Shown: positions 1-64,000 of the stretch, piece after piece | Numbering within the stretch: position 1 is the first letter of the stretch | Layout of the letters: each line of letters begins with the position of its first letter | NCBI RefSeq assembly: GCF_000327485.1 | Contig: NC_019943.1 | Location: forward strand, 2,232,001-2,296,000 | DNA from: Methanoregula formicica SMSP | GTDB lineage: Archaea; Halobacteriota; Methanomicrobia; Methanomicrobiales; Methanospirillaceae | Direction: 5' to 3' | Length of the DNA: 64,000 nucleotides | Notes under the pieces: generated by a model | Database searches by the model: none | What the model saw: only the letters and a program-made list of their open reading frames with translations | Told to the model about the DNA's origin: nothing | Program-made: the position numbers and the translations under genes

Positions 1-1
1 C

Positions 2-745
2 AGTCTTGAAAGCGAGATCGACCATGCCCGGACGGCACTTGCCGATGAATGGGAAAGCCACATGGACGCACAGGAGCGTCTCGTTGCCAGCTCGGCGGCA
101 GGCTCCTCCCGATCCGGTTCCCGGCAGGAGGGAGAACTGGAGTCCGAGAAGGCAAAGAAGAGGGAACTGATTGTAAAAGGTCCTGACCTGCCGATCAGCA
201 TCGGAAAACAGCCGCAGTCCCTGAGCGCAGTAAAAATCCCGGGCACTGCCACCCCCCCCGGGCCGCAGATCAAAAATGTCGAGGACCTCTTTGAAGACGA
301 GCCAGAAGAAAAGGGAGAGGAAGAGGAGCTGCCCAAAGTCTCCATCATCCAGGAAGTTGCGGGGGAGACTGAGGAGGACGAAGACGAGAGTCCTGCCTTG
401 CCCCTGCCCGGTGACGATACAGCGTACGATGACGATGAAGAGGAGGGGGCCATGGAGCAGACACCGGACGATGAGGATCTGCCCGATGACGATGAGATGA
501 CAGCCGCCTCCACGGGCCGCCACGGAGGGAGTATCCCGTTTTCGGGAATCGCCTTCAACCGCGCCCAGTGGTTTGACCTTTTGAAGTGGGCCCACCACTC
601 GGGAACGCTCACGCAGGAGCAGCGGATGCAGATCGTGAAGATGGGCCGGCTCGTCCAGAAAGGCAGGAGACTCACCCGGAAACAGGAAGAGCAGGTAACA
701 GAGATGCTTGCTCTTGTCCAGGCACAGGGCTACCGGTTTTCCTGA
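2..745 (+). CDS. Acidic hypothetical protein, 5' end outside window
   Basis: The reading frame is open from base 2 to the stop at 745, so the gene begins upstream of the window; the in-frame ATG at 62 is probably internal. The upstream part (SLESEIDHARTALADEWESH) looks like a charged helix. The middle is a low-complexity acidic linker rich in Asp/Glu and Pro. The last 65 residues form a compact, basic, helical module (FNRAQWFDLLKWAH onward) that is probably the conserved domain. I do not recognise the family. It is followed by a small membrane protein on the same strand. Confidence 0.6.
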   Translation, partial: SLESEIDHARTALADEWESHMDAQERLVASSAAGSSRSGSRQEGELESEKAKKRELIVKGPDLPISIGKQPQSLSAVKIPGTATPPGPQIKNVEDLFEDEPEEKGEEEELPKVSIIQEVAGETEEDEDESPALPLPGDDTAYDDDEEEGAMEQTPDDEDLPDDDEMTAASTGRHGGSIPFSGIAFNRAQWFDLLKWAHHSGTLTQEQRMQIVKMGRLVQKGRRLTRKQEEQVTEMLALVQAQGYRFS

Positions 746-869
746 ACCGGACCCGGATTTTAAAGAACGGGGGCGGTCTCCGCCCTTCACGCGTGCAGCA
801 GGTCGCGACCGGGTATGTTTATGGCGATGAATCGCTTACCCTGATCACGCAATTCATTCAGGAGCGGCA

Positions 870-1022
870 ATGGCCATACATAAGAAACGACCGAAAACAT
901 TTGAAAAGAACAAAAAAGCAGGGGAAAAGAATTCGGATTACAAGCTCATCATCGTCCTTGCCGGGGCAGTGATCCTCGCGTTCCTGATGATCTATGTCCT
1001 CATCCTGACATCCCCGGCCTGA
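870..1022 (+). CDS. Small single-span membrane protein, 50 aa
   Basis: ATG at 870 is preceded by GGAGCGG, a good ribosome binding site. The 50-residue product has a very basic N-terminus (MAIHKKRPKTFEKNKKAGEK) and one C-terminal hydrophobic segment, about residues 26-47, rich in Leu, Ile, Val and Ala. The positive-inside rule places the basic part in the cytoplasm. It ends just before a hairpin terminator. Function unknown; this resembles the small basic single-TM proteins common in archaea, some of which associate with the Sec or ribosome machinery, but there is no specific evidence here. Confidence 0.6.
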   Translation: MAIHKKRPKTFEKNKKAGEKNSDYKLIIVLAGAVILAFLMIYVLILTSPA

Positions 1023-1038
1023 AACCGGAAAAAAAGAT

Positions 1039-1060
1039 CTCTCCTGGATTGCCAGGAGAG
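1039..1060. terminator. Hairpin between convergent genes
   Basis: CTCTCCTGG and CCAGGAGAG form a perfect 9-bp stem with a 4-nt loop. It lies between the stop of the small membrane gene (1022) and the stop of cheW (1083). A T-run follows at 1071-1075 on the plus strand and an A-run precedes at 1029-1035, so it could end transcripts from both sides. Confidence 0.6.
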
Positions 1061-1082
1061 CATACCCGGATTTTTCTGCGCA

Positions 1083-1631
1083 TTACAGCGTTGCGTCGAT
1101 ATCCCCGAGCAGCTGTTTGATGTCGATCCAGATGATCAACTCGTTGATCTCCTTTTCCTTGACCTTGACCTTCCGTTTGATGATCCCGATGATGGAGGTT
1201 TCCTCCTTGCTCACGGAGGCCGACGTATGATCCACCTGGTTACCCTCGAACGTCGAGACCGAGGTCACGTCATCGACAAGGATACCAATCTTCGATTTGG
1301 CCACTTTGTCGTCGAGCACGATAATCCGTGAGGATTCCAGGGACTGGGCATTCTCATCGGTGATATTCAGCCGGTGCTTCAGGTCGATGATCATCGTGAT
1401 CTCGCCCCGCAGGTCGATGATCCCCTTCACATAGGAGGGGACATTGGGAAGCTTTGTTATGGTCGTGTATTCCACGACCTCTTTTACATCGAACAGATCG
1501 ATGGCGAAATGCTCGTTCCCGAGCACGAACTCCACCACCTGGATCGAGTCATACCTCTTCTCAGGGGAAACGGGATTTTTTGCCGCTGCAACAGGTTCGC
1601 TTGCCTTTGCTGACATGGGCAATTCCCCCAT
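1083..1631 (-). CDS. cheW: Chemotaxis coupling protein CheW
   Basis: This adaptor links chemoreceptor signalling domains to the CheA kinase in the cytoplasm. The protein shows the CheW fold signature: VVEFVLGNEHFAIDLFDVKE, then LPNVPSYVKGIIDLRGEITM and a C-terminal IKQLLGDI-type helix. The chosen ATG (1631) sits one base after the stop of the receptor gene and has AAGGTG just upstream; a second ATG at 1616 with GGGGGA before it is also possible. It is the last gene of a five-gene minus-strand operon (4047 to 1083). No cheA, cheY or archaellum genes are in the window, so the partner kinase is encoded elsewhere. Confidence 0.93.
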   Translation of the reverse strand: MGELPMSAKASEPVAAAKNPVSPEKRYDSIQVVEFVLGNEHFAIDLFDVKEVVEYTTITKLPNVPSYVKGIIDLRGEITMIIDLKHRLNITDENAQSLESSRIIVLDDKVAKSKIGILVDDVTSVSTFEGNQVDHTSASVSKEETSIIGIIKRKVKVKEKEINELIIWIDIKQLLGDIDATL

Positions 1632-1632
1632 T

Positions 1633-3114
1633 TCACACCTTGAATTTCTTGTTGGCGTCCATTGCCTGGACGGCAACTTCGTTCACGGTATGGACCATCC
1701 TGGTGATCTCGTCGATAGCCGCAGCTGATTCCTCCGTGGCGGCAGCAGTATCGCCTGCTTCCTTGGCCGTCCGCTCGATGAGGCCTGCCACCTCGTGAAC
1801 GCTTGCCGTGATCTCCTCTGTGGTTGCCGCCTGCTCTTCGGTGGCAGCGGCAACTTCGGAGGCACTGTTGGCAACGGTCTCGGCTGCTTTCTGGATCGTC
1901 CTGAATGCTTCAAGCGCCTGCTGCGCCCCGGCGGCCCCCTTCTTGACCAGATTCTGGGCACTTTCCATGCCATCTGCGGCCTTTTTGGTCACAATGTTGA
2001 GCTGGGTGATCATCTCTTCGATCTTCTCGGCACTCGAACGGGACTCCTGGGCCAGGGATTTCACTTCCGATGCGACAACGGCAAATCCTCTTCCATGCTC
2101 TCCCGCCCGCGCCGCCTCGATCGCAGCATTGAGGGCCAGCAGGTTCGTCTGGCTGGCAAGGTCGCGGATCAGCACGATAATCTTGCCGATATCGGTCATC
2201 TGTTTCTCGATGTCCTTGATGACCTCGTAGGTTGCGCTTGCAGATGTTGTGATCTCCATCATATCCTTGTTGACGTTCTCAGCGAGGATCGCACCGCTCT
2301 TTGCGGAATCCTTTGCATTGTTTGCCTGTGCCGAGACGCTCTCCATGCTCGAGGTGATCTCTTCCACCGCGGCGCTCATGTCCTGCATAGCCTTCGACAT
2401 CTGTTCAATGCCTTCCGAAGATTTCTGGGCATTCTCGGAGACGATGCCGGTATTCTTCGCGATCTGGTTCACACTCTTGGATGCATCCTCTACGCTCCTC
2501 GTCGCGTTGTCAGCCGTTGAAGTCAGGTTCAGCATCTGCTTGTTGACATCGCCGATGTTCTTCTGGAGTGCCCCGACAATACCGCGGACTGCATCGCGAA
2601 GCTTGACCAGCAGCTCATAGTTCTCCTGGGTATCAGCATCAGGTTTGGTGAGAGTATACCGTTGTGTAAGGTCGCCCTGCGCCATAATTTCGTAGATCTT
2701 AGCCAGCTCATTAACTTCATTGGCCACGTATTCCCCGTTTTTCACCGTCTTCGTGATATCGTTATAGGTAACGTAGATGTACTTGACATTCCCTTTCTCG
2801 TCAAGGAACGGCATGTTTGTCCGGACAACAACATAACTGCCGGAAGGTGTCTCAAGAGTGCTCTGGCCAACAGTCCGCTTCCGGGTAGTAAGTGCCTCAC
2901 CAACGGATTCCCCGGTGTTCTTGAGATACTTGACCATGGATTTGTCCTTGAAATCCGTGAACTTCATCCCAATAAGCCGATCTTTGCTGTACCCGACCAT
3001 CTTTTCGAATGCCGTGTTTACCAGGACAATTCGCAATTCGGCATCAACAACCACCTGCGACAGCGGATTGTCTTCAAACATTTCCATAAGTTCTTTTAAT
3101 TCCAGCATTTCCAT
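1633..3114 (-). CDS. Soluble PAS-domain methyl-accepting chemotaxis protein
   Basis: A cytoplasmic chemoreceptor with no membrane segment. Residues 1-125 form a PAS domain ([18 protein letters not shown]; ends VTYNDIT), residues 130-200 a HAMP-like linker, and the rest a long coiled coil with the kinase-control tip at about 320-355 ([19 protein letters not shown]). Ala/Glu-rich heptads on both arms suit methylation by CheR. There is no C-terminal CheR/CheB tether pentapeptide. The start ATG at 3114 overlaps the transporter stop as TGATG; a GTG one codon earlier is an alternative. Lying between an acetate-type transporter and cheW, it probably reads an internal signal such as redox, energy state or a metabolite rather than an external ligand. 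Confidence 0.93.
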
Positions 3115-3701
3115 CACCCGAGGTTGATAACCTTCTCCTTGTAGACTTCGTTCATGACCTGCCCGAGGCCGGCATACATTGCGGAGAGCCCGCAGATGAT
3201 CCCCTCAATCCCTGCGATCGTGAGGATCAGGATGTTGCCAGTCGCATTCCCGATGATGAGGAGCAGGAACAGCAGCACGAGCAGGCCGAATACCACGTTC
3301 AGCGCCATACCAATCCTCCAGGTGATGATCCACATCACGAACGAGAACAGCCCCCATATCCCGAGGAATGCCAGGAAGTCCATCTTGCCAAAGACATCCG
3401 ACATCCCGAGTTTCGGCATCACGATCAGGCCGACGAGCGATATCCAGAAGAACCCGTACGATATGAAGGCCAGGGTACCGAACGTATTGTTCTTCTTCCA
3501 TTCCATGATCCCCGCAATGATCTGGGCAATACCCCCGTAGAAGATGCCCATTGCGAAGATCATCGATCCCAGTGCGAAGAGTCCTGCATTGTGCAGGTTC
3601 AACATGACGGTGGTCATGCCGAATGCCAGGAGCCCCAGCGGCGCCGGGTTTCCCGTTGTGTCAATAATCCTTATCTCGTGTTTCCCTTCATCTGATTCCA
3701 T
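3114..3701 (-). CDS. Acetate uptake transporter family (AceTr/YaaH/SatP)
   Basis: A six-helix membrane protein of the GPR1/FUN34/YaaH family, which moves acetate, succinate or related acids. The family signature [11 protein letters not shown] occurs near residue 18, and about six hydrophobic segments follow. A perfect ribosome binding site (GGTGAT) ends a few bases before the ATG at 3701, which favours this start over the in-frame GTG at 3713. Methanogens of this group usually need acetate for carbon, so acetate uptake is the likely role; the substrate is inferred. It is co-transcribed with a PAS receptor and CheW, an unusual partnership. Confidence 0.88.
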
Positions 3702-3706
3702 CTTAA

Positions 3707-3871
3707 TCACCACATTCCCCTGATCTCATCCATCTCATCCATGCCTGTTGAGCGCAGCCAGACGTACAGGAGACGGGCGCGGTTGGCATCAGACGACGCT
3801 GCGCCGATCACGATCGGCATTTCACGCCAGAACCCCGCGGGGCTCCGCATCTTCATATCCGTTGACATCAT
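3707..3871 (-). CDS. Small hypothetical protein, 54 aa
   Basis: A short ORF starting at ATG 3871, seven bases after GAGGTGA, an excellent archaeal ribosome binding site. The product begins MMSTDMKMRSPAGFW and contains RARLLYVWLRSTGMDE. It stops 5 nt before the transporter start. It has a predicted helical, slightly amphipathic middle and no clear membrane span. No family recognised. Tight spacing on both sides and the strong binding site argue that it is translated as part of the transporter-receptor-cheW operon. Confidence 0.6.
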   Translation of the reverse strand: MMSTDMKMRSPAGFWREMPIVIGAASSDANRARLLYVWLRSTGMDEMDEIRGMW

Positions 3872-3891
3872 GGCTGTTCACCTCGCATCCT

Positions 3892-4047
3892 TCACTCGTT
3901 CTTCCCAAATCCCCTGAGTGCAAAGTAGTCGTCCAGTTTCTGGGACAACCGGTTGAGTATCTCCTGCTGTTCCTCCAGGCCGTTTCTCAGCCCGGCAATT
4001 GTGGTCGGCGATCCTGTTTCCGATGGATTCCTAGACGAGTCTTCCAT
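3892..4047 (-). CDS. Small coiled-coil hypothetical protein, 51 aa
   Basis: First gene of the acetate transporter-MCP-CheW operon. ATG at 4047 follows AAAGGAG. The protein starts MEDSSRNPSETGS and carries one heptad-rich helix, LRNGLEEQQEILNRLSQKLDDY, about residues 20-42, typical of a short coiled coil. It could dimerise or dock on the receptor coiled coil, but that is only inference. It ends 20 nt before the next small ORF. Confidence 0.55.
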   Translation of the reverse strand: MEDSSRNPSETGSPTTIAGLRNGLEEQQEILNRLSQKLDDYFALRGFGKNE

Positions 4048-4183
4048 TCCGTAACTCCTTTGTTCAGCACCTGTCCGAAGGGCGGTATTTTGCCATGCGT
4101 TTTAGTGCAACACAGGGATTTGTGCTAAAAGACCTTGATAAAGGATCTTATTTGCATAGCATATACGCACGGCGGATTCGAAG

Positions 4184-4193
4184 GATTTATACG
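4184..4193 (+). promoter_or_regulatory. Candidate TATA box for the HTH-PAS kinase
   Basis: GATTTATACG lies about 40 nt before the ATG at 4230, leaving a short leader that contains the GGGGAG ribosome binding site. The region 4048-4229 is divergent between this gene and the minus-strand chemotaxis operon. Confidence 0.45.
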
Positions 4194-4229
4194 ATACCTT
4201 GAAGAACAGAATAATTAACGGGGAGTGCG

Positions 4230-6293
4230 ATGGAGGAGTTTCAACAGGATATCCATAGAATCCGTGAGCTGCTGGCAACAAAAAGGGAGGGGATGAGCAT
4301 CACGGATATATCCACCAGGCTGGATATCAACAGAAATACCGTTGCCAAGTACATGGAGATCCTCCAGATCCAGGGGGCAGTTGACGGGCGGAAGCGGGGA
4401 ACCTCCAAGGTATTCTATCTGACCGAACGTATCCCTGCACTCTCGCTGAAGAAAGTCTGTTCCCACCCCTATTTTGTCGTTGACATGGACGGGATGATCA
4501 ATGATGCAAACCATGAGTTCTGCACCCTTGCCGGTATAACCGCAGACCAGTTGATACGGCAGTCATCGGAAATGGTCCCGCTCAATCTGCCGGACGGGAC
4601 CACGCTCCAGAATCTTTTCAGAACCGCCCTGAAAGGTTCAGAGCAGCGGGCCCGGGCGCAGATCCGGCAGGGTGACCGGATCGTACCAGTAACCCTTGTC
4701 ATGATTCCGGTTGTCTTCCAGGATGGCAGGCCCGGCGTATCCGTCATCGCTGACCCGGAAAATCAGAACTATGAACTCCCGAAGAGAAGCCATCCCCCCG
4801 ATGATCTCCTGGCACTGATTGACGATGAGATGGAATACGTTGTCCGGCGAACCGCAGAAGGCATCACCCTTTACGTGAACGAGACCTACTGCCGTGCCGT
4901 CGGGAAGAGCCGGGAAGAACTGGTCGGCCGCCCCTTCAAGCCTCTCGTATCGCCCGAGGACAATGTGCGGATCCAGGAACACCTTGCCAGTCTTAGCGTG
5001 AAATATCCCGTAGGGACGATCGAGTACAAGGCTGTCATGGCAAACGGGGAGCTCCGACACCAGCGGTGGCAGGACCGTGCTCTCTTCAACTCCCGCGGCG
5101 AGCTGGACACCATCAGCTCGTTTGGCATTGACATCACCGAACAGGCCATAACAGCCCAGAAACTGAAAAAAGCCCATGAGACGCTCGAAGAATCGATCGT
5201 CCAGCGGACAGAAGAACTGCGGGGCATAAACCGCCAGCTCTATGCAGAGATTGCCGAGCGGGAGCGGATAGAGGAGCAGCTTCTCCTTGCGCAGTTCGCC
5301 ATGGACAAGGCAACCGACATGGTCTTCTGGATCGGCCAGAACGGGCGGATCCGGTACGCGAACGATGGTGCGGCAACGGACCTGCTCTATGAAAAGTCCG
5401 GGCTCATCGAAAATTTCTTTGGCGATATTGTCGGGGGATACTCACCGGAAGAATGGGACCGGCTCTGGCAGGAGCTGAAGAGCGGGGGACAGGTCTCCCG
5501 CGAGACGCACCTGGTGAAAAAGGACGGGGGACGCGTTCCCGCAGATGTGCGGCTCACGTATTTCGAATACCGGGGCAGGGAATTCGTGTACTGTTCATCC
5601 CGCAACCTTTCAGAACGGATCCGGATGGACCAGGCGCTCAAAGAGGCCAACAAGAAACTCAATGTCTACTCAAGCATCGCAAGGCACGATATCCAGAACA
5701 AGATCACCGTCCTTCTTGCCTACCTTGGCAGGACAAAAAAAGCGGTAACCGATCCAAGGCTCCTTGACTATCTCGGTCACCAGGAGCAGGCCGCAAAGGC
5801 GATCAGGACAGAGATCAACCTGACGCGGGACTTCAAGGACATGGGTATCGATCCCCCCGAATGGCAGGACGTCTCCACATTGATCTCTGCTGTAGCCGGC
5901 AAGTACGCAGAAACCCCTGCCCGGATATGGATAGACCTGCCCCGCGTGGAGATCTATGCAGACAGCAAGTTGGAGCATGTTCTCGACCGGCTCCTCGAAC
6001 GGTCGCTCGAGAATGAAGACCAAAACCTGGAGATCCGGGTCAGCTACCGGGTCAGCGAGGGAAAGCTTCTCATCATCTTCGAGAACAACGGGCCCGGGTA
6101 CCGGCCCGAGGAGAAAGAAGGTATCTTTGAACTGAAAAGCGAGGGATCCGGGAGCCGCGAACTCTTTATCGCACGCGAGATCCTCTCCCTGACAGGCATC
6201 ACCCTTGCCGAGAATGGTGAGTTCGGGAAGGGAGCCCGGTTTGAGGTGAAAGTCCCGGAAACCTATTACCGTTTTGTTCCCGGCACTGCCTGA
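4230..6293 (+). CDS. HTH-PAS-PAS-PAS histidine kinase
   Basis: A soluble sensor kinase of 687 residues. Residues 1-68 look like a winged helix-turn-helix (SITDISTRLDINRNTVAKYMEILQIQGAV), followed by three PAS-like domains at about 75-180, 195-305 and 345-460, with a coiled coil near 310-345. The dimerisation helix carries the phospho-acceptor His at about 486 (SSIARHDIQNK), the RHDIxN type common in Methanomicrobiales. The C-terminal ATPase domain is degenerate: its N-box reads LLERSLENE and the G1 box reads FENNGPGY. Having a DNA-binding-like domain on the kinase itself is unusual. A single-domain response regulator follows 114 nt downstream and is the likely partner. Confidence 0.88.
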   Translation: MEEFQQDIHRIRELLATKREGMSITDISTRLDINRNTVAKYMEILQIQGAVDGRKRGTSKVFYLTERIPALSLKKVCSHPYFVVDMDGMINDANHEFCTLAGITADQLIRQSSEMVPLNLPDGTTLQNLFRTALKGSEQRARAQIRQGDRIVPVTLVMIPVVFQDGRPGVSVIADPENQNYELPKRSHPPDDLLALIDDEMEYVVRRTAEGITLYVNETYCRAVGKSREELVGRPFKPLVSPEDNVRIQEHLASLSVKYPVGTIEYKAVMANGELRHQRWQDRALFNSRGELDTISSFGIDITEQAITAQKLKKAHETLEESIVQRTEELRGINRQLYAEIAERERIEEQLLLAQFAMDKATDMVFWIGQNGRIRYANDGAATDLLYEKSGLIENFFGDIVGGYSPEEWDRLWQELKSGGQVSRETHLVKKDGGRVPADVRLTYFEYRGREFVYCSSRNLSERIRMDQALKEANKKLNVYSSIARHDIQNKITVLLAYLGRTKKAVTDPRLLDYLGHQEQAAKAIRTEINLTRDFKDMGIDPPEWQDVSTLISAVAGKYAETPARIWIDLPRVEIYADSKLEHVLDRLLERSLENEDQNLEIRVSYRVSEGKLLIIFENNGPGYRPEEKEGIFELKSEGSGSRELFIAREILSLTGITLAENGEFGKGARFEVKVPETYYRFVPGTA

Positions 6294-6351
6294 CCGGCCG
6301 ACCCGGACACCACCTTTTCCCCGTATAACCGACCGGCAATAAAAAAACAAC

Positions 6352-6362
6352 GCATAAATACG
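6352..6362 (+). promoter_or_regulatory. Candidate TATA box for response regulator
   Basis: GCATAAATACG is centred about 50 nt before the ATG at 6408, predicting a leader of roughly 20-25 nt with AGGAAA as a weak ribosome binding site. It suggests that the regulator can be transcribed separately from the kinase. Confidence 0.5.
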
Positions 6363-6407
6363 ACTTTTCTGCAACTGATGTACTGTATACTACGTCAGGA
6401 AAATGCA

Positions 6408-6788
6408 ATGCCCAGAATCCTGCTTGTCGACGATGATAAGGACATCCTTGATATAATCCGGCTCGACCTCGAGGATGACCCGGCGAATGCGGTGGATACC
6501 ACAAGTACCGCTGCCGAAGCCATCACGAAAGTCACCCGGACCCCCTACGACGTGATCATTGCTGACTGGCGCATGCCCGGGATGAATGGCACCGATCTTA
6601 TCAGGAAACTCAGAAGCGACGGGTGCGCCTCGTTCATCATCCTGTATACCGGCTATTCCCTCAGTTCCGATATCCGGACAACGCTGGACTGCGGGGCCGA
6701 TCATTACCTCCACCGTGGCGGCAATCCCGACCTGGAATTTGCCGAACTGCACCGGCTGATCAAATTCGTTGCCGGAAAAAAAGCATAA
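6408..6788 (+). CDS. Single-domain response regulator (REC)
   Basis: A 126-residue stand-alone receiver domain. The acid pocket is LLVDDDKD (Asp 8-10), the phosphorylation site is Asp53 in VIIADWRMPGMNG, and the Thr switch is in ILYTGYS. The usually invariant Lys after beta-5 is replaced by Arg (YLHRGG). There is no output domain, so it must act through protein contact, or pass phosphate onward, as many methanogen REC proteins do. The start was set at MPRILLV, because upstream residues do not belong to the fold. Its probable partner is the HTH-PAS kinase just upstream. Confidence 0.9.
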   Translation: MPRILLVDDDKDILDIIRLDLEDDPANAVDTTSTAAEAITKVTRTPYDVIIADWRMPGMNGTDLIRKLRSDGCASFIILYTGYSLSSDIRTTLDCGADHYLHRGGNPDLEFAELHRLIKFVAGKKA

Positions 6789-6853
6789 TCCTCTTTTGTG
6801 CGGGCACAGGTGCCCATCCATTTTCATCCCGTGCAGATCGTTTCTGCCAGACA

Positions 6854-6889
6854 AGAGTGCGGGAGGGGCCCTTCTGCCCGCACACTCTC
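6854..6889. terminator. Hairpin between convergent genes
   Basis: TGCGGG and CCCGCA, extended by AGAG/CTCT with a small bulge, form a stem around a GC-rich loop. It sits between the stops of the response regulator (6788) and the P-type ATPase (6895). A second small hairpin (GGGCA-CAGG-TGCCC) lies at 6802-6815. Confidence 0.45.
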
Positions 6890-6894
6890 CCCGG

Positions 6895-9480
6895 TTACGC
6901 AGATGTATCATTCCGGGAGGCTTTCACGTACTGGTAAACCACCCGGAGCAAAAACCCGACAACAAGAACCGATGCCGATGCAATGATGATCGTCAGCCAC
7001 TGCATTGCCGACAGCGGCACGGTTGCAAAGACGCTTCCCCCAAACTGGACCAGCACGATCTGGAGGAGCAGGACCATTCCCATAATCAGGAAGAACAGGG
7101 GATTTCCCTTGAAAAAGGGCGGCATCTTCCCGTCAAGGGCGCGGCAGTTAACGCCATTCCAGATCGCGGCCACAATGAAGGCCGAGAAGAAGACCGTCGT
7201 GATCTCTTCCGGCGTTGATCCGCCAAGGAAACCGGTTGCCAGCTGGAGGAGACCCCCGATGATCAGGAAGGCTCCCGTGACAAGGATCGAGAGCCACATG
7301 AACGGCGTGATGATTGTTGCATCCTGCGGGACGGGCTGGCGTTTCAGCAGCCCTGCATGCGGGGCTTCCGAGCAGAGGGCGAACGCGGCAAGGGTGTCCA
7401 TGATGATGTTGATCCAGAGGATCTGGATGATGGTGAAGGGCTCGGGATACCCGAGAAGCGGGGCGATGAAGACAAGGAGGCAGGCGCAGAAGTTGATGGT
7501 CAGCTGGAAGAGGAGGAAACGCTGGATGTTCTCATAGAGCGACCTCCCCCACCAGACCGCCTGCGTGATGGAGGCAAACGAGTCGTCGAGCAGGATGATG
7601 TCGCTTGCTTCGCGGGCTACCTCAGTCCCCGCAATGCCCATGGCAAAGCCGACATTGGCATGCTTGAGCGCAGGTGCATCGTTCGTCCCGTCACCGGTCA
7701 CGGCTACGACATCCCCGGACTTCTGGAGCGCCTGGACAAGGAGCAGCTTGTCCATGGGCTGGGCCCGGGCCATGATGTCGAGATTCCGGGCAGCCGTGAC
7801 CTGCTCGTCAGGAGAGAGCGCCCGGAAGGCCGGACCGGTCACAACGGTCCCGCCCTTGTGGATACCGGACTCCACGGCAATGGCACGGGCGGTCTCCGGG
7901 TTGTCCCCGGTCACCATCCGGACACGGATCCCCGCATTCTGGCAGGTTGCAACCGAGTCCCCGATATTGTCGCGGAGCTGGTCCCGGATCCCCACGAACC
8001 CGTCCCAGACAAGGTTCGTCTCGCTCTCGTCACCGTTCACGATCTCCTTGTGGGCAAAGGCCAGCGTCCGCATCGCACGCTTCGCAAGCGCCATGACCCC
8101 GGAAAGGTCCGGCGCCTCCACGCAGAGACCGGCGAGGATCTCCGGTGCACCCTTGACCAGGAGAAACTGCTTCCCGTTGATCTCCACAACCGTTGACATC
8201 CGTTTCCGGTTTCCATCGAAGAGGTACTGCTTTGTCTCGTGCATCTCTGCCCGGATCTGCGCATAGTCAAGGCCGTATTCCTTCAGCCAGCGGAGGAGCG
8301 CCCCCTCCGTGGAGTTGCCGATCACGATGGTTTTCCCGTCATGGGTGTCGAGGTACGCGGTCCCGTTGATGGCCGCGTTGAGGGTTATCCACCCGATGGG
8401 GGTTTTCGGGAGCGCTTCGGGCTTGACAGGGTTGCCGGCAGAGGATTCGGCAACGAGCATCTGGTTCTTTGTCAGCGTCCCGGTCTTGTCGGTGCAGATG
8501 GTGGTGGAAGACCCGATCGTCTCGCAGGCAATGAGCCTTCGCACCAGGCAGTTGGCCCGGGTCATCTTCCGCATGGCAAGGGAGAGCGAGAGGGCCACGC
8601 TCATCGGCAGGCCTTCGGGAACGGCCGCGACCACGATAACGACCGCGAGCATGAAGTAATGCAGGATATGGTTGGCGGTATCGAGGTTGAACCCGCTCAC
8701 GTCACCGGTCAGTACGCCCCGGGCAAACAGCGTGACACAGATGAGGATGGCCATCGCGTACCCGAATTTGCTGATCACGCCGGCAAGCTCCTCGAGTTTT
8801 ATCTCAAGCGGGGTCCGGGTGGCATGGTCGATCCCGAGGGACGCGGCGATCACGCCCATCTCGGCCCGGTCGCCAACCGCGCCCGCGAGGACCCGGCCTT
8901 TACCGGCCGTGACGAAAGTGCCCTTTAATACCCGTTCCCGTTCGCCTTTTTTTACCGGCTCGCTCTCTCCGGTGAATGCGGATTCGTCAACAACCAGGCC
9001 ATCCGATGCAAGGACCCAGCCGTCGGCAGGGACCGCGTCCCCGGCTTCGAGGAGAATGAGGTCGCCGACAACGATGTCACGGGACGCGACCTGGACGGGA
9101 TGTCCGTCGCGGACTACCTTGATCGCGATCTCGTCCCGGTGGGCATTTAAGACATCGAACTCCCGGCTGCTCCGGTACTCGTTGAAGAAGGCAATTCCGG
9201 TGGAGAGGAGGATCGCGGCAATGATGCCCACGGTATCAAGGAGACCGCTCCCCTGGATGAGCGAAACGACCGTGGAGATGGCAACGGCAAAGAGCAGGAT
9301 GCGGATGATGGGGTCGTCGAACTTCTCCAGGTACTGCTTCCAGAGCGGATCCCGCACCGGGGGTGTCATCATGTTTGCGCCGTACTCTGTGCGCATCGTT
9401 TCGACACGATCAGAGGAGAGGCCGGTGGTGCCGGCGATCTCCGTTAATCGTTCACGGGAAATCAGCGACTCTTCCTTCAT
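6895..9480 (-). CDS. Calcium-type (P2) cation-transporting P-ATPase
   Basis: An ATP-driven cation exporter of about 861 residues. Landmarks in order are the actuator motif TGES, membrane helix M4 with VAAVPEGLPMSVALSLSLA, phosphorylation site CTDKTGTLTKN, the nucleotide domain, the hinge TGDGTNDAPALKHANVG, and a C-terminal block of about six helices. The PEGLP motif and overall pattern place it with Ca2+ pumps of the PMCA/PMR1 type; ion choice is inferred. The start was placed at MKEESLISRERL, the beginning of the cation-ATPase N-terminal domain, rather than 50 codons upstream. It is transcribed away from the APC permease. Confidence 0.93.
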   Translation of the reverse strand: MKEESLISRERLTEIAGTTGLSSDRVETMRTEYGANMMTPPVRDPLWKQYLEKFDDPIIRILLFAVAISTVVSLIQGSGLLDTVGIIAAILLSTGIAFFNEYRSSREFDVLNAHRDEIAIKVVRDGHPVQVASRDIVVGDLILLEAGDAVPADGWVLASDGLVVDESAFTGESEPVKKGERERVLKGTFVTAGKGRVLAGAVGDRAEMGVIAASLGIDHATRTPLEIKLEELAGVISKFGYAMAILICVTLFARGVLTGDVSGFNLDTANHILHYFMLAVVIVVAAVPEGLPMSVALSLSLAMRKMTRANCLVRRLIACETIGSSTTICTDKTGTLTKNQMLVAESSAGNPVKPEALPKTPIGWITLNAAINGTAYLDTHDGKTIVIGNSTEGALLRWLKEYGLDYAQIRAEMHETKQYLFDGNRKRMSTVVEINGKQFLLVKGAPEILAGLCVEAPDLSGVMALAKRAMRTLAFAHKEIVNGDESETNLVWDGFVGIRDQLRDNIGDSVATCQNAGIRVRMVTGDNPETARAIAVESGIHKGGTVVTGPAFRALSPDEQVTAARNLDIMARAQPMDKLLLVQALQKSGDVVAVTGDGTNDAPALKHANVGFAMGIAGTEVAREASDIILLDDSFASITQAVWWGRSLYENIQRFLLFQLTINFCACLLVFIAPLLGYPEPFTIIQILWINIIMDTLAAFALCSEAPHAGLLKRQPVPQDATIITPFMWLSILVTGAFLIIGGLLQLATGFLGGSTPEEITTVFFSAFIVAAIWNGVNCRALDGKMPPFFKGNPLFFLIMGMVLLLQIVLVQFGGSVFATVPLSAMQWLTIIIASASVLVVGFLLRVVYQYVKASRNDTSA

Positions 9481-9641
9481 GGAGCATGCTCTGGTGTACT
9501 GGTCATCAGTATTGGAGCGGAGGGCGGAAAAGAGTATAGGTCTTCCCGGGAAAACCAACAGGACCCATTCGGTATGGGCCCGGAGCAGGAAAAGCGTCAG
9601 CACTTTTAACCTTCCACGGCAATCACTCATCGTTCAGAACC

Positions 9642-11105
9642 ATGGACATCCCCTCCCTCCGTGCCCGGTTTGCTTCGATCTCAGAGACCAAACCCATCAG
9701 CAAGCTGATGGAATGTACCCGGGGGCCGGGCGGGCTGAAAAAGGTCCTCTCGCCACTCGAGCTCACGCTCCTTGGGATCGGGGCGATCATCGGCACCGGG
9801 ATATTCGTCATCACGGGAGTCGTTGCCGCGAACTACTCCGGGCCGGCGCTGGTGCTCTCCTTCATCATCTCCGGCATTGCCTGCGCTTTTGCAGCGCTCT
9901 GCTATGCCGAATTCGCCGCAATGGTCCCGGTTGCCGGAAGCGCCTATACCTACGGCTATGCCTCGCTCGGGGAGATCTGGGCCTGGATCATCGGCTGGGA
10001 CCTGATCCTCGAGTATTCCGTCTCAATTGCAGCAGTTGCCGTCGGCTGGTCCGGGTACATGGAGAACATCCTGTCCAGCGCCGGAATCGCCCTGCCGGCC
10101 GCACTGGCCGGTCCGCCCGGTACTGACGGCGGGATCCTCAACCTCCCGGCGATCCTCATCATCCTTGTGATAACCGGGCTGCTTGTGCTTGGTGTGAAAG
10201 AGAGCGCCCGTGTCAATACTGCCGTTGTCATCATCAAGATCAGCGTGATCCTCCTCTTCCTGTTCCTCGCGTTCTCGCACATCAACCCGGCCAACTGGAG
10301 CCCGTTCATGCCCTTTGGGTGGGGCGGCGTTATCACCGGTGCTGCAATCGTCTTTTTTGCCTATATCGGGTTCGATGCCGTATCCACGGCAGCCGAAGAG
10401 GTGAAAGACCCGCAGAGGAACGTCCCCATCGGCATCATCGGGTCCTTACTCATCGCCACGGTTCTCTATCTCGCCGTCTCTGTCGTCCTGACCGGCATTG
10501 TCCCGTACTACCAGTTTGCCGGAACCTCGGCTCCCGTTGCATTTGCACTCGGGGAGATCGGGATCAGCTGGGGCTCTGCCCTTGTTGCAGTCGGGGCCAT
10601 CTGCGGTATCACTTCGGTGCTCATTGTCCTGATGTACGGCCAGACCCGGATCTTCTTTGCCATGTCCCGCGACGGGCTCCTGCCGGGCATGTTCCGGAAC
10701 CTGCATCCGGTGTACCGTACTCCTGTCAGGGCAACCCTGCTTGTCGGCATTGCAACATCCCTCATCGCGGGTTTCCTCCCGCTCCAGGCCATTGCGGAAC
10801 TGGTCAACATCGGGACGCTGGCGGCATTCATCATTGTCTCCGTGGGGATAATCGTCCTGAGGAGGACGCGGCCGGAGATCGACCGCCCGTTCCGGTGCCC
10901 CCTTGTTCCGCTCATTCCCGTTCTGTGCATCATCTTCTGCTCAGTCCTGATCATCATGCTCCCTCTGGTGACCCATCTCCGGTTTGTCCTCTGGCTCGCA
11001 ATCGGCCTCATCATGTATTTTGCCTACGGTACCAGCCATTCCCGGCTCCATGACGACACTGCCGGCATGGAGTGCTGGGATGCGGGCAGCAGCGGCAAAC
11101 CCTGA
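9642..11105 (+). CDS. APC-superfamily amino acid permease (CAT type)
   Basis: A membrane transporter of 487 residues with about 12 helices. The first helix carries GIGAIIGTGIFVITG, the substrate-binding loop signature of the amino acid-polyamine-organocation family, and helix 6 has FFAYIGFDAVSTAAEEVKDP, the cationic amino acid transporter form. A TATA-like CTTTTAAC at 9603-9610 lies about 35 nt before the ATG and no clear ribosome binding site is seen, so the mRNA is probably almost leaderless. Substrate is likely an amino acid or amine; exact substrate unknown. Confidence 0.92.
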   Translation: MDIPSLRARFASISETKPISKLMECTRGPGGLKKVLSPLELTLLGIGAIIGTGIFVITGVVAANYSGPALVLSFIISGIACAFAALCYAEFAAMVPVAGSAYTYGYASLGEIWAWIIGWDLILEYSVSIAAVAVGWSGYMENILSSAGIALPAALAGPPGTDGGILNLPAILIILVITGLLVLGVKESARVNTAVVIIKISVILLFLFLAFSHINPANWSPFMPFGWGGVITGAAIVFFAYIGFDAVSTAAEEVKDPQRNVPIGIIGSLLIATVLYLAVSVVLTGIVPYYQFAGTSAPVAFALGEIGISWGSALVAVGAICGITSVLIVLMYGQTRIFFAMSRDGLLPGMFRNLHPVYRTPVRATLLVGIATSLIAGFLPLQAIAELVNIGTLAAFIIVSVGIIVLRRTRPEIDRPFRCPLVPLIPVLCIIFCSVLIIMLPLVTHLRFVLWLAIGLIMYFAYGTSHSRLHDDTAGMECWDAGSSGKP

Positions 11106-11133
11106 TGCATTCCCCAAAGGAGAACTGTAACCC

Positions 11134-11970
11134 TCAGATCACTACCGCGTTCCGGAACCTCCACCAGGCAAGGGCAAACATGATTGCAGTAAAAAGGACA
11201 AGGCCCAGGAACGAGAGCAGGATATCCGCCTGCGTAAAAGCATAGTGGTGGCCGAGAGCATAAAAATCCGGGCCGATCGCGAAGTAACGGATACCGTTGA
11301 TGAGCAGGGTCATCGGGTTGTATGCAGAAACGATCCGGAGCACTTCGGGGAAGTTGTCAATCGGGTAGAGGGCATTGCTTGCAAAAAAGATCGGCATGGT
11401 AAGAAGCGTCATGACACCCTGGAGCCCCTCCGGGCTTTCCATGGAAATGGCAATCGCTGCCGAGAGGAAGAGGAAACCGAGAGCGAACAGGGCGACAAAC
11501 AGAAGGACCCCGGCAATGCCGATCACGATCCGGAGGGGTGTGAAGCCGGCAAAGAACGCAGCGCCGATCAGGACACCGAAGCCCATGATGATGACGGCCT
11601 GGATAAAGGACTTGGTCACGCCGGAAAGGGCGATGCCGGCAACGATATGGTTCCGGCTCACCGGGCTTGCCAGGATCTCCCGCATGAGGCCCCAGTTCTT
11701 GTCGAACAGGATCACGATCCCCGAGAAGAGGCTTGTGAACAGCGTGGTCATCGCGATGATGCCGCAGCCCATGAACGTGAGGTACCCCACAGCTTTTGCC
11801 CCCTCCGGAACGGGCATGCCTGCCATCACCGCGTCGAAGTTGCTTGCCATGGCAATGCCAAAGAAGGCGAGCCAGAGCGCCGGCTGGAGGAGTGAGGAGA
11901 CAAGCAGGGACTTGAACCGGACGAACCGGATCATGTCCCGCCAGTAGATGGTTAAAAAGCCGTCCTGCAT
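11134..11970 (-). CDS. ABC-2 type exporter permease (DrrB-like)
   Basis: Membrane half of an ABC exporter: about six hydrophobic segments, with the ABC-2 region around GCGIIAMTTLFTSLFSGIVI and LMREILASPVSRNHIV. It is 278 residues, normal for DrrB/NodJ-type permeases. It begins 2 nt after the stop of its ATPase gene, so the two are co-translated. Such pairs export lipids, antibiotics or polysaccharides; substrate unknown here. Confidence 0.9.
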   Translation of the reverse strand: MQDGFLTIYWRDMIRFVRFKSLLVSSLLQPALWLAFFGIAMASNFDAVMAGMPVPEGAKAVGYLTFMGCGIIAMTTLFTSLFSGIVILFDKNWGLMREILASPVSRNHIVAGIALSGVTKSFIQAVIIMGFGVLIGAAFFAGFTPLRIVIGIAGVLLFVALFALGFLFLSAAIAISMESPEGLQGVMTLLTMPIFFASNALYPIDNFPEVLRIVSAYNPMTLLINGIRYFAIGPDFYALGHHYAFTQADILLSFLGLVLFTAIMFALAWWRFRNAVVI

Positions 11971-11972
11971 GT

Positions 11973-13007
11973 TCAGTGCCTCGCTGCCCGCAAAAACCCG
12001 CCCCGCGCCGGCTGCTGCCCCTCGTCGCGGATCTCTTTTCCCGTGTAAAAGACAAAGACATCGTCCATGGTCGGTTTCTTCAGGTTGATGGTGGTGATCG
12101 CAATGCCCGCTTCCCGCAACGTGTCGATGACACCGGGCAGGAGCCGGGTCCCGTCCTCGTTCACCATCAGGACAATCCCCTGTTTCTTCTCCGTGATCTC
12201 CCGCACGGAGGGGAGGGATTCGAGCAGCCGGCGGGCGGCCGGGTTGTCGCTAGTCTCAAGGTAGATCAGGTCCTGCCCGAGCGTGTTCTTCAGCTGCCAG
12301 GGAGTCCCCGTGATGATGATCTTCCCGTGGTCAATGATGCTGATCCGGTCCGAGAGCTGGTCTGCCTCGTCCATGTAATGCGTTGTCAAAAAGATGGTCG
12401 TGCCCTCGCGGTTCACGCTACGGATATACTCCCACATCCGCATCCGGGTCTGCGGGTCAAGCCCGATGGTCGGTTCGTCCAGGAAGAGGACGAGGGGACG
12501 GGTCATCAGCCCGCGGGCGATCTCGAGCCGGCGCTTCATCCCGCCGGAGAGTTTCTTGGTCAGTTCGTTCCGTTTCGCATCGAGCTGGACCAGGTTCAGC
12601 AGTTCTTCGATCCGTTCCCGGCGCTCCGCAAGTGGCATGCCATACAGCCGCCCGTGGAACTCCAGGATCTCCCAGACGGTCATATCCCGGTCGAGCGTAA
12701 TATCCTGGAATACGATCCCGATGGATTCACGGATCTTCTGCGGGTCGGTTTTCACGTCGTGCCCGGCTATCGTTGCCTTCCCGTTCTGGAGGGCAAGAAG
12801 CGTGATCAGGACATTGATGGCCGTACTCTTCCCGGCACCGTTCGGCCCCAGAAACGAGAAGATTTCACCCTTTTTGACGGAGAAACTGATCCCGTCCACC
12901 GCTTTGAAGCCCCCGTAGGTATGTTCGAGAGCCTCTACGAGGATGATCGGAGCATCTCCCGCGGGCACCGGTCCTGCCATGCAGGAATATTCCGGGTGGA
13001 TCTCCAT
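11973..13007 (-). CDS. ABC exporter ATP-binding protein (DrrA-like)
   Basis: ATPase subunit for the downstream ABC-2 permease. Walker A is LGPNGAGKST, the Q-loop is FQDITLDRDMTV, the signature is LSGGMKRRLEIARG, Walker B is LVLFLDEPTIGLDP and the H-switch is TTHYMDEADQLSDR. A C-terminal domain of about 90 residues (from LIYLETSDNP) ends in a low-complexity tail, as in DrrA-type proteins. It lies 29 nt after a broken methyltransferase gene, and the whole group probably forms one transcript from 14346. Confidence 0.94.
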   Translation of the reverse strand: MEIHPEYSCMAGPVPAGDAPIILVEALEHTYGGFKAVDGISFSVKKGEIFSFLGPNGAGKSTAINVLITLLALQNGKATIAGHDVKTDPQKIRESIGIVFQDITLDRDMTVWEILEFHGRLYGMPLAERRERIEELLNLVQLDAKRNELTKKLSGGMKRRLEIARGLMTRPLVLFLDEPTIGLDPQTRMRMWEYIRSVNREGTTIFLTTHYMDEADQLSDRISIIDHGKIIITGTPWQLKNTLGQDLIYLETSDNPAARRLLESLPSVREITEKKQGIVLMVNEDGTRLLPGVIDTLREAGIAITTINLKKPTMDDVFVFYTGKEIRDEGQQPARGGFLRAARH

Positions 13008-13036
13008 AAACCCAGTGATCGGGGTAGTTTGCGATG

Positions 13037-13556
13037 CTATTGTTCCTGCTCCTTTCTGCCGGTCATGAGAAAGACCGTGAACGGCCGGATCTCCCCGGAA
13101 GGTGACTCTTTCTGCACGATGGCGGCAGTCCGGTTACGGACATGGGCGAGCCCCGCTGCTTCGAAATGGGTTTTCATCATGCACCGGTCAAATCCGTTAT
13201 GGAACACCCCCTCCGGAGTGTCATGAAACTTCCCGTTATCGCAGTCAAGGTCCGCGATGGCAAGGGTGCCGCCGCGTTTCAGCACCCGGAGAAGGATCTC
13301 AAGGATTGGGCGCACATCCCGTATGTGGTGAACCGTCATGCTGCTCATCACCAGATCATACTGTCCCTCCAACCGGTCGCCGTGTTCCAGGTCGATGCAC
13401 CGGGTTGTTACATTGATGAGATGCTGCGATCTGACCTTCTCCTCAAGAACCGCAAGCATCCCGGGCGAGCTTCGCTCTCCGGGGTTTGTCATCCCAGGTT
13501 GCAGCCTTGCCGTCAAACGTGTTCGTCTCACGGTGCACAGGAGTGTCGCCGGCCAT
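13037..13556 (-). pseudogene. Class I SAM methyltransferase broken by an internal deletion
   Basis: ATG at 13556, with GGTGA 7 nt upstream, opens a frame reading MAGDTPVHRETNTFDGKAATW and then KPRRAKLARD, a typical N-terminus for this family. At 13458 the frame runs into a stop. The rest of the enzyme (SPGMLAVLEEK, then YDLVMSSMTVHHI and so on to 13037) continues in another frame. The SAM-binding motif I segment (VLDxGCGTG type) that should lie between these parts is absent. The 15 nt at 13457-13471 (AGCTCGCCCGGGATG) encode the end of the first part in one frame and the start of the second in the other, as expected if two copies of this repeat recombined and lost the DNA between them. Confidence 0.75.
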
Positions 13557-13605
13557 GGGTTTTCACCGGATGTAGGCGGGACAGAGGGAAAAATGCTCGC
13601 CTCAT

Positions 13606-14346
13606 TCACGCCCGGATCTTTTCCGCGATTATCGCAATCAACCCTTCGCCTGCCATATGCTCATCTATCCGCAGGCCTGCATGTTCCAGTTCACGGAGCA
13701 GAAACGCTAGTGTGATCCGGATCTTCTCGTACGAACTTGCACTTCTCTCCCACGTTCCGGACTGGTGCGAGTAGACAATGTCAGTCACGCCGACACACTT
13801 TTCATCGTACTCCAGCCTGCACAGGAAGATTCGATCTGCATCCCGGCGTACCGGAAGGACAACAGTCTCCCCTATCTCTCCCGGAGTATAATCCCGGAGC
13901 GTGAGAACAAACTTCCCGCCCGGCACGAGTTCCGTATAACACTGCCGGAGCAGGTCCCGGACAGAACCGGCACCCGGCAGGTGCGCCAGCGTGTCGCCCA
14001 TGCAGACGATGAGTTCCGGGTCCCTGCCGGCCCAGAGCGGGAAATCAAGGATATCCCCTTCAACGGTGGCGATACCCGGGGCACGGTGCACCAGCTCCCG
14101 GAGGAGCGGCCGGCAGAAATCCACGGCCGTAACCCGGAATCCCGCTTCCGCAAGGGGAATTGCCGCAAAACCGCAGCCCGCCCCAAGGTCTATGGCGGTA
14201 CCGGTAGAGCGGGGGACAATGCCCGCCTGAACGAAAAACCTGCGGTTCCGTTCCAGGTTACTGTCGAAACCCCCGGCCATCCAGGCATACTGCCCGGCCA
14301 GGAAACGGTCGTAGTGCTCTTTCACCGGCATGGCAGAGGGGGTCAT
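13606..14346 (-). CDS. Class I SAM-dependent methyltransferase
   Basis: An intact Rossmann-fold methyltransferase of 246 residues. Motif I is AIDLGAGCGFAAIPLAEAG followed by the acidic AVD, motif II is around LIVCMGDTLAHL, and motif III is LVPGGKFVLTLRDY. The N-terminus MPVKEHYDRFLAGQYAWMAG matches small-molecule methyltransferases of the UbiE/Tam type. Substrate unknown. It is the first gene of a minus-strand group with the broken methyltransferase and the ABC exporter, and is transcribed away from pth2. Confidence 0.85.
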   Translation of the reverse strand: MTPSAMPVKEHYDRFLAGQYAWMAGGFDSNLERNRRFFVQAGIVPRSTGTAIDLGAGCGFAAIPLAEAGFRVTAVDFCRPLLRELVHRAPGIATVEGDILDFPLWAGRDPELIVCMGDTLAHLPGAGSVRDLLRQCYTELVPGGKFVLTLRDYTPGEIGETVVLPVRRDADRIFLCRLEYDEKCVGVTDIVYSHQSGTWERSASSYEKIRITLAFLLRELEHAGLRIDEHMAGEGLIAIIAEKIRA

Positions 14347-14408
14347 GGTTATCGATCGTTTGCCTTCCTGCTATACTTATTTGACGTGCCAGAACCAAGT
14401 ATACGCCA

Positions 14409-14771
14409 ATGGTTAAAGAGCCCGAATTCCGGTACAAGCAGTGCCTGATCATCAGGAACGATGTCAAGATGAGCTGCGGCAAGCGGTGTGCCCAGGCCGG
14501 CCATGCCGCCATCGGTGCCTACAATGCCGCGGACAAGGCGCTCCAGAAGGCATGGCTCTCCGAGGGGCAGAAGAAGGTCGTCCTGAAGGCAAACGATGAG
14601 CGGACCCTGTACGAGCTGAAGGTGCTTGCCGAGCGGAACGGCATCTCGACATCCCTGATCCAGGACGCCGGCATGACCGAAATCCCGCCGGGCACGATCA
14701 CGGCGCTCGGCCTTGGTCCGGCAAAGAGCGAGGACCTTGACCGGATTACCGGAACGCTCACCCTGTTATGA
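14409..14771 (+). CDS. pth2: Peptidyl-tRNA hydrolase, archaeal type (Pth2)
   Basis: Releases peptides from prematurely dissociated peptidyl-tRNA. The 120-residue protein has the complete Pth2 pattern: KQCLIIRNDVKMSCGKRCAQAGHAA at the N-terminus, LKANDERTLYELKVLAE in the middle and IQDAGMTEIPPGTITALGLGP near the end. No ribosome binding site is obvious and a TATA-like stretch lies about 30 nt upstream, suggesting a leaderless mRNA. Its stop overlaps the truD start as ATGA, so the two are translationally coupled. Confidence 0.97.
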   Translation: MVKEPEFRYKQCLIIRNDVKMSCGKRCAQAGHAAIGAYNAADKALQKAWLSEGQKKVVLKANDERTLYELKVLAERNGISTSLIQDAGMTEIPPGTITALGLGPAKSEDLDRITGTLTLL

Positions 14772-16042
14772 GAGAGAGCACCTTCCCCCTCGAACGCGAG
14801 CTCGGGATGCGCTGGTATGCCAGCGATGGCGACGGGATCGGCGGCAGGCTCCGCTCCAGTCCCTCGGACTTTATCGTGGAGGAGATCCCGATCGAGGGAA
14901 AGGGCGGCACTGCAGGCCCATACCTCATCTGCCGGCTGACCAAGACCAACTGGGAACTCCAGCACGCGGTCAGGGAGATCGCAAAACGGCTCGGGATCAG
15001 CCACCGCCGGATCGGGTGGGCCGGTACCAAGGACCGGAACGCGATAACAACACAATGGATCTCGATCTATGACGTTACCGAAGAACAGGTGCGGGGCGTG
15101 CAGCTCAAAGACATTGTCCTTGAACCGCTGCGGAATGCCAACGAGGCCCTCGCCCTCGGCCAGCTGGAAGGGAACCGGTTTGCGCTGGTGATCCGGGACA
15201 CCGATCCGAATGACCTTGCCGGGCGGGTAGAGGCGATAACCGGGACTGTCCGCGAAGCTGTCCCCAACTTTTTCGGACTCCAGCGTTTCGGCGCGATCCG
15301 CCCGGTCACCCACGCGGTCGGCGAATGGATATTGCGGGACAACTACGAGCAGGCGGTCCTCACGTACATCGGCCTCCCGTTCCCTTCTGAGAACGAAGAC
15401 GTCCGGGCCGTCCGCACCGCGTTTCTCGAAACCCGCGACCCGGCACCGGCGCTCCGCAACCTTCCCGTCCAGATGAATTACGAACGGGCCATGCTCCAGC
15501 ATCTCCACAATAACCCGGGCGACTATGCCGGGGCCCTCCGCGAGCTCCCGCCCAAGCTCCTCTCCATGTTCGTCTCTGCATTCCAGTCGTACATCTTCAA
15601 CTGTGCCCTGAGCCGGAGGTTCGACGACGGGGTCGCACTCACGGAACCGGTGCCGGGCGACCACCTGGTCTTTGCCAATGGCCGGACAGATACGGTAACC
15701 GCCACAAACGCCGCGGCCGCCGCCCTCCATATCCGGCGCGGCCGGTGCAGCATCGCCCTCTTCATGCCCGGTCGCGGAAACAGCAGCGGCCCGGTTCTTA
15801 AGGAACCGGTCATGGACGGACTTCTTGCGGAGAAGAATATCACGCCGGATGACTTTGCCCGGGCCTCGCGCTTTGTCGGCACGAAGTTTGAGGGGGCGTT
15901 CCGCCCCATCTCGCTCAAAACAGAGATTGAGTATTCCACCGGGGAGACGGACGTGACGCTGAAGTTCACGCTCCCGCCCGGCCATTACGCGACAACGGTC
16001 TGCCGCGAGTACATGAAAGCTGATCCCGTGCGGATGGTCTAA
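14768..16042 (+). CDS. truD: tRNA pseudouridine(13) synthase TruD
   Basis: Converts U13 of tRNA (and, in archaea, possibly other sites) to pseudouridine. The TruD signature GWAGTKDRNAITTQ carries the catalytic Asp; the N-terminal SDFIVEEIP and the later NFFGLQRFG and FVSAFQSYIFN blocks are also family hallmarks. At 424 residues it is a full archaeal-length enzyme with the inserted TRUD domain. It overlaps pth2 by 4 nt and its 3' end overlaps the convergent sppA by 4 nt. Confidence 0.97.
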   Translation: MRESTFPLERELGMRWYASDGDGIGGRLRSSPSDFIVEEIPIEGKGGTAGPYLICRLTKTNWELQHAVREIAKRLGISHRRIGWAGTKDRNAITTQWISIYDVTEEQVRGVQLKDIVLEPLRNANEALALGQLEGNRFALVIRDTDPNDLAGRVEAITGTVREAVPNFFGLQRFGAIRPVTHAVGEWILRDNYEQAVLTYIGLPFPSENEDVRAVRTAFLETRDPAPALRNLPVQMNYERAMLQHLHNNPGDYAGALRELPPKLLSMFVSAFQSYIFNCALSRRFDDGVALTEPVPGDHLVFANGRTDTVTATNAAAAALHIRRGRCSIALFMPGRGNSSGPVLKEPVMDGLLAEKNITPDDFARASRFVGTKFEGAFRPISLKTEIEYSTGETDVTLKFTLPPGHYATTVCREYMKADPVRMV

Positions 16043-16890
16043 CGCCGGGACGCGGCAAGCCGCTTTGCGCCCTCGATGGCGTCATTGAGGTTCCCGAGCT
16101 CGTCCACGATGTTCATCCTGACGGCTTCAGCACCCCGTATGACCCGCCCGTCCTCGATATCGGCACGGTTGATCGCCCGCTGGGTCGTGACATCGCTGAT
16201 GAATGTCTCGAAACTGTCCTCGACAACCTTCTTTGCATAGGCCTGCTCCTCCTCGGTAAGGGACCGTGCCGTTGAGCCCATGTCCTTCTTGCTGCCGGAC
16301 TTGTACACGCTCAGGTTGTACCCCTCGTTCTCCATCCAGGAACTGACATCGGAGAATTCCCAGATAACGCCAACACCGGCCGTGAAGGTGTCGGGATTGG
16401 CATAGATCCGGTCGGCATGGGCGCTGATATAGTAGGCGGCGGACGTAGCAATGTCTCCCATGGAAACAACCACCGGTTTTTTGCTCTTCGCGTACTCAAG
16501 GTCGCGGATGATCTCCTGCGCTGACGACGGGGTTCCGCCCGGGCTGTTCACCCGGAGCACGATGGCTTCGACCAGGGGATCGTCCGCCGCCTCGCGGAGC
16601 TGCGAACCGATTGCTTCGCTCCCGGCAATATTCCCATCGGAGATATCGCTCGTCGCAAGCGATCCTTCTATCCGGATGACGGTCACCCCGCGGGTGTCCG
16701 TGTCCGTCAGGACATAGACTGCGACAAGGACCGCGAGCACGAGAAGGATGCCGGCAATGAGGACGGCAAGCCACATGAGGCTGCCCTGACGCTTCCGCGA
16801 GGCGGGTGCCGCCTTTTCCACCCGGATTTCCGGTACGGCCGTGACTGCAGGGGCGGGCGAGGGGGATCCATCGACAGGGTGTTCGTCCAT
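16039..16890 (-). CDS. sppA: Signal peptide peptidase SppA, membrane-anchored
   Basis: Cleaves leftover signal peptides in the membrane. A single N-terminal TM helix (LMWLAVLIAGILLVLAVLVA) follows a short cytoplasmic Pro-rich stretch. The protease domain shows LRVNSPGGTPSSAQEI, the nucleophile Ser in GDIATSAAYYISAHAD and the general-base Lys in VYKSGSKKDMGS. Half-length form (about 283 residues), as in archaea and Gram-positives. The start was taken at MDEHPVDGS, 10 nt after the preceding gene's stop, with GAGGGATC just upstream. Confidence 0.92.
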   Translation of the reverse strand: MDEHPVDGSPSPAPAVTAVPEIRVEKAAPASRKRQGSLMWLAVLIAGILLVLAVLVAVYVLTDTDTRGVTVIRIEGSLATSDISDGNIAGSEAIGSQLREAADDPLVEAIVLRVNSPGGTPSSAQEIIRDLEYAKSKKPVVVSMGDIATSAAYYISAHADRIYANPDTFTAGVGVIWEFSDVSSWMENEGYNLSVYKSGSKKDMGSTARSLTEEEQAYAKKVVEDSFETFISDVTTQRAINRADIEDGRVIRGAEAVRMNIVDELGNLNDAIEGAKRLAASRR

Positions 16891-16900
16891 GATCCCTCTG

Positions 16901-17587
16901 TTATTCACGCCCGTACAGCACATCGAATTCCGAGACGAGGTTGGTGCCGCACAGGTAGTAGTTCTTCAGGGTGAGCCGGATCATCTCGTTCTCGTCATTG
17001 ATGTGCATGCCCCCGACAAGCGAAGGGGTGTCGGAGCCCCCAACGATGAAGGGGAGGTGGATAAGCCGGATCTCGTCCACGAGCCTGTCGTGGAGCATGT
17101 GCCAGTTCAGGGTCGGCCCGCCCTCGATCATGAGTTTCTTCACGCCAAACTTCTCGCGCAGGATCTTCATCAGCAGCGGGAGCTCGACATGCTTTTTGCC
17201 GGCCACAACCACATTGACACCTTTCTTTTTGATAGCGTCCACGCGGTCCTGCGGCGCTGCCTCCGCAACCGCGATGACGGTCGGGGCATCGGGGCCCAGC
17301 ACGTTGGCGTCCAGGGGGATGTCGCCCATGCTGCAGGGGATGACCCGGAGCGGGCTCTTCCCCGTAACGTACCGTACAGTAAGGAACGAGTTGTCGATCC
17401 GGATGGTATTGGCCCCGACCATGATCGCATCGTATTCTGCCCGTGTGGTGTGGAGCAGGATCTCGGTCTCGTGGGACATGTATTTCATCAGGATCTTTGA
17501 GGATGCCCCTTTCTTGAGCGTGAGTTTGCCGTCGGCCGTTATCTCTGACATCATCAGAACGTGCGGACGGTCGGTAGGATCGATCAT
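16901..17587 (-). CDS. 2,5-diamino-6-ribosylamino-pyrimidinone phosphate reductase
   Basis: Second step of archaeal riboflavin and F420 biosynthesis: NAD(P)H reduction of the ribosyl side chain. The 228-residue protein is a RibD C-terminal domain alone: RPHVLMMSEITADGKL at the start, DAIMVGANTIRIDN, then KLMIEGGPTLNWHML and DEIRLIHLPFIVGG. The start at 17587 (MIDPTDRPHV) has AGAGGAAAG just upstream and a TATA box about 40 nt upstream. A longer open frame extends 5' but is antisense to the phosphatidyltransferase gene. sppA follows after 10 nt. Confidence 0.92.
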   Translation of the reverse strand: MIDPTDRPHVLMMSEITADGKLTLKKGASSKILMKYMSHETEILLHTTRAEYDAIMVGANTIRIDNSFLTVRYVTGKSPLRVIPCSMGDIPLDANVLGPDAPTVIAVAEAAPQDRVDAIKKKGVNVVVAGKKHVELPLLMKILREKFGVKKLMIEGGPTLNWHMLHDRLVDEIRLIHLPFIVGGSDTPSLVGGMHINDENEMIRLTLKNYYLCGTNLVSEFDVLYGRE

Positions 17588-17619
17588 AACTTTCCTCTTT
17601 TCTCCGGAATAATTGGGCG

Positions 17620-17632
17620 GCCAATATAAATA
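17620..17632 (-). promoter_or_regulatory. TATA box for the pyrimidine reductase gene
   Basis: On the minus strand TTATTTATATTGG is centred about 39 nt before the ATG at 17587, leaving a short leader that holds AGAGGAAAG. On the plus strand CTTTTAAT at 17693-17700 probably serves the divergent phosphatidyltransferase gene. Confidence 0.55.
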
Positions 17633-17726
17633 ACGTGGCGATGGCGGCCATCGGTACCTGCGTGGGGACAAGAGGAAGGCCTCGCATAAGCAACTTTTAA
17701 TGGTTCCTCCTCCCATGATTTCCGGT

Positions 17727-18359
17727 ATGAATATTACTGCACTCCGGCCCCGGTTCATCGGGTACCTGGAGCCGGTCGCAGATCTCTTTGTGCGGCTGAA
17801 AATCACGCCCAACCAGATATCGCTCCTTTCGCTTGCCGCCGGCATTCTCTGTGCATATCTCTTCTTCCAGCGCGAGTTCCTGCTGGGCGCTCTCGCTCTC
17901 TTCCTTTCGGCAGTATTCGACCTCATCGATGGCAGTGTTGCCCGGAAGACCGGCGCCCACACGAACTTTGGCGCTGTCTTCGACTGGATTGTCGACAAGT
18001 ACGTGGACGCGCTCGCCCTCCTGGGCATCGGGCTCTCCGGGATTACCATCATCAGCCAGTTCGTCGCGGTTTCCCCTGTTGCCGACTTCGGGGTTGTAAC
18101 GCTTGCTATCATCGGGTCGCTGATGAACACGTTCATCAAACCGGTGGTGTACGCGGAGATCGGGTACAAGGAAAAAGTCGAGGGCAAGATCGACGACCCC
18201 CTCGAAGGCGTCGGGTTCTTCGGCCGTCCCGAGACCTTCCTGGTCCTGATCATCGGGGGCATCACCGGGTTCATCTGGGCTGCGGTCATCATCATCGCGG
18301 TCTGTACGAACCTCTCGGCCCTGCAGCGGATCACGTACCTCTACAAAACGCTCTCCTGA
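17727..18359 (+). CDS. CDP-alcohol phosphatidyltransferase (archaetidylinositol-phosphate synthase-like)
   Basis: Makes a phospholipid by moving a CDP-activated archaeol onto an alcohol head group in the membrane. The metal-binding signature is complete: DLIDGSVARKTGAHTNFG followed by AVFDWIVD. There are about six hydrophobic helices. ITPNQIS before the first helix is typical of the family. The length (about 210 residues) and motif spacing resemble archaetidylinositol phosphate synthases; archaetidylserine synthase is the main alternative. I chose MNITALRP at 17727 because the TATA-like CTTTTAAT lies about 30 nt before it; ATG at 17700 is possible. It converges with artA, which is notable because archaeosortase products are lipid-anchored. 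Confidence 0.88.
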   Translation: MNITALRPRFIGYLEPVADLFVRLKITPNQISLLSLAAGILCAYLFFQREFLLGALALFLSAVFDLIDGSVARKTGAHTNFGAVFDWIVDKYVDALALLGIGLSGITIISQFVAVSPVADFGVVTLAIIGSLMNTFIKPVVYAEIGYKEKVEGKIDDPLEGVGFFGRPETFLVLIIGGITGFIWAAVIIIAVCTNLSALQRITYLYKTLS

Positions 18360-18426
18360 GTGATGGTTTCAGAGATCGCTTCAATCCTTTTTTAGCTCTA
18401 TAGAGTACCTAATTCCTATTTTGATA

Positions 18427-18500
18427 CCCCCCGAGCGCCCGTGGCTCCATTCCAATCTAAAACCAACCCACATAGGTTTTCTACGGAGCTCGTTTTTATG
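18427..18500. repeat. Intergenic direct repeat, copy 1
   Basis: About 74 nt beginning CCCCGAGCGCCCGTGGCTCC and containing ATAGGTTTTCTACGGAGC. A diverged copy in the same orientation is at 20367-20440. It fills much of the 240-nt gap between the phosphatidyltransferase and artA stops. No gene is visible in it. Confidence 0.65.
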
Positions 18501-18600
18501 AACTGCTTGAGCCCGTCTGGCAATGCAGGAAAGAACGCCCATTGCCTGTAGTGACAGAGAGAAAAACGAGGATTCACCAGCCGTGCATCGGGCTTACGAT

Positions 18601-19479
18601 CTACTTACTTTTGCAGAACGCTTTCCTGAACTCCCCGGTATACATCTGGTAAAGGTCATCCGCGAATTTTCCCAGGCTGGGAATAAGCGTGAAGAGCCAG
18701 TAGGCGATCATGACCAGGATGACGAGAGCGAGCAGTTCGGCGATCACGTTGTGCGCCCAGAAGAAACTCTCGTATCCCATCTCGCCGTTGCCTGCCACCT
18801 CGGGCCAGTACGGGAACCACTGGTCCGTGTAGGCCATGATGACGAAGGCATTGCGCATCAGGTTGAGGATGTAGATCGTCGGTGCAACGATGAGGAACGC
18901 GTACAGCTTCTGCCGGAGCGTTGTCGGGACTGCCGCTGCGACCCCGAGCAGGATCGCGATGCTCTGGATGCCGGTGCAGCCAAGGATGATCTGGACGCTG
19001 TACCCGTTCCGGGTGATGGTGTCCCGCAGCAGCTCAGCGCAGGCCGACGGATCGAGAGCCCGTTCGGTCACCGGGTTCATGCAGGTGAGCGAAACGGTGA
19101 AGTTGAGGACATCGAGAATCCAGAGGACCTGCGAGACAACAAGGGAGATGAGCTGGTCCCCGAGCCAGGCAAAGAGCGGCACCTGGGAGAACCCGAACGG
19201 TGCATAGATGAGAAACGCCACCGCTGCCGCCCGGGAGAGGTGCATCGCACGCTCATCGTTGTTCAGGAGGTATTTGACCGTGATCGCGAGAAACGGCACG
19301 GACATGGCCGCAACCAGCGGGTACATGAAATTGTTCTCCCGGAAATACTCGGGAAGCGACGCGAACAGCGTCAGGACAATGAAGACCCATCCAAGTATGG
19401 CGGCATACCTGCGGTGGCGACCGGGTATCAGGAATGCCAGAAAACCGGCACAGGAAAGAAGGACCAGATACTCGATCAT
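18601..19479 (-). CDS. artA: Archaeosortase A
   Basis: Membrane transpeptidase that removes the C-terminal sorting tail of PGF-CTERM type surface proteins and links them to lipid. About eight hydrophobic helices. The catalytic Cys lies in IILGCTGIQSIAILLG, the conserved Arg in YILNLMRNAFVIMAY, and a His follows in FFWAHNVIAEL. This CTGIQS form is specific for archaeosortase A. The start may be ATG 19479 or an in-frame GTG at 19494; neither has a strong ribosome binding site. A candidate substrate with a matching tail is encoded at 33837. Confidence 0.93.
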   Translation of the reverse strand: MIEYLVLLSCAGFLAFLIPGRHRRYAAILGWVFIVLTLFASLPEYFRENNFMYPLVAAMSVPFLAITVKYLLNNDERAMHLSRAAAVAFLIYAPFGFSQVPLFAWLGDQLISLVVSQVLWILDVLNFTVSLTCMNPVTERALDPSACAELLRDTITRNGYSVQIILGCTGIQSIAILLGVAAAVPTTLRQKLYAFLIVAPTIYILNLMRNAFVIMAYTDQWFPYWPEVAGNGEMGYESFFWAHNVIAELLALVILVMIAYWLFTLIPSLGKFADDLYQMYTGEFRKAFCKSK

Positions 19480-19658
19480 TATAGAATTATCCACGCAGTA
19501 CCAAAAAAAGGATTCTCATAGGGCAGACCCCGGCCGGACGAACCTGTCTATTACGATCCCCCCCATCGATCCCCCGCATCTCCATCCTGCCCTTGCCATG
19601 ACAGGGAGTACCGTGAGTACCCGAGAGTTAATCTTGTATCATCACGCATAGTATACCG

Positions 19659-19973
19659 ATGTTTTGTCCTGAATGCAAGTCTCTTATGATATCCTCCGGT
19701 GGCCAGCTCAAGTGCCGCAAGTGCGGCTATATCAGGAAGATCGAGTCCACCGACAATATGACAAAGAAACGGGAACGCGTGGAAAAGGAGATCATGATCG
19801 TCGATGACGAGGGCGAAAAGATCAAGACCCTCCCCACGACCCAGATCAAGTGCCCCAAGTGCGGCAACAACCTTGCGTTCTGGTGGCTCCGCCAGCTCCG
19901 GGCTGCCGATGAGAGCGAGGTGCGGTTCTTCAAGTGCACCGAGTGCGATCACACCTGGCGCCAGTACGATTAA
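19659..19973 (+). CDS. tfs: Transcript cleavage factor TFS
   Basis: Rescues backtracked RNA polymerase by stimulating RNA cleavage. It has an N-terminal RPB9-like zinc ribbon (CPECKSLM, CRKCGY) and a C-terminal TFIIS ribbon (CPKCGNN, CTECDHTW) with the acidic DE pair in RAADESEVRFFKC that enters the polymerase active site. 104 residues, standard length. There is no clear ribosome binding site; the transcript is probably leaderless. Confidence 0.97.
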   Translation: MFCPECKSLMISSGGQLKCRKCGYIRKIESTDNMTKKRERVEKEIMIVDDEGEKIKTLPTTQIKCPKCGNNLAFWWLRQLRAADESEVRFFKCTECDHTWRQYD

Positions 19974-20039
19974 GGTTTAGCCATACGTATTAACCAGTTT
20001 TCACACGGGTGAAGACAACCTTATTTTTTGCTCTGGAAA

Positions 20040-20366
20040 AATCCTATTCACAACGCACTCAGTGGAATTACGAGTATGACCCCCTCTCTTCTCAAAGAAT
20101 GCTCCGTATTCATCTCGACCTCCCCACGGTCGGTCCCCAGCGGGGGAGTCCGAATGGTCCAACAGAACCACGAGGGCGGAGAAGATGCTGCGCACTCGTC
20201 TCGCAGTTCGAAACTGCGAAGGCAGCCCAAGAGGGCAAGCCCCCTTGACCCCCCGTTTTCATTGTTTTTCAAGGTTCGCATACGACCAAGTTCCACGGTC
20301 CGAATGGTCGACAGACCGTGGGGATGAGAAGAATCCGAAGGATTCTTCGCGGGCGAGGGTCGACAG
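20040..20366. repeat. Hairpin-rich intergenic region A
   Basis: No credible gene lies between tfs (19973) and the relE stop (20653). Clear hairpins: TCGCAGTT-CGA-AACTGCGA at 20201-20219, GCCC-AAGA-GGGC at 20225-20236, CCACGGTC/GACCGTGG at 20293-20321, and GAAGAATCC-GAA-GGATTCTTC at 20328-20348. The word CCGAATGGTC occurs twice, at 20150 and 20300. The last hairpin belongs to a family also seen near 28.0, 43.4 and 57.2 kb. Confidence 0.7.
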
Positions 20367-20440
20367 CCCCCGAGCACCCGTGGCTCCATCCTTATCTAAC
20401 ACTATTCCACACAGGTTTTCTACAGAGCATATTTTTTCAT
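20367..20440. repeat. Intergenic direct repeat, copy 2
   Basis: Begins CCCCGAGCACCCGTGGCTCC and contains ACAGGTTTTCTACAGAGC. It matches copy 1 at 18427-18500 over its length with scattered substitutions and lies directly after the GAA-loop hairpin of region A. The remaining 200 nt up to 20652 show nothing recognisable. Confidence 0.65.
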
Positions 20441-20652
20441 CAAAATCTTCAAATTTCCTTGCTCCGACGATGTTATCAGTGTTTTTCGGTTTTTGGTACA
20501 GGCCAGTTCTCGAAGTTGTTTCAAGAATTTTCAACTATGCAGGATACCAAATCAGTTATGTGAACTGCTGAACAGGTATCTTTGTCACGTCGGTTATCCC
20601 GACAACAAGCGATAAAGACTTTAAGAATAGTAAGAGTGGGATGTTACGACTG

Positions 20653-20925
20653 TCAGTAGTAGCGGCCATACCTCTTATGTGCCTGCTCGATAGTCGGGAC
20701 TTCAAGCACAAATACAGCATCGGATTCTTTGCGAATCAGGAAGATTATGGTGTAACTTCGCCCGACGTGCATTCTCCAGATATGTTTCTTTGGGGACAGA
20801 CATTCTACGTCGGGTGCACTATACGGGTCCGCCAATTTCTGGATGTGGCGGAAGATCTGCACCCGAATCTTTTCGGGATACTTTGAGAGGGTTTTGATCA
20901 CACCCTTTTCGATGTGAACGATCAC
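20653..20925 (-). CDS. RelE/ParE-family toxin
   Basis: A 90-residue toxin-fold protein: an N-terminal two-helix hairpin (KTLSKYPEKIRVQIFRHIQKLADP), then beta strands with IWRMHVGRSYTIIFLIRKESDAVFVLEV and a C-terminal KRYGRYY. RelE relatives cleave mRNA on the ribosome; ParE relatives poison gyrase. The basic and aromatic residues at the C-terminus (Arg, Tyr) fit the RelE/YoeB side. Start is GTG 20925, preceded by GGAGG. The antitoxin is upstream at 20996, with a 21-codon ORF between. Confidence 0.8.
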   Translation of the reverse strand: MIVHIEKGVIKTLSKYPEKIRVQIFRHIQKLADPYSAPDVECLSPKKHIWRMHVGRSYTIIFLIRKESDAVFVLEVPTIEQAHKRYGRYY

Positions 20926-20990
20926 TACTTTCCTCCAAAGATCTGCTCAATTGCCTCAATACTGTGGGCATAATCATCGCTGATGATCAT
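20925..20990 (-). CDS. 21-aa coupling ORF between antitoxin and toxin
   Basis: ATG 20990 follows GAGGAG, which overlaps the end of the antitoxin gene. The peptide is MIISDDYAHSIEAIEQIFGG plus a final Lys, and its TAG shares one base with the toxin GTG start (TAGTG). The layout suggests reinitiation onto the toxin gene. The peptide itself resembles no domain I know; it might be an antitoxin remnant. Confidence 0.4.
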   Translation of the reverse strand: MIISDDYAHSIEAIEQIFGGK

Positions 20991-20995
20991 ACACA

Positions 20996-21220
20996 CTACT
21001 CCTCATACGGAATGTTGAGTTCTTTTGCCGCCTCATCGAGACGTACGAACTTGCCGTTCTTCGCGATCTCCTCCATATGGGTAAGGAAATCGTGTTCCTG
21101 TTTCAATGCAATCATCTCAGCCAACAGAGCATCGTACGTCTGGCCCGGCCTCTTGAGGTCGGAAAGTGACTCCCAGATCTCTTCCGTAACAGGGATTCTC
21201 TTACTTGCAACTTCGCCCAT
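20996..21220 (-). CDS. Antitoxin-like protein upstream of RelE
   Basis: A 74-residue protein starting MGEVASKRIPVTEEIWESLS, with GAGGAG 7 nt before the ATG. The pattern RIPVTEEIWESLSDLKRPGQTYDALLAEMI is a ribbon-helix-helix-like unit seen in small archaeal antitoxins (DUF7557-type), followed by a helical C-terminus (FVRLDEAAKELNIPYEE) that would wrap the toxin. Position directly before relE supports an antitoxin role. A longer ORF start at 21265 has no ribosome binding site. Confidence 0.7.
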   Translation of the reverse strand: MGEVASKRIPVTEEIWESLSDLKRPGQTYDALLAEMIALKQEHDFLTHMEEIAKNGKFVRLDEAAKELNIPYEE

Positions 21221-21296
21221 GCACGTCTCCTCATTTGCGCGTAATGCCATCAGCAGTGCAGACACTTCGCCGCTAACTATTTCATCTCTCTGGCCG

Positions 21297-21339
21297 CTTA
21301 CAACACTTTCATTACTGTAAGCATTTACACAGTTGTAAG
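21297..21339. promoter_or_regulatory. Inverted repeat, candidate antitoxin operator
   Basis: CTTACAAC at 21297-21304 and GTTGTAAG at 21332-21339 are perfect inverted repeats about 80-120 nt before the antitoxin start. Toxin-antitoxin operons are usually repressed by the complex binding such palindromes. The element could also relate to uvrC downstream sequences, so the assignment is tentative. Confidence 0.4.
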
Positions 21340-21465
21340 TTTTTGAAGATAAATTCTCTGTTCACAGATCCGACCAACGGTGCGAATGAGGTCCCCCCAC
21401 GATATTGGTTACCACTGGTGGTGCATTCTGGAAAGGTCCGGATCTTTCCCCGCACCAGGTTGCGT

Positions 21466-23064
21466 TCACGCACCATTCTTCTTCTTTCGTTTGCTGCCGG
21501 AGGAGCCGGAACTGCCCACTGCCGTCTTCTTCCGCAACAGCCGGTTGTACGTTATCGCGAACCGGTGCGCCTCGTCGCGGATCTCCTGGAGGTAGTGGAG
21601 CGCCATACCCTTCGGATCGAGTTTCCGGGGCAGCACCTCGCCGGGGAGGTATACGTCCTCCTCCTGCTTGGCAAGGGCGATGACCGGAATGGTGAGGTCG
21701 AGATCGCGAAGGGATTCCCCGGCCGCGGAGAGCTGCCCTTTCCCGCCGTCGATGATAATCAGGTCGGGGAGTTCGCGGTCCTCGCGGATCAGCCGGTCGT
21801 ACCGCCGTTTCACGATCTCGGCGATGGAGGCAAAGTCGTCAATGCCTTCAACGGTTTTTATCTGGAACCGCCGGTAGTTCTTCTTGTCAGGAACACCGTT
21901 CCTGAACTGCACCATCGACCCGACCATCGCGGTGCCGGAGAGATGGGAGATATCGAAGCACTCGATAACCTCGGGCGAATCGGCAAGGCCGAGGCTTGCC
22001 TGCAGGTCCTTTGTCTTCATCTCGTTTTTCAGGAACGCGTATTCGAGGTTCTTCTGGACAAGGTCGAGCAGTTTTTTCTTCTCGCCGATCTTCGGCACCG
22101 TGATATGGACTGCCTTTCCCTTGCGCTCGGAGAGATACCCGGCAAGGGCCTCGTCAACCTCGTGGGACAGGATCAGTTCGGAGGGCGGGACACGGTCTGC
22201 ATAATACTGGACCAGGAACTCCTCGAAGAAGTCCTCGCGGTTGTCGAACGAGTACTCCTGCTTTCCCATGAGCAGGCCCTTTTCCACCGAGAAGACCATG
22301 AGGTAGACCGTATCATCGGAGATCGTGTACCCGATTACGTCCTGGTCCGTCTCCTTCGGCCGCTCGACATGCTGGCGCTCGGAGAGCCGGGTGACGGCAC
22401 CGATCTGGTTCCGCACCGAAAGCGCCTTCTCGTACTCCTCGCGTGCGGAATACCCTGCCATCTCCTCGCGGAGCATGTGGAGGAGTTCCGTGCTCTTCCC
22501 TTTCAGCAGTTCTGCAGCCCGGTCCACCTGCCGCTGGTACTCCTCCTGCGTGATGGCGCCGACACAGGGTGCGCTGCAGGTATTCAGGTGGTGCCGGAGG
22601 CACGCACGCTTCGGGAGCCTGCGGCAGGACCGGATCAAAAAGATCTTCCGGACAATGCGGACCAGTTCATCGCGCTCGGCTGCCGAGACGAACGGACCGA
22701 AATACACCGATTCGCCGGCCCCGGTACGGCGGGCAATCCCGATCCGCGGGAACGGTTCGCGGGTCAGCTCGATGTACGCGTACCGCTTGGCATCCTTGAG
22801 ATCGATATTGTACTTCGGCTGGTGCTTCTTGATCAGGTTGTTTTCTAAAAGAAACGCCTCGGTCTCGGTGTTGGTCACCACGACGCTGATGCGGGCAATC
22901 GAGGCAACAAGGCTCTGCGTCTTCCGGTCATGATCCTTCTTCTGGAAGTAACTGCTCACCCGCTTCTTCAGGTTCTTGGCCTTTCCGACATAGATAATCG
23001 TCCCGCCTTTGTCGAAGAACTGGTAACAGCCGGGGGCGGAGGGAAGGGTCGCAGTATCAAACAT
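21466..23064 (-). CDS. uvrC: Excinuclease ABC subunit C
   Basis: Dual-incision nuclease of nucleotide excision repair. An N-terminal GIY-YIG domain (GCYQFFDKGGTIIYVGKAKNLKKRV) makes the 3' cut, a Cys-rich stretch follows (RSCRRLPKRACLRHHLNTC), then a UVR domain, and the RNase H-like half (IECFDISHLSGTAMVGSMV, PDLIIIDGGKGQLSAA) makes the 5' cut. The protein stops 532 residues in, with a low-complexity GSSGSSGSKRKKKNGA tail in place of the helix-hairpin-helix pair of bacterial UvrC. uvrA is 0.5 kb away; uvrB is not in the window. Confidence 0.96.
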   Translation of the reverse strand: MFDTATLPSAPGCYQFFDKGGTIIYVGKAKNLKKRVSSYFQKKDHDRKTQSLVASIARISVVVTNTETEAFLLENNLIKKHQPKYNIDLKDAKRYAYIELTREPFPRIGIARRTGAGESVYFGPFVSAAERDELVRIVRKIFLIRSCRRLPKRACLRHHLNTCSAPCVGAITQEEYQRQVDRAAELLKGKSTELLHMLREEMAGYSAREEYEKALSVRNQIGAVTRLSERQHVERPKETDQDVIGYTISDDTVYLMVFSVEKGLLMGKQEYSFDNREDFFEEFLVQYYADRVPPSELILSHEVDEALAGYLSERKGKAVHITVPKIGEKKKLLDLVQKNLEYAFLKNEMKTKDLQASLGLADSPEVIECFDISHLSGTAMVGSMVQFRNGVPDKKNYRRFQIKTVEGIDDFASIAEIVKRRYDRLIREDRELPDLIIIDGGKGQLSAAGESLRDLDLTIPVIALAKQEEDVYLPGEVLPRKLDPKGMALHYLQEIRDEAHRFAITYNRLLRKKTAVGSSGSSGSKRKKKNGA

Positions 23065-23281
23065 GTGCTGTACTAGCGTCTCTTTTTGGGATTATTAAGG
23101 TCTGGGGATGGGGAAGGGATCCGGAAGGGATGCACGGCGGGGATTCTGCATGACGCTCCTGCTGCCGTCACTGCACCGGGATCTGCAGTGCAGTCCTGCT
23201 GCGCAAATCCCTAAATAGCCGGCTGGTGATGATGTTCTCTTTGTCCAGGGTTCCACACGGGAACAACGGGGGAGAGGACAT

Positions 23282-23536
23282 ATGGAATGGATCTATGCAA
23301 AGGGAATACCCATCGAGGCCCAGTACCTGTACCGGAAGGCACTGGACTATTCGCAGCGCGGCAGGGATGACGAGGCGCTGAAATATCTCCGGCAGTCGGT
23401 GATCATCGCGCCCGGGTACGCAAAGGCGTTCTTCGAGATGGGGAACTGCTGCGCCCGGCTCGGCCGGTTTGACGAGGCGCGGGAAAAATATGAACGGGCA
23501 ACCCATATCGATCCCCGGGTGCCGGCCCATGCCTGA
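23282..23536 (+). CDS. Small TPR-repeat protein
   Basis: 84 residues containing two tetratricopeptide repeats: AQYLYRKALDYSQRGRDDEALKYLRQ and AKAFFEMGNCCARLGRFDEAREKYERA. A strong ribosome binding site (GGGGGAGAGGAC) precedes the ATG. TPRs mediate protein contacts; partner unknown. It lies alone between uvrC and uvrA on the opposite strand. Confidence 0.85.
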   Translation: MEWIYAKGIPIEAQYLYRKALDYSQRGRDDEALKYLRQSVIIAPGYAKAFFEMGNCCARLGRFDEAREKYERATHIDPRVPAHA

Positions 23537-23569
23537 TCGTCCCGCCCGCTCTGGTGCAGCAGGGGACTA

Positions 23570-26392
23570 TCAGGATTTGGCCGGGGGTGTCCGGGCGAGC
23601 ATCTCTTTAAGGAACTGCCCGGTATAGCTGCCGGGGACTGCGGAAACGTCTTCCGGTGTCCCGGCGGCCACGATCGTCCCGCCGGCATCGCCGCCCTCCG
23701 GGCCTATGTCGATGATATAATCGGCTGACTTGATCACGTCAAGGTTGTGCTCGATGACAACGACCGTGTTCCCCTTGGCCACGAGATCGTCGAGGACTTT
23801 GATCAGCTTCTTTGTATCGTCGAAGTGGAGTCCGGTAGTCGGTTCGTCCAGCAGGTAGAGCGTCCTTCCGGTGGCCCGTTTTGCCAGCTCGCGGGTGAGC
23901 TTGATCCGCTGCGCCTCGCCTCCCGAGAGCGTTGTCGAGCTCTGGCCGAGCTTGATGTAGTCAAGGCCGACGCGGGAGAGCATCTCCAGCTTTCCCCGTA
24001 TCGACGGGATGTTCGAGAACAGCGCCAGGGCTTCCTCAACGCTCATGTCCAGGACATCGGCGATCGATTTGCCCTTGTACTTCACCTCGAGCGTCTCGCG
24101 GTTGTACCGCTTGCCCTTGCACTCCTCGCATTCGATGAAGACGTCGGGGAGGAAGTTCATCTCGATCCGGATCAGGCCGTCGCCCTGGCAGGCCTCGCAC
24201 CGCCCGCCTTTGATGTTGAACGAGAACCGTCCCGGCCCATAACCCCGCATCTTTGCCTCCTTCGTTTCGGCAAAAATACTCCGGATATCGTCGAAGACCT
24301 TCGTGTAGGTCGCCGGGTTGCTCCGCGGGGTGCGGCCGATGGGGGACTGGTCGATGACGATCACCTTGTCGATTGCCGTATCGAAGAGGATCTTGTCGTG
24401 CTTCCCGACCGGGTCGCGCGACTTGTAGAGCCGCTGCATCATCCCCTTGTAGAGCGTCTCGTACACGAGCGTGGACTTCCCGCTCCCCGAGACGCCGGTG
24501 ATGACCGTCAGGAGACCGATCGGGAACTTTGCGTCGATGTTCTTTAAGTTGTTCTCGCGGCAGCCTTTCACGGTGAGGAACTTCTCCGCATTTCTCCGGC
24601 TCCCCGGCACATCGATCTGTTTTGTCCCGGCAAGATACTGGCCGGTCAGGGACTTCTTGTTCTTCTCGATCTGCTTCGGGGTCCCTTCGGCAATGACCGC
24701 TCCGCCATGCATCCCGGCCCCGGGCCCCATGTCGATGACGTGGTCGGCCGAGCGGATCATGTCCTCGTCGTGCTCGACCACGATCAGCGTGTTGCCGATG
24801 TCGCGGAGCGTCTTCAAGGTCTCGATCAGCTTGTGGTTGTCCCGCTGGTGGAGGCCGATGGAGGGCTCGTCCAGGACGTAGAGCACGCCCACCAGGTTCG
24901 CCCCGATCTGGGTGGCGAGCCGGATACGCTGCGCCTCCCCGCCGGAGAGCGTCCCCGCGTTCCGCGAGAGCGTGAGGTACCCGAGTCCCACCTTCTCCAA
25001 AAATAACAGCCGGCTGGTGATCTCCTTGAGGATCTGGCGCGAGATCTCGGCTTCCTTCTCGGTCAGCCGGATCTCCCGGAGCGCGGCAAGGTGGGCGGAG
25101 ATGGAAAGGTCCGTGAGATCGATGATGGACCTGCCGCCGATCCTGACGGCAAGCACCTTGTCCTTGAGCCGTTTCCCATGGCAGGAGGGGCACTCGAAGA
25201 CCCGCATGTAGCCTTCGAGTTCCCGCTTCCGCCACTCGGACTTGGTCTGGGCATAGAGCCGGGCAGTCTGCGGAAGGAGCCCTTCCCACTGGCCGTTGTG
25301 CGACCACTGGGCATCCCCGTTCCGGGCGCTCATCGAGAAGTGCATCTTCTCGTCCGAACCGTACATCAGAGCATTATACTGCTCTTCAGTCAGGTCCTTA
25401 ATCGGCGTCATCACGGAAAAGCCGAAGTGCTTTGCGACCGTTGCAAGGTACTGCCCGCGGAAGCCGTCCATCGGGTTGCGGTACGGGGCCACGGCGCCAT
25501 CGGCAATGCACCGTTCCTTGTCCGGGATGATGAGGTCGGGGTCGAACTCCATCTTCACGCCAAGACCGTGGCACTCCTCGCAGGCACCGAACGGGCTGTT
25601 GAACGAGAACATCCGGGGCTGGAGTTCCTCGAAGGTGAGGCCGCAGACCGGGCAGGCCATCAGCGAGGAGTACAGCGTCTCCTTCTCCAGCTCTCCGGCA
25701 GCGATGACAAGACCACCGGATTTCTTGAGAGCGTTCTCCACCGCTTCCGTGAGCCGCGACCGGTCGGACGATTCGAGCCGGTCGATGACGATCTCGATGT
25801 CGTGCTTCTTGTACCGGTCGAGCTTGATCTCCTCATCGGTCCGGATGATCTGCCCGTTGAGCCGTACCCGCGTGTATCCTTCCGCGTTCAGGTCCCGGAG
25901 GAGCTGCTGGTACGTCCCCTTCTTCTGCCGGACAATGGGAGCAAGGACCGTGACCATGCCGGGATATTCCGCTGCAACCTGGTCCGCGATCCGGTCGGGG
26001 GTCTGCGACGCGATCGGGATATTGTGCCCGGGACAGTACGGCGTCCCGATCCGGGCATAGAGGAGACGGAGGTAATCGTAGATCTCGGTGGTCGTCCCCA
26101 CCGTGCTCCGCGGATTTTTCGATGTGGTCTTCTGCTCGATGGAGATGGCCGGCGAGAGCCCTTCGATAAGGTCAACGTCCGGCTTCTGCATGATGCCGAG
26201 GAACTGCCGGGCGTACGAGGAGAGCGACTCCACGTACCGGCGCTGGCCCTCCGCATAGAGCGTGTCGAACGCGAGCGTGGATTTGCCGGAGCCGGAGACG
26301 CCGGTTATGACGACTAACTTGTCGCGGGGGATCTCCACGCTGATATTTTTGAGGTTGTGCTGGCGGGCACCTTTGATGATGATATCTTTCAT
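23570..26392 (-). CDS. uvrA: Excinuclease ABC subunit A
   Basis: Damage-recognition ATPase of nucleotide excision repair, about 940 residues. Two ABC cassettes: the first Walker A is [28 protein letters not shown] and its signature [15 protein letters not shown]; the second is [15 protein letters not shown] with [18 protein letters not shown]. Zinc-finger cysteines occur in CPVCGLTF and [16 protein letters not shown]. The start was set at [17 protein letters not shown], the invariant N-terminus; the extra upstream codons lack homology. Ribosome binding site is weak. Confidence 0.97.
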
Positions 26393-26553
26393 GCTGTGCT
26401 CAGTTGGTACAGCTCCAATGGATAAAGGGGTAAGGTTCGGGGCATGAAAGTGAACGATTAATGCTTTTATGATTAACAAAGATCCATATTCAATTTTTTT
26501 TCAAGTATCGATGCTGCAATGATAGTATCGAAGGCGACATTCGAATAAATGAA

Positions 26554-27261
26554 TTATTCTTTTTTTACGAGAGTTGCTTCATCAATTCTGCGAGCGAGTA
26601 AACTCGCGAAAATCAAATACTGCGCAGCTTTTTTTTCAGTTAAATCATGCTCTAAAGTATGAGCTTTGGGATTCCGAATGCCAATATACGCACCTTGGAA
26701 AATTAATAAAAACCCTTTTTGATCGTTCCTACCAGAATCTGTATTAAGATCACTTAACACTAATAAAGGATTTTGAATTGAAAGGGCTTGAGTGATAAGC
26801 TTATCCCCGTCATCCTCAAGTCCAGTTTTTTCCCGGATCTGATCAAAAATACCGATGATCGAATTCAGAACGGCATTACGATAATCGCCATTTTGAAATA
26901 AATCGTATGCATGACGTTGGATTATAGGATGTAAAAAATTTTTAAATCCAGACTTCTCTATCTTTAATTCGTCGCGAAGTTTTTTGTCAAGAATCTCTTC
27001 AATTTGAGGAATATCTTCTAATAAAATATCTCGATAATCATGTTCTTTTCCAAACCGGATATGGCGATTTAATTTCGCAGTATCAAGAGTAAAATTTCGC
27101 TCCCTCAATAAACGTTCTAATTTTTCTTGATCTCGTTTAATGTAGATGTTGATTAACGACGCAGAAGCTGTATCCCCCGATAAGATCTTTACAAGCGCAT
27201 CAACGGATTTTTCCCTAATCTCTCGAAGTGATTTGTTGATCTCAAAATATTCGTCAATCAT
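26554..27261 (-). CDS. TIGR02391-family protein (HEPN-like), possible defence gene
   Basis: The C-terminal 130 residues carry the TIGR02391 pattern: FLHPIIQRHAYDLFQNGDYRNAV, EDDGDKLITQALSIQNPLL, GFLLIFQGAYIGIRNPKAH and AAQYLIFASLLARRID. RNPKAH fits the R-x4-H core of HEPN ribonucleases. The N-terminal 100 residues are charged and helical. ATG 27261 has GGTGGAG just before it and overlaps the stop of a 25-aa ORF as ATGA. The DNA is markedly AT-richer than the flanking uvrA, a sign of recent acquisition. This family is often found in defence islands; the activity here is inferred. Confidence 0.7.
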   Translation of the reverse strand: MIDEYFEINKSLREIREKSVDALVKILSGDTASASLINIYIKRDQEKLERLLRERNFTLDTAKLNRHIRFGKEHDYRDILLEDIPQIEEILDKKLRDELKIEKSGFKNFLHPIIQRHAYDLFQNGDYRNAVLNSIIGIFDQIREKTGLEDDGDKLITQALSIQNPLLVLSDLNTDSGRNDQKGFLLIFQGAYIGIRNPKAHTLEHDLTEKKAAQYLIFASLLARRIDEATLVKKE

Positions 27262-27335
27262 TTCTCCACCAGATATTTTCCATTACGTGTCCAGTTTTGT
27301 AAAAAAGATTGTAGACTGGAAGCAGCCGATTTCAT
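27258..27335 (-). CDS. 25-aa ORF coupled to the TIGR02391 gene
   Basis: ATG 27335 follows AAAGGGAA and opens MKSAASSLQSFLQNWTRNGK, ending VEK. Its TGA overlaps the next ATG (ATGA). Its own ATG overlaps the TGA of an upstream frame, again as ATGA. The double overlap suggests a translated chain. Function unknown. Confidence 0.35.
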   Translation of the reverse strand: MKSAASSLQSFLQNWTRNGKYLVEK

Positions 27336-27483
27336 GCCATATTCCCTTTAAGACCGGGGATATCAATTAATTTCTCCAACTCATTAAGAAGACCATTAAT
27401 CAAAGAAAGTCCGGGGCATACATATCTCAGACATAACCTTGGATGATTTGCAATCCTTCATAAGGTGTTATTAATTGGCTCAT
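27332..27483 (-). pseudogene. Possible decayed small ORF upstream of the TIGR02391 gene
   Basis: ATG 27483 reads MSQLITPYEGLQIIQGYV and stops. A one-base shift would continue into RLCLRYVCPGLSLINGLLNE and end LKGNMA at 27332, just overlapping the next ORF. The second frame has no good start of its own. This looks like a small gene with one frameshift, or the remnant of a longer one. AT-rich like its neighbours. Confidence 0.25.
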
Positions 27484-27500
27484 ATTTTTCAGAATGAAAT

Positions 27501-27659
27501 TCAAACTCCGAATCCCGGGTATTTAGGTCTAGGCTCGTACTCGACACATTTTGTTGGGGGGTGTCTCTTATTTCCATATCCTTTGCATACATGATTAGGT
27601 GTACTAAATTTACCTGGACAGCCATCAACAGGACAAACATATACTTTTTTTACTACCAT
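27501..27659 (-). CDS. Small Cys-rich (zinc-binding) protein, 52 aa
   Basis: Starts MVVKKVYVCPVDGCPGKFST and contains four cysteines: CPVDGC, then C in HVCKGYG and C in PTKCVEY, with a His, enough for one zinc site. A strong TATA box (TATATAAAA, 27677-27685) lies about 22 nt upstream, so the mRNA is probably leaderless from ATG 27659; ATG 27668 is possible. Family unknown. AT-rich. Confidence 0.5.
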   Translation of the reverse strand: MVVKKVYVCPVDGCPGKFSTPNHVCKGYGNKRHPPTKCVEYEPRPKYPGFGV

Positions 27660-27676
27660 AATTCCCATTATTGTGT

Positions 27677-27685
27677 TTTTATATA
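27677..27685 (-). promoter_or_regulatory. TATA box of the small Cys-rich gene
   Basis: TATATAAAA on the minus strand, centred about 22 nt before ATG 27659. No ribosome binding site is seen, consistent with leaderless initiation. Confidence 0.55.
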
Positions 27686-27879
27686 TTAATATGACGAACA
27701 ATCTGCACAAGACGCCTAATCAATAAGATTTTTGACCCATCCGTACTAGCCATTTTCATTGCTCCGGTGCTGGCAATTTATAATGACCCTCAACAATCCC
27801 AAGTCCGTCCCTGCATTACCTTTTCACAACTCTATCAAATATCCCGTACAGGTAATACCTCACCATCGCCAGCGCCCCT

Positions 27880-28030
27880 GAGTCGTAAGACCCTCAGCAC
27901 CCCCTTGGGGGAGCTTCATTCCGAAGGAATGAAGCAGAGGGATTTTGAAAAATCCCTCTTGTCGAACCTCTTCAGAGGTGAGACATGAGAAGAACCTGAA
28001 AGGTTCTTCGAGTCAGGGCTGGCGCAAGGG
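27880..28030. repeat. Hairpin array B
   Basis: Four hairpins in a row: GCTTCATTCC-GAA-GGAATGAAGC (27913-27935), AGAGGGATTT-TGAA-AAATCCCTCT (27936-27959), ACCTC-TTCA-GAGGT (27966-27979) and GAAGAACCT-GAA-AGGTTCTTC (27989-28009). The last, with its flanks GAGACATGA and GAGTCAGGGCT, is an inverted copy of the module at 43477-43512. It lies between the small Cys-rich gene and hicB; the rest of 27660-27880 shows nothing. Confidence 0.75.
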
Positions 28031-28094
28031 GGGCTTCCGGCCATTAAATCCCAGAGGGAAAAATTGTATACTCTCCCACGAATATTCTGTACCT

Positions 28095-28310
28095 ATGAAA
28101 TATACGGTGGTGCTCGAACCACAGGAAGAAGGCGGTTTCACAGTCCAGTGCGTCGAGATCCCCGGGGCGATCAGCCAGGGTGAGACCCGGGAAGAAGCGC
28201 TCGCCAATATCAAGGAAGCAATAGAACTGGTTCTCGAAGTCCAGCGGGAAGAACTTCACAAGAGATCACCAGCACATCACCGCGAAATCTCACAAGTCGA
28301 AGTCTGCTGA
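28095..28310 (+). CDS. HicB-family antitoxin
   Basis: 71 residues with the partial RNase H-like HicB fold: MKYTVVLEPQEEGGFTVQCV, then IPGAISQGETREEALANIKEAIELVLE. It is the short form lacking a DNA-binding tail. Normally it neutralises HicA, encoded next (28365), but that gene is frameshifted here, leaving an orphan antitoxin. No clear ribosome binding site precedes the ATG. Confidence 0.8.
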   Translation: MKYTVVLEPQEEGGFTVQCVEIPGAISQGETREEALANIKEAIELVLEVQREELHKRSPAHHREISQVEVC

Positions 28311-28364
28311 TGCAGACTTCTCATCCTCGGATTCTGAAGAAACACTCGGAGGTCGAAGTGGCGG

Positions 28365-28585
28365 ATGTCATATAAACTCCCGGTCATTTCCGGGGAAGAA
28401 CTGGTCAAATACCTTGCAAAGCAGGGATTCGAGATCAAGCGCCGGACTTCGAGTCACGTTGTCGTGCAGAAAGAATGGCGTGTTTTTTCTGTACTCTTCA
28501 TCGCGAATTAAAGAGAGGAACATTGATCGGGATCCTCAAACAGGCCGGGATAGAGGCCGAAGATTTCAAGAAGGGATTCCGATAA
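28365..28585 (+). pseudogene. Frameshifted HicA toxin gene
   Basis: ATG 28365 reads MSYKLPVISGEELVKYLAKQ and on to RRTSSHVVVQKE, the dsRNA-binding HicA fold with the catalytic His in SSHVV. The frame then shifts twice: KNGVFF in the second frame and CTLHRELKRGTLIGILKQAG in the third, ending at TAA 28585. Two single-base insertions (near AAAGAATGG, and in the T6 run at 28482) would explain it. Either the toxin is dead or the reads erred at the homopolymer. Confidence 0.7.
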
Positions 28586-28777
28586 GAAACGGATACTTTC
28601 AATCTTTTTTTGGACTAATCCACCTCACGCTTGTGTCCTGATCCGTCCGGTCCCGACACCTGACGACAGGTCCGGCACTAAACCGGCTCGCGGGTCCGCC
28701 CGCTCACAACAAGCCCGCCCCGCCCCCATGCACAGCCGAAATGGAGAAAGCAAGCACATCCCTGACAGGAAACCTGA

Positions 28778-28864
28778 TTATCTCCACCATATGATGATTT
28801 GATCAACAAGGATCAGTGCGAAGAGCAATCCGACCACAAGGAGGGGAGTCTTTTTGGTTTTCAT
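28778..28864 (-). pseudogene. Remnant of a fourth lipoprotein paralog (signal peptide only)
   Basis: ATG 28864 gives MKTKKTPLLVVGLLFALILV and stops after 28 residues, without the lipobox Cys. The core VVGLLFALILV and the DNA GTGCGAAGAGCAATCCGA match the signal-peptide region of the three downstream lipoproteins. This is what would remain of a truncated copy. The gap 28586-28777 shows one small hairpin (ACCTG-ACGA-CAGGT) and no gene. Confidence 0.55.
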
Positions 28865-28907
28865 GTTGCACAACTTCAAAATAGAGGTATCCGCCCCCGG
28901 TTACAAG

Positions 28908-29516
28908 TCAGTCCTGTTGCCGGGTATAGGTGAGGACATTACATCCGAGCAATGAACCAGTGAACGATTTTCCATCCGGGGCCATATCGTACGTACATGG
29001 GGAAGATAATTTTCCTTTTGACCAGGTACAAATCAGTCTCGGAGGATTCCCGCTTATTGAACCGGAAATTATCATCTGACCATAAGTATCAGTACCGTTT
29101 ACGAATGTCCCCGTCTGTGTCAGCGTGTAATACCACCCAAATTCGCTCCACCATGTTCCAGTCCACGATAGGCATGTTCCCTCCGAACAGGGTTCACTGG
29201 TATTACATACATGCCCGCATGCCCCACAGTGCTGACTGTTGCTCTGCGTATCAATACAGGACCCATCACAGAGGGTCTGGCCGGACGGACAGGATGGATT
29301 TACTGACGTAATCGTGGTCGCTGGAATTTCTGTTGTGACAGAAGTATTGGAAGTCCCTGATGTTGCCGGAGTTAATGGCACGGCAGTAGTCTGCGTGGCA
29401 ACCGGGGATACCGGTGGCTGGGAGGTATCTGTGCACGCAGAGACAAGGACCAGTGCGAAGAGCAATCCGACAAAAATGACGGCGGGTATTTTATTTTTCA
29501 TGATAGACGAGATCAT
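28908..29516 (-). CDS. Cys-rich lipoprotein paralog 1
   Basis: A secreted lipoprotein with lipobox LVSAC near residue 28, a Thr/Pro-rich linker, a 40-residue module with eight cysteines (CPSGQTLCDGSC, HCGACGHVC, PCSEGTC) and a C-terminal beta domain (SWTGTWWSEFGWYYTLTQTG through PDGKSFTGSLLG). This copy has three extra Cys in the beta domain. The module resembles disulphide-rich metal-free repeats in secreted archaeal and plant Stig1-like proteins. A TATA box 25 nt upstream suggests leaderless start at 29516. First of three tandem paralogs; function unknown. Confidence 0.8.
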   Translation of the reverse strand: MISSIMKNKIPAVIFVGLLFALVLVSACTDTSQPPVSPVATQTTAVPLTPATSGTSNTSVTTEIPATTITSVNPSCPSGQTLCDGSCIDTQSNSQHCGACGHVCNTSEPCSEGTCLSWTGTWWSEFGWYYTLTQTGTFVNGTDTYGQMIISGSISGNPPRLICTWSKGKLSSPCTYDMAPDGKSFTGSLLGCNVLTYTRQQD

Positions 29517-29537
29517 GAGAGTGGAATTAATCTGAAA

Positions 29538-29545
29538 TGTATATC
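29538..29545 (-). promoter_or_regulatory. TATA box of lipoprotein paralog 1
   Basis: GATATACA on the minus strand is centred 25 nt before ATG 29516, the expected distance for a leaderless archaeal transcript. No ribosome binding site is present. Confidence 0.5.
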
Positions 29546-29611
29546 CTGTTTCCCCACTGATGCGAGTTGTTCACCGGTATAATCTTGTTCCAAAGATGCG
29601 CTATTAACAAG

Positions 29612-30205
29612 TCAGTCCTGTTCCCGGGTATAGGTGAAGGTATTTTTTCCGAGCAATGCACCAGAGAACGATTTCCCATCCGGGGCCATATCGTACGTAA
29701 AGGGTGAAGACATTTTACCTTTTGTCCAGGTACCGGTAAGTCTCGGAGGATTCCCGCTTGTTGAACCAGATATTATTACCTGTTGATAAGAGTCGGTGCC
29801 GCTCACCGATGTCCCGGTCTGTGTCAGCATATATACCCATCCGTCATCCCTCTTCCAGGATCCCGTCCACGACAGGCACTTTCCCTCCGAACAGGGTTCA
29901 CTGGTATTACATACATTCCCGCATGCCCCGCAGTGCTGACTGTTGCTCTGCGTATCAATACAGAACCCTTCGCAGAGAATCTGACCGGACGGACATGATG
30001 GTTTTCCTGCCGTAATCGTGGTCGCTGGAATTTTTGTTGTGACGGAAGCTCCGGAAGTCACCGGCACTGCCGAAGTCTGAGCGGGAGCCGGTGATGCCGG
30101 TGGTTCGGATGTATTTGTGCACGCAGTGACAAGGACCAACGCGAAGAGCAAACCGACAAAAATGACGGATGATATTTTGTAAAATTTTTCCCCGTTATAT
30201 GACAT
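29612..30205 (-). CDS. Cys-rich lipoprotein paralog 2
   Basis: Same architecture as its neighbours: signal peptide with lipobox LVTAC, Thr/Pro linker, eight-Cys module (CPSGQILCEGFC, HCGACGNVC, PCSEGKC), then the beta domain SWTGSWKRDDGWVYMLTQTG to DGKSFSGALLGKNTFTYTREQD. It has no extra Cys in the beta domain. The upstream AT-rich stretch is shared with paralog 3, so the duplicated unit includes the promoter. Likely anchored outside the cell; ligand unknown. Confidence 0.8.
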   Translation of the reverse strand: MSYNGEKFYKISSVIFVGLLFALVLVTACTNTSEPPASPAPAQTSAVPVTSGASVTTKIPATTITAGKPSCPSGQILCEGFCIDTQSNSQHCGACGNVCNTSEPCSEGKCLSWTGSWKRDDGWVYMLTQTGTSVSGTDSYQQVIISGSTSGNPPRLTGTWTKGKMSSPFTYDMAPDGKSFSGALLGKNTFTYTREQD

Positions 30206-30210
30206 AATTG

Positions 30211-30340
30211 TACATAAATTAATGAGAGATGCATATTTATTTCAAATGGTCTGGGTTTTTTTATTATGACAAGGGTTTTTTAATATCGTTGATAATTTTC
30301 AATTACGCTGATTTTCAAAATCGTACTCTAGGGATGCATG
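30211..30340. repeat. Duplicated AT-rich promoter region, copy 1
   Basis: Contains GAGATGCATATTTATTTCAA, a T-rich run, then TTGATAATTTTCAATTACGC. The same order of words occurs at 31008-31140 upstream of paralog 3. The minus-strand TATA (ATAAATATGC, 30231-30240) is 31 nt from ATG 30205. Confidence 0.65.
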
Positions 30341-30378
30341 ATAAAAAGTTCAGGGGAAAAAGGTCCCCCGATAACAAG

Positions 30379-30996
30379 TCACTCCTGTACCCGGATCCAG
30401 GTCAGGACTCTTTTTCCAAGCAACCCGCCAGTGAACGATTTCCCATCAGAGGTCATATCAAACGTACAGGGAGAAGAATCTCCACTTTTCGGGTAAGTCC
30501 AGATACCAGTAAGTTTCGGAGGATTTCCGCTTGTTGATCCGGATATTATTATCTGATTAAAAGTACTGTCAAAGCCGTTCACTGATGTCCCGGTCTGTGT
30601 CAGCTCGAACGTCCTCTGCCCGTCATCGATCCACCAGGATCCCGTCCACGACAGGCATTTTCCCTCCGAACAGGGTTCACTGGTATTACATATATGCCCG
30701 CATGCCCCACAATGCTGACTGTCGCTCTGCGTATCGATACAGGACCCGTCACAGAGAGTCTGGCCGGACGGACATGATGGTTTTCCTGCCGTAATCGTAG
30801 TCGCTGGAATTTCAGTTGTGACAGAAGCACCGGGAGTTTCGGAGGTTCTTGGAGTCACCGGCACGTCCGGACTCTGCCCGGGTGTCGGGGATACCGGTGG
30901 CTGGGATGTGTCTGTACACGCAGAGATAAGGATCAGTGCGAAGAGTAACCCGGCAAAAATGACGGGGAGTATTTTATTTTTAATAATAGACGACAT
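30379..30996 (-). CDS. Cys-rich lipoprotein paralog 3
   Basis: Lipobox LISAC near residue 27, a longer Pro/Thr linker, the eight-Cys module (CPSGQTLCDGSC, HCGACGHIC, PCSEGKC) and a beta domain with an insertion (SWWIDDGQRTFELTQTG; TGIWTYPKSGDSSPCTFD). It is the upstream-most of three head-to-tail copies. TATA ATAAATATG is 31 nt before ATG 30996, the same spacing as in paralog 2. No ribosome binding site. Confidence 0.8.
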   Translation of the reverse strand: MSSIIKNKILPVIFAGLLFALILISACTDTSQPPVSPTPGQSPDVPVTPRTSETPGASVTTEIPATTITAGKPSCPSGQTLCDGSCIDTQSDSQHCGACGHICNTSEPCSEGKCLSWTGSWWIDDGQRTFELTQTGTSVNGFDSTFNQIIISGSTSGNPPKLTGIWTYPKSGDSSPCTFDMTSDGKSFTGGLLGKRVLTWIRVQE

Positions 30997-31007
30997 TCTT
31001 GTAGAGA

Positions 31008-31140
31008 AAATAATGCGAGATACATATTTATTTCAAATGGGGAAATTTTTTTTATTATGGATAATGTTTTTTAATCCCGTTGATAATTTTTAATTACGCT
31101 GATTTTAAAAAAAATTACTTGAAGGTTGCACGATTAATCA
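31008..31140. repeat. Duplicated AT-rich promoter region, copy 2
   Basis: Contains GAGATACATATTTATTTCAA and TTGATAATTTTTAATTACGC in the same order as 30211-30340, including the TATA box for paralog 3. It shows that the duplication unit carried regulatory DNA together with the coding sequence. Confidence 0.65.
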
Positions 31141-31142
31141 GG

Positions 31143-31379
31143 TCATGGCGTTTTTCGCTCAAAAATTACCGTCAAATTTTTTTTATCGATTAGTTCCAGA
31201 AGAGCAATGTGCGGCCAACCCGGATTTTTACTGCTGATACAAAAATAATCCAGTATACCGCCGGGCATCTGAAGGACGACGCGATGATTGCGGTTGTCGA
31301 TCGCGTTGTTGAGATCATGCGGCAGTAACCAGGTTATTTCTCCGTGCATTTTCCCGAACGGGTAATACAGGGTCATCGT
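31143..31379 (-). CDS. Hypothetical protein, 78 aa
   Basis: Begins MTLYYPFGKMHGEITWLLPH and ends LTVIFERKTP. AGG lies shortly before the ATG; another ATG exists at 31397. No family recognised, but the composition (mixed beta-like strands, no stop-codon-rich look) and moderate GC make it plausible. It ends just before the duplicated promoter region of the lipoproteins. Confidence 0.35.
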   Translation of the reverse strand, partial: TMTLYYPFGKMHGEITWLLPHDLNNAIDNRNHRVVLQMPGGILDYFCISSKNPGWPHIALLELIDKKNLTVIFERKTP

Positions 31380-31397
31380 AACCTGGGGGGTGCCCAC

Positions 31398-31717
31398 GCG
31401 GCGGGGGCAACGCCCCCGAGAGCGTCAGGAGAAAACCTGTTCAGGTCGATCCAATATCCCCTCTTCTTTCACTTGGCCCATCCTGCCCCCCTCGCACCCC
31501 CGACTTTCACCTCCCAAAAGCGTACATTAGCGTTTTACAGCGCCACGTAAAATGCCCTGTTTCGCTTGTATCCCAAGGAAAACTCATATCTCCGGATCAC
31601 TGAGCAAAACTGCACCGATTTTTACAAAAGTTGATCAAAAAATTGGAAATCGGAGCCCGTACAGGGGCCGGATTGCTCATTCTGAGAGCCCCCCGAAACA
31701 GGATACAAAATATGGAG
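31398..31717. other. Intergenic region with one GC hairpin
   Basis: A perfect hairpin CGGGGGC-AAC-GCCCCCG is at 31402-31418. It resembles the G5/C5 hairpin of the 43.8 and 57.25 kb elements, but has a different loop. A second weak one, ACCTG-TT-CAGGT, is at 31435-31446. No gene is visible up to the hepT stop at 31718. Confidence 0.5.
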
Positions 31718-32065
31718 TTACCGGGGGTATTCCCGGACTATCGCAGCGATCTTCCCTTTGGTTGCCGGAATGTTCTTCGTTGCGATCTGCCAGATCACTT
31801 CGTGGTCAACCGCAAAATAATGATGGATAACCTTGTTCCTCAATCCCACGATGGTCTTCCAGGGAACTTCGGGATGTTGCTTCCGGATCTCATCCGGGAT
31901 CGCAGCAGCGGCTTCACCGATCTTCTCCACATTCCGTTCAACGGCATCGATCAGTTGCTCGTTCCTGATAAAATCCTCATAGGAGATCCCGGCAATGTAG
32001 CGCTCGATCTTCTCCATGGAGGCAAGGATCTCTGAAAGGTACAGGGCTGGAGACCGTGCGGTCAT
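31718..32065 (-). CDS. hepT: HepT-like HEPN toxin
   Basis: 115 residues of the DUF86/HepT family: four helices, with the active-site motif R-x4-H-x-Y in IVGLRNKVIHHYFAVD and a conserved VEKIGEAAAAIP helix. HepT proteins act as HEPN ribonucleases or tRNA-targeting toxins, held inactive through modification by the partner nucleotidyltransferase. The start overlaps the mntA stop by 4 nt. Confidence 0.92.
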   Translation of the reverse strand: MTARSPALYLSEILASMEKIERYIAGISYEDFIRNEQLIDAVERNVEKIGEAAAAIPDEIRKQHPEVPWKTIVGLRNKVIHHYFAVDHEVIWQIATKNIPATKGKIAAIVREYPR

Positions 32066-32352
32066 GCGTACTGTACCTCAGCAAGGATGGTATCCCGGAT
32101 CAACGGGTGGAGCGATCTCCGTATGACAAGATCGACATTATGATGGAGGCGGGATTCCAGGTAATCGGCAAGGTCCACGAGCTCCCATCCGATCGGCTTG
32201 TCAAATTCGACGATGATGTCGATATCGCTCGCTGGAGCAGCTTCCCCTCGTGCATAGGACCCGAAAATACCAATGGAGGTAACACCGTATTTCTTTTGGA
32301 TCTCGGGGAGGCACTCCCGCAGGATTTTTCGTATTTCATCAGCCGATTTCAT
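32062..32352 (-). CDS. mntA: MntA-like minimal nucleotidyltransferase antitoxin
   Basis: 96 residues with the nucleotidyltransferase core GS-x10-D-x-D (GIFGSYARGEAAPASDIDI) and a third acidic residue in HNVDLVIR. In characterised HepT/MntA pairs the enzyme AMPylates the toxin's Tyr. It precedes hepT with a 4-nt overlap, the standard order. The gene pair is in an accessory region rich in other toxin-antitoxin loci. Confidence 0.92.
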   Translation of the reverse strand: MKSADEIRKILRECLPEIQKKYGVTSIGIFGSYARGEAAPASDIDIIVEFDKPIGWELVDLADYLESRLHHNVDLVIRRSLHPLIRDTILAEVQYA

Positions 32353-32423
32353 GGTTCCGATAAAAGATGATGGATCTCCACCCTAAAAAATGCACGGTCG
32401 TCATCACAAAAGAAAAAAGGGGA

Positions 32424-32852
32424 TTACTCCCCATCTCCCGGCGAACCTCCCCCCGCCGGCTCATCCCGCAGATCCACCGTTCTCACCGGCAGGACCTCTC
32501 GCGGGATAACCATCCCGTCCGCCCGGACCTCCCGGATCGAATCGTGCCGGACCAGAAAGAACTGCCAGTCGCCGTTCGGGGCCCGGACCCAGAACTCCCG
32601 GGCGGTAACAAGAGTCAGGGCAACACGGTGGAGGCTTGCGAGCTCGCGCTGGTACTTGTGCAGGATCTCAAACTCGTACGTGAAGAGCGTTTGCGAGCGT
32701 TTCACTTTCACGTACACGACCCGGTCCGGTTCGTTGATAATGAAATCGAACGCGTTGTACCGTTGTGCAGCTATCCGTTCGACACTCCCGCGTCTCTCCG
32801 CGATCTCCACCGCCTCACCGAGTGCGTTCTTCGGGCGCCTGCCTTTGGTCAT
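32424..32852 (-). CDS. Hypothetical protein, possible nuclease-like fold
   Basis: 142 residues: MTKGRRPKNALGEAVEIAER at the start, then YNAFDFIINEPDRVVYVKVKRSQ, whose D-x(n)-[VE]xK pattern resembles PD-(D/E)XK nucleases, although the acidic residue before K is replaced (VKVK). The C-terminus is a Gly/Pro/Asp tail. It overlaps the preceding gene by ATGA. Function unknown. Confidence 0.6.
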   Translation of the reverse strand: MTKGRRPKNALGEAVEIAERRGSVERIAAQRYNAFDFIINEPDRVVYVKVKRSQTLFTYEFEILHKYQRELASLHRVALTLVTAREFWVRAPNGDWQFFLVRHDSIREVRADGMVIPREVLPVRTVDLRDEPAGGGSPGDGE

Positions 32853-33253
32853 GGCACACCTCCCGGTCCCTGCCGGTCCGCTTCAAGGCCTTCAATGCGG
32901 TACCGGAGATCATTGATCTGGTAGAAGATCTCCTCGTTCATCCGGTCCTGCCGCTCCATGAAGGAACAGACAAGATCGCGAAGCGCTGCCTCGAACTTCA
33001 CGTACGGGATCTCGGGATCCTTTCCATAGAGTTCCCGCAGGGTCTGGCGCCGGACAGCGCTCTTCGGTGCCCTGGGCCGGGCAATGGCCAGCCCTCTCAG
33101 GGCAGTCACCCGCTCAGCAGGATGTGCTCTACAGCTCCGGCGCAGTGCCAGCCCTTGTTCATGTGCTTCCGGATTATCCGGGCCGGTACCCGGTCCGCCG
33201 GTGCAGCCTGCACCAGGCGGATCTTGTGTTTTCCTTTCAGGCTTTTCTGTCAT
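32849..33253 (-). CDS. Hypothetical coiled-coil protein
   Basis: 134 residues. The N-terminal half is low-complexity and basic; the C-terminal half is helical (VKFEAALRDLVCSFMERQDR, then IFYQINDLRYRIEGLEADR), likely a coiled coil. GAGGAT lies before ATG 33253. It overlaps the next gene (32424-32852) by 4 nt, so the two are made together. No family recognised. Confidence 0.55.
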   Translation of the reverse strand: MTEKPERKTQDPPGAGCTGGPGTGPDNPEAHEQGLALRRSCRAHPAERVTALRGLAIARPRAPKSAVRRQTLRELYGKDPEIPYVKFEAALRDLVCSFMERQDRMNEEIFYQINDLRYRIEGLEADRQGPGGVP

Positions 33254-33836
33254 GTAATATCCTCATGTCATCCGGGGCCCCTGTGACAACCCATTATCCG
33301 TTTCAGAAGACCATGGGCTTTGATTATGGACCGGTTGTAAGAGAAAATTGCGTGCGATGCGCTGGTTTTACCGCAATCCGGGCTTCCCGTCCTGCTCTTT
33401 TTGTAGGAACAAAATTGTTCCCAAGGCACATCAGCATTCAAGCAATGTTCACCTCTTCCGGTTTTTTGCAGGGTTTCCGCTGACACAGACAGCATGGTGC
33501 CTGAAAGAGTATGGGTCTGGCTGAATAAATTCCAAAACGGGAAATCCGGACAATTTCCCGATGCTTTGGGACAATCGGTACAATATTCAGGCAGATCCGG
33601 TTGCGCAAAAATGTTAAATGAAAATTGTTGACTTCCCTCCTGTCGACTTTCCAGAGGATGCCTTGATACGCGGAACCAGATCTCCCGACAAAGGCTCCGA
33701 CCGATAAGCATCGCAGATCAGAGAACCTTATCAGTCCTGACTGCATTGCTTCGGATAATCATGAGTACATGCCCGGCCACACTCGTTTCCAGCACCGATC
33801 ATACCTTTCATAACCCCTCATGCCAACAGACTTTCC
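33254..33836. other. Intergenic region, nothing recognised
   Basis: Several open frames up to 148 codons occur on the minus strand, but none has a ribosome binding site, a TATA box at the right place or domain-like composition. No repeats matching the hairpin family were seen. A promoter for the following exported protein should lie near its 3' end. Confidence 0.4.
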
Positions 33837-34361
33837 ATGGAAAGCCCCGACCCATTCCGGTACGGTCTCGCAGCCCTTGTCCTGCTTACGGCAATCGCTC
33901 TCACCGTGTTCCCCGCATCAGCCCACGCCCCTTCGGACATCCAGCTCTCGTACAATGACGCTGCAAAAGAACTGACCGTGGTGATCACGCACCCGGTCCC
34001 GGACCCGCAGTCCCATTACATCCGCAACGTGAAAGTCAAGGTCAACGATGTCGTTTCCGTTGACAGGGACTACACGAGCCAGCCTTCGGGAGACCGTGTG
34101 ACGTACACCTGCTCCCTCCCGCTGAACAAGGGCGACACCATCCGCGTCACGGCAACCTGCAGCCAGGGCCCCTCGCTCACAAAGGTGATGGACATCGCAG
34201 CACCAGCCGCAACCACTGCTTCAGCAGCAGCTCCTCCCCAATCACCGGCTCCCCGGCCCGCGTCAACTCCCGCACCGGCACCGGTAACAACACAAAAATC
34301 AGCCCTCGGTCTCCTTCCGGTTATCGCGGCAGCGGCGTTTGTGCTTGCAAAAAAGAGATAA
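33837..34361 (+). CDS. Exported protein with a PGF-CTERM-like sorting tail
   Basis: 174 residues. Signal peptide at 1-30 (LAALVLLTAIALTVFPASAHA), then a beta-sandwich domain (SDIQLSYNDAAKELTVVITH through DTIRVTATCSQGPS), which resembles desulfoferrodoxin/SoxZ-like immunoglobulin folds in methanogens. A long Ala/Pro/Thr linker leads to a C-terminal tail: TTQKSALGLLPVIAAAAFVL followed by AKKR. Such a tripartite tail (short motif, hydrophobic helix, basic end) is that of archaeosortase substrates. Likely cell-surface; function unknown. Confidence 0.75.
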   Translation: MESPDPFRYGLAALVLLTAIALTVFPASAHAPSDIQLSYNDAAKELTVVITHPVPDPQSHYIRNVKVKVNDVVSVDRDYTSQPSGDRVTYTCSLPLNKGDTIRVTATCSQGPSLTKVMDIAAPAATTASAAAPPQSPAPRPASTPAPAPVTTQKSALGLLPVIAAAAFVLAKKR

Positions 34362-34366
34362 TTTTT

Positions 34367-35557
34367 TTACAGATCCCCGCCCCGGCCCCGGCGCCGCTCC
34401 TCGTAGGGGATCTCGGCGCTCTCGCCACGGCCGGGTTTCTTCCGGTCGCGCTTGACACTCTCAAAGCGATCTTCCAAGGGAATGTCCACGCTCGCGCCCC
34501 GGGGCAGGGGCTCGCGCTCGTGCCGCGATGATCCCCCGAACCGTTCCTCAAGGGGGATCTCGACGCTCTTTCCCTTTGAGAGGGGTTCGCGTGCCTGCCG
34601 GGCGTACTCGAACCGGTCGGCAAGGGGGATATCAACGCTTGCACCCTTGCTGAGTTCCCCACGTTCGCCCCGGGCGCGTTCGAACCGGTCCTGGAGCGCT
34701 ATCTCGTTGCTCCTCACTTCATTGTACCGGCCCTGGACGGTGCGCTCGCGCTGCTGCCGGTTCTCTTCTACTGCATAGTGGTTGCCGCGGCGTGCCGGGA
34801 ATCCCCGGGGAGCAGCCTCTGCCGGCACATCCGCATCGGCAATAAAATCAATGCCGCCATCATCATCACCGCGTGACGGCCTCCGTCCTGATGAGGGAGC
34901 CACGGCACCCCGCGGGGCCGGGCGCTTGCCGGTGAAGGCATACGGGCTGCCCTTCTTCTCACTCCGGATCTTCGCCACCTGGTCTTCGATATGGGCATTC
35001 CGGTCCGCCTCGCTCCACTCTGTGAAAACCAGGAACTGGAGGAACGCATCGGGCCCGCGGAAGACCGATGCATCGATCCGGTCAAAGAGGAAGGTCTTCG
35101 CGACATCCCCGAACCATCCCCCGGACCGCTCGGTGATGACGCCGTTGCCGGGCTCGAAGACGAGGACCCGCTCGATCTCCCCGTTCCGTCCCCAGACCGT
35201 CTCCGCGATCCCCTCGTCTTCGAACGTGATCAGTTTCCCGACCGCACCATAGTCCCCGCCTTCCCGGATGGCGATCCGCTGCACACCATTCTCGAACCGG
35301 AAGGTCCGGGGCCGTGTCCCGAACGCGAAAACCTCCTCGACCATGCCGTACTTGTCGAAGACAAAGCGCCGGAGCGTCCGGTCCGGCCGGGCCGGATCGC
35401 ATTCCGTCATGATCTCCGACGAGGGGTCGAAGCGGTACTGTCTCCGCACGGATTTCTTTGCATCCAGCACGCGGACTCCCCCGTTCCCGTACTGGTAGTA
35501 GCGCACCACCGGCCCTCTGCGGGAGCCTTCATGCTCGGTTATGACAGAATCGGTCAT
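34367..35557 (-). CDS. Hypothetical protein with 24-residue C-terminal tandem repeats
   Basis: 396 residues. The N-terminal 180 residues are built of short beta strands (RRFVFDKYGMVEEVFAFGTR, ERVLVFEPGNGVITERSGGW), like an RHS/YD-poor beta meander. A basic linker follows. The C-terminus holds four imperfect repeats of about 24 residues, for example LADRFEYARQAREPLSKGKS then VEIP; the pattern is DRFE-x-AR-x-x-RE-PLSKG-x-SVDIP. No family recognised. Highly charged repeats suggest a binding scaffold. Confidence 0.7.
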   Translation of the reverse strand: MTDSVITEHEGSRRGPVVRYYQYGNGGVRVLDAKKSVRRQYRFDPSSEIMTECDPARPDRTLRRFVFDKYGMVEEVFAFGTRPRTFRFENGVQRIAIREGGDYGAVGKLITFEDEGIAETVWGRNGEIERVLVFEPGNGVITERSGGWFGDVAKTFLFDRIDASVFRGPDAFLQFLVFTEWSEADRNAHIEDQVAKIRSEKKGSPYAFTGKRPAPRGAVAPSSGRRPSRGDDDGGIDFIADADVPAEAAPRGFPARRGNHYAVEENRQQRERTVQGRYNEVRSNEIALQDRFERARGERGELSKGASVDIPLADRFEYARQAREPLSKGKSVEIPLEERFGGSSRHEREPLPRGASVDIPLEDRFESVKRDRKKPGRGESAEIPYEERRRGRGGDL

Positions 35558-35703
35558 CTCAGCAGCTCACCCCGTTCTTATGAGTATTCTCCCGATGTAC
35601 GGTTATCCCGTCTCCAGAGAAATAGTTTGTTCCGGAACCGGGCCGGATCACGGCAGAAAAAGAGTAACCTTCATGGATATGAGCGTATAACGGGTATCCT
35701 GAA

Positions 35704-36270
35704 ATGACTGATGACGCCATCGTCACTCCCGTTCCCGCAACGGATCCCGCTGTCACGGGAAGCCCGGATATCCCTGCATCTGCCGTAACCGGACAAGGCC
35801 GCACGCTCTACCTTGCCAAGTGGACGACACGGTTCTGGGCCTGGCTCATCGACTTCTTCATGGTCATCCTCTTCCTCAACATCATCCGGGGCATCGTCGA
35901 TTCGCTCGGGTGGAGCATTCCCCTGTATATCGATCCCTGGAACTGGGAACCCTTCGAGTTTGCATTCCAGACCCTCTTCTTCTTCCTGTACTGGACGGTC
36001 ATGGAAGGATTCCAGGGCAGGGGGCAGTCCATCGGCAAGATGGTGATGAACTTAAAAGTTGTCAGCCGTGACGGGACAAGGATCGATTATAAGGAAGCCG
36101 CGATCCAGAGTTTCGGCAAGGCATTCCTCCTCCCGCTGGACTGCCTCATCGGATGGATCGCCATGCCGGAGACCAAGCTCCGGGTCTTCAACCGGCTCTC
36201 GGGCACCATCGTGATCAAGACCGATTACAAGGAACCCGCCGGGATCCTGTACGTGAAAGACAAGGAGTGA
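35704..36270 (+). CDS. RDD-family membrane protein
   Basis: 188 residues. A Pro/Thr-rich cytoplasmic N-terminus is followed by the RDD domain: WTTRFWAWLIDFFMVILFLN (R and DxxF), a middle pair of helices and GQSIGKMVMNLKVVSRDG. The family has three TM helices and has been linked to ion exchange in a few bacteria, otherwise unknown. It is followed on the same strand by a HEAT-repeat protein and another membrane protein, possibly one transcript. Confidence 0.85.
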   Translation: MTDDAIVTPVPATDPAVTGSPDIPASAVTGQGRTLYLAKWTTRFWAWLIDFFMVILFLNIIRGIVDSLGWSIPLYIDPWNWEPFEFAFQTLFFFLYWTVMEGFQGRGQSIGKMVMNLKVVSRDGTRIDYKEAAIQSFGKAFLLPLDCLIGWIAMPETKLRVFNRLSGTIVIKTDYKEPAGILYVKDKE

Positions 36271-36322
36271 CCGGGCCGGCCCTGCATCCCTTTCCTGCAG
36301 GCCTGCCTGCACGGAGCGATCC

Positions 36323-36712
36323 ATGGATACCCCTGACCCCGGAGAAGGAACTGCGGAGGATACCGGCCCGGCAGGCCGGTCCCCGGAATACGGAGAGAGA
36401 CTCGCGCATTTCACTGCCCTCCTCCAGGACGATGACGTCTCCTCGCGGTGGAAAGCAGCGGAAGCGCTGGGCCGGATCGGGGACCCGGCTGCTACGGGTG
36501 ACCTCATCGATGCGTTATGGGACGAAGATCCGCGGGTGAGGACAAAGGCGGTCTGGGCGCTCGGGCGGATCGGCGATGACCGCGCGATTCCCCCGCTCCG
36601 GCGCCTGTACCGGATGGAGTCGGAAGAAGCCCGCGAAGATATCAGTGAAGCGATCGCCGCAATTGGTCGCAGCAGGGCCGGAACGGGGCCGGACGATCCT
36701 GCCGGGAGATGA
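36323..36712 (+). CDS. HEAT-repeat (PBS lyase-type) protein
   Basis: 129 residues with two to three HEAT/PBS-lyase repeats: DDDVSSRWKAAEALGRIGDP, DEDPRVRTKAVWALGRIGDD and MESEEAREDISEAIAAIGRS. Such short all-helical proteins mediate binding. Both termini are low-complexity. It lies 52 nt after the RDD gene. Confidence 0.82.
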   Translation: MDTPDPGEGTAEDTGPAGRSPEYGERLAHFTALLQDDDVSSRWKAAEALGRIGDPAATGDLIDALWDEDPRVRTKAVWALGRIGDDRAIPPLRRLYRMESEEAREDISEAIAAIGRSRAGTGPDDPAGR

Positions 36713-36777
36713 GGGGGACGTGATGAATAAAGAGCATTTATCGGATGGCACGGTGAACAGGACACCGGGAATACAGC

Positions 36778-37347
36778 ATGCCTGAGATCGAGTCGCTGTA
36801 CCGGAAAGTCAACGGGAAGATCTTAATCGAGATCGATCTCAAATCGGTTGAGCAGATTTTCAACTCGCTTGACCATGCCCCGTTTCACGAGAAGGAGCTG
36901 GACCCTGACGCAGCGCAGTACATTGTCGATATCGTTGATGATTTTCCCCTGAAAACCCCCTTCCGCCTTGTCATCTACCTGCCGGTCTGCATCCACTGCA
37001 AGGAACAGGCCGGTAAGATCCCCGCGGCCATCCGCTCGCATTTCCGGTACCGGATGCTGGTCCAGGACCTGAAGTTCCGGGAGAAATTCCGGCAGGGGAG
37101 ATGGGCGCTTCTTGTCGGCCTCACCTTCCTCACGATCGCCCTGCTCGCCCGGCAGGTCGTTGCCGCGTACCTTGCCGCAGACCACCTCCTTGCCCAGATC
37201 TTTGCCGACGCCCTCCTGATCATCGGCTGGGTTGCCATGTGGGAACCGGTCACGATCCTGCTCTACCAGCTCTGGCCCATTGTCAAGATGAAGAAGGTGT
37301 TCGAGAAGATCAGCACCATGGAGATCGAGATCCTCCCCTCATCGTGA
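36778..37347 (+). CDS. Hypothetical membrane protein, 189 aa
   Basis: A cytoplasmic N-terminal domain of 110 residues (LILIEIDLKSVEQIFNSLDH-like start, FRLVIYLPVCIHCKEQAGKI) is followed by two hydrophobic helices (WALLVGLTFLTIALLARQVV and DALLIIGWVAMWEPVTILLY) and a basic end. Seen in methanogens without known function, as far as I recognise it. Its stop is 9 nt from the convergent deacetylase gene. Confidence 0.7.
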   Translation: MPEIESLYRKVNGKILIEIDLKSVEQIFNSLDHAPFHEKELDPDAAQYIVDIVDDFPLKTPFRLVIYLPVCIHCKEQAGKIPAAIRSHFRYRMLVQDLKFREKFRQGRWALLVGLTFLTIALLARQVVAAYLAADHLLAQIFADALLIIGWVAMWEPVTILLYQLWPIVKMKKVFEKISTMEIEILPSS

Positions 37348-37356
37348 AGAGGGAAG

Positions 37357-38358
37357 TCAGGCTTTTTTGATCCGGTGCAGCGTGGACTGGAGCGCCGCGA
37401 TAGTCTCTTTCGTGCTGTCGGACGGCTCACCGGGACATCCTTCCACCGACCCCCTGCCGGACCGGAGTGCCGAGAAGATGCAGGAAACCGCTTCCCCGTG
37501 CGAGGGGCCGTAGCCCCCTTCGAGGACGAGCGCCAGCGGCCGGTCCGCAGCCTGCATGAGAAATGCAGTAAGGTTCGAAAAGTCGGCGGGACGGAGGGCA
37601 AGACCGCCAAGAGGATCGTCAAAGAGGGTGTCCTGTCCCGCGGAGACGATCAGGGCATCGGGCCGGAAGCGATCGATCACGGGCACGAAGACTTCAGCAA
37701 AGACCGCGAAAAAATCCGCGGCACCCGCCCCGCACGCGAGCGGTGCATTGACCGTGTACCCGGTCCCGTCACCGATCCCGGTATCGCCCGTCCTGCCGGT
37801 ATACGGGAAGAGGTATTCCTGGTGAACGGAGCAGTACAGTACCTTATCGGACCCGTAAAACGCCTGCTGGGTCCCGTTGCCATGGTGGACGTCCCAGTCA
37901 ACGATCGCAACCCGGTCAACATCCTCAAGGAGACGGGCAGCCGCGATCGCAGCATTGTTCAGCAGGCAGAACCCCATTGCCCGCTCGTGTTCAGCATGAT
38001 GGCCGGGGGGCCGGGCCAGGGCAAACGCATGCTCCCCGTCCAGGGTCCGCTCCGCCGCAAGGATCGCGGCGCCTGCTGCCCCGAGCGCTGCGTTGTACGA
38101 GGCAGGGGTCACGTAGGTATCCGCATCAATGAACAGGGGGACCGTGGCAGCGGCAGAGCGCTCCTTAAGCCATGCAAGGTACCAGGGTGCATGGACCCGG
38201 AGCACGGCCTCTTCCCTTGCCGGATCCGCAGCACGGAACGCCGTGCCCGGGGGGACACCCGATAACGCCGCGAGGAGACGGGCGTTACACTCGGGATGGG
38301 CGGGACAGTCATGCCCGGTACCGGCCGGGCTGGTGATCACAGAGCAGTGCACCGTCAT
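37357..38358 (-). CDS. Histone deacetylase / acetoin-utilisation family hydrolase
   Basis: A zinc amidohydrolase of 333 residues. The family blocks are present: RPPGHHAEHERAMGFCLLNN, the zinc-binding IVDWDVHHGNGTQ, SAGQDTLFDDPLGGL with the second Asp, and the catalytic Tyr in LEGGYG. Archaeal members are thought to deacetylate proteins (possibly Alba or polyamines); the substrate here is unknown. A histone gene is in the window at 42970, but archaeal histones lack the usual acetylated tails. Confidence 0.92.
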   Translation of the reverse strand: MTVHCSVITSPAGTGHDCPAHPECNARLLAALSGVPPGTAFRAADPAREEAVLRVHAPWYLAWLKERSAAATVPLFIDADTYVTPASYNAALGAAGAAILAAERTLDGEHAFALARPPGHHAEHERAMGFCLLNNAAIAAARLLEDVDRVAIVDWDVHHGNGTQQAFYGSDKVLYCSVHQEYLFPYTGRTGDTGIGDGTGYTVNAPLACGAGAADFFAVFAEVFVPVIDRFRPDALIVSAGQDTLFDDPLGGLALRPADFSNLTAFLMQAADRPLALVLEGGYGPSHGEAVSCIFSALRSGRGSVEGCPGEPSDSTKETIAALQSTLHRIKKA

Positions 38359-38481
38359 TCACCCGGTGACCCGCGGCTGACGGGATTAGGGGACTATTAC
38401 CGCTGCCGGTATATGCAGGTTGTGCCACCAGTTGGGGAAAATGCAGCAGAAGAACGCAGGGAGAACCGCCAGAGTGAAGGA

Positions 38482-39021
38482 TCAGAACCCGGCGGTGATC
38501 TCTTCGAGCTGCTTTGCGCAGTCCGGGCAGAACATCTTCCTCTTCCGGTCGAGCTCGTCGAGCGTGTTGGGCCGGAACATGATGCACTCGGGATTTTCGC
38601 AGTGCCCCAGGCCCAGCAGGTGCCCGATCTCGTGGGAGCCTTCCTTGGTGATCCGGTCGATCAGGTCGTCGTCATGGTGCTCCCTCCCATAGTATTCGTT
38701 TCCCAGACGGGCAGTCGAGACAACCGCCGCCCCGACCTGCTCGCGGGCAAGGCCGAAGACAAAATCGTTCCCGTTCCGGAAGAGGTCCTGATGGACGACA
38801 AGGAGGACCGGATCATCGATCCCGTGACGGTGCTTGTATGCCTGGACACTGTCGAGCAGGGCCTGCGCGTCGACCTGGTGGCGGGCATTATTGTAGCCCA
38901 TCAGCCGGACAGGGTTCTCCGAGACCGTGGTCCGGACACCAAGAACAGAGGAGATGATGCGGGAGACCGGCACCTGGAAGCCGGAAGGAGATAAGGCATC
39001 CCAAAAAATATGGACATGCAT
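38482..39021 (-). CDS. amzA: Archaemetzincin
   Basis: A small zinc metalloprotease. The metzincin active site is GSHEIGHLLGLGHCENPECIM, where three His bind zinc and the Met-turn follows; the archaemetzincin-specific second zinc site is CPDC near the end (MFCPDCAKQLEEI). 179 residues, standard. The start MHVHIFWDAL is at 39021; the gene is divergent from the UPF0146 gene with only 17 nt between the two ATGs. Confidence 0.95.
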   Translation of the reverse strand: MHVHIFWDALSPSGFQVPVSRIISSVLGVRTTVSENPVRLMGYNNARHQVDAQALLDSVQAYKHRHGIDDPVLLVVHQDLFRNGNDFVFGLAREQVGAAVVSTARLGNEYYGREHHDDDLIDRITKEGSHEIGHLLGLGHCENPECIMFRPNTLDELDRKRKMFCPDCAKQLEEITAGF

Positions 39022-39038
39022 CGCTATATTCTGTTGGA

Positions 39039-39458
39039 ATGGGCTCGTATAAACATGTTGAGAAATGCGTCGGGGACTACATTGCCGCGCACTACACGAG
39101 CCCGGTCGAGGTGGGCGTGGGAAACAACCCGGGCGCGGCGGGAATCATCCATGCGGCCGGGGTCCCGGTCCGGTGCACGGACATCCGTGAGCGGATCGTA
39201 CCGGAAGGAGTGGTCTTCCACATTGATGACGTGTTCGAACCCGATCTCTCCTTTTACCGGGATGCTGACGTGGTATACGCAATCCGGCCGGCGATCGAGA
39301 TGCTCCCGCCCCTCATCGCCCTCGCGGAAAACCTTGGCTGCGACCTTCTCGTGTACCACCTCGGGTTCGAGACGTACGGGAGCGGCGGGGAGAAGATCGA
39401 CTGCGGGGTGCTCCTGCACCGGTACGTCCGCTGCTCAGAATCCGTCAAAGAGCGTTGA
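39039..39458 (+). CDS. UPF0146 family protein
   Basis: 139 residues: [40 protein letters not shown] and [20 protein letters not shown] are the blocks of UPF0146, a Rossmann-like family found in Euryarchaeota that resembles SAM-binding folds. Function not established. Its last 24 nt overlap the 3' end of rfcL on the other strand. Confidence 0.88.
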
Positions 39459-40850
39459 CTGGGTTTTTGCGGGAGCCGGCTCTTCCTTCACTTTTGCCGG
39501 TGCAGCCTTCGGGCTCTCCGCTTCCGGTAACGGGAGCTCCCCTTTCTTCTGCGGTTTCTCCGCCTTTTGCTCCTTCTTTGGCGGGGCAGCTTCCTTCTTT
39601 GCCTCTTTCTCCCGCTCTTTCTCTTCCTGTACGATCGCCCGGATAATCTCGGCAGCCCGTGCCCGGTCATTCAGGAAAAAGTTGAGCTGGTCCGCGTCAA
39701 ACGAGAGCTCGCGGGCGAATCCCGCCGGGTCCTGCCCAACGAGAAGGGCGAGGGTGTCGAGATAGTGCTCCCGCAGGGTGTCCTGCGGGACGTGCATTGT
39801 CGATGAGACCTTGTTTAAGGTCGCAATACGGATTGTCTTCTGTTTCTTTGCGGCGGCCATCTTCTGCCAGCGCTCGGGTGGCATGATCCGGGCATGGATG
39901 CCCTTTCCCCCGGCAGCGTCCGCAACGCCAAGCAGCATCACCGCCGTTGCGTACCGCCAGAGCGTATGGTACTGGCGGCGGTACGTGTAGCCGAGGTACT
40001 GGTCCGCCCGCGAGAGGTACCGGTATGCCCGCTCGACGGAACGGGGATCCGCGAGATGGGGGACACTCCCCTCGACCCACTGCACGATGGTATCCGGGGT
40101 GTCGTCAACATCGTACGAGAGCCGCATCAGCTCGTCGTCGCGGGTCTTGCCGAACAGTGCCGTGATGAGCGAGAAGATGGAGACCCGCTCGTCTTTCTGG
40201 GAGGTATGGACCTGTCCGTCATCGAGACTGTCTCTTCCAAGGGCTGAGGCATAGAGCATGTTGACCGCGGAGCGGATGTCGCCTCCGGCGCTCTCGGCAA
40301 TAGACTGGAGGGCGGCGTCGCTGCAGCTGATCTTCTCTGCGGAGCAGAGGTACCTGAGGCGCGGGACAATGGACCGGGCGGGCACTGCCTTGAACTGGAC
40401 CGGCTCGCAGCGGGCCCGGATCTCCGGCGAGATCCCGTACAGGTCGTTTGCGATCAGGATCATCGGCTGCTGCGCCTGCCGGATGCATTCGAGGATTGCC
40501 TTTGCCCCACCCCGGTCGGCATTTCCCTGCAGGTTGTCCGCTTCGTCAAGGACAATCAGTTTCCGCGTTGCGCCGGTCAGGCTCGCGGTCACGCTCCCGG
40601 CGCCGGCGATCCGCTCGATCACCGCTGCCGTCCGCTGGTCGCTTGCGTTCAGCTCGACGACTTCCCAGTTCATGTCGTTTGCGAGTGCGTAGGCCGCCGA
40701 GGTCTTGCCGATGCCGGGCTTGCCGTAGAGGAGGAGCGGCCGGGACTTCCTCGTCCAGGTCTTTGCCCATTCCGCGATCTGCATCACCGGGGTCTTGTTT
40801 CCCACAAGATCCGCGAGGTGTGCAGGGCGGTACTTCTCTGCCCAGTCCAT
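39435..40850 (-). CDS. rfcL: Replication factor C large subunit
   Basis: Clamp loader subunit that places PCNA on primed DNA. Walker A is [20 protein letters not shown], the RFC box NASDQRT, Walker [13 protein letters not shown], and sensor regions [12 protein letters not shown]. The C-terminal 100 residues are Lys/Glu/Pro-rich and end in QSTLFDGF, a PCNA-interacting (PIP) motif. A TATA-like GCTTTTATTGG about 30 nt upstream of ATG 40850 suggests a leaderless mRNA. Confidence 0.97.
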
Positions 40851-41009
40851 AATCAGTCTACATTTGCGGGGCTACCAATAAAAGCGCTTTTGTACGAGTG
40901 GCAGGCCGGCGTTTCAGCAGAAGAACAAATGAATTATCTCTGATGAGGCGCAATTAGGATAACACGAGTATCCGTGCTCCGTGCACGGACTGTATTTTCA
41001 GGTGATGTC

Positions 41010-42023
41010 GTGGTCCGCAACTGCTCCACAGAATCGATCGCAAAGGTTGTCCGGGAATACGAGGGCGTGAAAAGGAAACATGCCATCGGCGAGATGGTCA
41101 AGGCGCTGCGGATCGATGCACCGCACGTCGTGGCCGCGTTCGGCGAGGACGCGGCGGTGATCGAGCACAACGGCGAGGCGCTCCTCCTTGCGGCAGACGG
41201 CATCTGGTCGAAACTGATGGAGGCGGACCCCTACTGGGCGGGGTACTGCTCGGTGCTTGTCAATATCCACGACATCGCGGCCATGGGCGGCCGGCCGATC
41301 GCGATGGTGGACGTCTTTTCCATGTCAAAGGGCATGATCCAGGAGCAGGTGGTGAAAGGGATGCACGACGCATCCGCACAGTTCGGCGTCCCGATTGTCG
41401 GGGGGCACCTCCACCCGGACGCCCCCTACAGTGTCATTGATGTCTCTATCCTGGGCTCGGCACGGCTCGACTCGATCATCTACAGCCACACGGCACAGGA
41501 CGGCGACATTGTCGTGATGGCCATCGACCTGAACGGGCGGGTCCACCCCTCCTGTGCCCTCAACTGGGACTCGGTGACGATGAAATCCGCAGCCGAAGTC
41601 CGGGCGCAGATCGCGGTTCTCGAGGAGATTGGCAGAAAACACCTCGTGACTGCAGGAAAGGACATCAGCAACCCCGGCCTCATCGGGACGCTCGGAATGC
41701 TGCTTGAGATCAGCGGCAAGGGCGGCGAGATCGACCTTTCGCAGATCCCCAAACCGGACCTTGCAAAGAACGGCATGACGTTCGAGCAGTGGGTCCGGAT
41801 GTACCCGGGCATGGGATTCATCCTGACGGCAAAGGAGGAGAAGGTCCCCGAGCTCATCAGGACGTTTGCCGGTGTCGGCATGACGGCAAAGGTGATCGGC
41901 AGGGTGAACAACAGCAAGTCCCTCTCCGTCCGGTACGACGGAAGCGAGACCGAGGTCTTTGACTTCATCAAAAACGGGATCATGCACCTGACCGAAGAGG
42001 ACGTTGCATGCCAGTCGCGGTAA
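41010..42023 (+). CDS. Methanogenesis marker protein 2 (AIR synthase-like)
   Basis: A PurM/HypE/SelD-fold ATP-binding protein restricted to methanogens (marker 2). Seen: AFGEDAAVIEHNGEALLLAA, DPYWAGYCSVLVNIHDIAAM, GGRPIAMVDVF, then VGGHLHPDAPYSVIDVSILG. Start: GTG 41010 lies 5 nt after AGGTGAT, better than the GTG at 40974 with no binding site. Exact reaction unknown; probably part of cofactor or metal-center assembly for methanogenesis. It overlaps mtxX by 16 nt. Confidence 0.88.
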   Translation: MVRNCSTESIAKVVREYEGVKRKHAIGEMVKALRIDAPHVVAAFGEDAAVIEHNGEALLLAADGIWSKLMEADPYWAGYCSVLVNIHDIAAMGGRPIAMVDVFSMSKGMIQEQVVKGMHDASAQFGVPIVGGHLHPDAPYSVIDVSILGSARLDSIIYSHTAQDGDIVVMAIDLNGRVHPSCALNWDSVTMKSAAEVRAQIAVLEEIGRKHLVTAGKDISNPGLIGTLGMLLEISGKGGEIDLSQIPKPDLAKNGMTFEQWVRMYPGMGFILTAKEEKVPELIRTFAGVGMTAKVIGRVNNSKSLSVRYDGSETEVFDFIKNGIMHLTEEDVACQSR

Positions 42024-42772
42024 AGCGGGTCGGGATCGGGATCTTTGAGGATCCGGAGAAGGTTATCGAGAGTGCGGTCGCCGTCTGCACCTCCATGGAA
42101 ATTTCCTGTTATTGCCGGCCCGGCATCGTGAAGGACAAGCCTTCCGAACGATCGGTCCATATCCTTGAGTCTGCACATCCCGAGCAGGCGATGATCGACG
42201 ACCTCATGAACGGTTCGATCGATGCCGCGGTACGGGGAACGTTACCCGCAAACGCGACACTGAAAGCGCTGAAGATTGCCGAGGGGGTCGACCACCTTGA
42301 GCGGATCGCCCTCCTTGAGACGGCCGGCGGGAAGAAATTCCTGCTGACACCGGTCGGCGTGGACGAAGGCTGGACCGTCCCGGAAAAACTCGAACTGATC
42401 AAGAAAGGGAAGATCATTGCAAAAAAATTCGGCCTGCCGGAGAAGACCGGCATCCTCTCCGGTGGCAGGCTCGGGGACATCGGGCGCCATAAGCAGGTGG
42501 ACGCGAGCATGGCCGAGGCCGAACTGGTTGCAAAACTCTCGGATTCCGTGCACTGCGAGATCCTGATCGAAGATGCGATCCAGACCTGCGGCCTCATCAT
42601 AGCTCCGGACGGGATCTCGGGGAACCTTATCTTCCGGACACTCACATTTTTAGGAAACGGGTACGGGCATGGGGCGCCTGTGGTAAATATCCGCAGAATT
42701 TTCGTGGATAGTTCGCGCGCCTCTCCAAATTATGCCAATGCGTTATTGCTCGCAGCATCTTTGCTGGAATAA
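42008..42772 (+). CDS. mtxX: Methanogenesis marker protein 4 (MtxX)
   Basis: 254 residues related to phosphate acetyl/butyryltransferases: KRVGIGIFEDPEKVIESAVA, then MNGSIDAAVRGTLPANATLK and GLIIAPDGISGNLIFRTLTF. MtxX is found in methanogens next to methyltransferase or marker genes; activity not established. It is translationally coupled to marker 2 through the overlap. The AT-rich tail 42773-42928 follows. Confidence 0.9.
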   Translation: MPVAVKRVGIGIFEDPEKVIESAVAVCTSMEISCYCRPGIVKDKPSERSVHILESAHPEQAMIDDLMNGSIDAAVRGTLPANATLKALKIAEGVDHLERIALLETAGGKKFLLTPVGVDEGWTVPEKLELIKKGKIIAKKFGLPEKTGILSGGRLGDIGRHKQVDASMAEAELVAKLSDSVHCEILIEDAIQTCGLIIAPDGISGNLIFRTLTFLGNGYGHGAPVVNIRRIFVDSSRASPNYANALLLAASLLE

Positions 42773-42928
42773 TTTAAGGCCCCGTTTTTGCTTTATTTTC
42801 CCCAAAAAAATCAATAAAACAAAATAAAAAATATTTTGCGAAATTCTGAAGCCCGATTCGCTCTTGCCGTGCAACACGCCCTCAAATATCATATTGCGGG
42901 GCTATATTGGAGTATTTCCCCAAAAAGT

Positions 42929-42943
42929 ATTTAAATATACCAA
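42929..42943 (+). promoter_or_regulatory. Strong TATA box of the histone gene
   Basis: GTATTTAAATATACC preceded by CCCCAAAAA, a purine-rich BRE-like stretch, centred about 35 nt before ATG 42970. It predicts a leader of about 10-15 nt bearing GAGGT. One of the best core promoters in the window, fitting an abundant protein. Confidence 0.75.
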
Positions 42944-42969
42944 GTGGATTTCTTTTTGAGGTAAAAAAC

Positions 42970-43176
42970 ATGGCAGATTTACCAATCGCCGCAGTTGTAA
43001 GGATTGCAAAGAAAAACGGAGCCGAACGCGTGGGAAGCGATGCAGCCGAGGCACTGGTTGCCAAGGCCGAGAAGTACATCGCCCAGCTGACTAAAGAAGC
43101 CAACAAGCTTGCCGAGCACGCTGGCAGGAAGACCATCAAGAAGGAAGACGTGGACCTGGCGTCCAAGTCCAACTAA
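42970..43176 (+). CDS. Archaeal histone
   Basis: A 68-residue histone-fold protein: MADLPIAAVVRIAKKNGAER for helix 1, VGSDAAEALVAKAEKYIAQL for helix 2 and AGRKTIKKEDVDLASKSN for the last. Binds and wraps DNA as dimers and tetramers. GAGGTAAAA lies before the ATG. T-runs at 43182-43188 may end the transcript. It stands alone, followed by hairpin array C. Confidence 0.96.
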   Translation: MADLPIAAVVRIAKKNGAERVGSDAAEALVAKAEKYIAQLTKEANKLAEHAGRKTIKKEDVDLASKSN

Positions 43177-43198
43177 ACTCTATTTTTATCAACGTTGA

Positions 43199-43323
43199 GA
43201 AGGACTGCGGGATGCAGTTCTTCGAATTGTCGAAGGTCATCAGACCTGAGAGAGGAGAATGTCGTAAGTCATCAGACTTGCGGCAGGAGAAGGACAGACC
43301 TTCTCCTGAACGCATCAGCGTTC
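43199..43323. repeat. Hairpin array C1
   Basis: Five hairpins back to back: GAAGGACTGC/GCAGTTCTTC (43199-43223), AGGTC-ATCA-GACCT (43234-43247), CGTAAGTC-ATCA-GACTTGCG (43263-43282), AGGAGAAGG-ACAGA-CCTTCTCCT (43285-43307) and GAACGC-ATCA-GCGTTC (43308-43323). Three share the ATCA loop although the stems differ completely. Confidence 0.75.
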
Positions 43324-43397
43324 TTCGAATTAATCAAATTGAAAATTGTTGCTTGTTTTTAGCCATTACATGGATCGATTCATTGTTTCGTTGTTAC

Positions 43398-43535
43398 GAT
43401 CGCCCCCTTTGCGCCTCCGACTGGTTTGAAAAACCAGGAGGATGAGAAGAACGCGGATGCGTTCTTCGAAAGCCCTGACTCGAAGAACCTTGCAGGTTCT
43501 TCTCGTGTCTCGGGTCTGAAGACCCTCAACACCCC
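43398..43535. repeat. Hairpin array C2 and inverted module
   Basis: Starts GATCGCCCCCTTTGCGCC, echoed at 56957. Then GAAGAACGC-GGAT-GCGTTCTTC (43446-43467), AGCCCTGACT, GAAGAACCT-TGC-AGGTTCTTC (43482-43502) with TCGTGTCTC after it, and GGGTC-TGAA-GACCC (43512-43525). The segment 43472-43512 is the reverse complement of part of array B and is repeated in degraded form at 57310-57362. Confidence 0.75.
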
Positions 43536-43544
43536 CAAGGGGCA

Positions 43545-43867
43545 GGGGGCGCTGATGATGCTTCTGCATTACCTGCACGGAAAAAGAGGACGATAACAAA
43601 GCATTTTTCCGACAGCATTCCACCCCCGCCTAAACTCCTGCCTGCCCGTGGCAGCAGACGGGAGGTGTCGAATCGCATCAGCGGGGGCACAGACGATGCC
43701 TCTGTATTATCTGAAAGGGATACTCCAACAAAGAATCGTTTTCATCAAAAAGAAATTGATACCGCCGCGGGGCGCCCTTCGGGGCGGCGGCCGTTAATCA
43801 CAACCGGGGGTATGGGGGCATCAGCCCCCATCATTACTTCAAATGTTTTCAACGGACTAAAAAAATA
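43545..43867. repeat. Structured repeat element, copy 1
   Basis: Core at 43690-43867: a block beginning GATGCCTCTGTATTATCTGA, a GC hairpin CCGCC...GCCC-TTCG-GGGC...GGCGG (43762-43790), and ATGGGGGC-ATCA-GCCCCCAT (43812-43831) followed by CATTACTTCAAATG. Copy 2 is at 57005-57295. A diverged second start (GATGCTTCTGCATTACCTGC) lies at 43557. No gene family is recognised; a 33-codon frame (43696-43797) reads MPLYYLKGILQQRIVFIKKK and so on. Confidence 0.75.
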
Positions 43868-43889
43868 ACAATTAATCGAATGAGATTTC

Positions 43890-44468
43890 TCAGAACTTCC
43901 CCTTGGTGCTCCGGACCTTCTTGTCCCCGGTCAGCGCAAGTGCCTGCCCGAGGGCGATGCCGAATGCCTTGAACGCTGCTTCGCACTGGTGGTGGTCGTT
44001 TTTGCCGGAGAACGAGATGTGGGCCGTGATGCCGGCGCGGGTGCAGAGCGAGTAGAAGAAGTGCTCGAAGATGTCGGCCGGGATGGTGCCAACCAGCTTG
44101 TTGCCAAACGTTCCCTTCCAGACAAGGTATCCCCGGCCCCCGCAGTCGAGGGCAACTTCACCGAGAGACTCATCCATCGGGATGACCGCATGGGCAAACC
44201 GCCGGATGCCCCGGCCCTCGCCGATAACCTGCTTTATCGCATCGCCAAGGACGATGCCGATGTCCTCGATGGTGTGGTGGCAGTCCACATGCAGGTCGCC
44301 CTTTGCCGTGCAGGTAAGATCGAACCCCCCGTGCCGGGCCATCGCGGTCAGCATATGGTCGAAAAACGGGACCCCGCTGTCCACCTTCACCATCCCCTTC
44401 CCGTCGGGGTTCAGTTTCACTACGATCTTCGTTTCCTTTGTCTCGCGCTTCACGTCCACAACTCTCAT
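43890..44468 (-). CDS. hisB: Imidazoleglycerol-phosphate dehydratase HisB
   Basis: Seventh step of histidine biosynthesis. The metal-binding repeats are [30 protein letters not shown], and later EHFFYSLC and [13 protein letters not shown]. 192 residues, the monofunctional dehydratase. ATG 44468 overlaps the hisA stop as ATGA. Last gene of the mat-hisG-hisA-hisB operon. Confidence 0.97.
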
Positions 44469-45175
44469 CTGCATTCCTCCAGTGCATCCTTCAGTTTGAT
44501 CTTCCCGCTGTACAACGCCGAGCCGAGCACCGCTCCGGCTGCCCCGGCTGCCTTCAGGGCGGCTACATCGGAACGGGCCGAGACACCACCGGCAACAACA
44601 ACGGGGATTGTTACCGCATCGATCAGCTGCTTCACCGGATCGATCCGTATGCCCTGCTGCAATCCCTCGACATCCACGTTCGTGTACAACAGCGAGCCGG
44701 CACCCAGCTCTTCGAACCGTTTCGCCCAGCCGATATAGTCCCCGGCCGTCTCCTGCCAGCCATGCACGGCGATCTGCCCGCCTTTTGCATCAACCCCGGG
44801 CATCACCCGTTCTTTCCCGAACTCGCGGGAAAGGGTCCGGATGCACCCCGGATCCCGGGTTGCAAGGGTCGAGATAATGACCCGGTCCACGCCGGTCTCG
44901 AGCCAGTTCCTGGCATCATCCACGGAACGGATGCCCCCGCCCAGCTCGATCTCGACACCGGTCTTTTTGATCAGGTCTTTAATGAGCCCTGCATTCTTCG
45001 AGGCCGTCCCAAACGCCCCATCAAGGTTGACAACGTGGAGCGCTGTTGCTCCCAGATCCAGCCAGCGGGTTGCACAGGCAAACGGGTCGCCGTATGCCGT
45101 GGCACTCTCGCGTTTCCCCTGCACGAGCTGGACGCACTTCCCCCCAAGGATGTCGACAGCGGGAAAGATGTTCAT
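44465..45175 (-). CDS. hisA: Phosphoribosylformimino-AICAR isomerase HisA
   Basis: Fourth step of histidine biosynthesis, an Amadori rearrangement in a TIM barrel. Catalytic Asp 8 in [17 protein letters not shown] and the second acid in [16 protein letters not shown]; phosphate loops GGIRSVDDA and [13 protein letters not shown]. 236 residues. It starts 8 nt after hisG. Confidence 0.97.
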
Positions 45176-45183
45176 TTAGCAGC

Positions 45184-46101
45184 CTACCGGATCATCCGCT
45201 GGATGGCCATCACGAGAATATCCCGGGCTCCGGCACGCCGGAGCTGGTTGATGAGGGTGTACACCCGCTCCTCGCTGACCACCGCGTGGACTGCAACAAG
45301 ACCCTCCGAGGAGGCAACGTCCATCACGGTCGGCCCGGAGAGACCGGGCAGGACCTTTTTTACTGCATCAAGGCAGGACCGTTTGGCGTTCATCATCAGG
45401 TAACACTGTCCCCGTGCCCGGATCACGCTCTCCAGCGCAAGGTGGATCTCGTCGATCTTCTCCCGCTTTTGCTTCAGGGACTCGCGGTTTGCGATAAGGT
45501 GGGTGGAGGTTGTGAGAACCTCATCGATCACCCGGAGGCGGTTGGTCTTCAGCGTCGTGCCCGAGCTTGACAGGTCGATGATCGCGTCCGCGATCCCGAG
45601 ATGCGGGGTTGCCTCGCAGGCCCCGCCAACCTGCACGATCTCGACGTCCACCTTCTTCTTTGCAAAGTACCTGCCGGTGATAACCGGGAACTCGGTCGCC
45701 ACCTTCTTCCCCTTCAGCTGCTTAGCCGAGGTTATGCCGGAGTCCTCGTGCACGGCAAGGACCAGTTTCCCCCTGCCGGACTGGAGGTCGAGGAGCTCCT
45801 CGACATCGGACTCCCGCTCGATCACCATGTCGTGGCCGGTGATGCCGAGGTCGGCCGCCCCGTTTGCAACGTACTCGGGGATATCCACGGGACGGGCAAA
45901 GAGGATCTCGACATGGGGGTCCAGGGTCCGGGTGATCAAACGCCGTTCGGCCCCGCTCTCCGCAAGGTGGAGCCCGCTCTTCTCCACAAGATCGAGGATA
46001 GGGGCGGCGATCCTTCCCTTGTTGGGGATCGCAAGCCGCACTACGGCAGAAAAAGAGGGGGTGTCACGGGATTTTTTGGTGACAGGTGCAGGTTTTGCCA
46101 T
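45184..46101 (-). CDS. hisG: ATP phosphoribosyltransferase HisG, long form
   Basis: First, committed step of histidine biosynthesis. RLAIPNKGRIAAPILDLVEK opens the catalytic part, with GITGHDMVIE and the PRPP-binding DLSSSGTTLKTNRLRVIDEV. From about residue 225 a C-terminal ACT-like regulatory domain follows (GLSGPTVMDVASSEGLVAVHAVVSEE), so this is the long, histidine-inhibited hexameric form that needs no HisZ. Starts 11 nt after mat. Confidence 0.96.
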   Translation of the reverse strand: MAKPAPVTKKSRDTPSFSAVVRLAIPNKGRIAAPILDLVEKSGLHLAESGAERRLITRTLDPHVEILFARPVDIPEYVANGAADLGITGHDMVIERESDVEELLDLQSGRGKLVLAVHEDSGITSAKQLKGKKVATEFPVITGRYFAKKKVDVEIVQVGGACEATPHLGIADAIIDLSSSGTTLKTNRLRVIDEVLTTSTHLIANRESLKQKREKIDEIHLALESVIRARGQCYLMMNAKRSCLDAVKKVLPGLSGPTVMDVASSEGLVAVHAVVSEERVYTLINQLRRAGARDILVMAIQRMIR

Positions 46102-46112
46102 CGCTCTTCCAA

Positions 46113-47315
46113 TCAGAACGTCTTGAGCTTGCCGGCGATTACCTTTTCGGTGACCTCGGTTACATTGGCCAGCTTGTCGTCAACAATGCCAAGGATCTCG
46201 GCATTGATGTCCTTTAACTTGACACCGGACGCGGGCAGCACCTGGACACTGGCCACGAGGGGCTGGTCGATCGGCTTTCCTATCTGGGAGAGGAGGCGGA
46301 TGTACATCTCCTCGATGCCGTCGACCTTCTTCACGCAGTCCTGTGCGATCTGGGTCGAGAGGAGGTTGTAAATCTTGCCGATGTGGTTGATCGGGTTCTT
46401 GCCGCTCGTTGCCTCCATGGACATCGGGCGGTTGGGGGTGATGAGCCCGTTGCAGCGGTTGCCGCGACCTACCGAGCCGTCGTCTCCCATCTCGGCCGAG
46501 GTACCGGTGACGGTCAAAAAGACGCTCTTCTTCTTGATATCGTCGGCCGTGTTGACATGGACAACGACTTTTCTCTTGGAGGTCTTCTTTGCGACCGCTG
46601 TGATCTCCTCCCGGAGGATGTCCATGTATTCACTGTACTCGCGGATGTCCTTGCAATACCGGTCAACGATAGCACAGGCGATCGTGAGGGTGATGGTGTT
46701 CCCATCGCGGAGGCCCATGATCTTGATGTCCTGGCCGATGGCGGGGTACTTCTTCCGGAGTTTTGTGTCGATGTAGTTCGCGCTGTTGAGGATGATGTTC
46801 TCCACGTCAGAGAACGGGGCGTGGCCGACACCAAACGAGGTGTCGTTGGACCGCGGGGCCTTGCCCTGGTTGGGCTTGAAGACATCCCGCAGGTCGGTGG
46901 AACCGGTCCCGAGCCGACAGTCGATCATGATCTCGCGGTTCAGGTCAAGGTCGGGGAGGATCTTGTGGATGTACTTGTTGGCAGCCTCAACGGCAACAGC
47001 GTCCGCGGGGACCTTGACGCCGTTCCATTCCTTGGTCGCACGGCCGTCCAGGAGCACGTAGATCGGGCGGATCATCCGGCCGCCGCCGAACTTCGGTGCG
47101 GATTCGCCGGCAACGACTTCGCCCTGGTCGGTGTTGTGGTGGAGGACAACGCCGAACTCCTCAAGGTAGGTTTTGCAGAGCGCCTGGCTGATGGACTCTG
47201 CAATGCCGTCGGCAAGGCTGTCAGGGTGGCCAAGGCACTTGCGCTCGGCAAGTTCTATGCGCTGCTTTTCAAGGGGGATCTGGTCCAAGGCTTCGATCTG
47301 GATGTTTCTTTTCAT
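46113..47315 (-). CDS. mat: S-adenosylmethionine synthetase, archaeal type
   Basis: Makes SAM from methionine and ATP. 400 residues of the archaeal MAT family, with ELAERKCLGHPDSLADGIAE, HHNTDQGEVVAGESAPKFGG, RLGTGSTDLRDVF and DDGSVGRGNRCNGLITPNRP. ATG 47315 has GAGGACAC before it; the longer upstream frame has no support. It heads an operon with three histidine genes. Upstream 47316-47543 is AT-rich without a gene; TTGTATAATTGG-like sequence near 47375 may be the promoter. Confidence 0.96.
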   Translation of the reverse strand: MKRNIQIEALDQIPLEKQRIELAERKCLGHPDSLADGIAESISQALCKTYLEEFGVVLHHNTDQGEVVAGESAPKFGGGRMIRPIYVLLDGRATKEWNGVKVPADAVAVEAANKYIHKILPDLDLNREIMIDCRLGTGSTDLRDVFKPNQGKAPRSNDTSFGVGHAPFSDVENIILNSANYIDTKLRKKYPAIGQDIKIMGLRDGNTITLTIACAIVDRYCKDIREYSEYMDILREEITAVAKKTSKRKVVVHVNTADDIKKKSVFLTVTGTSAEMGDDGSVGRGNRCNGLITPNRPMSMEATSGKNPINHIGKIYNLLSTQIAQDCVKKVDGIEEMYIRLLSQIGKPIDQPLVASVQVLPASGVKLKDINAEILGIVDDKLANVTEVTEKVIAGKLKTF

Positions 47316-47543
47316 GAGTGTCCTCGTGGGCTTCGTTAGTATACATGGGAATGGTATTGATATAACAATTTCCAATTATACAAGAAACAGGGGGGAAATT
47401 ATTACTGTTAGTAATCGAGAAACCGGCACAGATCGTCGTAAACACTGTACATACAACACGATATAACCACTGGTGATTCCCGGGGCAGTGCAGAAAGCAA
47501 AAAAAAGAAGAGAGAACGAGCGGACCGTACGTAGTCTGGTGTA

Positions 47544-49046
47544 TTACCGCCGCAGGAACTTGTGGAGGATGGTCATCTCGCTGCCCTTCGGGGCCTTCTT
47601 GACCGGGGGTTTTGTCGGGACGGGCTTCTCCTCCTCGAAGTCCTCCTGATCGACCGGAACGGGCCGGTGGTTCTCGTGGCCCGGCGGGTCGGTCCTTGTC
47701 ATCTTCCGTGTAAGCGTCGGGCTGGTGCGGGAGTGCGGGAGTGTCCTGCCCACGTTCAGCTTGGTCCCGCACCCCGGGCAGAAGTTTGCGGAGTGCGGCA
47801 GCTTCTTCCCGCAGTTGTGGCAGTACTGGGGGGTTGCCTCTTTCAGCTCATCGCGTTCCGGTTTCCCGGTGATGGGGGCTGCCCTGCTCTCCTGGACAAC
47901 CGGGCGGCGGGCCGGTGCCGGGGCGGGTCCTTCTTCCGGAACGGCGGGCGGGGGCTCGATGACAGTTCTCCGTTCCGGACGGGGAGAGACCGGGCCGGTC
48001 TGCCGGATGGCTGTCTTCATGGCCACCCGCATCGCAGACTGCACGGCAGGCTTTGCTACGGCCGGTTCCTCTGCCTCGCGGGTTGCCGGGGGTTCCCGCT
48101 CGTAGGTGGTGGCGATAACCTGCCGGACCGGCACTTTCCGGGGGGGTGTCACCACCGCAGGTTCCGGCGCTGGCACCTCTTCCGGAATGGATTCTTCTTC
48201 GGGAACCGGGTAGGGCGAGAGCAGCCGCTTTACCGGGGGCTGCCGCTCGTGGTCCTTCTTGACCGGCCGTCTCGCCGGCTGGAGTTCAGGCCGGGGACGG
48301 GCACGCTCGGGGACGCGGATCGGTGCAGGCTCCTCCTCTTCCACTTCACCATATTCCTCATCAGCTATGGGCTCCTGCACCTTTGCCGGCGCAGGCCTCC
48401 GCTGGGGCTTCCGTGCCGGAGGGCGTTCTTCTTCAGGCTCCTCCTCCACGACAGGCTCCCTTGGCCGTGGCGCTGCGGGCCGCTTTCCGGGTTTCTTTGC
48501 CGGTACCGGTTCCTCGCCCAGGAGGAGGGTGATCCATTCATCGATCTCCGCGGACCGGTCCGTGCCGCCCTGGACAAAGACCAGTTTCATGGTCTTGATC
48601 TCGTCGTCTTCGGACTTGAGGGAGAGGACGAGTACGGGGTCGGAACTCTCAGAGACTTCGACGATGCTTCCCACGATCGTGTCCCGGGAAACGTCTTTTG
48701 CCGTCACCTTGATCTTCTTTTCCTGCGTGTCGATCAAAAAGATACGCTGGTTGGTCAGGTAGGCGTGGAAGGAGAATTTCTTGACAGCAACATTGAGTGC
48801 CCCAATCAGCACCTGTTCACCGGGCTGGAGGACCGCAGAGAGCCCCCCCTCCTCCTCGTCCTCTGACTCAGGATCCCCTGCCGGTGCGCGGGCTGCAGTC
48901 CCTTTGGGGGCAGCACCTGCCCGCGGTACGGTGAACCTCGCCGCGTCAGCTGCTGCACGCTCTTTTTTCCGGGTAATTTTGCCGCCGCAATAACCGCATT
49001 CGGTGATATCATCCCGAAGGTTCATCCCGCAGTGAGGGCACTTCAT
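47544..49046 (-). CDS. Zinc-ribbon / PH-like protein with long disordered region
   Basis: 500 residues. N-terminal zinc ribbon CPHCGMNLRDDITECGYCGG, then a PH-like domain of about 110 residues (VLQPGEQVLIGALNVAVKKF, YLTNQRIFLIDTQEKKIKVT, IDEWITLLLGE), a 250-residue Pro/Glu/Arg-rich disordered linker, and a second ribbon YCHNCGKKLPHSANFCPGCG. The start ATG 49046 follows GGAG. Probably an adaptor at the membrane or in a complex; function unknown. Confidence 0.75.
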   Translation of the reverse strand: MKCPHCGMNLRDDITECGYCGGKITRKKERAAADAARFTVPRAGAAPKGTAARAPAGDPESEDEEEGGLSAVLQPGEQVLIGALNVAVKKFSFHAYLTNQRIFLIDTQEKKIKVTAKDVSRDTIVGSIVEVSESSDPVLVLSLKSEDDEIKTMKLVFVQGGTDRSAEIDEWITLLLGEEPVPAKKPGKRPAAPRPREPVVEEEPEEERPPARKPQRRPAPAKVQEPIADEEYGEVEEEEPAPIRVPERARPRPELQPARRPVKKDHERQPPVKRLLSPYPVPEEESIPEEVPAPEPAVVTPPRKVPVRQVIATTYEREPPATREAEEPAVAKPAVQSAMRVAMKTAIRQTGPVSPRPERRTVIEPPPAVPEEGPAPAPARRPVVQESRAAPITGKPERDELKEATPQYCHNCGKKLPHSANFCPGCGTKLNVGRTLPHSRTSPTLTRKMTRTDPPGHENHRPVPVDQEDFEEEKPVPTKPPVKKAPKGSEMTILHKFLRR

Positions 49047-49153
49047 CAAGGAAACTCCGCAAATTTATCGTACGGACTGGATAACTATAATGTTCTCATA
49101 AGATATGAAAAATTCTCTGATCAGCGATCGGTCCGTCAGGAGGAACTGCAGGG

Positions 49154-50524
49154 CTATTTGGGAGAGAGAAGGGCACTGATCGCTGTGGCGATCTCGCGCC
49201 GTTCAGCCTCTTTTTCCGCGGGCCAGACATACAGCCCGGCCGTGTCCCGGCTGGTGCAGAGCAGGGCATTGACCCGGCAGCGCTCCGGATCCCCCGAAAG
49301 GAGGCAGTCGTCCGGCCCGACCCGTGCAAACCGGCCGGTGATTGTCTCGGAGACCGGCTCCGGGAAATCAAGGACGTGATACAACCCCCGGTTTACGGCA
49401 ACGATCAGCACGCCACGTTTCCCGGTCTCTCCGGAATTCCCCGGCATGAGAGTGCCGTACCGCTCATCGCCGTACCCGTTGAGGAACTCGCGGTAGAACG
49501 GGTCGTGCCGTTCCTTGAGCTGTGAGAGGAAGAGGCCGGCTTTCAGAGAGAGGTAGCGGGAGTACTTCGCGTTGACCGGTTCCCGGAGGTGATGAAACGC
49601 CGGCAGTTCAAGGAGCTCGCCAAGGGTTCTCTGCACCCGGAAAAAGGCATCGCCTTTCACGCTCCCGACAACCTTCAGGGCGACCGGCCGGAAGTAGATC
49701 GTCTTTCCCAGGACCGGGACCACAAGCGTCCCGTCCTTCATAGCAGTGAGCGTGACATGTGCAGCAGGCAGGGGGGCAGGAGGCCTCTTTTCCGCCACGG
49801 GGGCTTTCGAGGGGGCGACCTTTCCCCCCGGTGCCGTGCCCCGTGCAAGGAGAGCCCATTCCTCCGCCGAGTGCGTTGTGTCGAGGTGCTTTTTCCAGAG
49901 CGGGTCGCGGATATGGGCAATGGAGACCAGCCGGAACGCAGGGCCGACCGGGATGAACTTTGCGCCGCAGTGCGAGCACTCGATAATGAAGTCCGTCCGG
50001 GGGATCCCGAAGAGCTGCTTTCCCACGATCTTTGTGAGGACCCCGGTCCGGCAGACCGGGCAGAGGTCCATCCACGAGAACGACGACCCGTCCACTTCTC
50101 CCGCGAGACGGAGCGAGGGGGCGAGCGCTGACGCGATGTGCCAGGTCCATGGGGGGAGCAGGCGGATTGCCCGCCGTGGCCGGTGCATCTGCCGGTCGAT
50201 AATCTCCGTCATCTCCGCGATCCCGGCACTGCAGAGGACTTCTGCGATCACCGGGACGACCGCTTTTCCCGTGACCCGCAGGCGCTCTTCGAGACAGGAG
50301 TCCAGGCCAGGTGCTACGCTCCCGGCAATCGTGTCGCGGGGCGTGCTGAGTGCAAGCGCCCGGGTCGGTTCGGCATTGAGGCACTCCATGGTCACGCCGA
50401 CCAGCTCGCCCGTGACATGCACGCCGCCCCGTAAAAACGGGAGCTGCGAGACACGCTGTGTCACGGTACTACAGGCATGGGCGAACAACTCGGGCGGGAT
50501 GGGAAGAAACTGGGGGGAGGACAT
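49154..50524 (-). CDS. Hypothetical protein with central zinc ribbon
   Basis: 456 residues. N-terminal helical part, a central four-Cys ribbon (CPVCRTGVLTKIVG ... ECSHCGAKFIP) at about 155-190, an Ala/Pro linker and a C-terminal domain (VVPVLGKTIYFRPVALKVVG to WPAEKEAERREIATAISALL). No enzyme motif seen and no family recognised. It faces the ABC-class ATPase gene across a 200-nt divergent gap (50525-50725). Confidence 0.65.
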   Translation of the reverse strand: MSSPQFLPIPPELFAHACSTVTQRVSQLPFLRGGVHVTGELVGVTMECLNAEPTRALALSTPRDTIAGSVAPGLDSCLEERLRVTGKAVVPVIAEVLCSAGIAEMTEIIDRQMHRPRRAIRLLPPWTWHIASALAPSLRLAGEVDGSSFSWMDLCPVCRTGVLTKIVGKQLFGIPRTDFIIECSHCGAKFIPVGPAFRLVSIAHIRDPLWKKHLDTTHSAEEWALLARGTAPGGKVAPSKAPVAEKRPPAPLPAAHVTLTAMKDGTLVVPVLGKTIYFRPVALKVVGSVKGDAFFRVQRTLGELLELPAFHHLREPVNAKYSRYLSLKAGLFLSQLKERHDPFYREFLNGYGDERYGTLMPGNSGETGKRGVLIVAVNRGLYHVLDFPEPVSETITGRFARVGPDDCLLSGDPERCRVNALLCTSRDTAGLYVWPAEKEAERREIATAISALLSPK

Positions 50525-50725
50525 GGTGTTTGCGACAGATCCATTGTCACGGGATCACCATAACCGTTCGGGTGCTGCCGGTTGGGCCGGTAACGACACT
50601 GCGAAAGAGGGATGTTGCTCCTGCGGGCGGCGGCCGGGGCCCCTCATGATGCACCCGCGTCCTGCCGGTGGTGCAGGTGAGATGCGATCGCAAGGGTATT
50701 TGCGCCGTTCGTCCCATGAACACCT

Positions 50726-52096
50726 ATGGACGATGCCGGCAGGTGGGACGAAGCCATTGGTTCGTTCCTGCATTCGTACACCGGGGACGGGACGCAGATC
50801 GATTCGTCCCGGGTCCAGCCGGGGATCACCGCGTTTCTGGTCCGCTCTTTTGACGGTGCTGCCCTCCAGTTCAGTTTCCCCGTTGTTGTGCAGCGGAACC
50901 TTCCAGCCGAGATTGCCCTCGATCCGGCCGGCGCGGACGGTGCTGCTGCTACCCTCATCGAGCGGGTGAAGGGGCAGGCGGAGAGCGTACCGGCCCTCGG
51001 CCCGCTGTACGGGAAGGGCGTGCCCGGCTCGCAGCGGTACCGCGACACGATCGAACCCTACACGGTCATCCATTCCGACGAGACGCTGGCCTCGCATCTC
51101 TGGAAAGCCGATGCCCGTAACTTCTGCGACTGCGAAGGCATCCACGTGATCCTCCGGGGCGCCATGCCCTGCCCGGACGGAGACGGGAGGAGGCAGGTTG
51201 CAGACGCCCTCGGCGGCCTTGCAGATGCCGTCGGAACAATTGTGGAGAAGACGCCGGCACGGGTTGTGGATGCGTCATGGCTCGCGTCGCTCGACCAGAA
51301 GCGGCTCCGGCGGGGACTCCGCGAACGGGGGCTCGTTGCATTTGTTGCAGATGGTTCGAAACTTGCCCGGACGCTGACGCACCACCGCTGTTTCTTCCGG
51401 GTCGCCGGCCCCAAGACCGGCGTGAACATCCCCTTTTGCTGCCCGGTGGAACTCGATCCGGTTGAGCTCGGGCTCCCGGCTTCGGGCGGGACCGTGACCG
51501 GCCTCGGGATACGCCAGCGGGAGGTGCTCGCGATTGCGGGTTCGAACGCCCAGGGCAAGAGCACGTTCCTGGAAGGTATCCTTGCCGGCAGGGACGACCA
51601 TGCACCGCATGACGGACGGGAGCTGGTTGTCACGGCACGGGGTGCCTGCACGGCAGAATCGACCACCATGGGCCTTGCCGGGGCCGACATCAGCATGTTC
51701 TTTTCCACCCTCCCGCCTGGCGTGAGCGGTACGGTCCGCTCGGTGCACGGCATGGGGAGCGGGTCGATGACCATGGCCTGGCAGGTCCAGTCCGCCATCG
51801 CCCGCCATGCCCCGCTCCTCATCATCGACGAGGACCGGGCAGCCCCGAACCTGCTCGTCAAAAGCTGCCTCCAGAAAGAAGAGATCACCCCGCTCTCCGA
51901 GATCCTTTTCCATGACCGTACGAAGATGGGCGATACGGCGCTCGTCTTTGCCGCCTGCGCCATGGACACGCTGATCGCCCGTGCCGACCGTATCATGGTG
52001 CTCGACCGGCACGAGGCCTCGGCGATCGATACCGGTGAGTTCCGCAGGATGCTTGCCGAAACGTTACGAAAAACAGCAGACGGGCTGGAAAAATAG
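50726..52096 (+). CDS. Predicted ATPase of the ABC class (COG3044/PF09818)
   Basis: 456 residues with Walker A IAGSNAQGKSTFLEGILAGR, then VVTARGACTAESTTMGLAGA, DISMFFSTLPPGVSG, the signature-like GSGSMTMAWQVQSAIARHAP and Walker B LLIIDEDRAAPNLLVKSCLQ. This family has a reorganised ABC fold without a transporter partner and is of unknown function. The N-terminal 200 residues are the family-specific domain. No good ribosome binding site. Confidence 0.85.
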   Translation: MDDAGRWDEAIGSFLHSYTGDGTQIDSSRVQPGITAFLVRSFDGAALQFSFPVVVQRNLPAEIALDPAGADGAAATLIERVKGQAESVPALGPLYGKGVPGSQRYRDTIEPYTVIHSDETLASHLWKADARNFCDCEGIHVILRGAMPCPDGDGRRQVADALGGLADAVGTIVEKTPARVVDASWLASLDQKRLRRGLRERGLVAFVADGSKLARTLTHHRCFFRVAGPKTGVNIPFCCPVELDPVELGLPASGGTVTGLGIRQREVLAIAGSNAQGKSTFLEGILAGRDDHAPHDGRELVVTARGACTAESTTMGLAGADISMFFSTLPPGVSGTVRSVHGMGSGSMTMAWQVQSAIARHAPLLIIDEDRAAPNLLVKSCLQKEEITPLSEILFHDRTKMGDTALVFAACAMDTLIARADRIMVLDRHEASAIDTGEFRRMLAETLRKTADGLEK

Positions 52097-52102
52097 TTTT
52101 TT

Positions 52103-52981
52103 TCAGCACCCGCACCGGAACAGTTCCCGCACCATCTCCGGGATCTCCGATACGCGGGACGCCACCGGCACGCCGTGCTTTTTAAGCCGGGCGATCTTGG
52201 ACTTCGCGTCGCCCTCGCCACCCTCGACAATGGCACCTGCGTGGCCCATCCGCTTGTCGGGGGGGGCCGAGACGCCGGCAATATAGGAGACGATCGGGAG
52301 GTCGGTGCAGGTCGCTCCTTCTTCCTCGAGGTTCCCGCCTACTTCCCCGATCAGGACAACGGCCTTTGTCTCCGGGTCCTTCTCGAAACGCTGCATCACG
52401 TCAACGAACGTCTGGCCGATGACCGGGTCGCCGCCGATCCCGACCACCGTGCTCTGGCCGATGCCGGCCCGGGTCAGTTCGTCCACGACCTCGTACGTGA
52501 GCGTTCCCGAGCGGGAGATGACCCCCACGTGGCCGCGGGTGAAGAGGGCTGACGGCATGATCCCCATCTTCACCTCGCCGGGCGAGAGGAGCCCGGGACA
52601 GTTGGGGCCGATCACGCTTGCGCCCTCCATCCGTGCGTAGGCAACTGCCTTCATGGTGTCCTGCACGGGGATGTGCTCGGTGATGCAGACGATGGTGTCG
52701 ATGCCGGCGTTCGCTTCCTCCATGATGGCATCGGCGGCCGCTCCTGCAGGAACGAAGATGACGGCAGCGCCGATGTCGTGTTCCTTCATGGCGTCCTTCA
52801 CGGTGTTGTACACCGGCACGCCGTGCACCTGCTGGCCGCCCTTGCCGGGCGTGACACCGGCCACGACGCCCCGGCCGCCGACCTGCTGTGCGTACGCGTT
52901 CATCAGCCCGATGTGGAACTCACCCTGCTTGCCGGTGGCGCCCTGCACGAGCACGCCGGTCTTCTTATCGCCGTAGATCAT
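52103..52981 (-). CDS. sucD: Succinyl-CoA synthetase alpha subunit
   Basis: Interconverts succinyl-CoA and succinate with nucleotide phosphorylation. CoA-binding TGVLVQGATGKQGEFHIGLM, the conserved IGPNCPGLLSPGEVKMG, and the phosphohistidine in RMGHAGAIVEGGEGDA. 292 residues. Starts 4 nt after sucC. In this organism it probably runs toward succinyl-CoA for 2-oxoglutarate synthesis by the neighbouring Kor enzyme. Confidence 0.96.
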   Translation of the reverse strand: MIYGDKKTGVLVQGATGKQGEFHIGLMNAYAQQVGGRGVVAGVTPGKGGQQVHGVPVYNTVKDAMKEHDIGAAVIFVPAGAAADAIMEEANAGIDTIVCITEHIPVQDTMKAVAYARMEGASVIGPNCPGLLSPGEVKMGIMPSALFTRGHVGVISRSGTLTYEVVDELTRAGIGQSTVVGIGGDPVIGQTFVDVMQRFEKDPETKAVVLIGEVGGNLEEEGATCTDLPIVSYIAGVSAPPDKRMGHAGAIVEGGEGDAKSKIARLKKHGVPVASRVSEIPEMVRELFRCGC

Positions 52982-52985
52982 AAAA

Positions 52986-54200
52986 TCACATCCCTCCCTT
53001 ACCCAACTGATACATCTCGGAAGTAGGTTGTGATTCTGGCTTAGTTATTACGGCTACTGAATGTTGGCCTCCGTTTGGTTTTTTCCACGGACCGGGTTTC
53101 TTTTGATGTGGTTGTTCTGATGTCACCTCGACAGCCTTCTTGACGACAAGGTCCATCGTGTCCAGCATCTCGTACCCCTTCTCCGAGAGGAGGCGCCGGC
53201 CCTCGGCCTCGTTGGTGCCCGCGAGCCGGACAATGACCTTCTGCGGGATCTCCGCAGCGATGATACCCTTTGCCACCTCGTCGCACTTGGTGATGCCGCC
53301 CAGCAGGTTGACGACAATAACCTTTACGCTCGGGACGCTTGCGACAAGCCGTACGGCGTTCTTCACGCGCTCGCTCTCTGCCCCGCCGCCCACGTCGAGG
53401 AAGTTTGCCGCCTTCCCGCCATAGTACTCGATGAGGTCAAGCGTTGCCATGGTGAGCCCGGCGCCGTTGCCGATCACGCCGATCTTCCCGTCCAGCTCCA
53501 CGTACGAGAAGCCGTGCTTCTCCGCCTCCCGCTCCCGCTCGGAGAGATCGCGGTTGACCGTGATCCCCTGCCTGCCCAGGGCATTGTCGTCCACGATGAT
53601 CTTCGCGTCTGCGGCAAAGATGCCGTTCGGAGTGGCAACAAGCGGGTTAATCTCGGCAAGGAGTGCATCTTTTTCAATGAAGACCTTGTACAGCTTGTTG
53701 ATGACCGGCCCGATCTCCTTAGGTGCACTGCCAAGGAGTTCGCGGATCAGGAACGGGGGCAGGTCCTTCATGAGCGGGTTTGCCACGACCTTCCGGATCA
53801 GCTCCGGGTGCTCCTTTGCGGTTACCTCGATCTCGACCCCGCCGGCCTCGGTGAAGAGGATGAGCGGCTGCCGGGATGAGCGGTCGACCGTGATGGAGAG
53901 GTAGTACTCGTGTTTTATGTCGAGTTTCTGTTCGGCAAGGACTTCCTTTACCGGCAGGCCCTTGATCTGCTTTGCGAAGAGATCCTTTGCCACCTTTGTG
54001 CCCGTGGCTTTGTCGGCCATCAGGATACCGCCGGCCTTGCCCCGGCCGCCCACATCCACCTGCGCCTTCAGGACGAATGCAGTGCCCAGTGCGTCAAGGT
54101 GGGGGGTGAGTTCGTCGGGCGATCGGATCAGGAATCCGGCAGGGACGGGGATCCCGGCCGCTTTGATGACATTCTTTGCCTCGTATTCACGGAGTTTCAT
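52986..54200 (-). CDS. sucC: Succinyl-CoA synthetase beta subunit with C-terminal extension
   Basis: ATP-grasp subunit: MKLREYEAKNVIKAAGIPVP, VLKAQVDVGGRGKAGGI, EINPLVATPNGIFAADAKI and NFLDVGGGAESERV with the GITKCDEVAKGI loop. The normal fold ends near VVKKAVEV (about residue 360); a further 45 residues (SEQPHQKKPGPWKKPNGGQ, then HSVAVITKPESQPTSEMYQL) are polar, unlike the family, and use AT-richer codons than the rest. It overlaps korC by 4 nt. Confidence 0.95.
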   Translation of the reverse strand: MKLREYEAKNVIKAAGIPVPAGFLIRSPDELTPHLDALGTAFVLKAQVDVGGRGKAGGILMADKATGTKVAKDLFAKQIKGLPVKEVLAEQKLDIKHEYYLSITVDRSSRQPLILFTEAGGVEIEVTAKEHPELIRKVVANPLMKDLPPFLIRELLGSAPKEIGPVINKLYKVFIEKDALLAEINPLVATPNGIFAADAKIIVDDNALGRQGITVNRDLSEREREAEKHGFSYVELDGKIGVIGNGAGLTMATLDLIEYYGGKAANFLDVGGGAESERVKNAVRLVASVPSVKVIVVNLLGGITKCDEVAKGIIAAEIPQKVIVRLAGTNEAEGRRLLSEKGYEMLDTMDLVVKKAVEVTSEQPHQKKPGPWKKPNGGQHSVAVITKPESQPTSEMYQLGKGGM

Positions 54201-54727
54201 GGCTGTTTCCCCAGCTCAAGGCCGAGCTGCATGGCTTTCAGGTTCAAGTCCCCGGTCCCTTTCGGCACGGAGTCGAGGATGGCGGATTTAAGCGACTCCT
54301 CGCTCACGACATGCGTTGCGGCAACGAGCGCCCCGAGCATCACGATATTGGCCACGATATCTTTCTTTAAGTTCTGCTTGGCCTCCCTGGTTGCCGGGAT
54401 CCCGATGCACCGGCACTTCGGCCGGGAGTGGACAAGGGTTGAATCGATGAGCATGATCGCCGACTCCCGGGCGGAAGCGCCGTACTTCTCGAAGCCCTCC
54501 TGCGACATGATGACGAAGATGTCAGGGACCGAGACCTTGGGGTACAGGATCTGCTCGTCATCGATGACCACCTGGCTCATCGATGCGCCGCCCCGGGCCT
54601 CGGGCCCGTACACCTGCGTCTGGACGGCGAACTTGTTGTCGTACATCACCGCGGCCCGGCCGATGATGACCGCTGAAAGAATGATCCCCTGGCCGCCAAA
54701 GCCCGAGAACCGGATCTCGTGCCTCAT
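54197..54727 (-). CDS. korC: 2-oxoglutarate:ferredoxin oxidoreductase gamma subunit
   Basis: 176 residues of the gamma domain: MRHEIRFSGFGGQGIILSAV, TQVYGPEARGGASMSQVVI and PDIFVIMSQEGFEKY. Binds CoA and completes the enzyme that reductively carboxylates succinyl-CoA to 2-oxoglutarate. ATG 54727 overlaps the korB stop as ATGA, which fixes the start despite a much longer open frame. Confidence 0.94.
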   Translation of the reverse strand: MRHEIRFSGFGGQGIILSAVIIGRAAVMYDNKFAVQTQVYGPEARGGASMSQVVIDDEQILYPKVSVPDIFVIMSQEGFEKYGASARESAIMLIDSTLVHSRPKCRCIGIPATREAKQNLKKDIVANIVMLGALVAATHVVSEESLKSAILDSVPKGTGDLNLKAMQLGLELGKQP

Positions 54728-55512
54728 GGCTTCACCCCCATGGCGGGACGGTTCCGCTTCGTGAGCTCGCCGACCACGAACAGCTCCTCCGGGATTGGCT
54801 GGCCCTGGTCGAGCAGGCGGTCCCGTTTCGCCTTCAGGAGCGAGTGGGACTTTAAGAACTCGACATGATCCATGACCTGCCGGAACTTGTTCCGGCGCCC
54901 GAACGCCGTGGGGCACTGGACCAGCACCTCGATGAACGAGAAGCCCGGGGTCTCGAGGCCGACCTTCACGGCCTTCTCGAGCTCCTTCACGTGGTAGGAG
55001 GTCCAGCGGGCAACGTAGTTCGCCCCTGCTGCGGTTGCGAGTTCGCAGAGGTCGAAGGGCGGCTCGGTGCAGCCGTAGGGCGTTGTCGAGGAGAGGCACT
55101 TTAACGGGGTGGTCGGGCTCCCCTGCCCGCCGGTCATGCCATAGATCTGGTTGTTCATGCAGACAACCGTCATGTCGATGTTCCGGCGGCAGGCGTGGAT
55201 GAAATGGTTGCCGCCGATGGCTGCAAGGTCGCCGTCGCCCGTGAAGACCACGACATTGAACGCGGGTTTTGCCATCTTGACACCGGTAGCGAACGCGAGC
55301 GCCCGCCCGTGGGTGGTGTGGAGTGAGTCGGTGAGGATGTAGCCAGGGGCCCGCGAGGAGCAGCCAATGCCGGAGACGAACACGGTGTCCTCCTTCTTCC
55401 AGCCCATCTGGTCGACCGCTGCAAGCGTGCAGTTGATGATCGTCCCGTTGCCGCAGCCGGCACAGTAGATGTGGGGGAGCCGGTCCGTGCGGAACCACTC
55501 GTCGTAGCTCAT
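54724..55512 (-). CDS. korB: 2-oxoglutarate:ferredoxin oxidoreductase beta subunit
   Basis: Thiamine-diphosphate subunit: IYCAGCGNGTIINCTLAAVD, the TPP/Mg motif GDGDLAAIGGNHFIHACRRN and CMNNQIYGMTGGQGSPTTP. No own Fe-S cluster. 262 residues. Overlaps korA and korC by 4 nt each. Confidence 0.96.
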   Translation of the reverse strand: MSYDEWFRTDRLPHIYCAGCGNGTIINCTLAAVDQMGWKKEDTVFVSGIGCSSRAPGYILTDSLHTTHGRALAFATGVKMAKPAFNVVVFTGDGDLAAIGGNHFIHACRRNIDMTVVCMNNQIYGMTGGQGSPTTPLKCLSSTTPYGCTEPPFDLCELATAAGANYVARWTSYHVKELEKAVKVGLETPGFSFIEVLVQCPTAFGRRNKFRQVMDHVEFLKSHSLLKAKRDRLLDQGQPIPEELFVVGELTKRNRPAMGVKP

Positions 55513-56612
55513 GCTTTCCCCTCCAGCACCTTCACCAGTTCCGCAGGCGTGTGGAGCTCCCCGCCCAGTTTCGGGATGGGGACGACCGGCACCTTCACGT
55601 GCCGCTGGATCTCGCGGGCGATCTGCCCGAGGTTCATCTCGGGAACGAGGAAGCGCTGTGCGTTTTTGAATTTCGCAAGCGCTTTCTCCGGGAACGGCCA
55701 GACCGTCCGGATCCGGAGGAACCCGATGTTTGTGTCCTTTTTATCGTGCATCACCTGCATGACCGTACGGACCGGGCCGCCGTAGGCAACGAAGACCTGC
55801 TCCGCGTCCGGGTTGACGATATCGTAGTCCGCCATCTCGTCGCGGGCGTTCTCGATCTTGTCCACGAGGCGCTTGACGAGCGCAGCGTGCAGCGGGGGGT
55901 TCGTTGCCGCCGGGTAGCCCCGCTCGTCGTGCGTCAGGCCGGTCACGTGGACGTGCTGGCCGGTGCCGAACGTCGGGAAGCCGGGGATGAGGTCCGGGTC
56001 GGTGACTTTAAACGGGGGGGTGCCCGGTACAAACGGTTTCCTGCCGATCTTTTCTACAGAATCGGGGACAAGGATCTTTTCCCGCATGTGGCCGACGGTC
56101 TCGTCTGCCATGAGGAATACTGGCGTGCGGTACTTGTCCGCGAGGTTGAAGGCCTTTGCCGTGAGCTCGAACATCTCCTGCACGGTGGCAGGCGAGAGAG
56201 CGATGACCGCGTAATCGCCATGCGAACCGAACCGTACCTGCATCATGTCCCCCTGCGCTGACATCGTGGGCTGGCCGGTGGAGGGGCCGCCCCGCTGGAC
56301 ATTGACGACAACGCAGGGCGTCTCGGTCATGGCGGCAAACCCGATGTTCTCCATCATCAGCGAGAAACCGGGGCCGCTCGTGGCCGTCATGGCACGGGCG
56401 CCGGTCCAGGATGCCCCGATGATCGAGGCCATGCTCGCGATCTCGTCCTCCATCTGGATGAAGACCCCGCCTTTCTTCGGGAGCTTCGCTGCCATCAGCT
56501 CGGCGACCTCGGTCGAAGGCGTGATGGGGTACCCGCCGAAGAAGTTACAGCCGGCGGCAAGCGCCCCCTCGGCGCAGGCCGTATTGCCCTGCCAGAATTC
56601 AGTCCGCGTCAA
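55509..56612 (-). CDS. korA: 2-oxoglutarate:ferredoxin oxidoreductase alpha subunit
   Basis: 367 residues. FFGGYPITPSTEVAELMAAK and MEDEIASMASIIGASWTGAR mark the pyrimidine-binding domain, with ATSGPGFSLMMENIGFAAMT and a C-terminal transketolase-like domain (EQVFVAYGGPVRTVMQVMHD). The PITPST form fits the 2-oxoglutarate enzyme. Overlaps korD and korB by 4 nt. Confidence 0.96.
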   Translation of the reverse strand: MTRTEFWQGNTACAEGALAAGCNFFGGYPITPSTEVAELMAAKLPKKGGVFIQMEDEIASMASIIGASWTGARAMTATSGPGFSLMMENIGFAAMTETPCVVVNVQRGGPSTGQPTMSAQGDMMQVRFGSHGDYAVIALSPATVQEMFELTAKAFNLADKYRTPVFLMADETVGHMREKILVPDSVEKIGRKPFVPGTPPFKVTDPDLIPGFPTFGTGQHVHVTGLTHDERGYPAATNPPLHAALVKRLVDKIENARDEMADYDIVNPDAEQVFVAYGGPVRTVMQVMHDKKDTNIGFLRIRTVWPFPEKALAKFKNAQRFLVPEMNLGQIAREIQRHVKVPVVPIPKLGGELHTPAELVKVLEGKA

Positions 56613-56881
56613 TATTCAATCGCCACCTTGTGGGGTTCGTACGGTTCTTCCTCGACCCAGTGGATTGCCTGGTCGGGGCAGGTGAGCTGGCAGACCCCGC
56701 AGAGCTGCCGGCCATAAAGGTTGCGGAGCCGGCAGTTGGTGCAGCGCTCGGGACGGTCCAGCTCGGGAACGGCAACCCCTTTGCGGTTCAGCTTCTTTCC
56801 CTCCCGGAAGATCTTATACGGGCAGACTTTCGTGCAGAGGTTGCATCCCTTGCACCGGTTCTCGTCGATGGCGAGCTTCAT
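56609..56881 (-). CDS. korD: 2-oxoglutarate:ferredoxin oxidoreductase delta (ferredoxin) subunit
   Basis: 90-residue 2[4Fe-4S] ferredoxin: CKGCNLCTKVCPYKIF for cluster 1 and CTNCRLRNLYGRQLCGVCQL ending TCP, an expanded spacing, for cluster 2. Passes electrons between ferredoxin and the TPP subunit. First gene of the six-gene korDABC-sucCD operon. Confidence 0.95.
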   Translation of the reverse strand: MKLAIDENRCKGCNLCTKVCPYKIFREGKKLNRKGVAVPELDRPERCTNCRLRNLYGRQLCGVCQLTCPDQAIHWVEEEPYEPHKVAIEY

Positions 56882-57004
56882 GGGTCGGAGTCCTGATCGT
56901 AGTACTTATACGGGAACTGTTACAAAAAACCTGTCTTTCGGATCATTACAGATAATTGATCCCCCTTTGCGCCATCCCTGCCCCCCAAAGGGGGGCGGGG
57001 GCGC

Positions 57005-57295
57005 ATGCGATGCCGCTGTATTACCTAAAAGGGATACTCTGACAAAGAGGTGTTTTCATAAAATGAAATTTGAAATTGAGGCCGCCGCGGGGAGTCAATC
57101 ATCGCATCAGCGAGGATTGACTGGAGAAGGTTTCAACCTTCGACTTCGCCCTTCGGGGATTGAGTGGTTCATCAGAACCACGAAGTCGAGAAGAACCATC
57201 AGGTTCTTTGAGTCGGCGGCGGCAACCATCTTCATGGGGGTATGGGGGCATCAGCCCCCATCATTACTTCAAATGATTTCAACAGAACAAAAACT
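57005..57295. repeat. Structured repeat element, copy 2
   Basis: Same frame as 43690-43867: GATGCCGCTGTATTACCTAA block at 57009, outer GCCGCCG/CGGCGGC stem (57081-57087 with 57214-57220) and ATGGGGGC-ATCA-GCCCCCAT (57242-57261) then CATTACTTCAAATG. Inside the outer stem sits an insert absent from copy 1: AGTCAATC/GATTGACT around CGC-ATCA-GCG, CGACTTCG/CGAAGTCG enclosing GTGGTTC-ATCA-GAACCAC, and AAGAACC-ATCA-GGTTCTT. A G6/C6 hairpin precedes it at 56980-56996. Confidence 0.75.
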
Positions 57296-57302
57296 TCGAA
57301 TG

Positions 57303-57362
57303 TCCCCTTGCTCGAAGAACCTTGTTGATTCTTTTCGTGTCTCGGTTCTGATGATTCTCACC
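57303..57362. repeat. Degraded copy of the C2 module
   Basis: CTCGAAGAACCTTG, TTCTTTTCGTGTCTCGG and TCTGATGATTCTCACCA follow the order of 43480-43530, but the stems no longer pair perfectly. It completes the 56882-57415 gap, which holds no gene. Confidence 0.6.
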
Positions 57363-57415
57363 AAACTAAGAGCATGAAAAGAGGGTTAGAGAACTTGCAG
57401 CACAATCCCTTCCCA

Positions 57416-57988
57416 TTACTTACCCGGCTTGCACGACCCCGGCACATACTTCCGGAACGCCTCGTCCGCCTTCTTCCGGGCCGCCTCGAAGATGTCGGTC
57501 CCGTGCGAATCGATCCCGACCACAACCGGAAGCCGGTCGAGGGCTATCGCCCAGACCGCCTCGGCCATCCCGAGGTCATCGTAGTACACGCCTTTGAGTG
57601 TCATGCGGGTCGAGGCGAGGGCTGCGCACCCCCCGGTGAACGCGAGGTATACACCCTTTCCTTTCAGCTGGCTGCGCACGGTTGCTCCCATGCCGCCCTT
57701 GCCGATGAACGCCCGGACTCCCCTGTCGATGAGGAATCCTTCCATCTCGTTCATCCGGGCAGAGGTCGTGGGGCCGGCGGCGATGACGTTGCCGTCCTGG
57801 ATCACCGGGCCGCAATGGTAGATGACCGCACCCTCCGGGTTGAACGGGATCCCGTCCTCCTGCATCCGGAGGTGCGCCTCGTCGCGTGCGGTATACACGA
57901 TGCCCGAGAGCTCGACATGGTCGCCAGCCCTGAGTTCCAGCACCTCGTCGCCAAGCGGGGTCGTGAGCCAGACGGGCTGTGCGGTCAC
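57416..57988 (-). CDS. fumB: Fumarate hydratase class I, beta (C-terminal) subunit
   Basis: 190 residues: LTTPLGDEVLELRAGDHVEL, GPVIQDGNVIAAGPTTSARM, FIGKGGMGATVRSQLKGKGV and AEAVWAIALDRLPVVVGIDS. Forms the second half of the Fe-S fumarase. Start is GTG 57988, overlapping the fumA stop (GTGA) with AGGTGAGG just before; the upstream ATG of the longer frame is inside fumA. Confidence 0.95.
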   Translation of the reverse strand: MTAQPVWLTTPLGDEVLELRAGDHVELSGIVYTARDEAHLRMQEDGIPFNPEGAVIYHCGPVIQDGNVIAAGPTTSARMNEMEGFLIDRGVRAFIGKGGMGATVRSQLKGKGVYLAFTGGCAALASTRMTLKGVYYDDLGMAEAVWAIALDRLPVVVGIDSHGTDIFEAARKKADEAFRKYVPGSCKPGK

Positions 57989-58821
57989 AACCTCACCTCC
58001 ACGGTTGCGTGCCGGTTGGCCCAGCACTGGATGTTGACTGCAACCGGCAGCGAGGCCGTGTGGCAGCCGGCGGTTTTTACCTTTACCGCGAGCGCCGTGA
58101 AGTCCCCGCCCAGACCCATAGGCCCGATGCCGAGTTTGTTGACTGCGCAGAGAAGCGACTGTTCGAAGTCAGTCATTTTGTCAACCGGTTCGAGCAGCGC
58201 CTCCTTAGCGAGGGCTGCTGCGCCGTCGAACGTCCCGCCGATCCCGACACCGATGATGACCGGCGGACAGGGACGTGCCCCCGCAAGGTACATGGTCTCG
58301 ACCACGAACTTTTCTACCTGGTCCTTCTGCGACGGGAGGAGCATGATCGTCCGCGACATGTTCTCCGCGCCGGCACCCTTCGGGAGTACCGTGACCGTGA
58401 ACTTCTTCCCGGGCTTCACATGGATGGCCGGCATTCCTGCGCCGGTATTATCGTTGGTATTGTGCCGGGTGAGCGGGTCCACCACGTTGGGACGGAGGGG
58501 GATCTCCTCCGTTGCCCTCCGTACACCTTCCGCAACTGCATCATACAGCTCCTGCGTGAGCGGGACAGCGGGTGGGATGGTGAGATAGATGACGGGGACA
58601 CCGGTGTCCTGGCACAGCGGTACGCCACGTTCCCCGGCGATTTTGATGTTGTGCAGGATGTTGGCAAACTCAGCCCTCGCAACCGGGTTTGTCTCGGCAC
58701 GGGCTGCATCCCCGATCACCTTCAGTACATCCACCGGCAGGTGGATGACGGCCTCACGGTACGCCGCGAGCGTGGCGGAGGCGAGCGCTGCATGGATACG
58801 ATCGGGGTCCGTAACCTGCAT
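57985..58821 (-). CDS. fumA: Fumarate hydratase class I, alpha (N-terminal) subunit
   Basis: 278 residues carrying the catalytic [4Fe-4S] cluster ligands: Cys in GVPLCQDTGVPVIYL, Cys in GARPCPPVIIGVGIGG, and Cys in VKTAGCHTASLPVAV. RHNTNDNTGAGMPAIHV is also typical. Converts fumarate and malate. TATA-like GCTATATTAC about 25 nt before ATG 58821 suggests a leaderless mRNA. Confidence 0.96.
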   Translation of the reverse strand: MQVTDPDRIHAALASATLAAYREAVIHLPVDVLKVIGDAARAETNPVARAEFANILHNIKIAGERGVPLCQDTGVPVIYLTIPPAVPLTQELYDAVAEGVRRATEEIPLRPNVVDPLTRHNTNDNTGAGMPAIHVKPGKKFTVTVLPKGAGAENMSRTIMLLPSQKDQVEKFVVETMYLAGARPCPPVIIGVGIGGTFDGAAALAKEALLEPVDKMTDFEQSLLCAVNKLGIGPMGLGGDFTALAVKVKTAGCHTASLPVAVNIQCWANRHATVEVRL

Positions 58822-58935
58822 TCAGATATACTGGGGGGCGGGGGGTAATATAGCGAACGGAGAGCCTGAAGCAGGCTGGATTTTCAGGCACTGTTTCTTT
58901 TTAGCCCCCTACCCCGGATACCGTTACTACAGAAA

Positions 58936-58946
58936 ATGCTATATCA
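58936..58946 (+). promoter_or_regulatory. TATA box of the REC-PAS kinase
   Basis: TGCTATATCAG is centred about 27 nt before ATG 58968 and there is no ribosome binding site, so initiation is probably leaderless. The 58822-58967 gap is divergent between this gene and fumA. Confidence 0.55.
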
Positions 58947-58967
58947 GAAAGCGCACATGGTTGAACT

Positions 58968-61900
58968 ATGCCGGACAGGATTCGGGCTCTCTATGTTGAT
59001 GATGAGCCCGGTCTCCTTGAAGTCGCCCGCCTGTTCATTGAGCAGTCCCCCGAGTTCATTGTCGAAACTGCGGAGTCTGCACAAGCTGCCCTCAAATCTC
59101 CCGCTATTGCCTCCTGCGACGCCATCATCTCCGACTACCAGATGCCGGGCATGGACGGGATCGCGTTTTTGAAGGCCGTCCGGGAGAAGTACGGCGATAT
59201 CCCTTTCATTCTCTTCACGGGGAGGGGGCGCGAGGAGGTGGTGATCGACGCCATCAACAACGGGGCCGACTTCTACCTCCAGAAAGGCGGGGACCCGACA
59301 GCGCAGTTCGCGGAGCTGGCGCACAAGATCCGCCAGGCCGTGAGCCGGAAGAGGAGCCAGGACGAGCTCAAGGCCGCGTACGAGCAGATCACGGCTTCCG
59401 AAGAGGAACTCCGCGGCCAGTACGAGGAACTGGCTGCAGGAGAGCGGCGGGTGAGGGAGAGCCAGGAACGGTACCGGAGCGTTATCGAGAACTCACCCTA
59501 TGGCATGCATTTCTACGAGCTGGATCCGGTCCGCGGGCTCGTCTTTGCCGGGGCGAATCCCGCTGCCGACCGGATCCTCGGGATCTGCCACGAAGAACTG
59601 GTCGGCAGGACCATCCTTGAGGCGTTCCCCGGTCTTGCAGGAACGGAGATCCCCATGAGGTACCGCGGGGTGGCAGAGTCCGGGACTCCCTGGCAGACCG
59701 AGCAGGTGGTATACGAAAAGGGCGTGATACACGGGGCTTTTGCCGTCACGGTCTTCCGCCCGGCGCGTGGCTCCATGGCCGCAATGTTCCTGGACATCAC
59801 CGGGAGAAAGAAAGCCGAGATGGAGCGCCAGGAGAGCGAGGAGAGGCTCCGGAGTTTCATGGATTCGGCAACGGACTCATTTTCCATCTGGGATGCCCGC
59901 CTCAACCTCGTTGACATGAACCGGGTCGCACTTTCCTACCTCCCCCCGGGGACACGAAAGGAAGATATCATCGGCAGGAACTTAAACGAATTCCTCTCGG
60001 GGGAAGGCGAATGGGGTTCGATCGAACGGTACCGCGAGATCATGAAGACCGGTGTCCCGCTCACCGGAACCGAGAAAATGACTGAATCGGCTACCGGGAC
60101 GCGCTGGCTGAGCGTGAAATGTTTCCGCGTTGGCGATGGCCTCGGGATCATGACAACGGACGTCACACAGGAGAAAGCAGCGGAGGATCGGCTCCGCGAG
60201 GCGTACGATAACCTCGCTGCTTCAGAGGAGGAACTCAGGCAGCAATTCGGGGAACTTGTTTCTGCCCAGGAAGAACTGCGGGAAAGCCGGCAGCAGATGA
60301 CCGAGATAGCAGACACGGTACCGGGCGTGATCTACCAGTCACACTTCCGTCCTGACGAGAAAGAAAAATTCACGTTCATCAGCAGCCGTGGACCCGAGGT
60401 TTTTGGGATCAGCGCCGATCCCGACGGCTTTTCAGAACGGTTCTTTGCGCAGGTGGATAAAGACGACCAGGAGCCGCTGGCCCGTTCAATCAGCCAGGCG
60501 GTAAAGAATGAGCTGCCCTGGGAGTATGAAGGCCGGTTCACCAGGCCTTCGGGAGAGAAGATATGGTTCCAGGGGATGGCCCGGCCGGTGCGGAAGCCAT
60601 CCGGACTGTATTACACGGGAGTCCTGCTGGATATCACCTCGCGCAAGCAGGCCGAGGAGGCACTGCGTTCAAGCGAGGAACGCCTCCGGCTCTTCATCCA
60701 GCAGGCTCCCGTGGCAATCGCTATGTTCGACAACGAGATGCGCTACCTTGCTGCCAGCCGCCGGTGGTTAGCCGATGCCAGCCTCAGCGACCGCGACATT
60801 GCCGGCCGGTCCCATTATGAGATCTTTCCCAACCTTCCCGACGACCTCAAAGATGCCTACCGCCGCGCCCTTGCCGGGGAGGTAGTCTCTTCGAGCGAGT
60901 ACCGCTTCGTGAACGAGAGCGGAGCGGTCCAGTGGTTTACCTGGGAAGTGCGCCCGTGGTACAATATCGGCGACACGATCGGCGGCATCATTCTCTTTTC
61001 CGAAGATATCACCAAACGGAAAGAGGTGGAGGAGAGACTCCGGGAGAGCGAGGTGAAGTACAGGTCTCTCATGGACGTCTCTCCTGTTGCCGTTGCCGTG
61101 CACCGTAACGGAAAGGTGGTCTATGTGAACCCGGAGGCCGTACAGCTCCTGAAGAGCAGGCGTGCCGAGGACCTCATCGGGAAAGAGGTTTTGCCCTTCA
61201 TCCACCCGGATTACCATGAAAAAGCACGCGAGGAGTTCCGCCGCATGGCCGATGACGGCGAAATGATCCCGCTCCAGGAGGAGACCTTCCTTGCGACAAA
61301 CGGCGAACCGTTCACGGTGGAAGTTGTGGCAAAACCAATCCGGTACGAGGGGCTGCCCTCTGTCTTTGTGGCATTCCGGGATATCACGGAACGGAAAAAG
61401 ATGGAGGCGGCCCTGCGCGAGAGCGAGGAGAAGTACCGGAACCTTGTCGAGAACGCGACCGAGGCAATCTTCATCCACCAGGACTGGCGCATGATCTACG
61501 CCAACCCGCGGATGGCCGAGCTGCTCGGTGTCCCTGTGGGGAACATTCTCGAACACTTGTTCCTGGATTATGTCTGGCCCGCTGACCGGGCATTCGTCCT
61601 GGACCGCTATACCCGGAGGATGGCAGGCGAGGACGTCCCGACAAACTACGATTTCCGGATGACCGCGCCGGAAGGGAAGCTGCTCTGGGTCCATATCTCG
61701 ATTGCAAACATCACCTGGCAGCAGAAGCCGGCAACCTTAAACCTCCTCACTGATATCACGGAGCGGAAACGCGCCGAGACTGCCCTCCAGGAGGCCTGGC
61801 GGAAACTCGCGCTCTTAAACAGCCTGACCCGGCACGACATCAGGAACCAGCTCATCACGCTACAGGGGTTCACCCAGTTTGCAAAAAAGAAGGAGCAGGA

Positions 61901-62423
61901 CCCGGCCATTGCCGGGTACCTGGAGAAGATCGACTCCTGCGCAACCATGATCCGCGGGCAGATCGAGTTCATGAAGACCTACCACGAACTGGGCGTGAAC
62001 TCCCCGTCCTGGTACCTGCTGGATACGGTCGTTTCAAAGGCCTGCATCAGGGAGCTGCCCTGCCGGAACCTCTGTTCCGGAACCGGGGTCTTCGCCGACC
62101 CGATGCTGGAGAAGGTCTTTTTTAACCTCTTTGACAATGCCTGCCGCCACGGGGAGCATGCAACGGAGGTGGTTGTCCGCTGCGAGAGAAAAGGGGATGA
62201 ACTCACCATCGTCGTGGAGGACAACGGGATTGGGATCCCGGATAACGAGAAGGAGAAGATCTTCGGGAAGGGGTTTGGGAAGAACACGGGGTTTGGTCTC
62301 TTTTTAGTCCGGGAGATCCTCTCGATCACGGGGATCACGATACGGGAGACAGGGACACCCGGTAAGGGAGCACGCTTCGAGATCCTCGTTCCCCGCGAAT
62401 GCTGGCGGAAGAACGGGGCGTAA
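58968..62423 (+). CDS. REC-PASx6 hybrid histidine kinase
   Basis: A soluble 1151-residue sensor. Receiver domain 1-125 (ALYVDDEPGLLEVA; phospho-site Asp56 in AIISDYQMPGMDG; Lys in FYLQKGG), a coiled coil (140-170), then six PAS domains starting near ENSPYGMHFYEL, DSATDSFSIWD, ADTVPGVIYQSHF, QQAPVAIAMFD, DVSPVAVAVHR and ENATEAIFIHQ. The acceptor His at about 956 is in SLTRHDIRNQLIT, and the ATPase has FDNACRHG, EDNGIGIP and GFGLFLVREIL. The N-terminal receiver implies phosphate input from another kinase; output partner unknown. Confidence 0.94.
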   Translation: MPDRIRALYVDDEPGLLEVARLFIEQSPEFIVETAESAQAALKSPAIASCDAIISDYQMPGMDGIAFLKAVREKYGDIPFILFTGRGREEVVIDAINNGADFYLQKGGDPTAQFAELAHKIRQAVSRKRSQDELKAAYEQITASEEELRGQYEELAAGERRVRESQERYRSVIENSPYGMHFYELDPVRGLVFAGANPAADRILGICHEELVGRTILEAFPGLAGTEIPMRYRGVAESGTPWQTEQVVYEKGVIHGAFAVTVFRPARGSMAAMFLDITGRKKAEMERQESEERLRSFMDSATDSFSIWDARLNLVDMNRVALSYLPPGTRKEDIIGRNLNEFLSGEGEWGSIERYREIMKTGVPLTGTEKMTESATGTRWLSVKCFRVGDGLGIMTTDVTQEKAAEDRLREAYDNLAASEEELRQQFGELVSAQEELRESRQQMTEIADTVPGVIYQSHFRPDEKEKFTFISSRGPEVFGISADPDGFSERFFAQVDKDDQEPLARSISQAVKNELPWEYEGRFTRPSGEKIWFQGMARPVRKPSGLYYTGVLLDITSRKQAEEALRSSEERLRLFIQQAPVAIAMFDNEMRYLAASRRWLADASLSDRDIAGRSHYEIFPNLPDDLKDAYRRALAGEVVSSSEYRFVNESGAVQWFTWEVRPWYNIGDTIGGIILFSEDITKRKEVEERLRESEVKYRSLMDVSPVAVAVHRNGKVVYVNPEAVQLLKSRRAEDLIGKEVLPFIHPDYHEKAREEFRRMADDGEMIPLQEETFLATNGEPFTVEVVAKPIRYEGLPSVFVAFRDITERKKMEAALRESEEKYRNLVENATEAIFIHQDWRMIYANPRMAELLGVPVGNILEHLFLDYVWPADRAFVLDRYTRRMAGEDVPTNYDFRMTAPEGKLLWVHISIANITWQQKPATLNLLTDITERKRAETALQEAWRKLALLNSLTRHDIRNQLITLQGFTQFAKKKEQDPAIAGYLEKIDSCATMIRGQIEFMKTYHELGVNSPSWYLLDTVVSKACIRELPCRNLCSGTGVFADPMLEKVFFNLFDNACRHGEHATEVVVRCERKGDELTIVVEDNGIGIPDNEKEKIFGKGFGKNTGFGLFLVREILSITGITIRETGTPGKGARFEILVPRECWRKNGA

Positions 62424-62494
62424 GAGGCAGATGCCGGTCGTTTGTCCGTCGCTGCTGCCCGCCATTACGAAAACGGCCCGACAGAAACTGTTAT

Positions 62495-62505
62495 TATATA
62501 TAAAT
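62495..62505 (+). promoter_or_regulatory. TATA box of the membrane sensor kinase
   Basis: TATATATAAAT is centred 25 nt before ATG 62524. The short sequence between them has no ribosome binding site, so translation is probably leaderless. Confidence 0.65.
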
Positions 62506-62523
62506 TAGTATTCCCTCATATCC

Positions 62524-64000
62524 ATGAGCCTCCAGTCCCGCGTCCTGATCCTCTACCTCTGCATCGCTGTACTGGTACTCATCCTCATTGGCGGGGTGCT
62601 CCCGGCAACCCTGCACAAGCAGAACCTTGACACGGTCTCCGCCGATTCGATCAGCCAGCTCCGGCACATCGATTTTGCCCTTACCACCTTCATCGATGAG
62701 GCAAAGCACGACGTTGCCGAGCTCGCGCTCAACGAGGACGTCCGTACCAGGGAGGACGCGGGATTCACGCAGTTTTTGAATGCCTCCGAGGAGACCTTCC
62801 GGTATTCCTACAGTGACAGGGAACTCGCGATCATCGCTGTCCTGAAGGGTTACCAGGTCTCCCACCCGTACGTCAGCTCGGTGTACATGGGCCGGGAGAA
62901 CGGGGCCTTCGTGCGGTCCTTCCCCCGGCGGCCCACGGCCTACGATCCCCGCGAACGCCCGTGGTACATCCTTGCAAAGGAGCACCCCGGAGAGGTCTCG
63001 GTGACGGAGCCCTACAAGGCCGTCACGACAGATGACGTGAACATCGGGATCGTAAGCCCGCTCCAGCACCCGGACGGGACCGTCTATGGCGTCGTGGGAG
63101 TGGACATCACGCTCGTCAACCTGACCAGTTACATCACCTCGGTCGGCCGGGTGGGAGGCAGGGAGATGATCCTCACCGATGGGAAAGGGACGATCCTTGC
63201 CGCACAGGACCCGGCGCTGCTCTACCATCCGGTGAGCGATGTCCTCGGCGACAAGACTCCCGCGTTCCTCTCCTCGCAGGACGGTGTGCTTGTCCTCGAC
63301 GGATCCTACCTGATGTATTACACGTCCCCGGAGCTGGGCTGGAAGATCGGGACGTTCGTCCCGTTCACCGCGATCGAGGAGGAGATCAATGCATCCATCC
63401 AGCGGATCCTCCTCTTCGTGCTCCTGGCTCTCGTCCTGCTCAGCGTCATCACGATCCTTGCCCTCCGCTACACCGTGATCCGGCCGCTTACCGCCCTGAC
63501 CGAAGTGAGCCGGAGGATCGCCGAGACCGGCGACCCGGAGCAGGAGATCGAGGTCACCGGCACCGGCGAGATCGCGACCCTGTCCCGGTCGTTCCGGGCA
63601 ATGGTGGAGAAGATCCACAGCGAGAAGACGGGACGGGAGCGGGCCCTCCTCCAGCTGGAGGCCTACCGCGATCACCTCGAAGAGATCGTTGCGGAACGGA
63701 CCCGCGAGCTGGCACAGGCCAAGGAGGCCGCCGAGTCGGCCGACCGTCTCAAGTCCGCGTTCCTTGCCACGATGTCCCACGAGCTCCGGACACCCCTCAA
63801 CTCGATCATCGGCTTCTCGGGCGTGCTCGGGCAGGAGCTGGCCGGGCCCCTCAATGACGAACAGAAGAAGCAGCTTGGCATGATCTCCGACAGCGCAGAG
63901 CACCTGCTTGCCCTGATCAACGATGTCCTGGACATCTCGAAGATCGAGGCCGGCCAGCTGAAGGTCGAAGCCGGGGCCGTGGAGGCCCGCCCGCTGCTTG
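62524..64000 (+). CDS. Membrane sensor histidine kinase (dCache-HAMP-HisKA), 3' end outside window
   Basis: Open from ATG 62524 to the window end. TM1 at about 6-28 ([20 protein letters not shown]), an extracellular dCache domain ([56 protein letters not shown]), TM2 ([20 protein letters not shown]), HAMP ([20 protein letters not shown]), a coiled coil and HisKA with the acceptor His in [20 protein letters not shown]. The ATPase domain is cut off. Unlike the two soluble kinases in the window, it uses the bacterial-type SHELRTPL H-box. It senses a small extracellular ligand; identity unknown. Confidence 0.94.

What the first reader, a model, noticed from the sequence alone, without database searches (positions are those of the whole stretch)
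26554..27483. AT-rich TIGR02391/HEPN-like gene with a chain of tiny overlapping ORFs
The gene has an RNPKAH motif and is preceded by a 25-codon ORF with ATGA overlaps on both sides and by a frameshifted small ORF. The block is far more AT-rich than uvrA next to it. It could be a compact defence or toxin unit with small regulators, newly acquired.
Basis: partly seen in the sequence, partly recalled or inferred. Interest (0 to 1): 0.5.

Follow-up and report, generated by a model that had tools for sequence, protein, structure and literature searches.

The report
Solo HEPN ribonuclease-like defence gene
A methanogen carries one horizontally spread gene that probably encodes an RNA-cutting defence protein of a known family; the tiny overlapping genes reported beside it look like chance reading frames.

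Summary
The gene is real: 26554-27261 (-) encodes a 235-aa protein whose C-terminal half is a PF09509/TIGR02391 ("Ymh") HEPN domain (128.2 bits against a cutoff of 25; 81.1 against 39.45). R196, N197 and H201 of RNPKAH are invariant in 18 of 18 aligned sequences. It lies in the most AT-rich part of the window (35% GC against 61% for uvrA). The chain of tiny ORFs is not supported. In 20 of 20 homolog upstream regions no relative of the 25-aa peptide, or of two frames beside it, was found at E<=10. It matched 0 of the other 231 genomes of the order. In the nearest relative only 52 nt upstream align, with gaps that break the frame. The ATGA overlaps follow automatically from ATG-A starts. Bacterial homologs sit beside Lamassu, Gabija, AbiJ_NTD4, short-pAgo SIR2 and type I restriction genes; one looks like a lone integron cassette. 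Between the two archaeal copies dN/dS is 0.11. Best reading: a self-contained, horizontally mobile HEPN RNase effector, probably of abortive-infection type. It is a new member of a known kind; the mechanism is inferred.

The parts
26554..27261 (-). PF09509/TIGR02391 (Ymh) HEPN gene, 235 aa
   Evidence: 19 homologs matching from residue 1
26947..27261 (-). N-terminal helical bundle (residues 1-105); no Pfam or NCBIfam name; conserved in the homologs
   Evidence: predicted helices 2-27, 31-54, 62-70, 73-98
26575..26934 (-). HEPN (Ymh) domain, residues 110-229
   Evidence: three HEPN crystal structures align to about residues 110-231
26659..26676 (-). RNPKAH = R-x4-H motif (R196 to H201), predicted RNase active site
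   Evidence: R196, N197, H201 invariant in 18 of 18 sequences; role from PMC3710099
27262..27313 (-). 52-nt leader shared with the nearest relative; probably promoter and ribosome-binding region
   Evidence: DNA alignment to L005 stops at 27313; promoter role is inference
27258..27335 (-). 25-codon ORF of the finding; read here as non-coding
27335..27461 (-). 'frameshifted' small frames of the finding; read here as non-coding

Best explanation
The gene is a self-contained single-gene effector. An N-terminal helical bundle, probably for sensing or dimerisation, is joined to a C-terminal HEPN RNase domain with an R-N-x3-H active site. The protein is expressed from its own short leader and would be held inactive until infection. 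It would then cut host or phage RNA so that infected cells stop growing or die before progeny spread (abortive infection). It spreads horizontally as a solo gene between defence islands, TA-rich hot spots and integron-like arrays. Shown here: family, motif, homologs, purifying selection, context, absence of conserved small partners. Inferred: RNase activity, dimer, trigger, abortive-infection outcome.
For: Family matches. Motif residues invariant in 18 of 18. C-terminal half aligns to HEPN crystal structures 2hsb, 1ufb and 1wol at Z 8.8, 7.8 and 7.6. Partial PADLOC matches of the HEPN half to PD-Lambda-3_B (2.1e-18) and Aga_HEPN (4.9e-20). dN/dS 0.11 over 210 codons against the G067 copy. Of 18 homolog loci whose neighbours were scanned, 11 had a neighbour matching a defence or TA model that I could assign to the locus: L008, L011, L013 LmuA 13-15 nt upstream; L012, L014, L015, L016, L023 PDC-S32 (AbiJ_NTD4) upstream; L019 SIR2-Aga and L022 type I REase; L005 MntA. 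L008, L011 and L015 have GajA downstream. In L006 the gene lies between integron attC-like sites, as expected of a one-gene unit. PMC3710099 (passages) lists Ymh as HEPN with the catalytic motif, as solos and fusions, in R-M operons; PMC3506569 (one passage) also links Ymh to R-M.
Against: No experiment on any solo member was found. Structural Z values lie below the tool's caution level (about 13) for helical bundles. No matched control set was scanned for neighbour enrichment, and several loci share one arrangement, so 11 of 18 is not 11 independent events. The G067 copy has a frameshift in an A-run after residue 210, so it may be inactive there or mis-assembled. The methanogen locus itself has TA genes nearby but no large defence system was seen beside it.
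Confidence: 0.6

Rival explanations
1. Accessory effector: the HEPN protein works only together with the neighbouring large defence system (Lamassu, Gabija, AbiJ_NTD4, pAgo or R-M), as a second line when the first fails.
For: Very close upstream genes in some loci: LmuA 13-15 nt in L008, L011, L013 and PDC-S32 (AbiJ_NTD4) 23 nt in L012. R-M linkage and paraMORC fusions of Ymh are reported in PMC3710099.
Against: The partners differ from locus to locus; the methanogen copy has none beside it; the L006 copy looks like a lone integron cassette.
Confidence: 0.2
2. Remnant: the gene and the small frames are pieces of a larger decayed gene or island fragment without present function.
For: AT-rich patch of mixed origins; C-terminal frameshift in the G067 copy; small frames in several phases upstream.
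Against: The window copy is full length and aligns from residue 1 to about 229-235 with homologs; dN/dS 0.11; the upstream frames resemble nothing.
Confidence: 0.1
3. Toxin with tiny coupled regulators: the 25-aa peptide or its neighbours act as antitoxin or translational regulator.
For: The overlaps exist; the double ATGA arrangement came up in only 2.4% of shuffles.
Against: 0 of 20 homolog upstream regions hold a relative at E<=10, and in the nearest relative the overlapping frame is open for only 7 codons with no start. The aligned leader has 2-nt and 3-nt gaps. No hit in the other 231 genomes of the order.
Confidence: 0.04

Closest known systems
Ymh / PF09509 / TIGR02391 HEPN family (Anantharaman et al. 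2013, PMC3710099)
   Same: Domain match above the curated cut-offs; R-x4-H motif; solo architecture and defence-type context as described for the family.
   Different: An N-terminal helical bundle without a Pfam or NCBIfam name, conserved from methanogens to Betaproteobacteria. The passages I read mention fusions to AbiJ-NTD1/2, AbiTii and paraMORC but not this one.
PD-lambda-3, protein B (PADLOC PD-Lambda-3_B)
   Same: The C-terminal HEPN half matches profile positions 156-264 of 270. PD-lambda-3 is called an abortive infection system in PMC13190303 (passages).
   Different: The first 155 profile positions are not matched; no partner A was looked for.
Argonaute-associated HEPN protein (PADLOC Aga_HEPN)
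   Same: HEPN half matches profile positions 254-379 of 382.
   Different: Rest of the profile not matched; immediate neighbours in the window are uvrA and a small cysteine-rich ORF. One homolog (L019) does sit beside a SIR2-Aga gene.
HepT-MntA toxin-antitoxin (present at 31718-32352)
   Same: HEPN RNase-type protein in the same region.
   Different: A different HEPN family (PF01934) with a nucleotidyltransferase antitoxin; the Ymh gene has no adjacent MntA.

Membership tests
PF09509 / TIGR02391 (Ymh HEPN) | Profile match above the curated cut-off | tested here: met
   128.2 bits against 25; 81.1 against 39.45
PF09509 / TIGR02391 (Ymh HEPN) | R-x4-6-H catalytic motif | tested here: met
   R196, N197, H201 invariant in 18 of 18 aligned sequences; definition from PMC3710099
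PF09509 / TIGR02391 (Ymh HEPN) | HEPN fold | tested here: inconclusive
   HEPN entries 2hsb, 1ufb, 1wol at Z 8.8, 7.8, 7.6 over about residues 110-231, under the tool's caution level for helical bundles; Foldseek alone gave nothing at E<=0.001
PF09509 / TIGR02391 (Ymh HEPN) | RNase activity | not testable with these tools
   needs protein
PD-lambda-3 | Full-length match to protein B | tested here: not met
   only profile positions 156-264 of 270 matched
PD-lambda-3 | Partner gene A adjacent | not tested
   only three other window proteins were scanned with PADLOC
Toxin-antitoxin pair with the 25-aa ORF | Conserved small partner upstream of the toxin | tested here: not met
   0 of 20 homolog upstream regions; 0 of the other 231 genomes of the order

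The most novel reading that the evidence does not exclude
The N-terminal helical bundle plus Ymh-HEPN protein is an uncharacterised one-gene abortive-infection system shared by Archaea and Bacteria. The bundle is a built-in phage sensor and antitoxin-like lid, which is why the gene can move alone: as an integron cassette, behind Lamassu or AbiJ genes, or into a methanogen hot spot.
Probability: 0.35. Interest if true: 0.45.

Novelty: new member of a known kind. Interest (0 to 1): 0.22.

Why it matters
It removes a false lead (small coupled regulators) and points to a compact one-gene candidate that could be tested from one plasmid. If the solo protein protects cells, it would supply a mechanism for one of the HEPN families named in 2013 that has stayed 'of unknown function', and show a defence gene shared between methanogens and Betaproteobacteria.

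Tried and rejected
Radical-SAM remnant: the 41-aa upstream frame matched a radical SAM-like protein of G046 at E 0.009 with a shared VCPGLSL (the name radical SAM is mine, from the sequence). A profile of that family, built from proteins of 20 loci, scored it 3.3 bits, tied with random frames of the window; rejected as chance.

RNA element: no Rfam family at gathering score in 26300-28300. Inverted repeats that could bound an insertion in 26380-28300: none found. Sigma-70 and terminator scans gave no excess (archaeal promoters are not covered).

Phage carriage: no match in 50,697 phage records at E<=1e-5. Plasmids: 5 of 72,556 records match at E<=1e-15, one over the full length.

Sequence search of solved structures: no credible match. 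Foldseek against the PDB: nothing at E<=0.001. The other rows (designed bundles and various helical proteins) cover about residues 1-105 and are read as common helical bundles. No proteins of the PD-lambda-3 or Aga_HEPN families were fetched for a direct comparison.

Papers: TIGR02391 gave 0 papers, Hypoth_ymh 1 unrelated, PF09509 1; a search for the name SPARHA (recalled) gave only unrelated papers in the listing. PMC10952713 (one passage) lists PD-lambda-3 under a PD-(D/E)XK nuclease and says nothing there of a HEPN domain in it, so the HEPN link to PD-lambda-3 rests on the PADLOC profile alone.

Rows dropped: L010 (near-duplicate of L009 in the gene and upstream) and L020 (of L019) were left out of the protein alignment and of the neighbour scan; L024 (partial match) was left out of the alignment. 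The 20 upstream regions include both members of these two pairs, and L021 held only 295 nt upstream. Of 113 neighbour ORFs, 91 were scanned as a pool and 30 individually: 7 of 10 hit a model, 1 of 10, 10 of 10 (chosen after the pool result).

Full report
The finding. The window is part of a 2,820,858-base single-contig genome. The nearest relative's record is titled 'uncultured Methanomicrobiales archaeon', so the host is taken to be a methanogen.

The gene. ORF 26554-27261 on the minus strand encodes 235 aa. Pfam gives PF09509 at residues 110-226 (128.2 bits, cutoff 25) and NCBIfam TIGR02391 at 110-229 (81.1, cutoff 39.45). Anantharaman et al. 2013 (PMC3710099; passages read) place Ymh in the HEPN superfamily, mark the catalytic motif as present, and describe solos, fusions and R-M operons. 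The motif here is RNPKAH (R196-H201); R196, N197 and H201 are invariant in 18 of 18 aligned sequences. AlphaFold2 on that alignment gives an almost all-helical two-part protein (mean pLDDT 88.5, pTM 0.56, so the relative placing of the halves is uncertain). The C-terminal half aligns to three HEPN crystal structures at Z 7.6-8.8. That is supportive but within the range the tool warns about for helical bundles; Foldseek alone had no match at E<=0.001. The N-terminal half is a helical bundle without a family name.

Composition. The gene has 35.2% GC, the 449 nt upstream 36.3%, uvrA 61.4% and the window 58.0%; the four 1-kb windows with the lowest GC all lie here. The AT-richness is therefore real. 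The homolog in G067 has 34% GC, while the betaproteobacterial homologs have roughly 49-60%, so AT-richness is a property of this archaeal lineage of the gene.

The tiny ORFs. They exist, but three tests say they are not genes. (a) Expectation: a gene that begins ATG-A contains an overlapping TGA by necessity; in 5000 shuffles 11% keep the frame open for 25 or more codons and 2.4% reproduce a double-ATGA ORF of 20 or more codons. (b) Conservation in the nearest relative: the DNA alignment to L005 covers the gene plus only 52 nt upstream, with 2-nt and 3-nt gaps there that break the 25-aa frame. In L005 the overlapping frame is open for 7 codons and has no start. (c) Association: the 25-aa peptide and two neighbouring frames have no match at E<=10 in the 1 kb (295 nt for L021) upstream of 20 homologs, while the window control is found. 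The 25-aa peptide matches 1 of 232 genomes of the order, the window's own. A 41-aa frame matched 2 of 108 family genomes, its own and a weak one (E 0.009) that proved to be chance.

Homologs and context. One scan of genome contigs gave 20 loci, 19 of them matching from residue 1; the patterns used find close relatives only. Among 108 family genomes only the window's own and G067 carry a copy matching from residue 1; G042 has a HEPN-half match, 40% identical. So the gene is sporadic, consistent with horizontal transfer. Neighbouring ORFs of 18 loci were scanned: 91 of 113 as a pool, 30 individually. L008, L011 and L013 have LmuA ending 13-15 nt before the gene. L012, L014, L015, L016 and L023 have a PDC-S32 gene upstream, at 23 nt in L012 and about 94-221 nt in the others; AbiJ_NTD4 was matched by 5 pool members, and I take these to be the same five. 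L008, L011 and L015 have GajA downstream. L019 has a SIR2-Aga gene and L022 a type I restriction subunit. L005 has MntA in its region. In one search only L014's gene hit a model, 1 of 10. That makes 11 of 18 loci, without a control set and with shared descent among some. L024, a partial homolog, lies near a UvrD/GajB-like helicase and is not counted. A Massilia plasmid copy lies near a gene annotated DUF4209, another HEPN family according to PMC3710099.

Mobility. In L006 (a Betaproteobacterium) the gene is preceded by TTGGGGCGC and followed by ACGCCCCAAC, with hairpins on either side (z -4.3 and -3.2) and another attC-like site further up (z -4.9; a fourth candidate, z -0.8, is weak). These are the features of an integron cassette (recognised from memory; no integrase was looked for), which would carry one gene. 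In the archaea, the G067 copy sits beside a locus equivalent to window 52103-58850, with a MntA-HepT pair 3.2 kb away in the same orientation relative to the gene. In the window the same genes sit beside uvrA. The gene plus leader and the TA pair therefore recur together at a different site.

Selection. Over codons 1-210, window against G067: dN 0.13, dS 1.15, dN/dS 0.11. The gene has been kept for function in at least part of that history. The G067 copy has one fewer A in a run after residue 210, which truncates the last helix. It may be a real loss or a homopolymer error in that assembly.

How it most likely works. By family knowledge (recalled, not tested), HEPN RNases dimerise so that the R-x4-H motifs form one active site. 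The N-terminal bundle is the natural candidate for sensing or restraint because it is the only other part and is conserved in solo copies. Abortive infection is inferred from the context and from the partial resemblance to PD-lambda-3 B, a system called abortive in PMC13190303 (passages). A single-component unit is the best reading, at about 0.6; an accessory role to neighbouring systems is the main rival.

Novelty. A new member of a known kind. The literature searches listed no experimental work that I could recognise on a solo TIGR02391 protein; that is a statement about this open-access library and these searches only. PMC12988326 on archaeal immunity was seen in passages only and those do not mention this family.

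Noticed in passing
window 27501-27668 (-): Small cysteine-rich ORF (about 55 aa, zinc-ribbon-like spacing) with a 74% identical homolog in G062 where the frame is kept; no HEPN gene follows it in the 400 nt looked at there, so it looks like an independent small mobile gene.
   Followed up: partly
window 31718-32065 and 32062-32352 (-): HepT-like and MntA-like toxin-antitoxin pair; the same pair occurs 3.2 kb from the HEPN gene in G067 (L005 130-834), where the HepT gene looks frameshifted.
   Followed up: partly
window 28095-28583 (+): HicB-like gene followed by a HicA-like gene that appears broken by a frameshift (named from memory, no family search); the stretch 28048-28649 recurs in G067 contig 24 at about 69.5 kb.
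   Followed up: no
window about 27882-28034: Dispersed repeat present elsewhere in the same genome (90% identical copy at 1410889-1411040 of the contig) and in pieces in related genomes; possibly a small mobile element.
   Followed up: no
L006 901-4765: Chain of small same-strand ORFs separated by attC-like hairpins: an integron-like cassette array in a Betaproteobacterium, with the HEPN gene as one cassette.
   Followed up: partly
L005 4600-4650: One-base shorter A-run than in the window shifts the frame of the G067 HEPN gene after residue 210: real loss or homopolymer error.
   Followed up: no
window 20653-21265 (-): Possible RelE/ParE-type toxin-antitoxin pair next to uvrC (named from memory); a similar pair lies at L005 1779-2266.
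   Followed up: no
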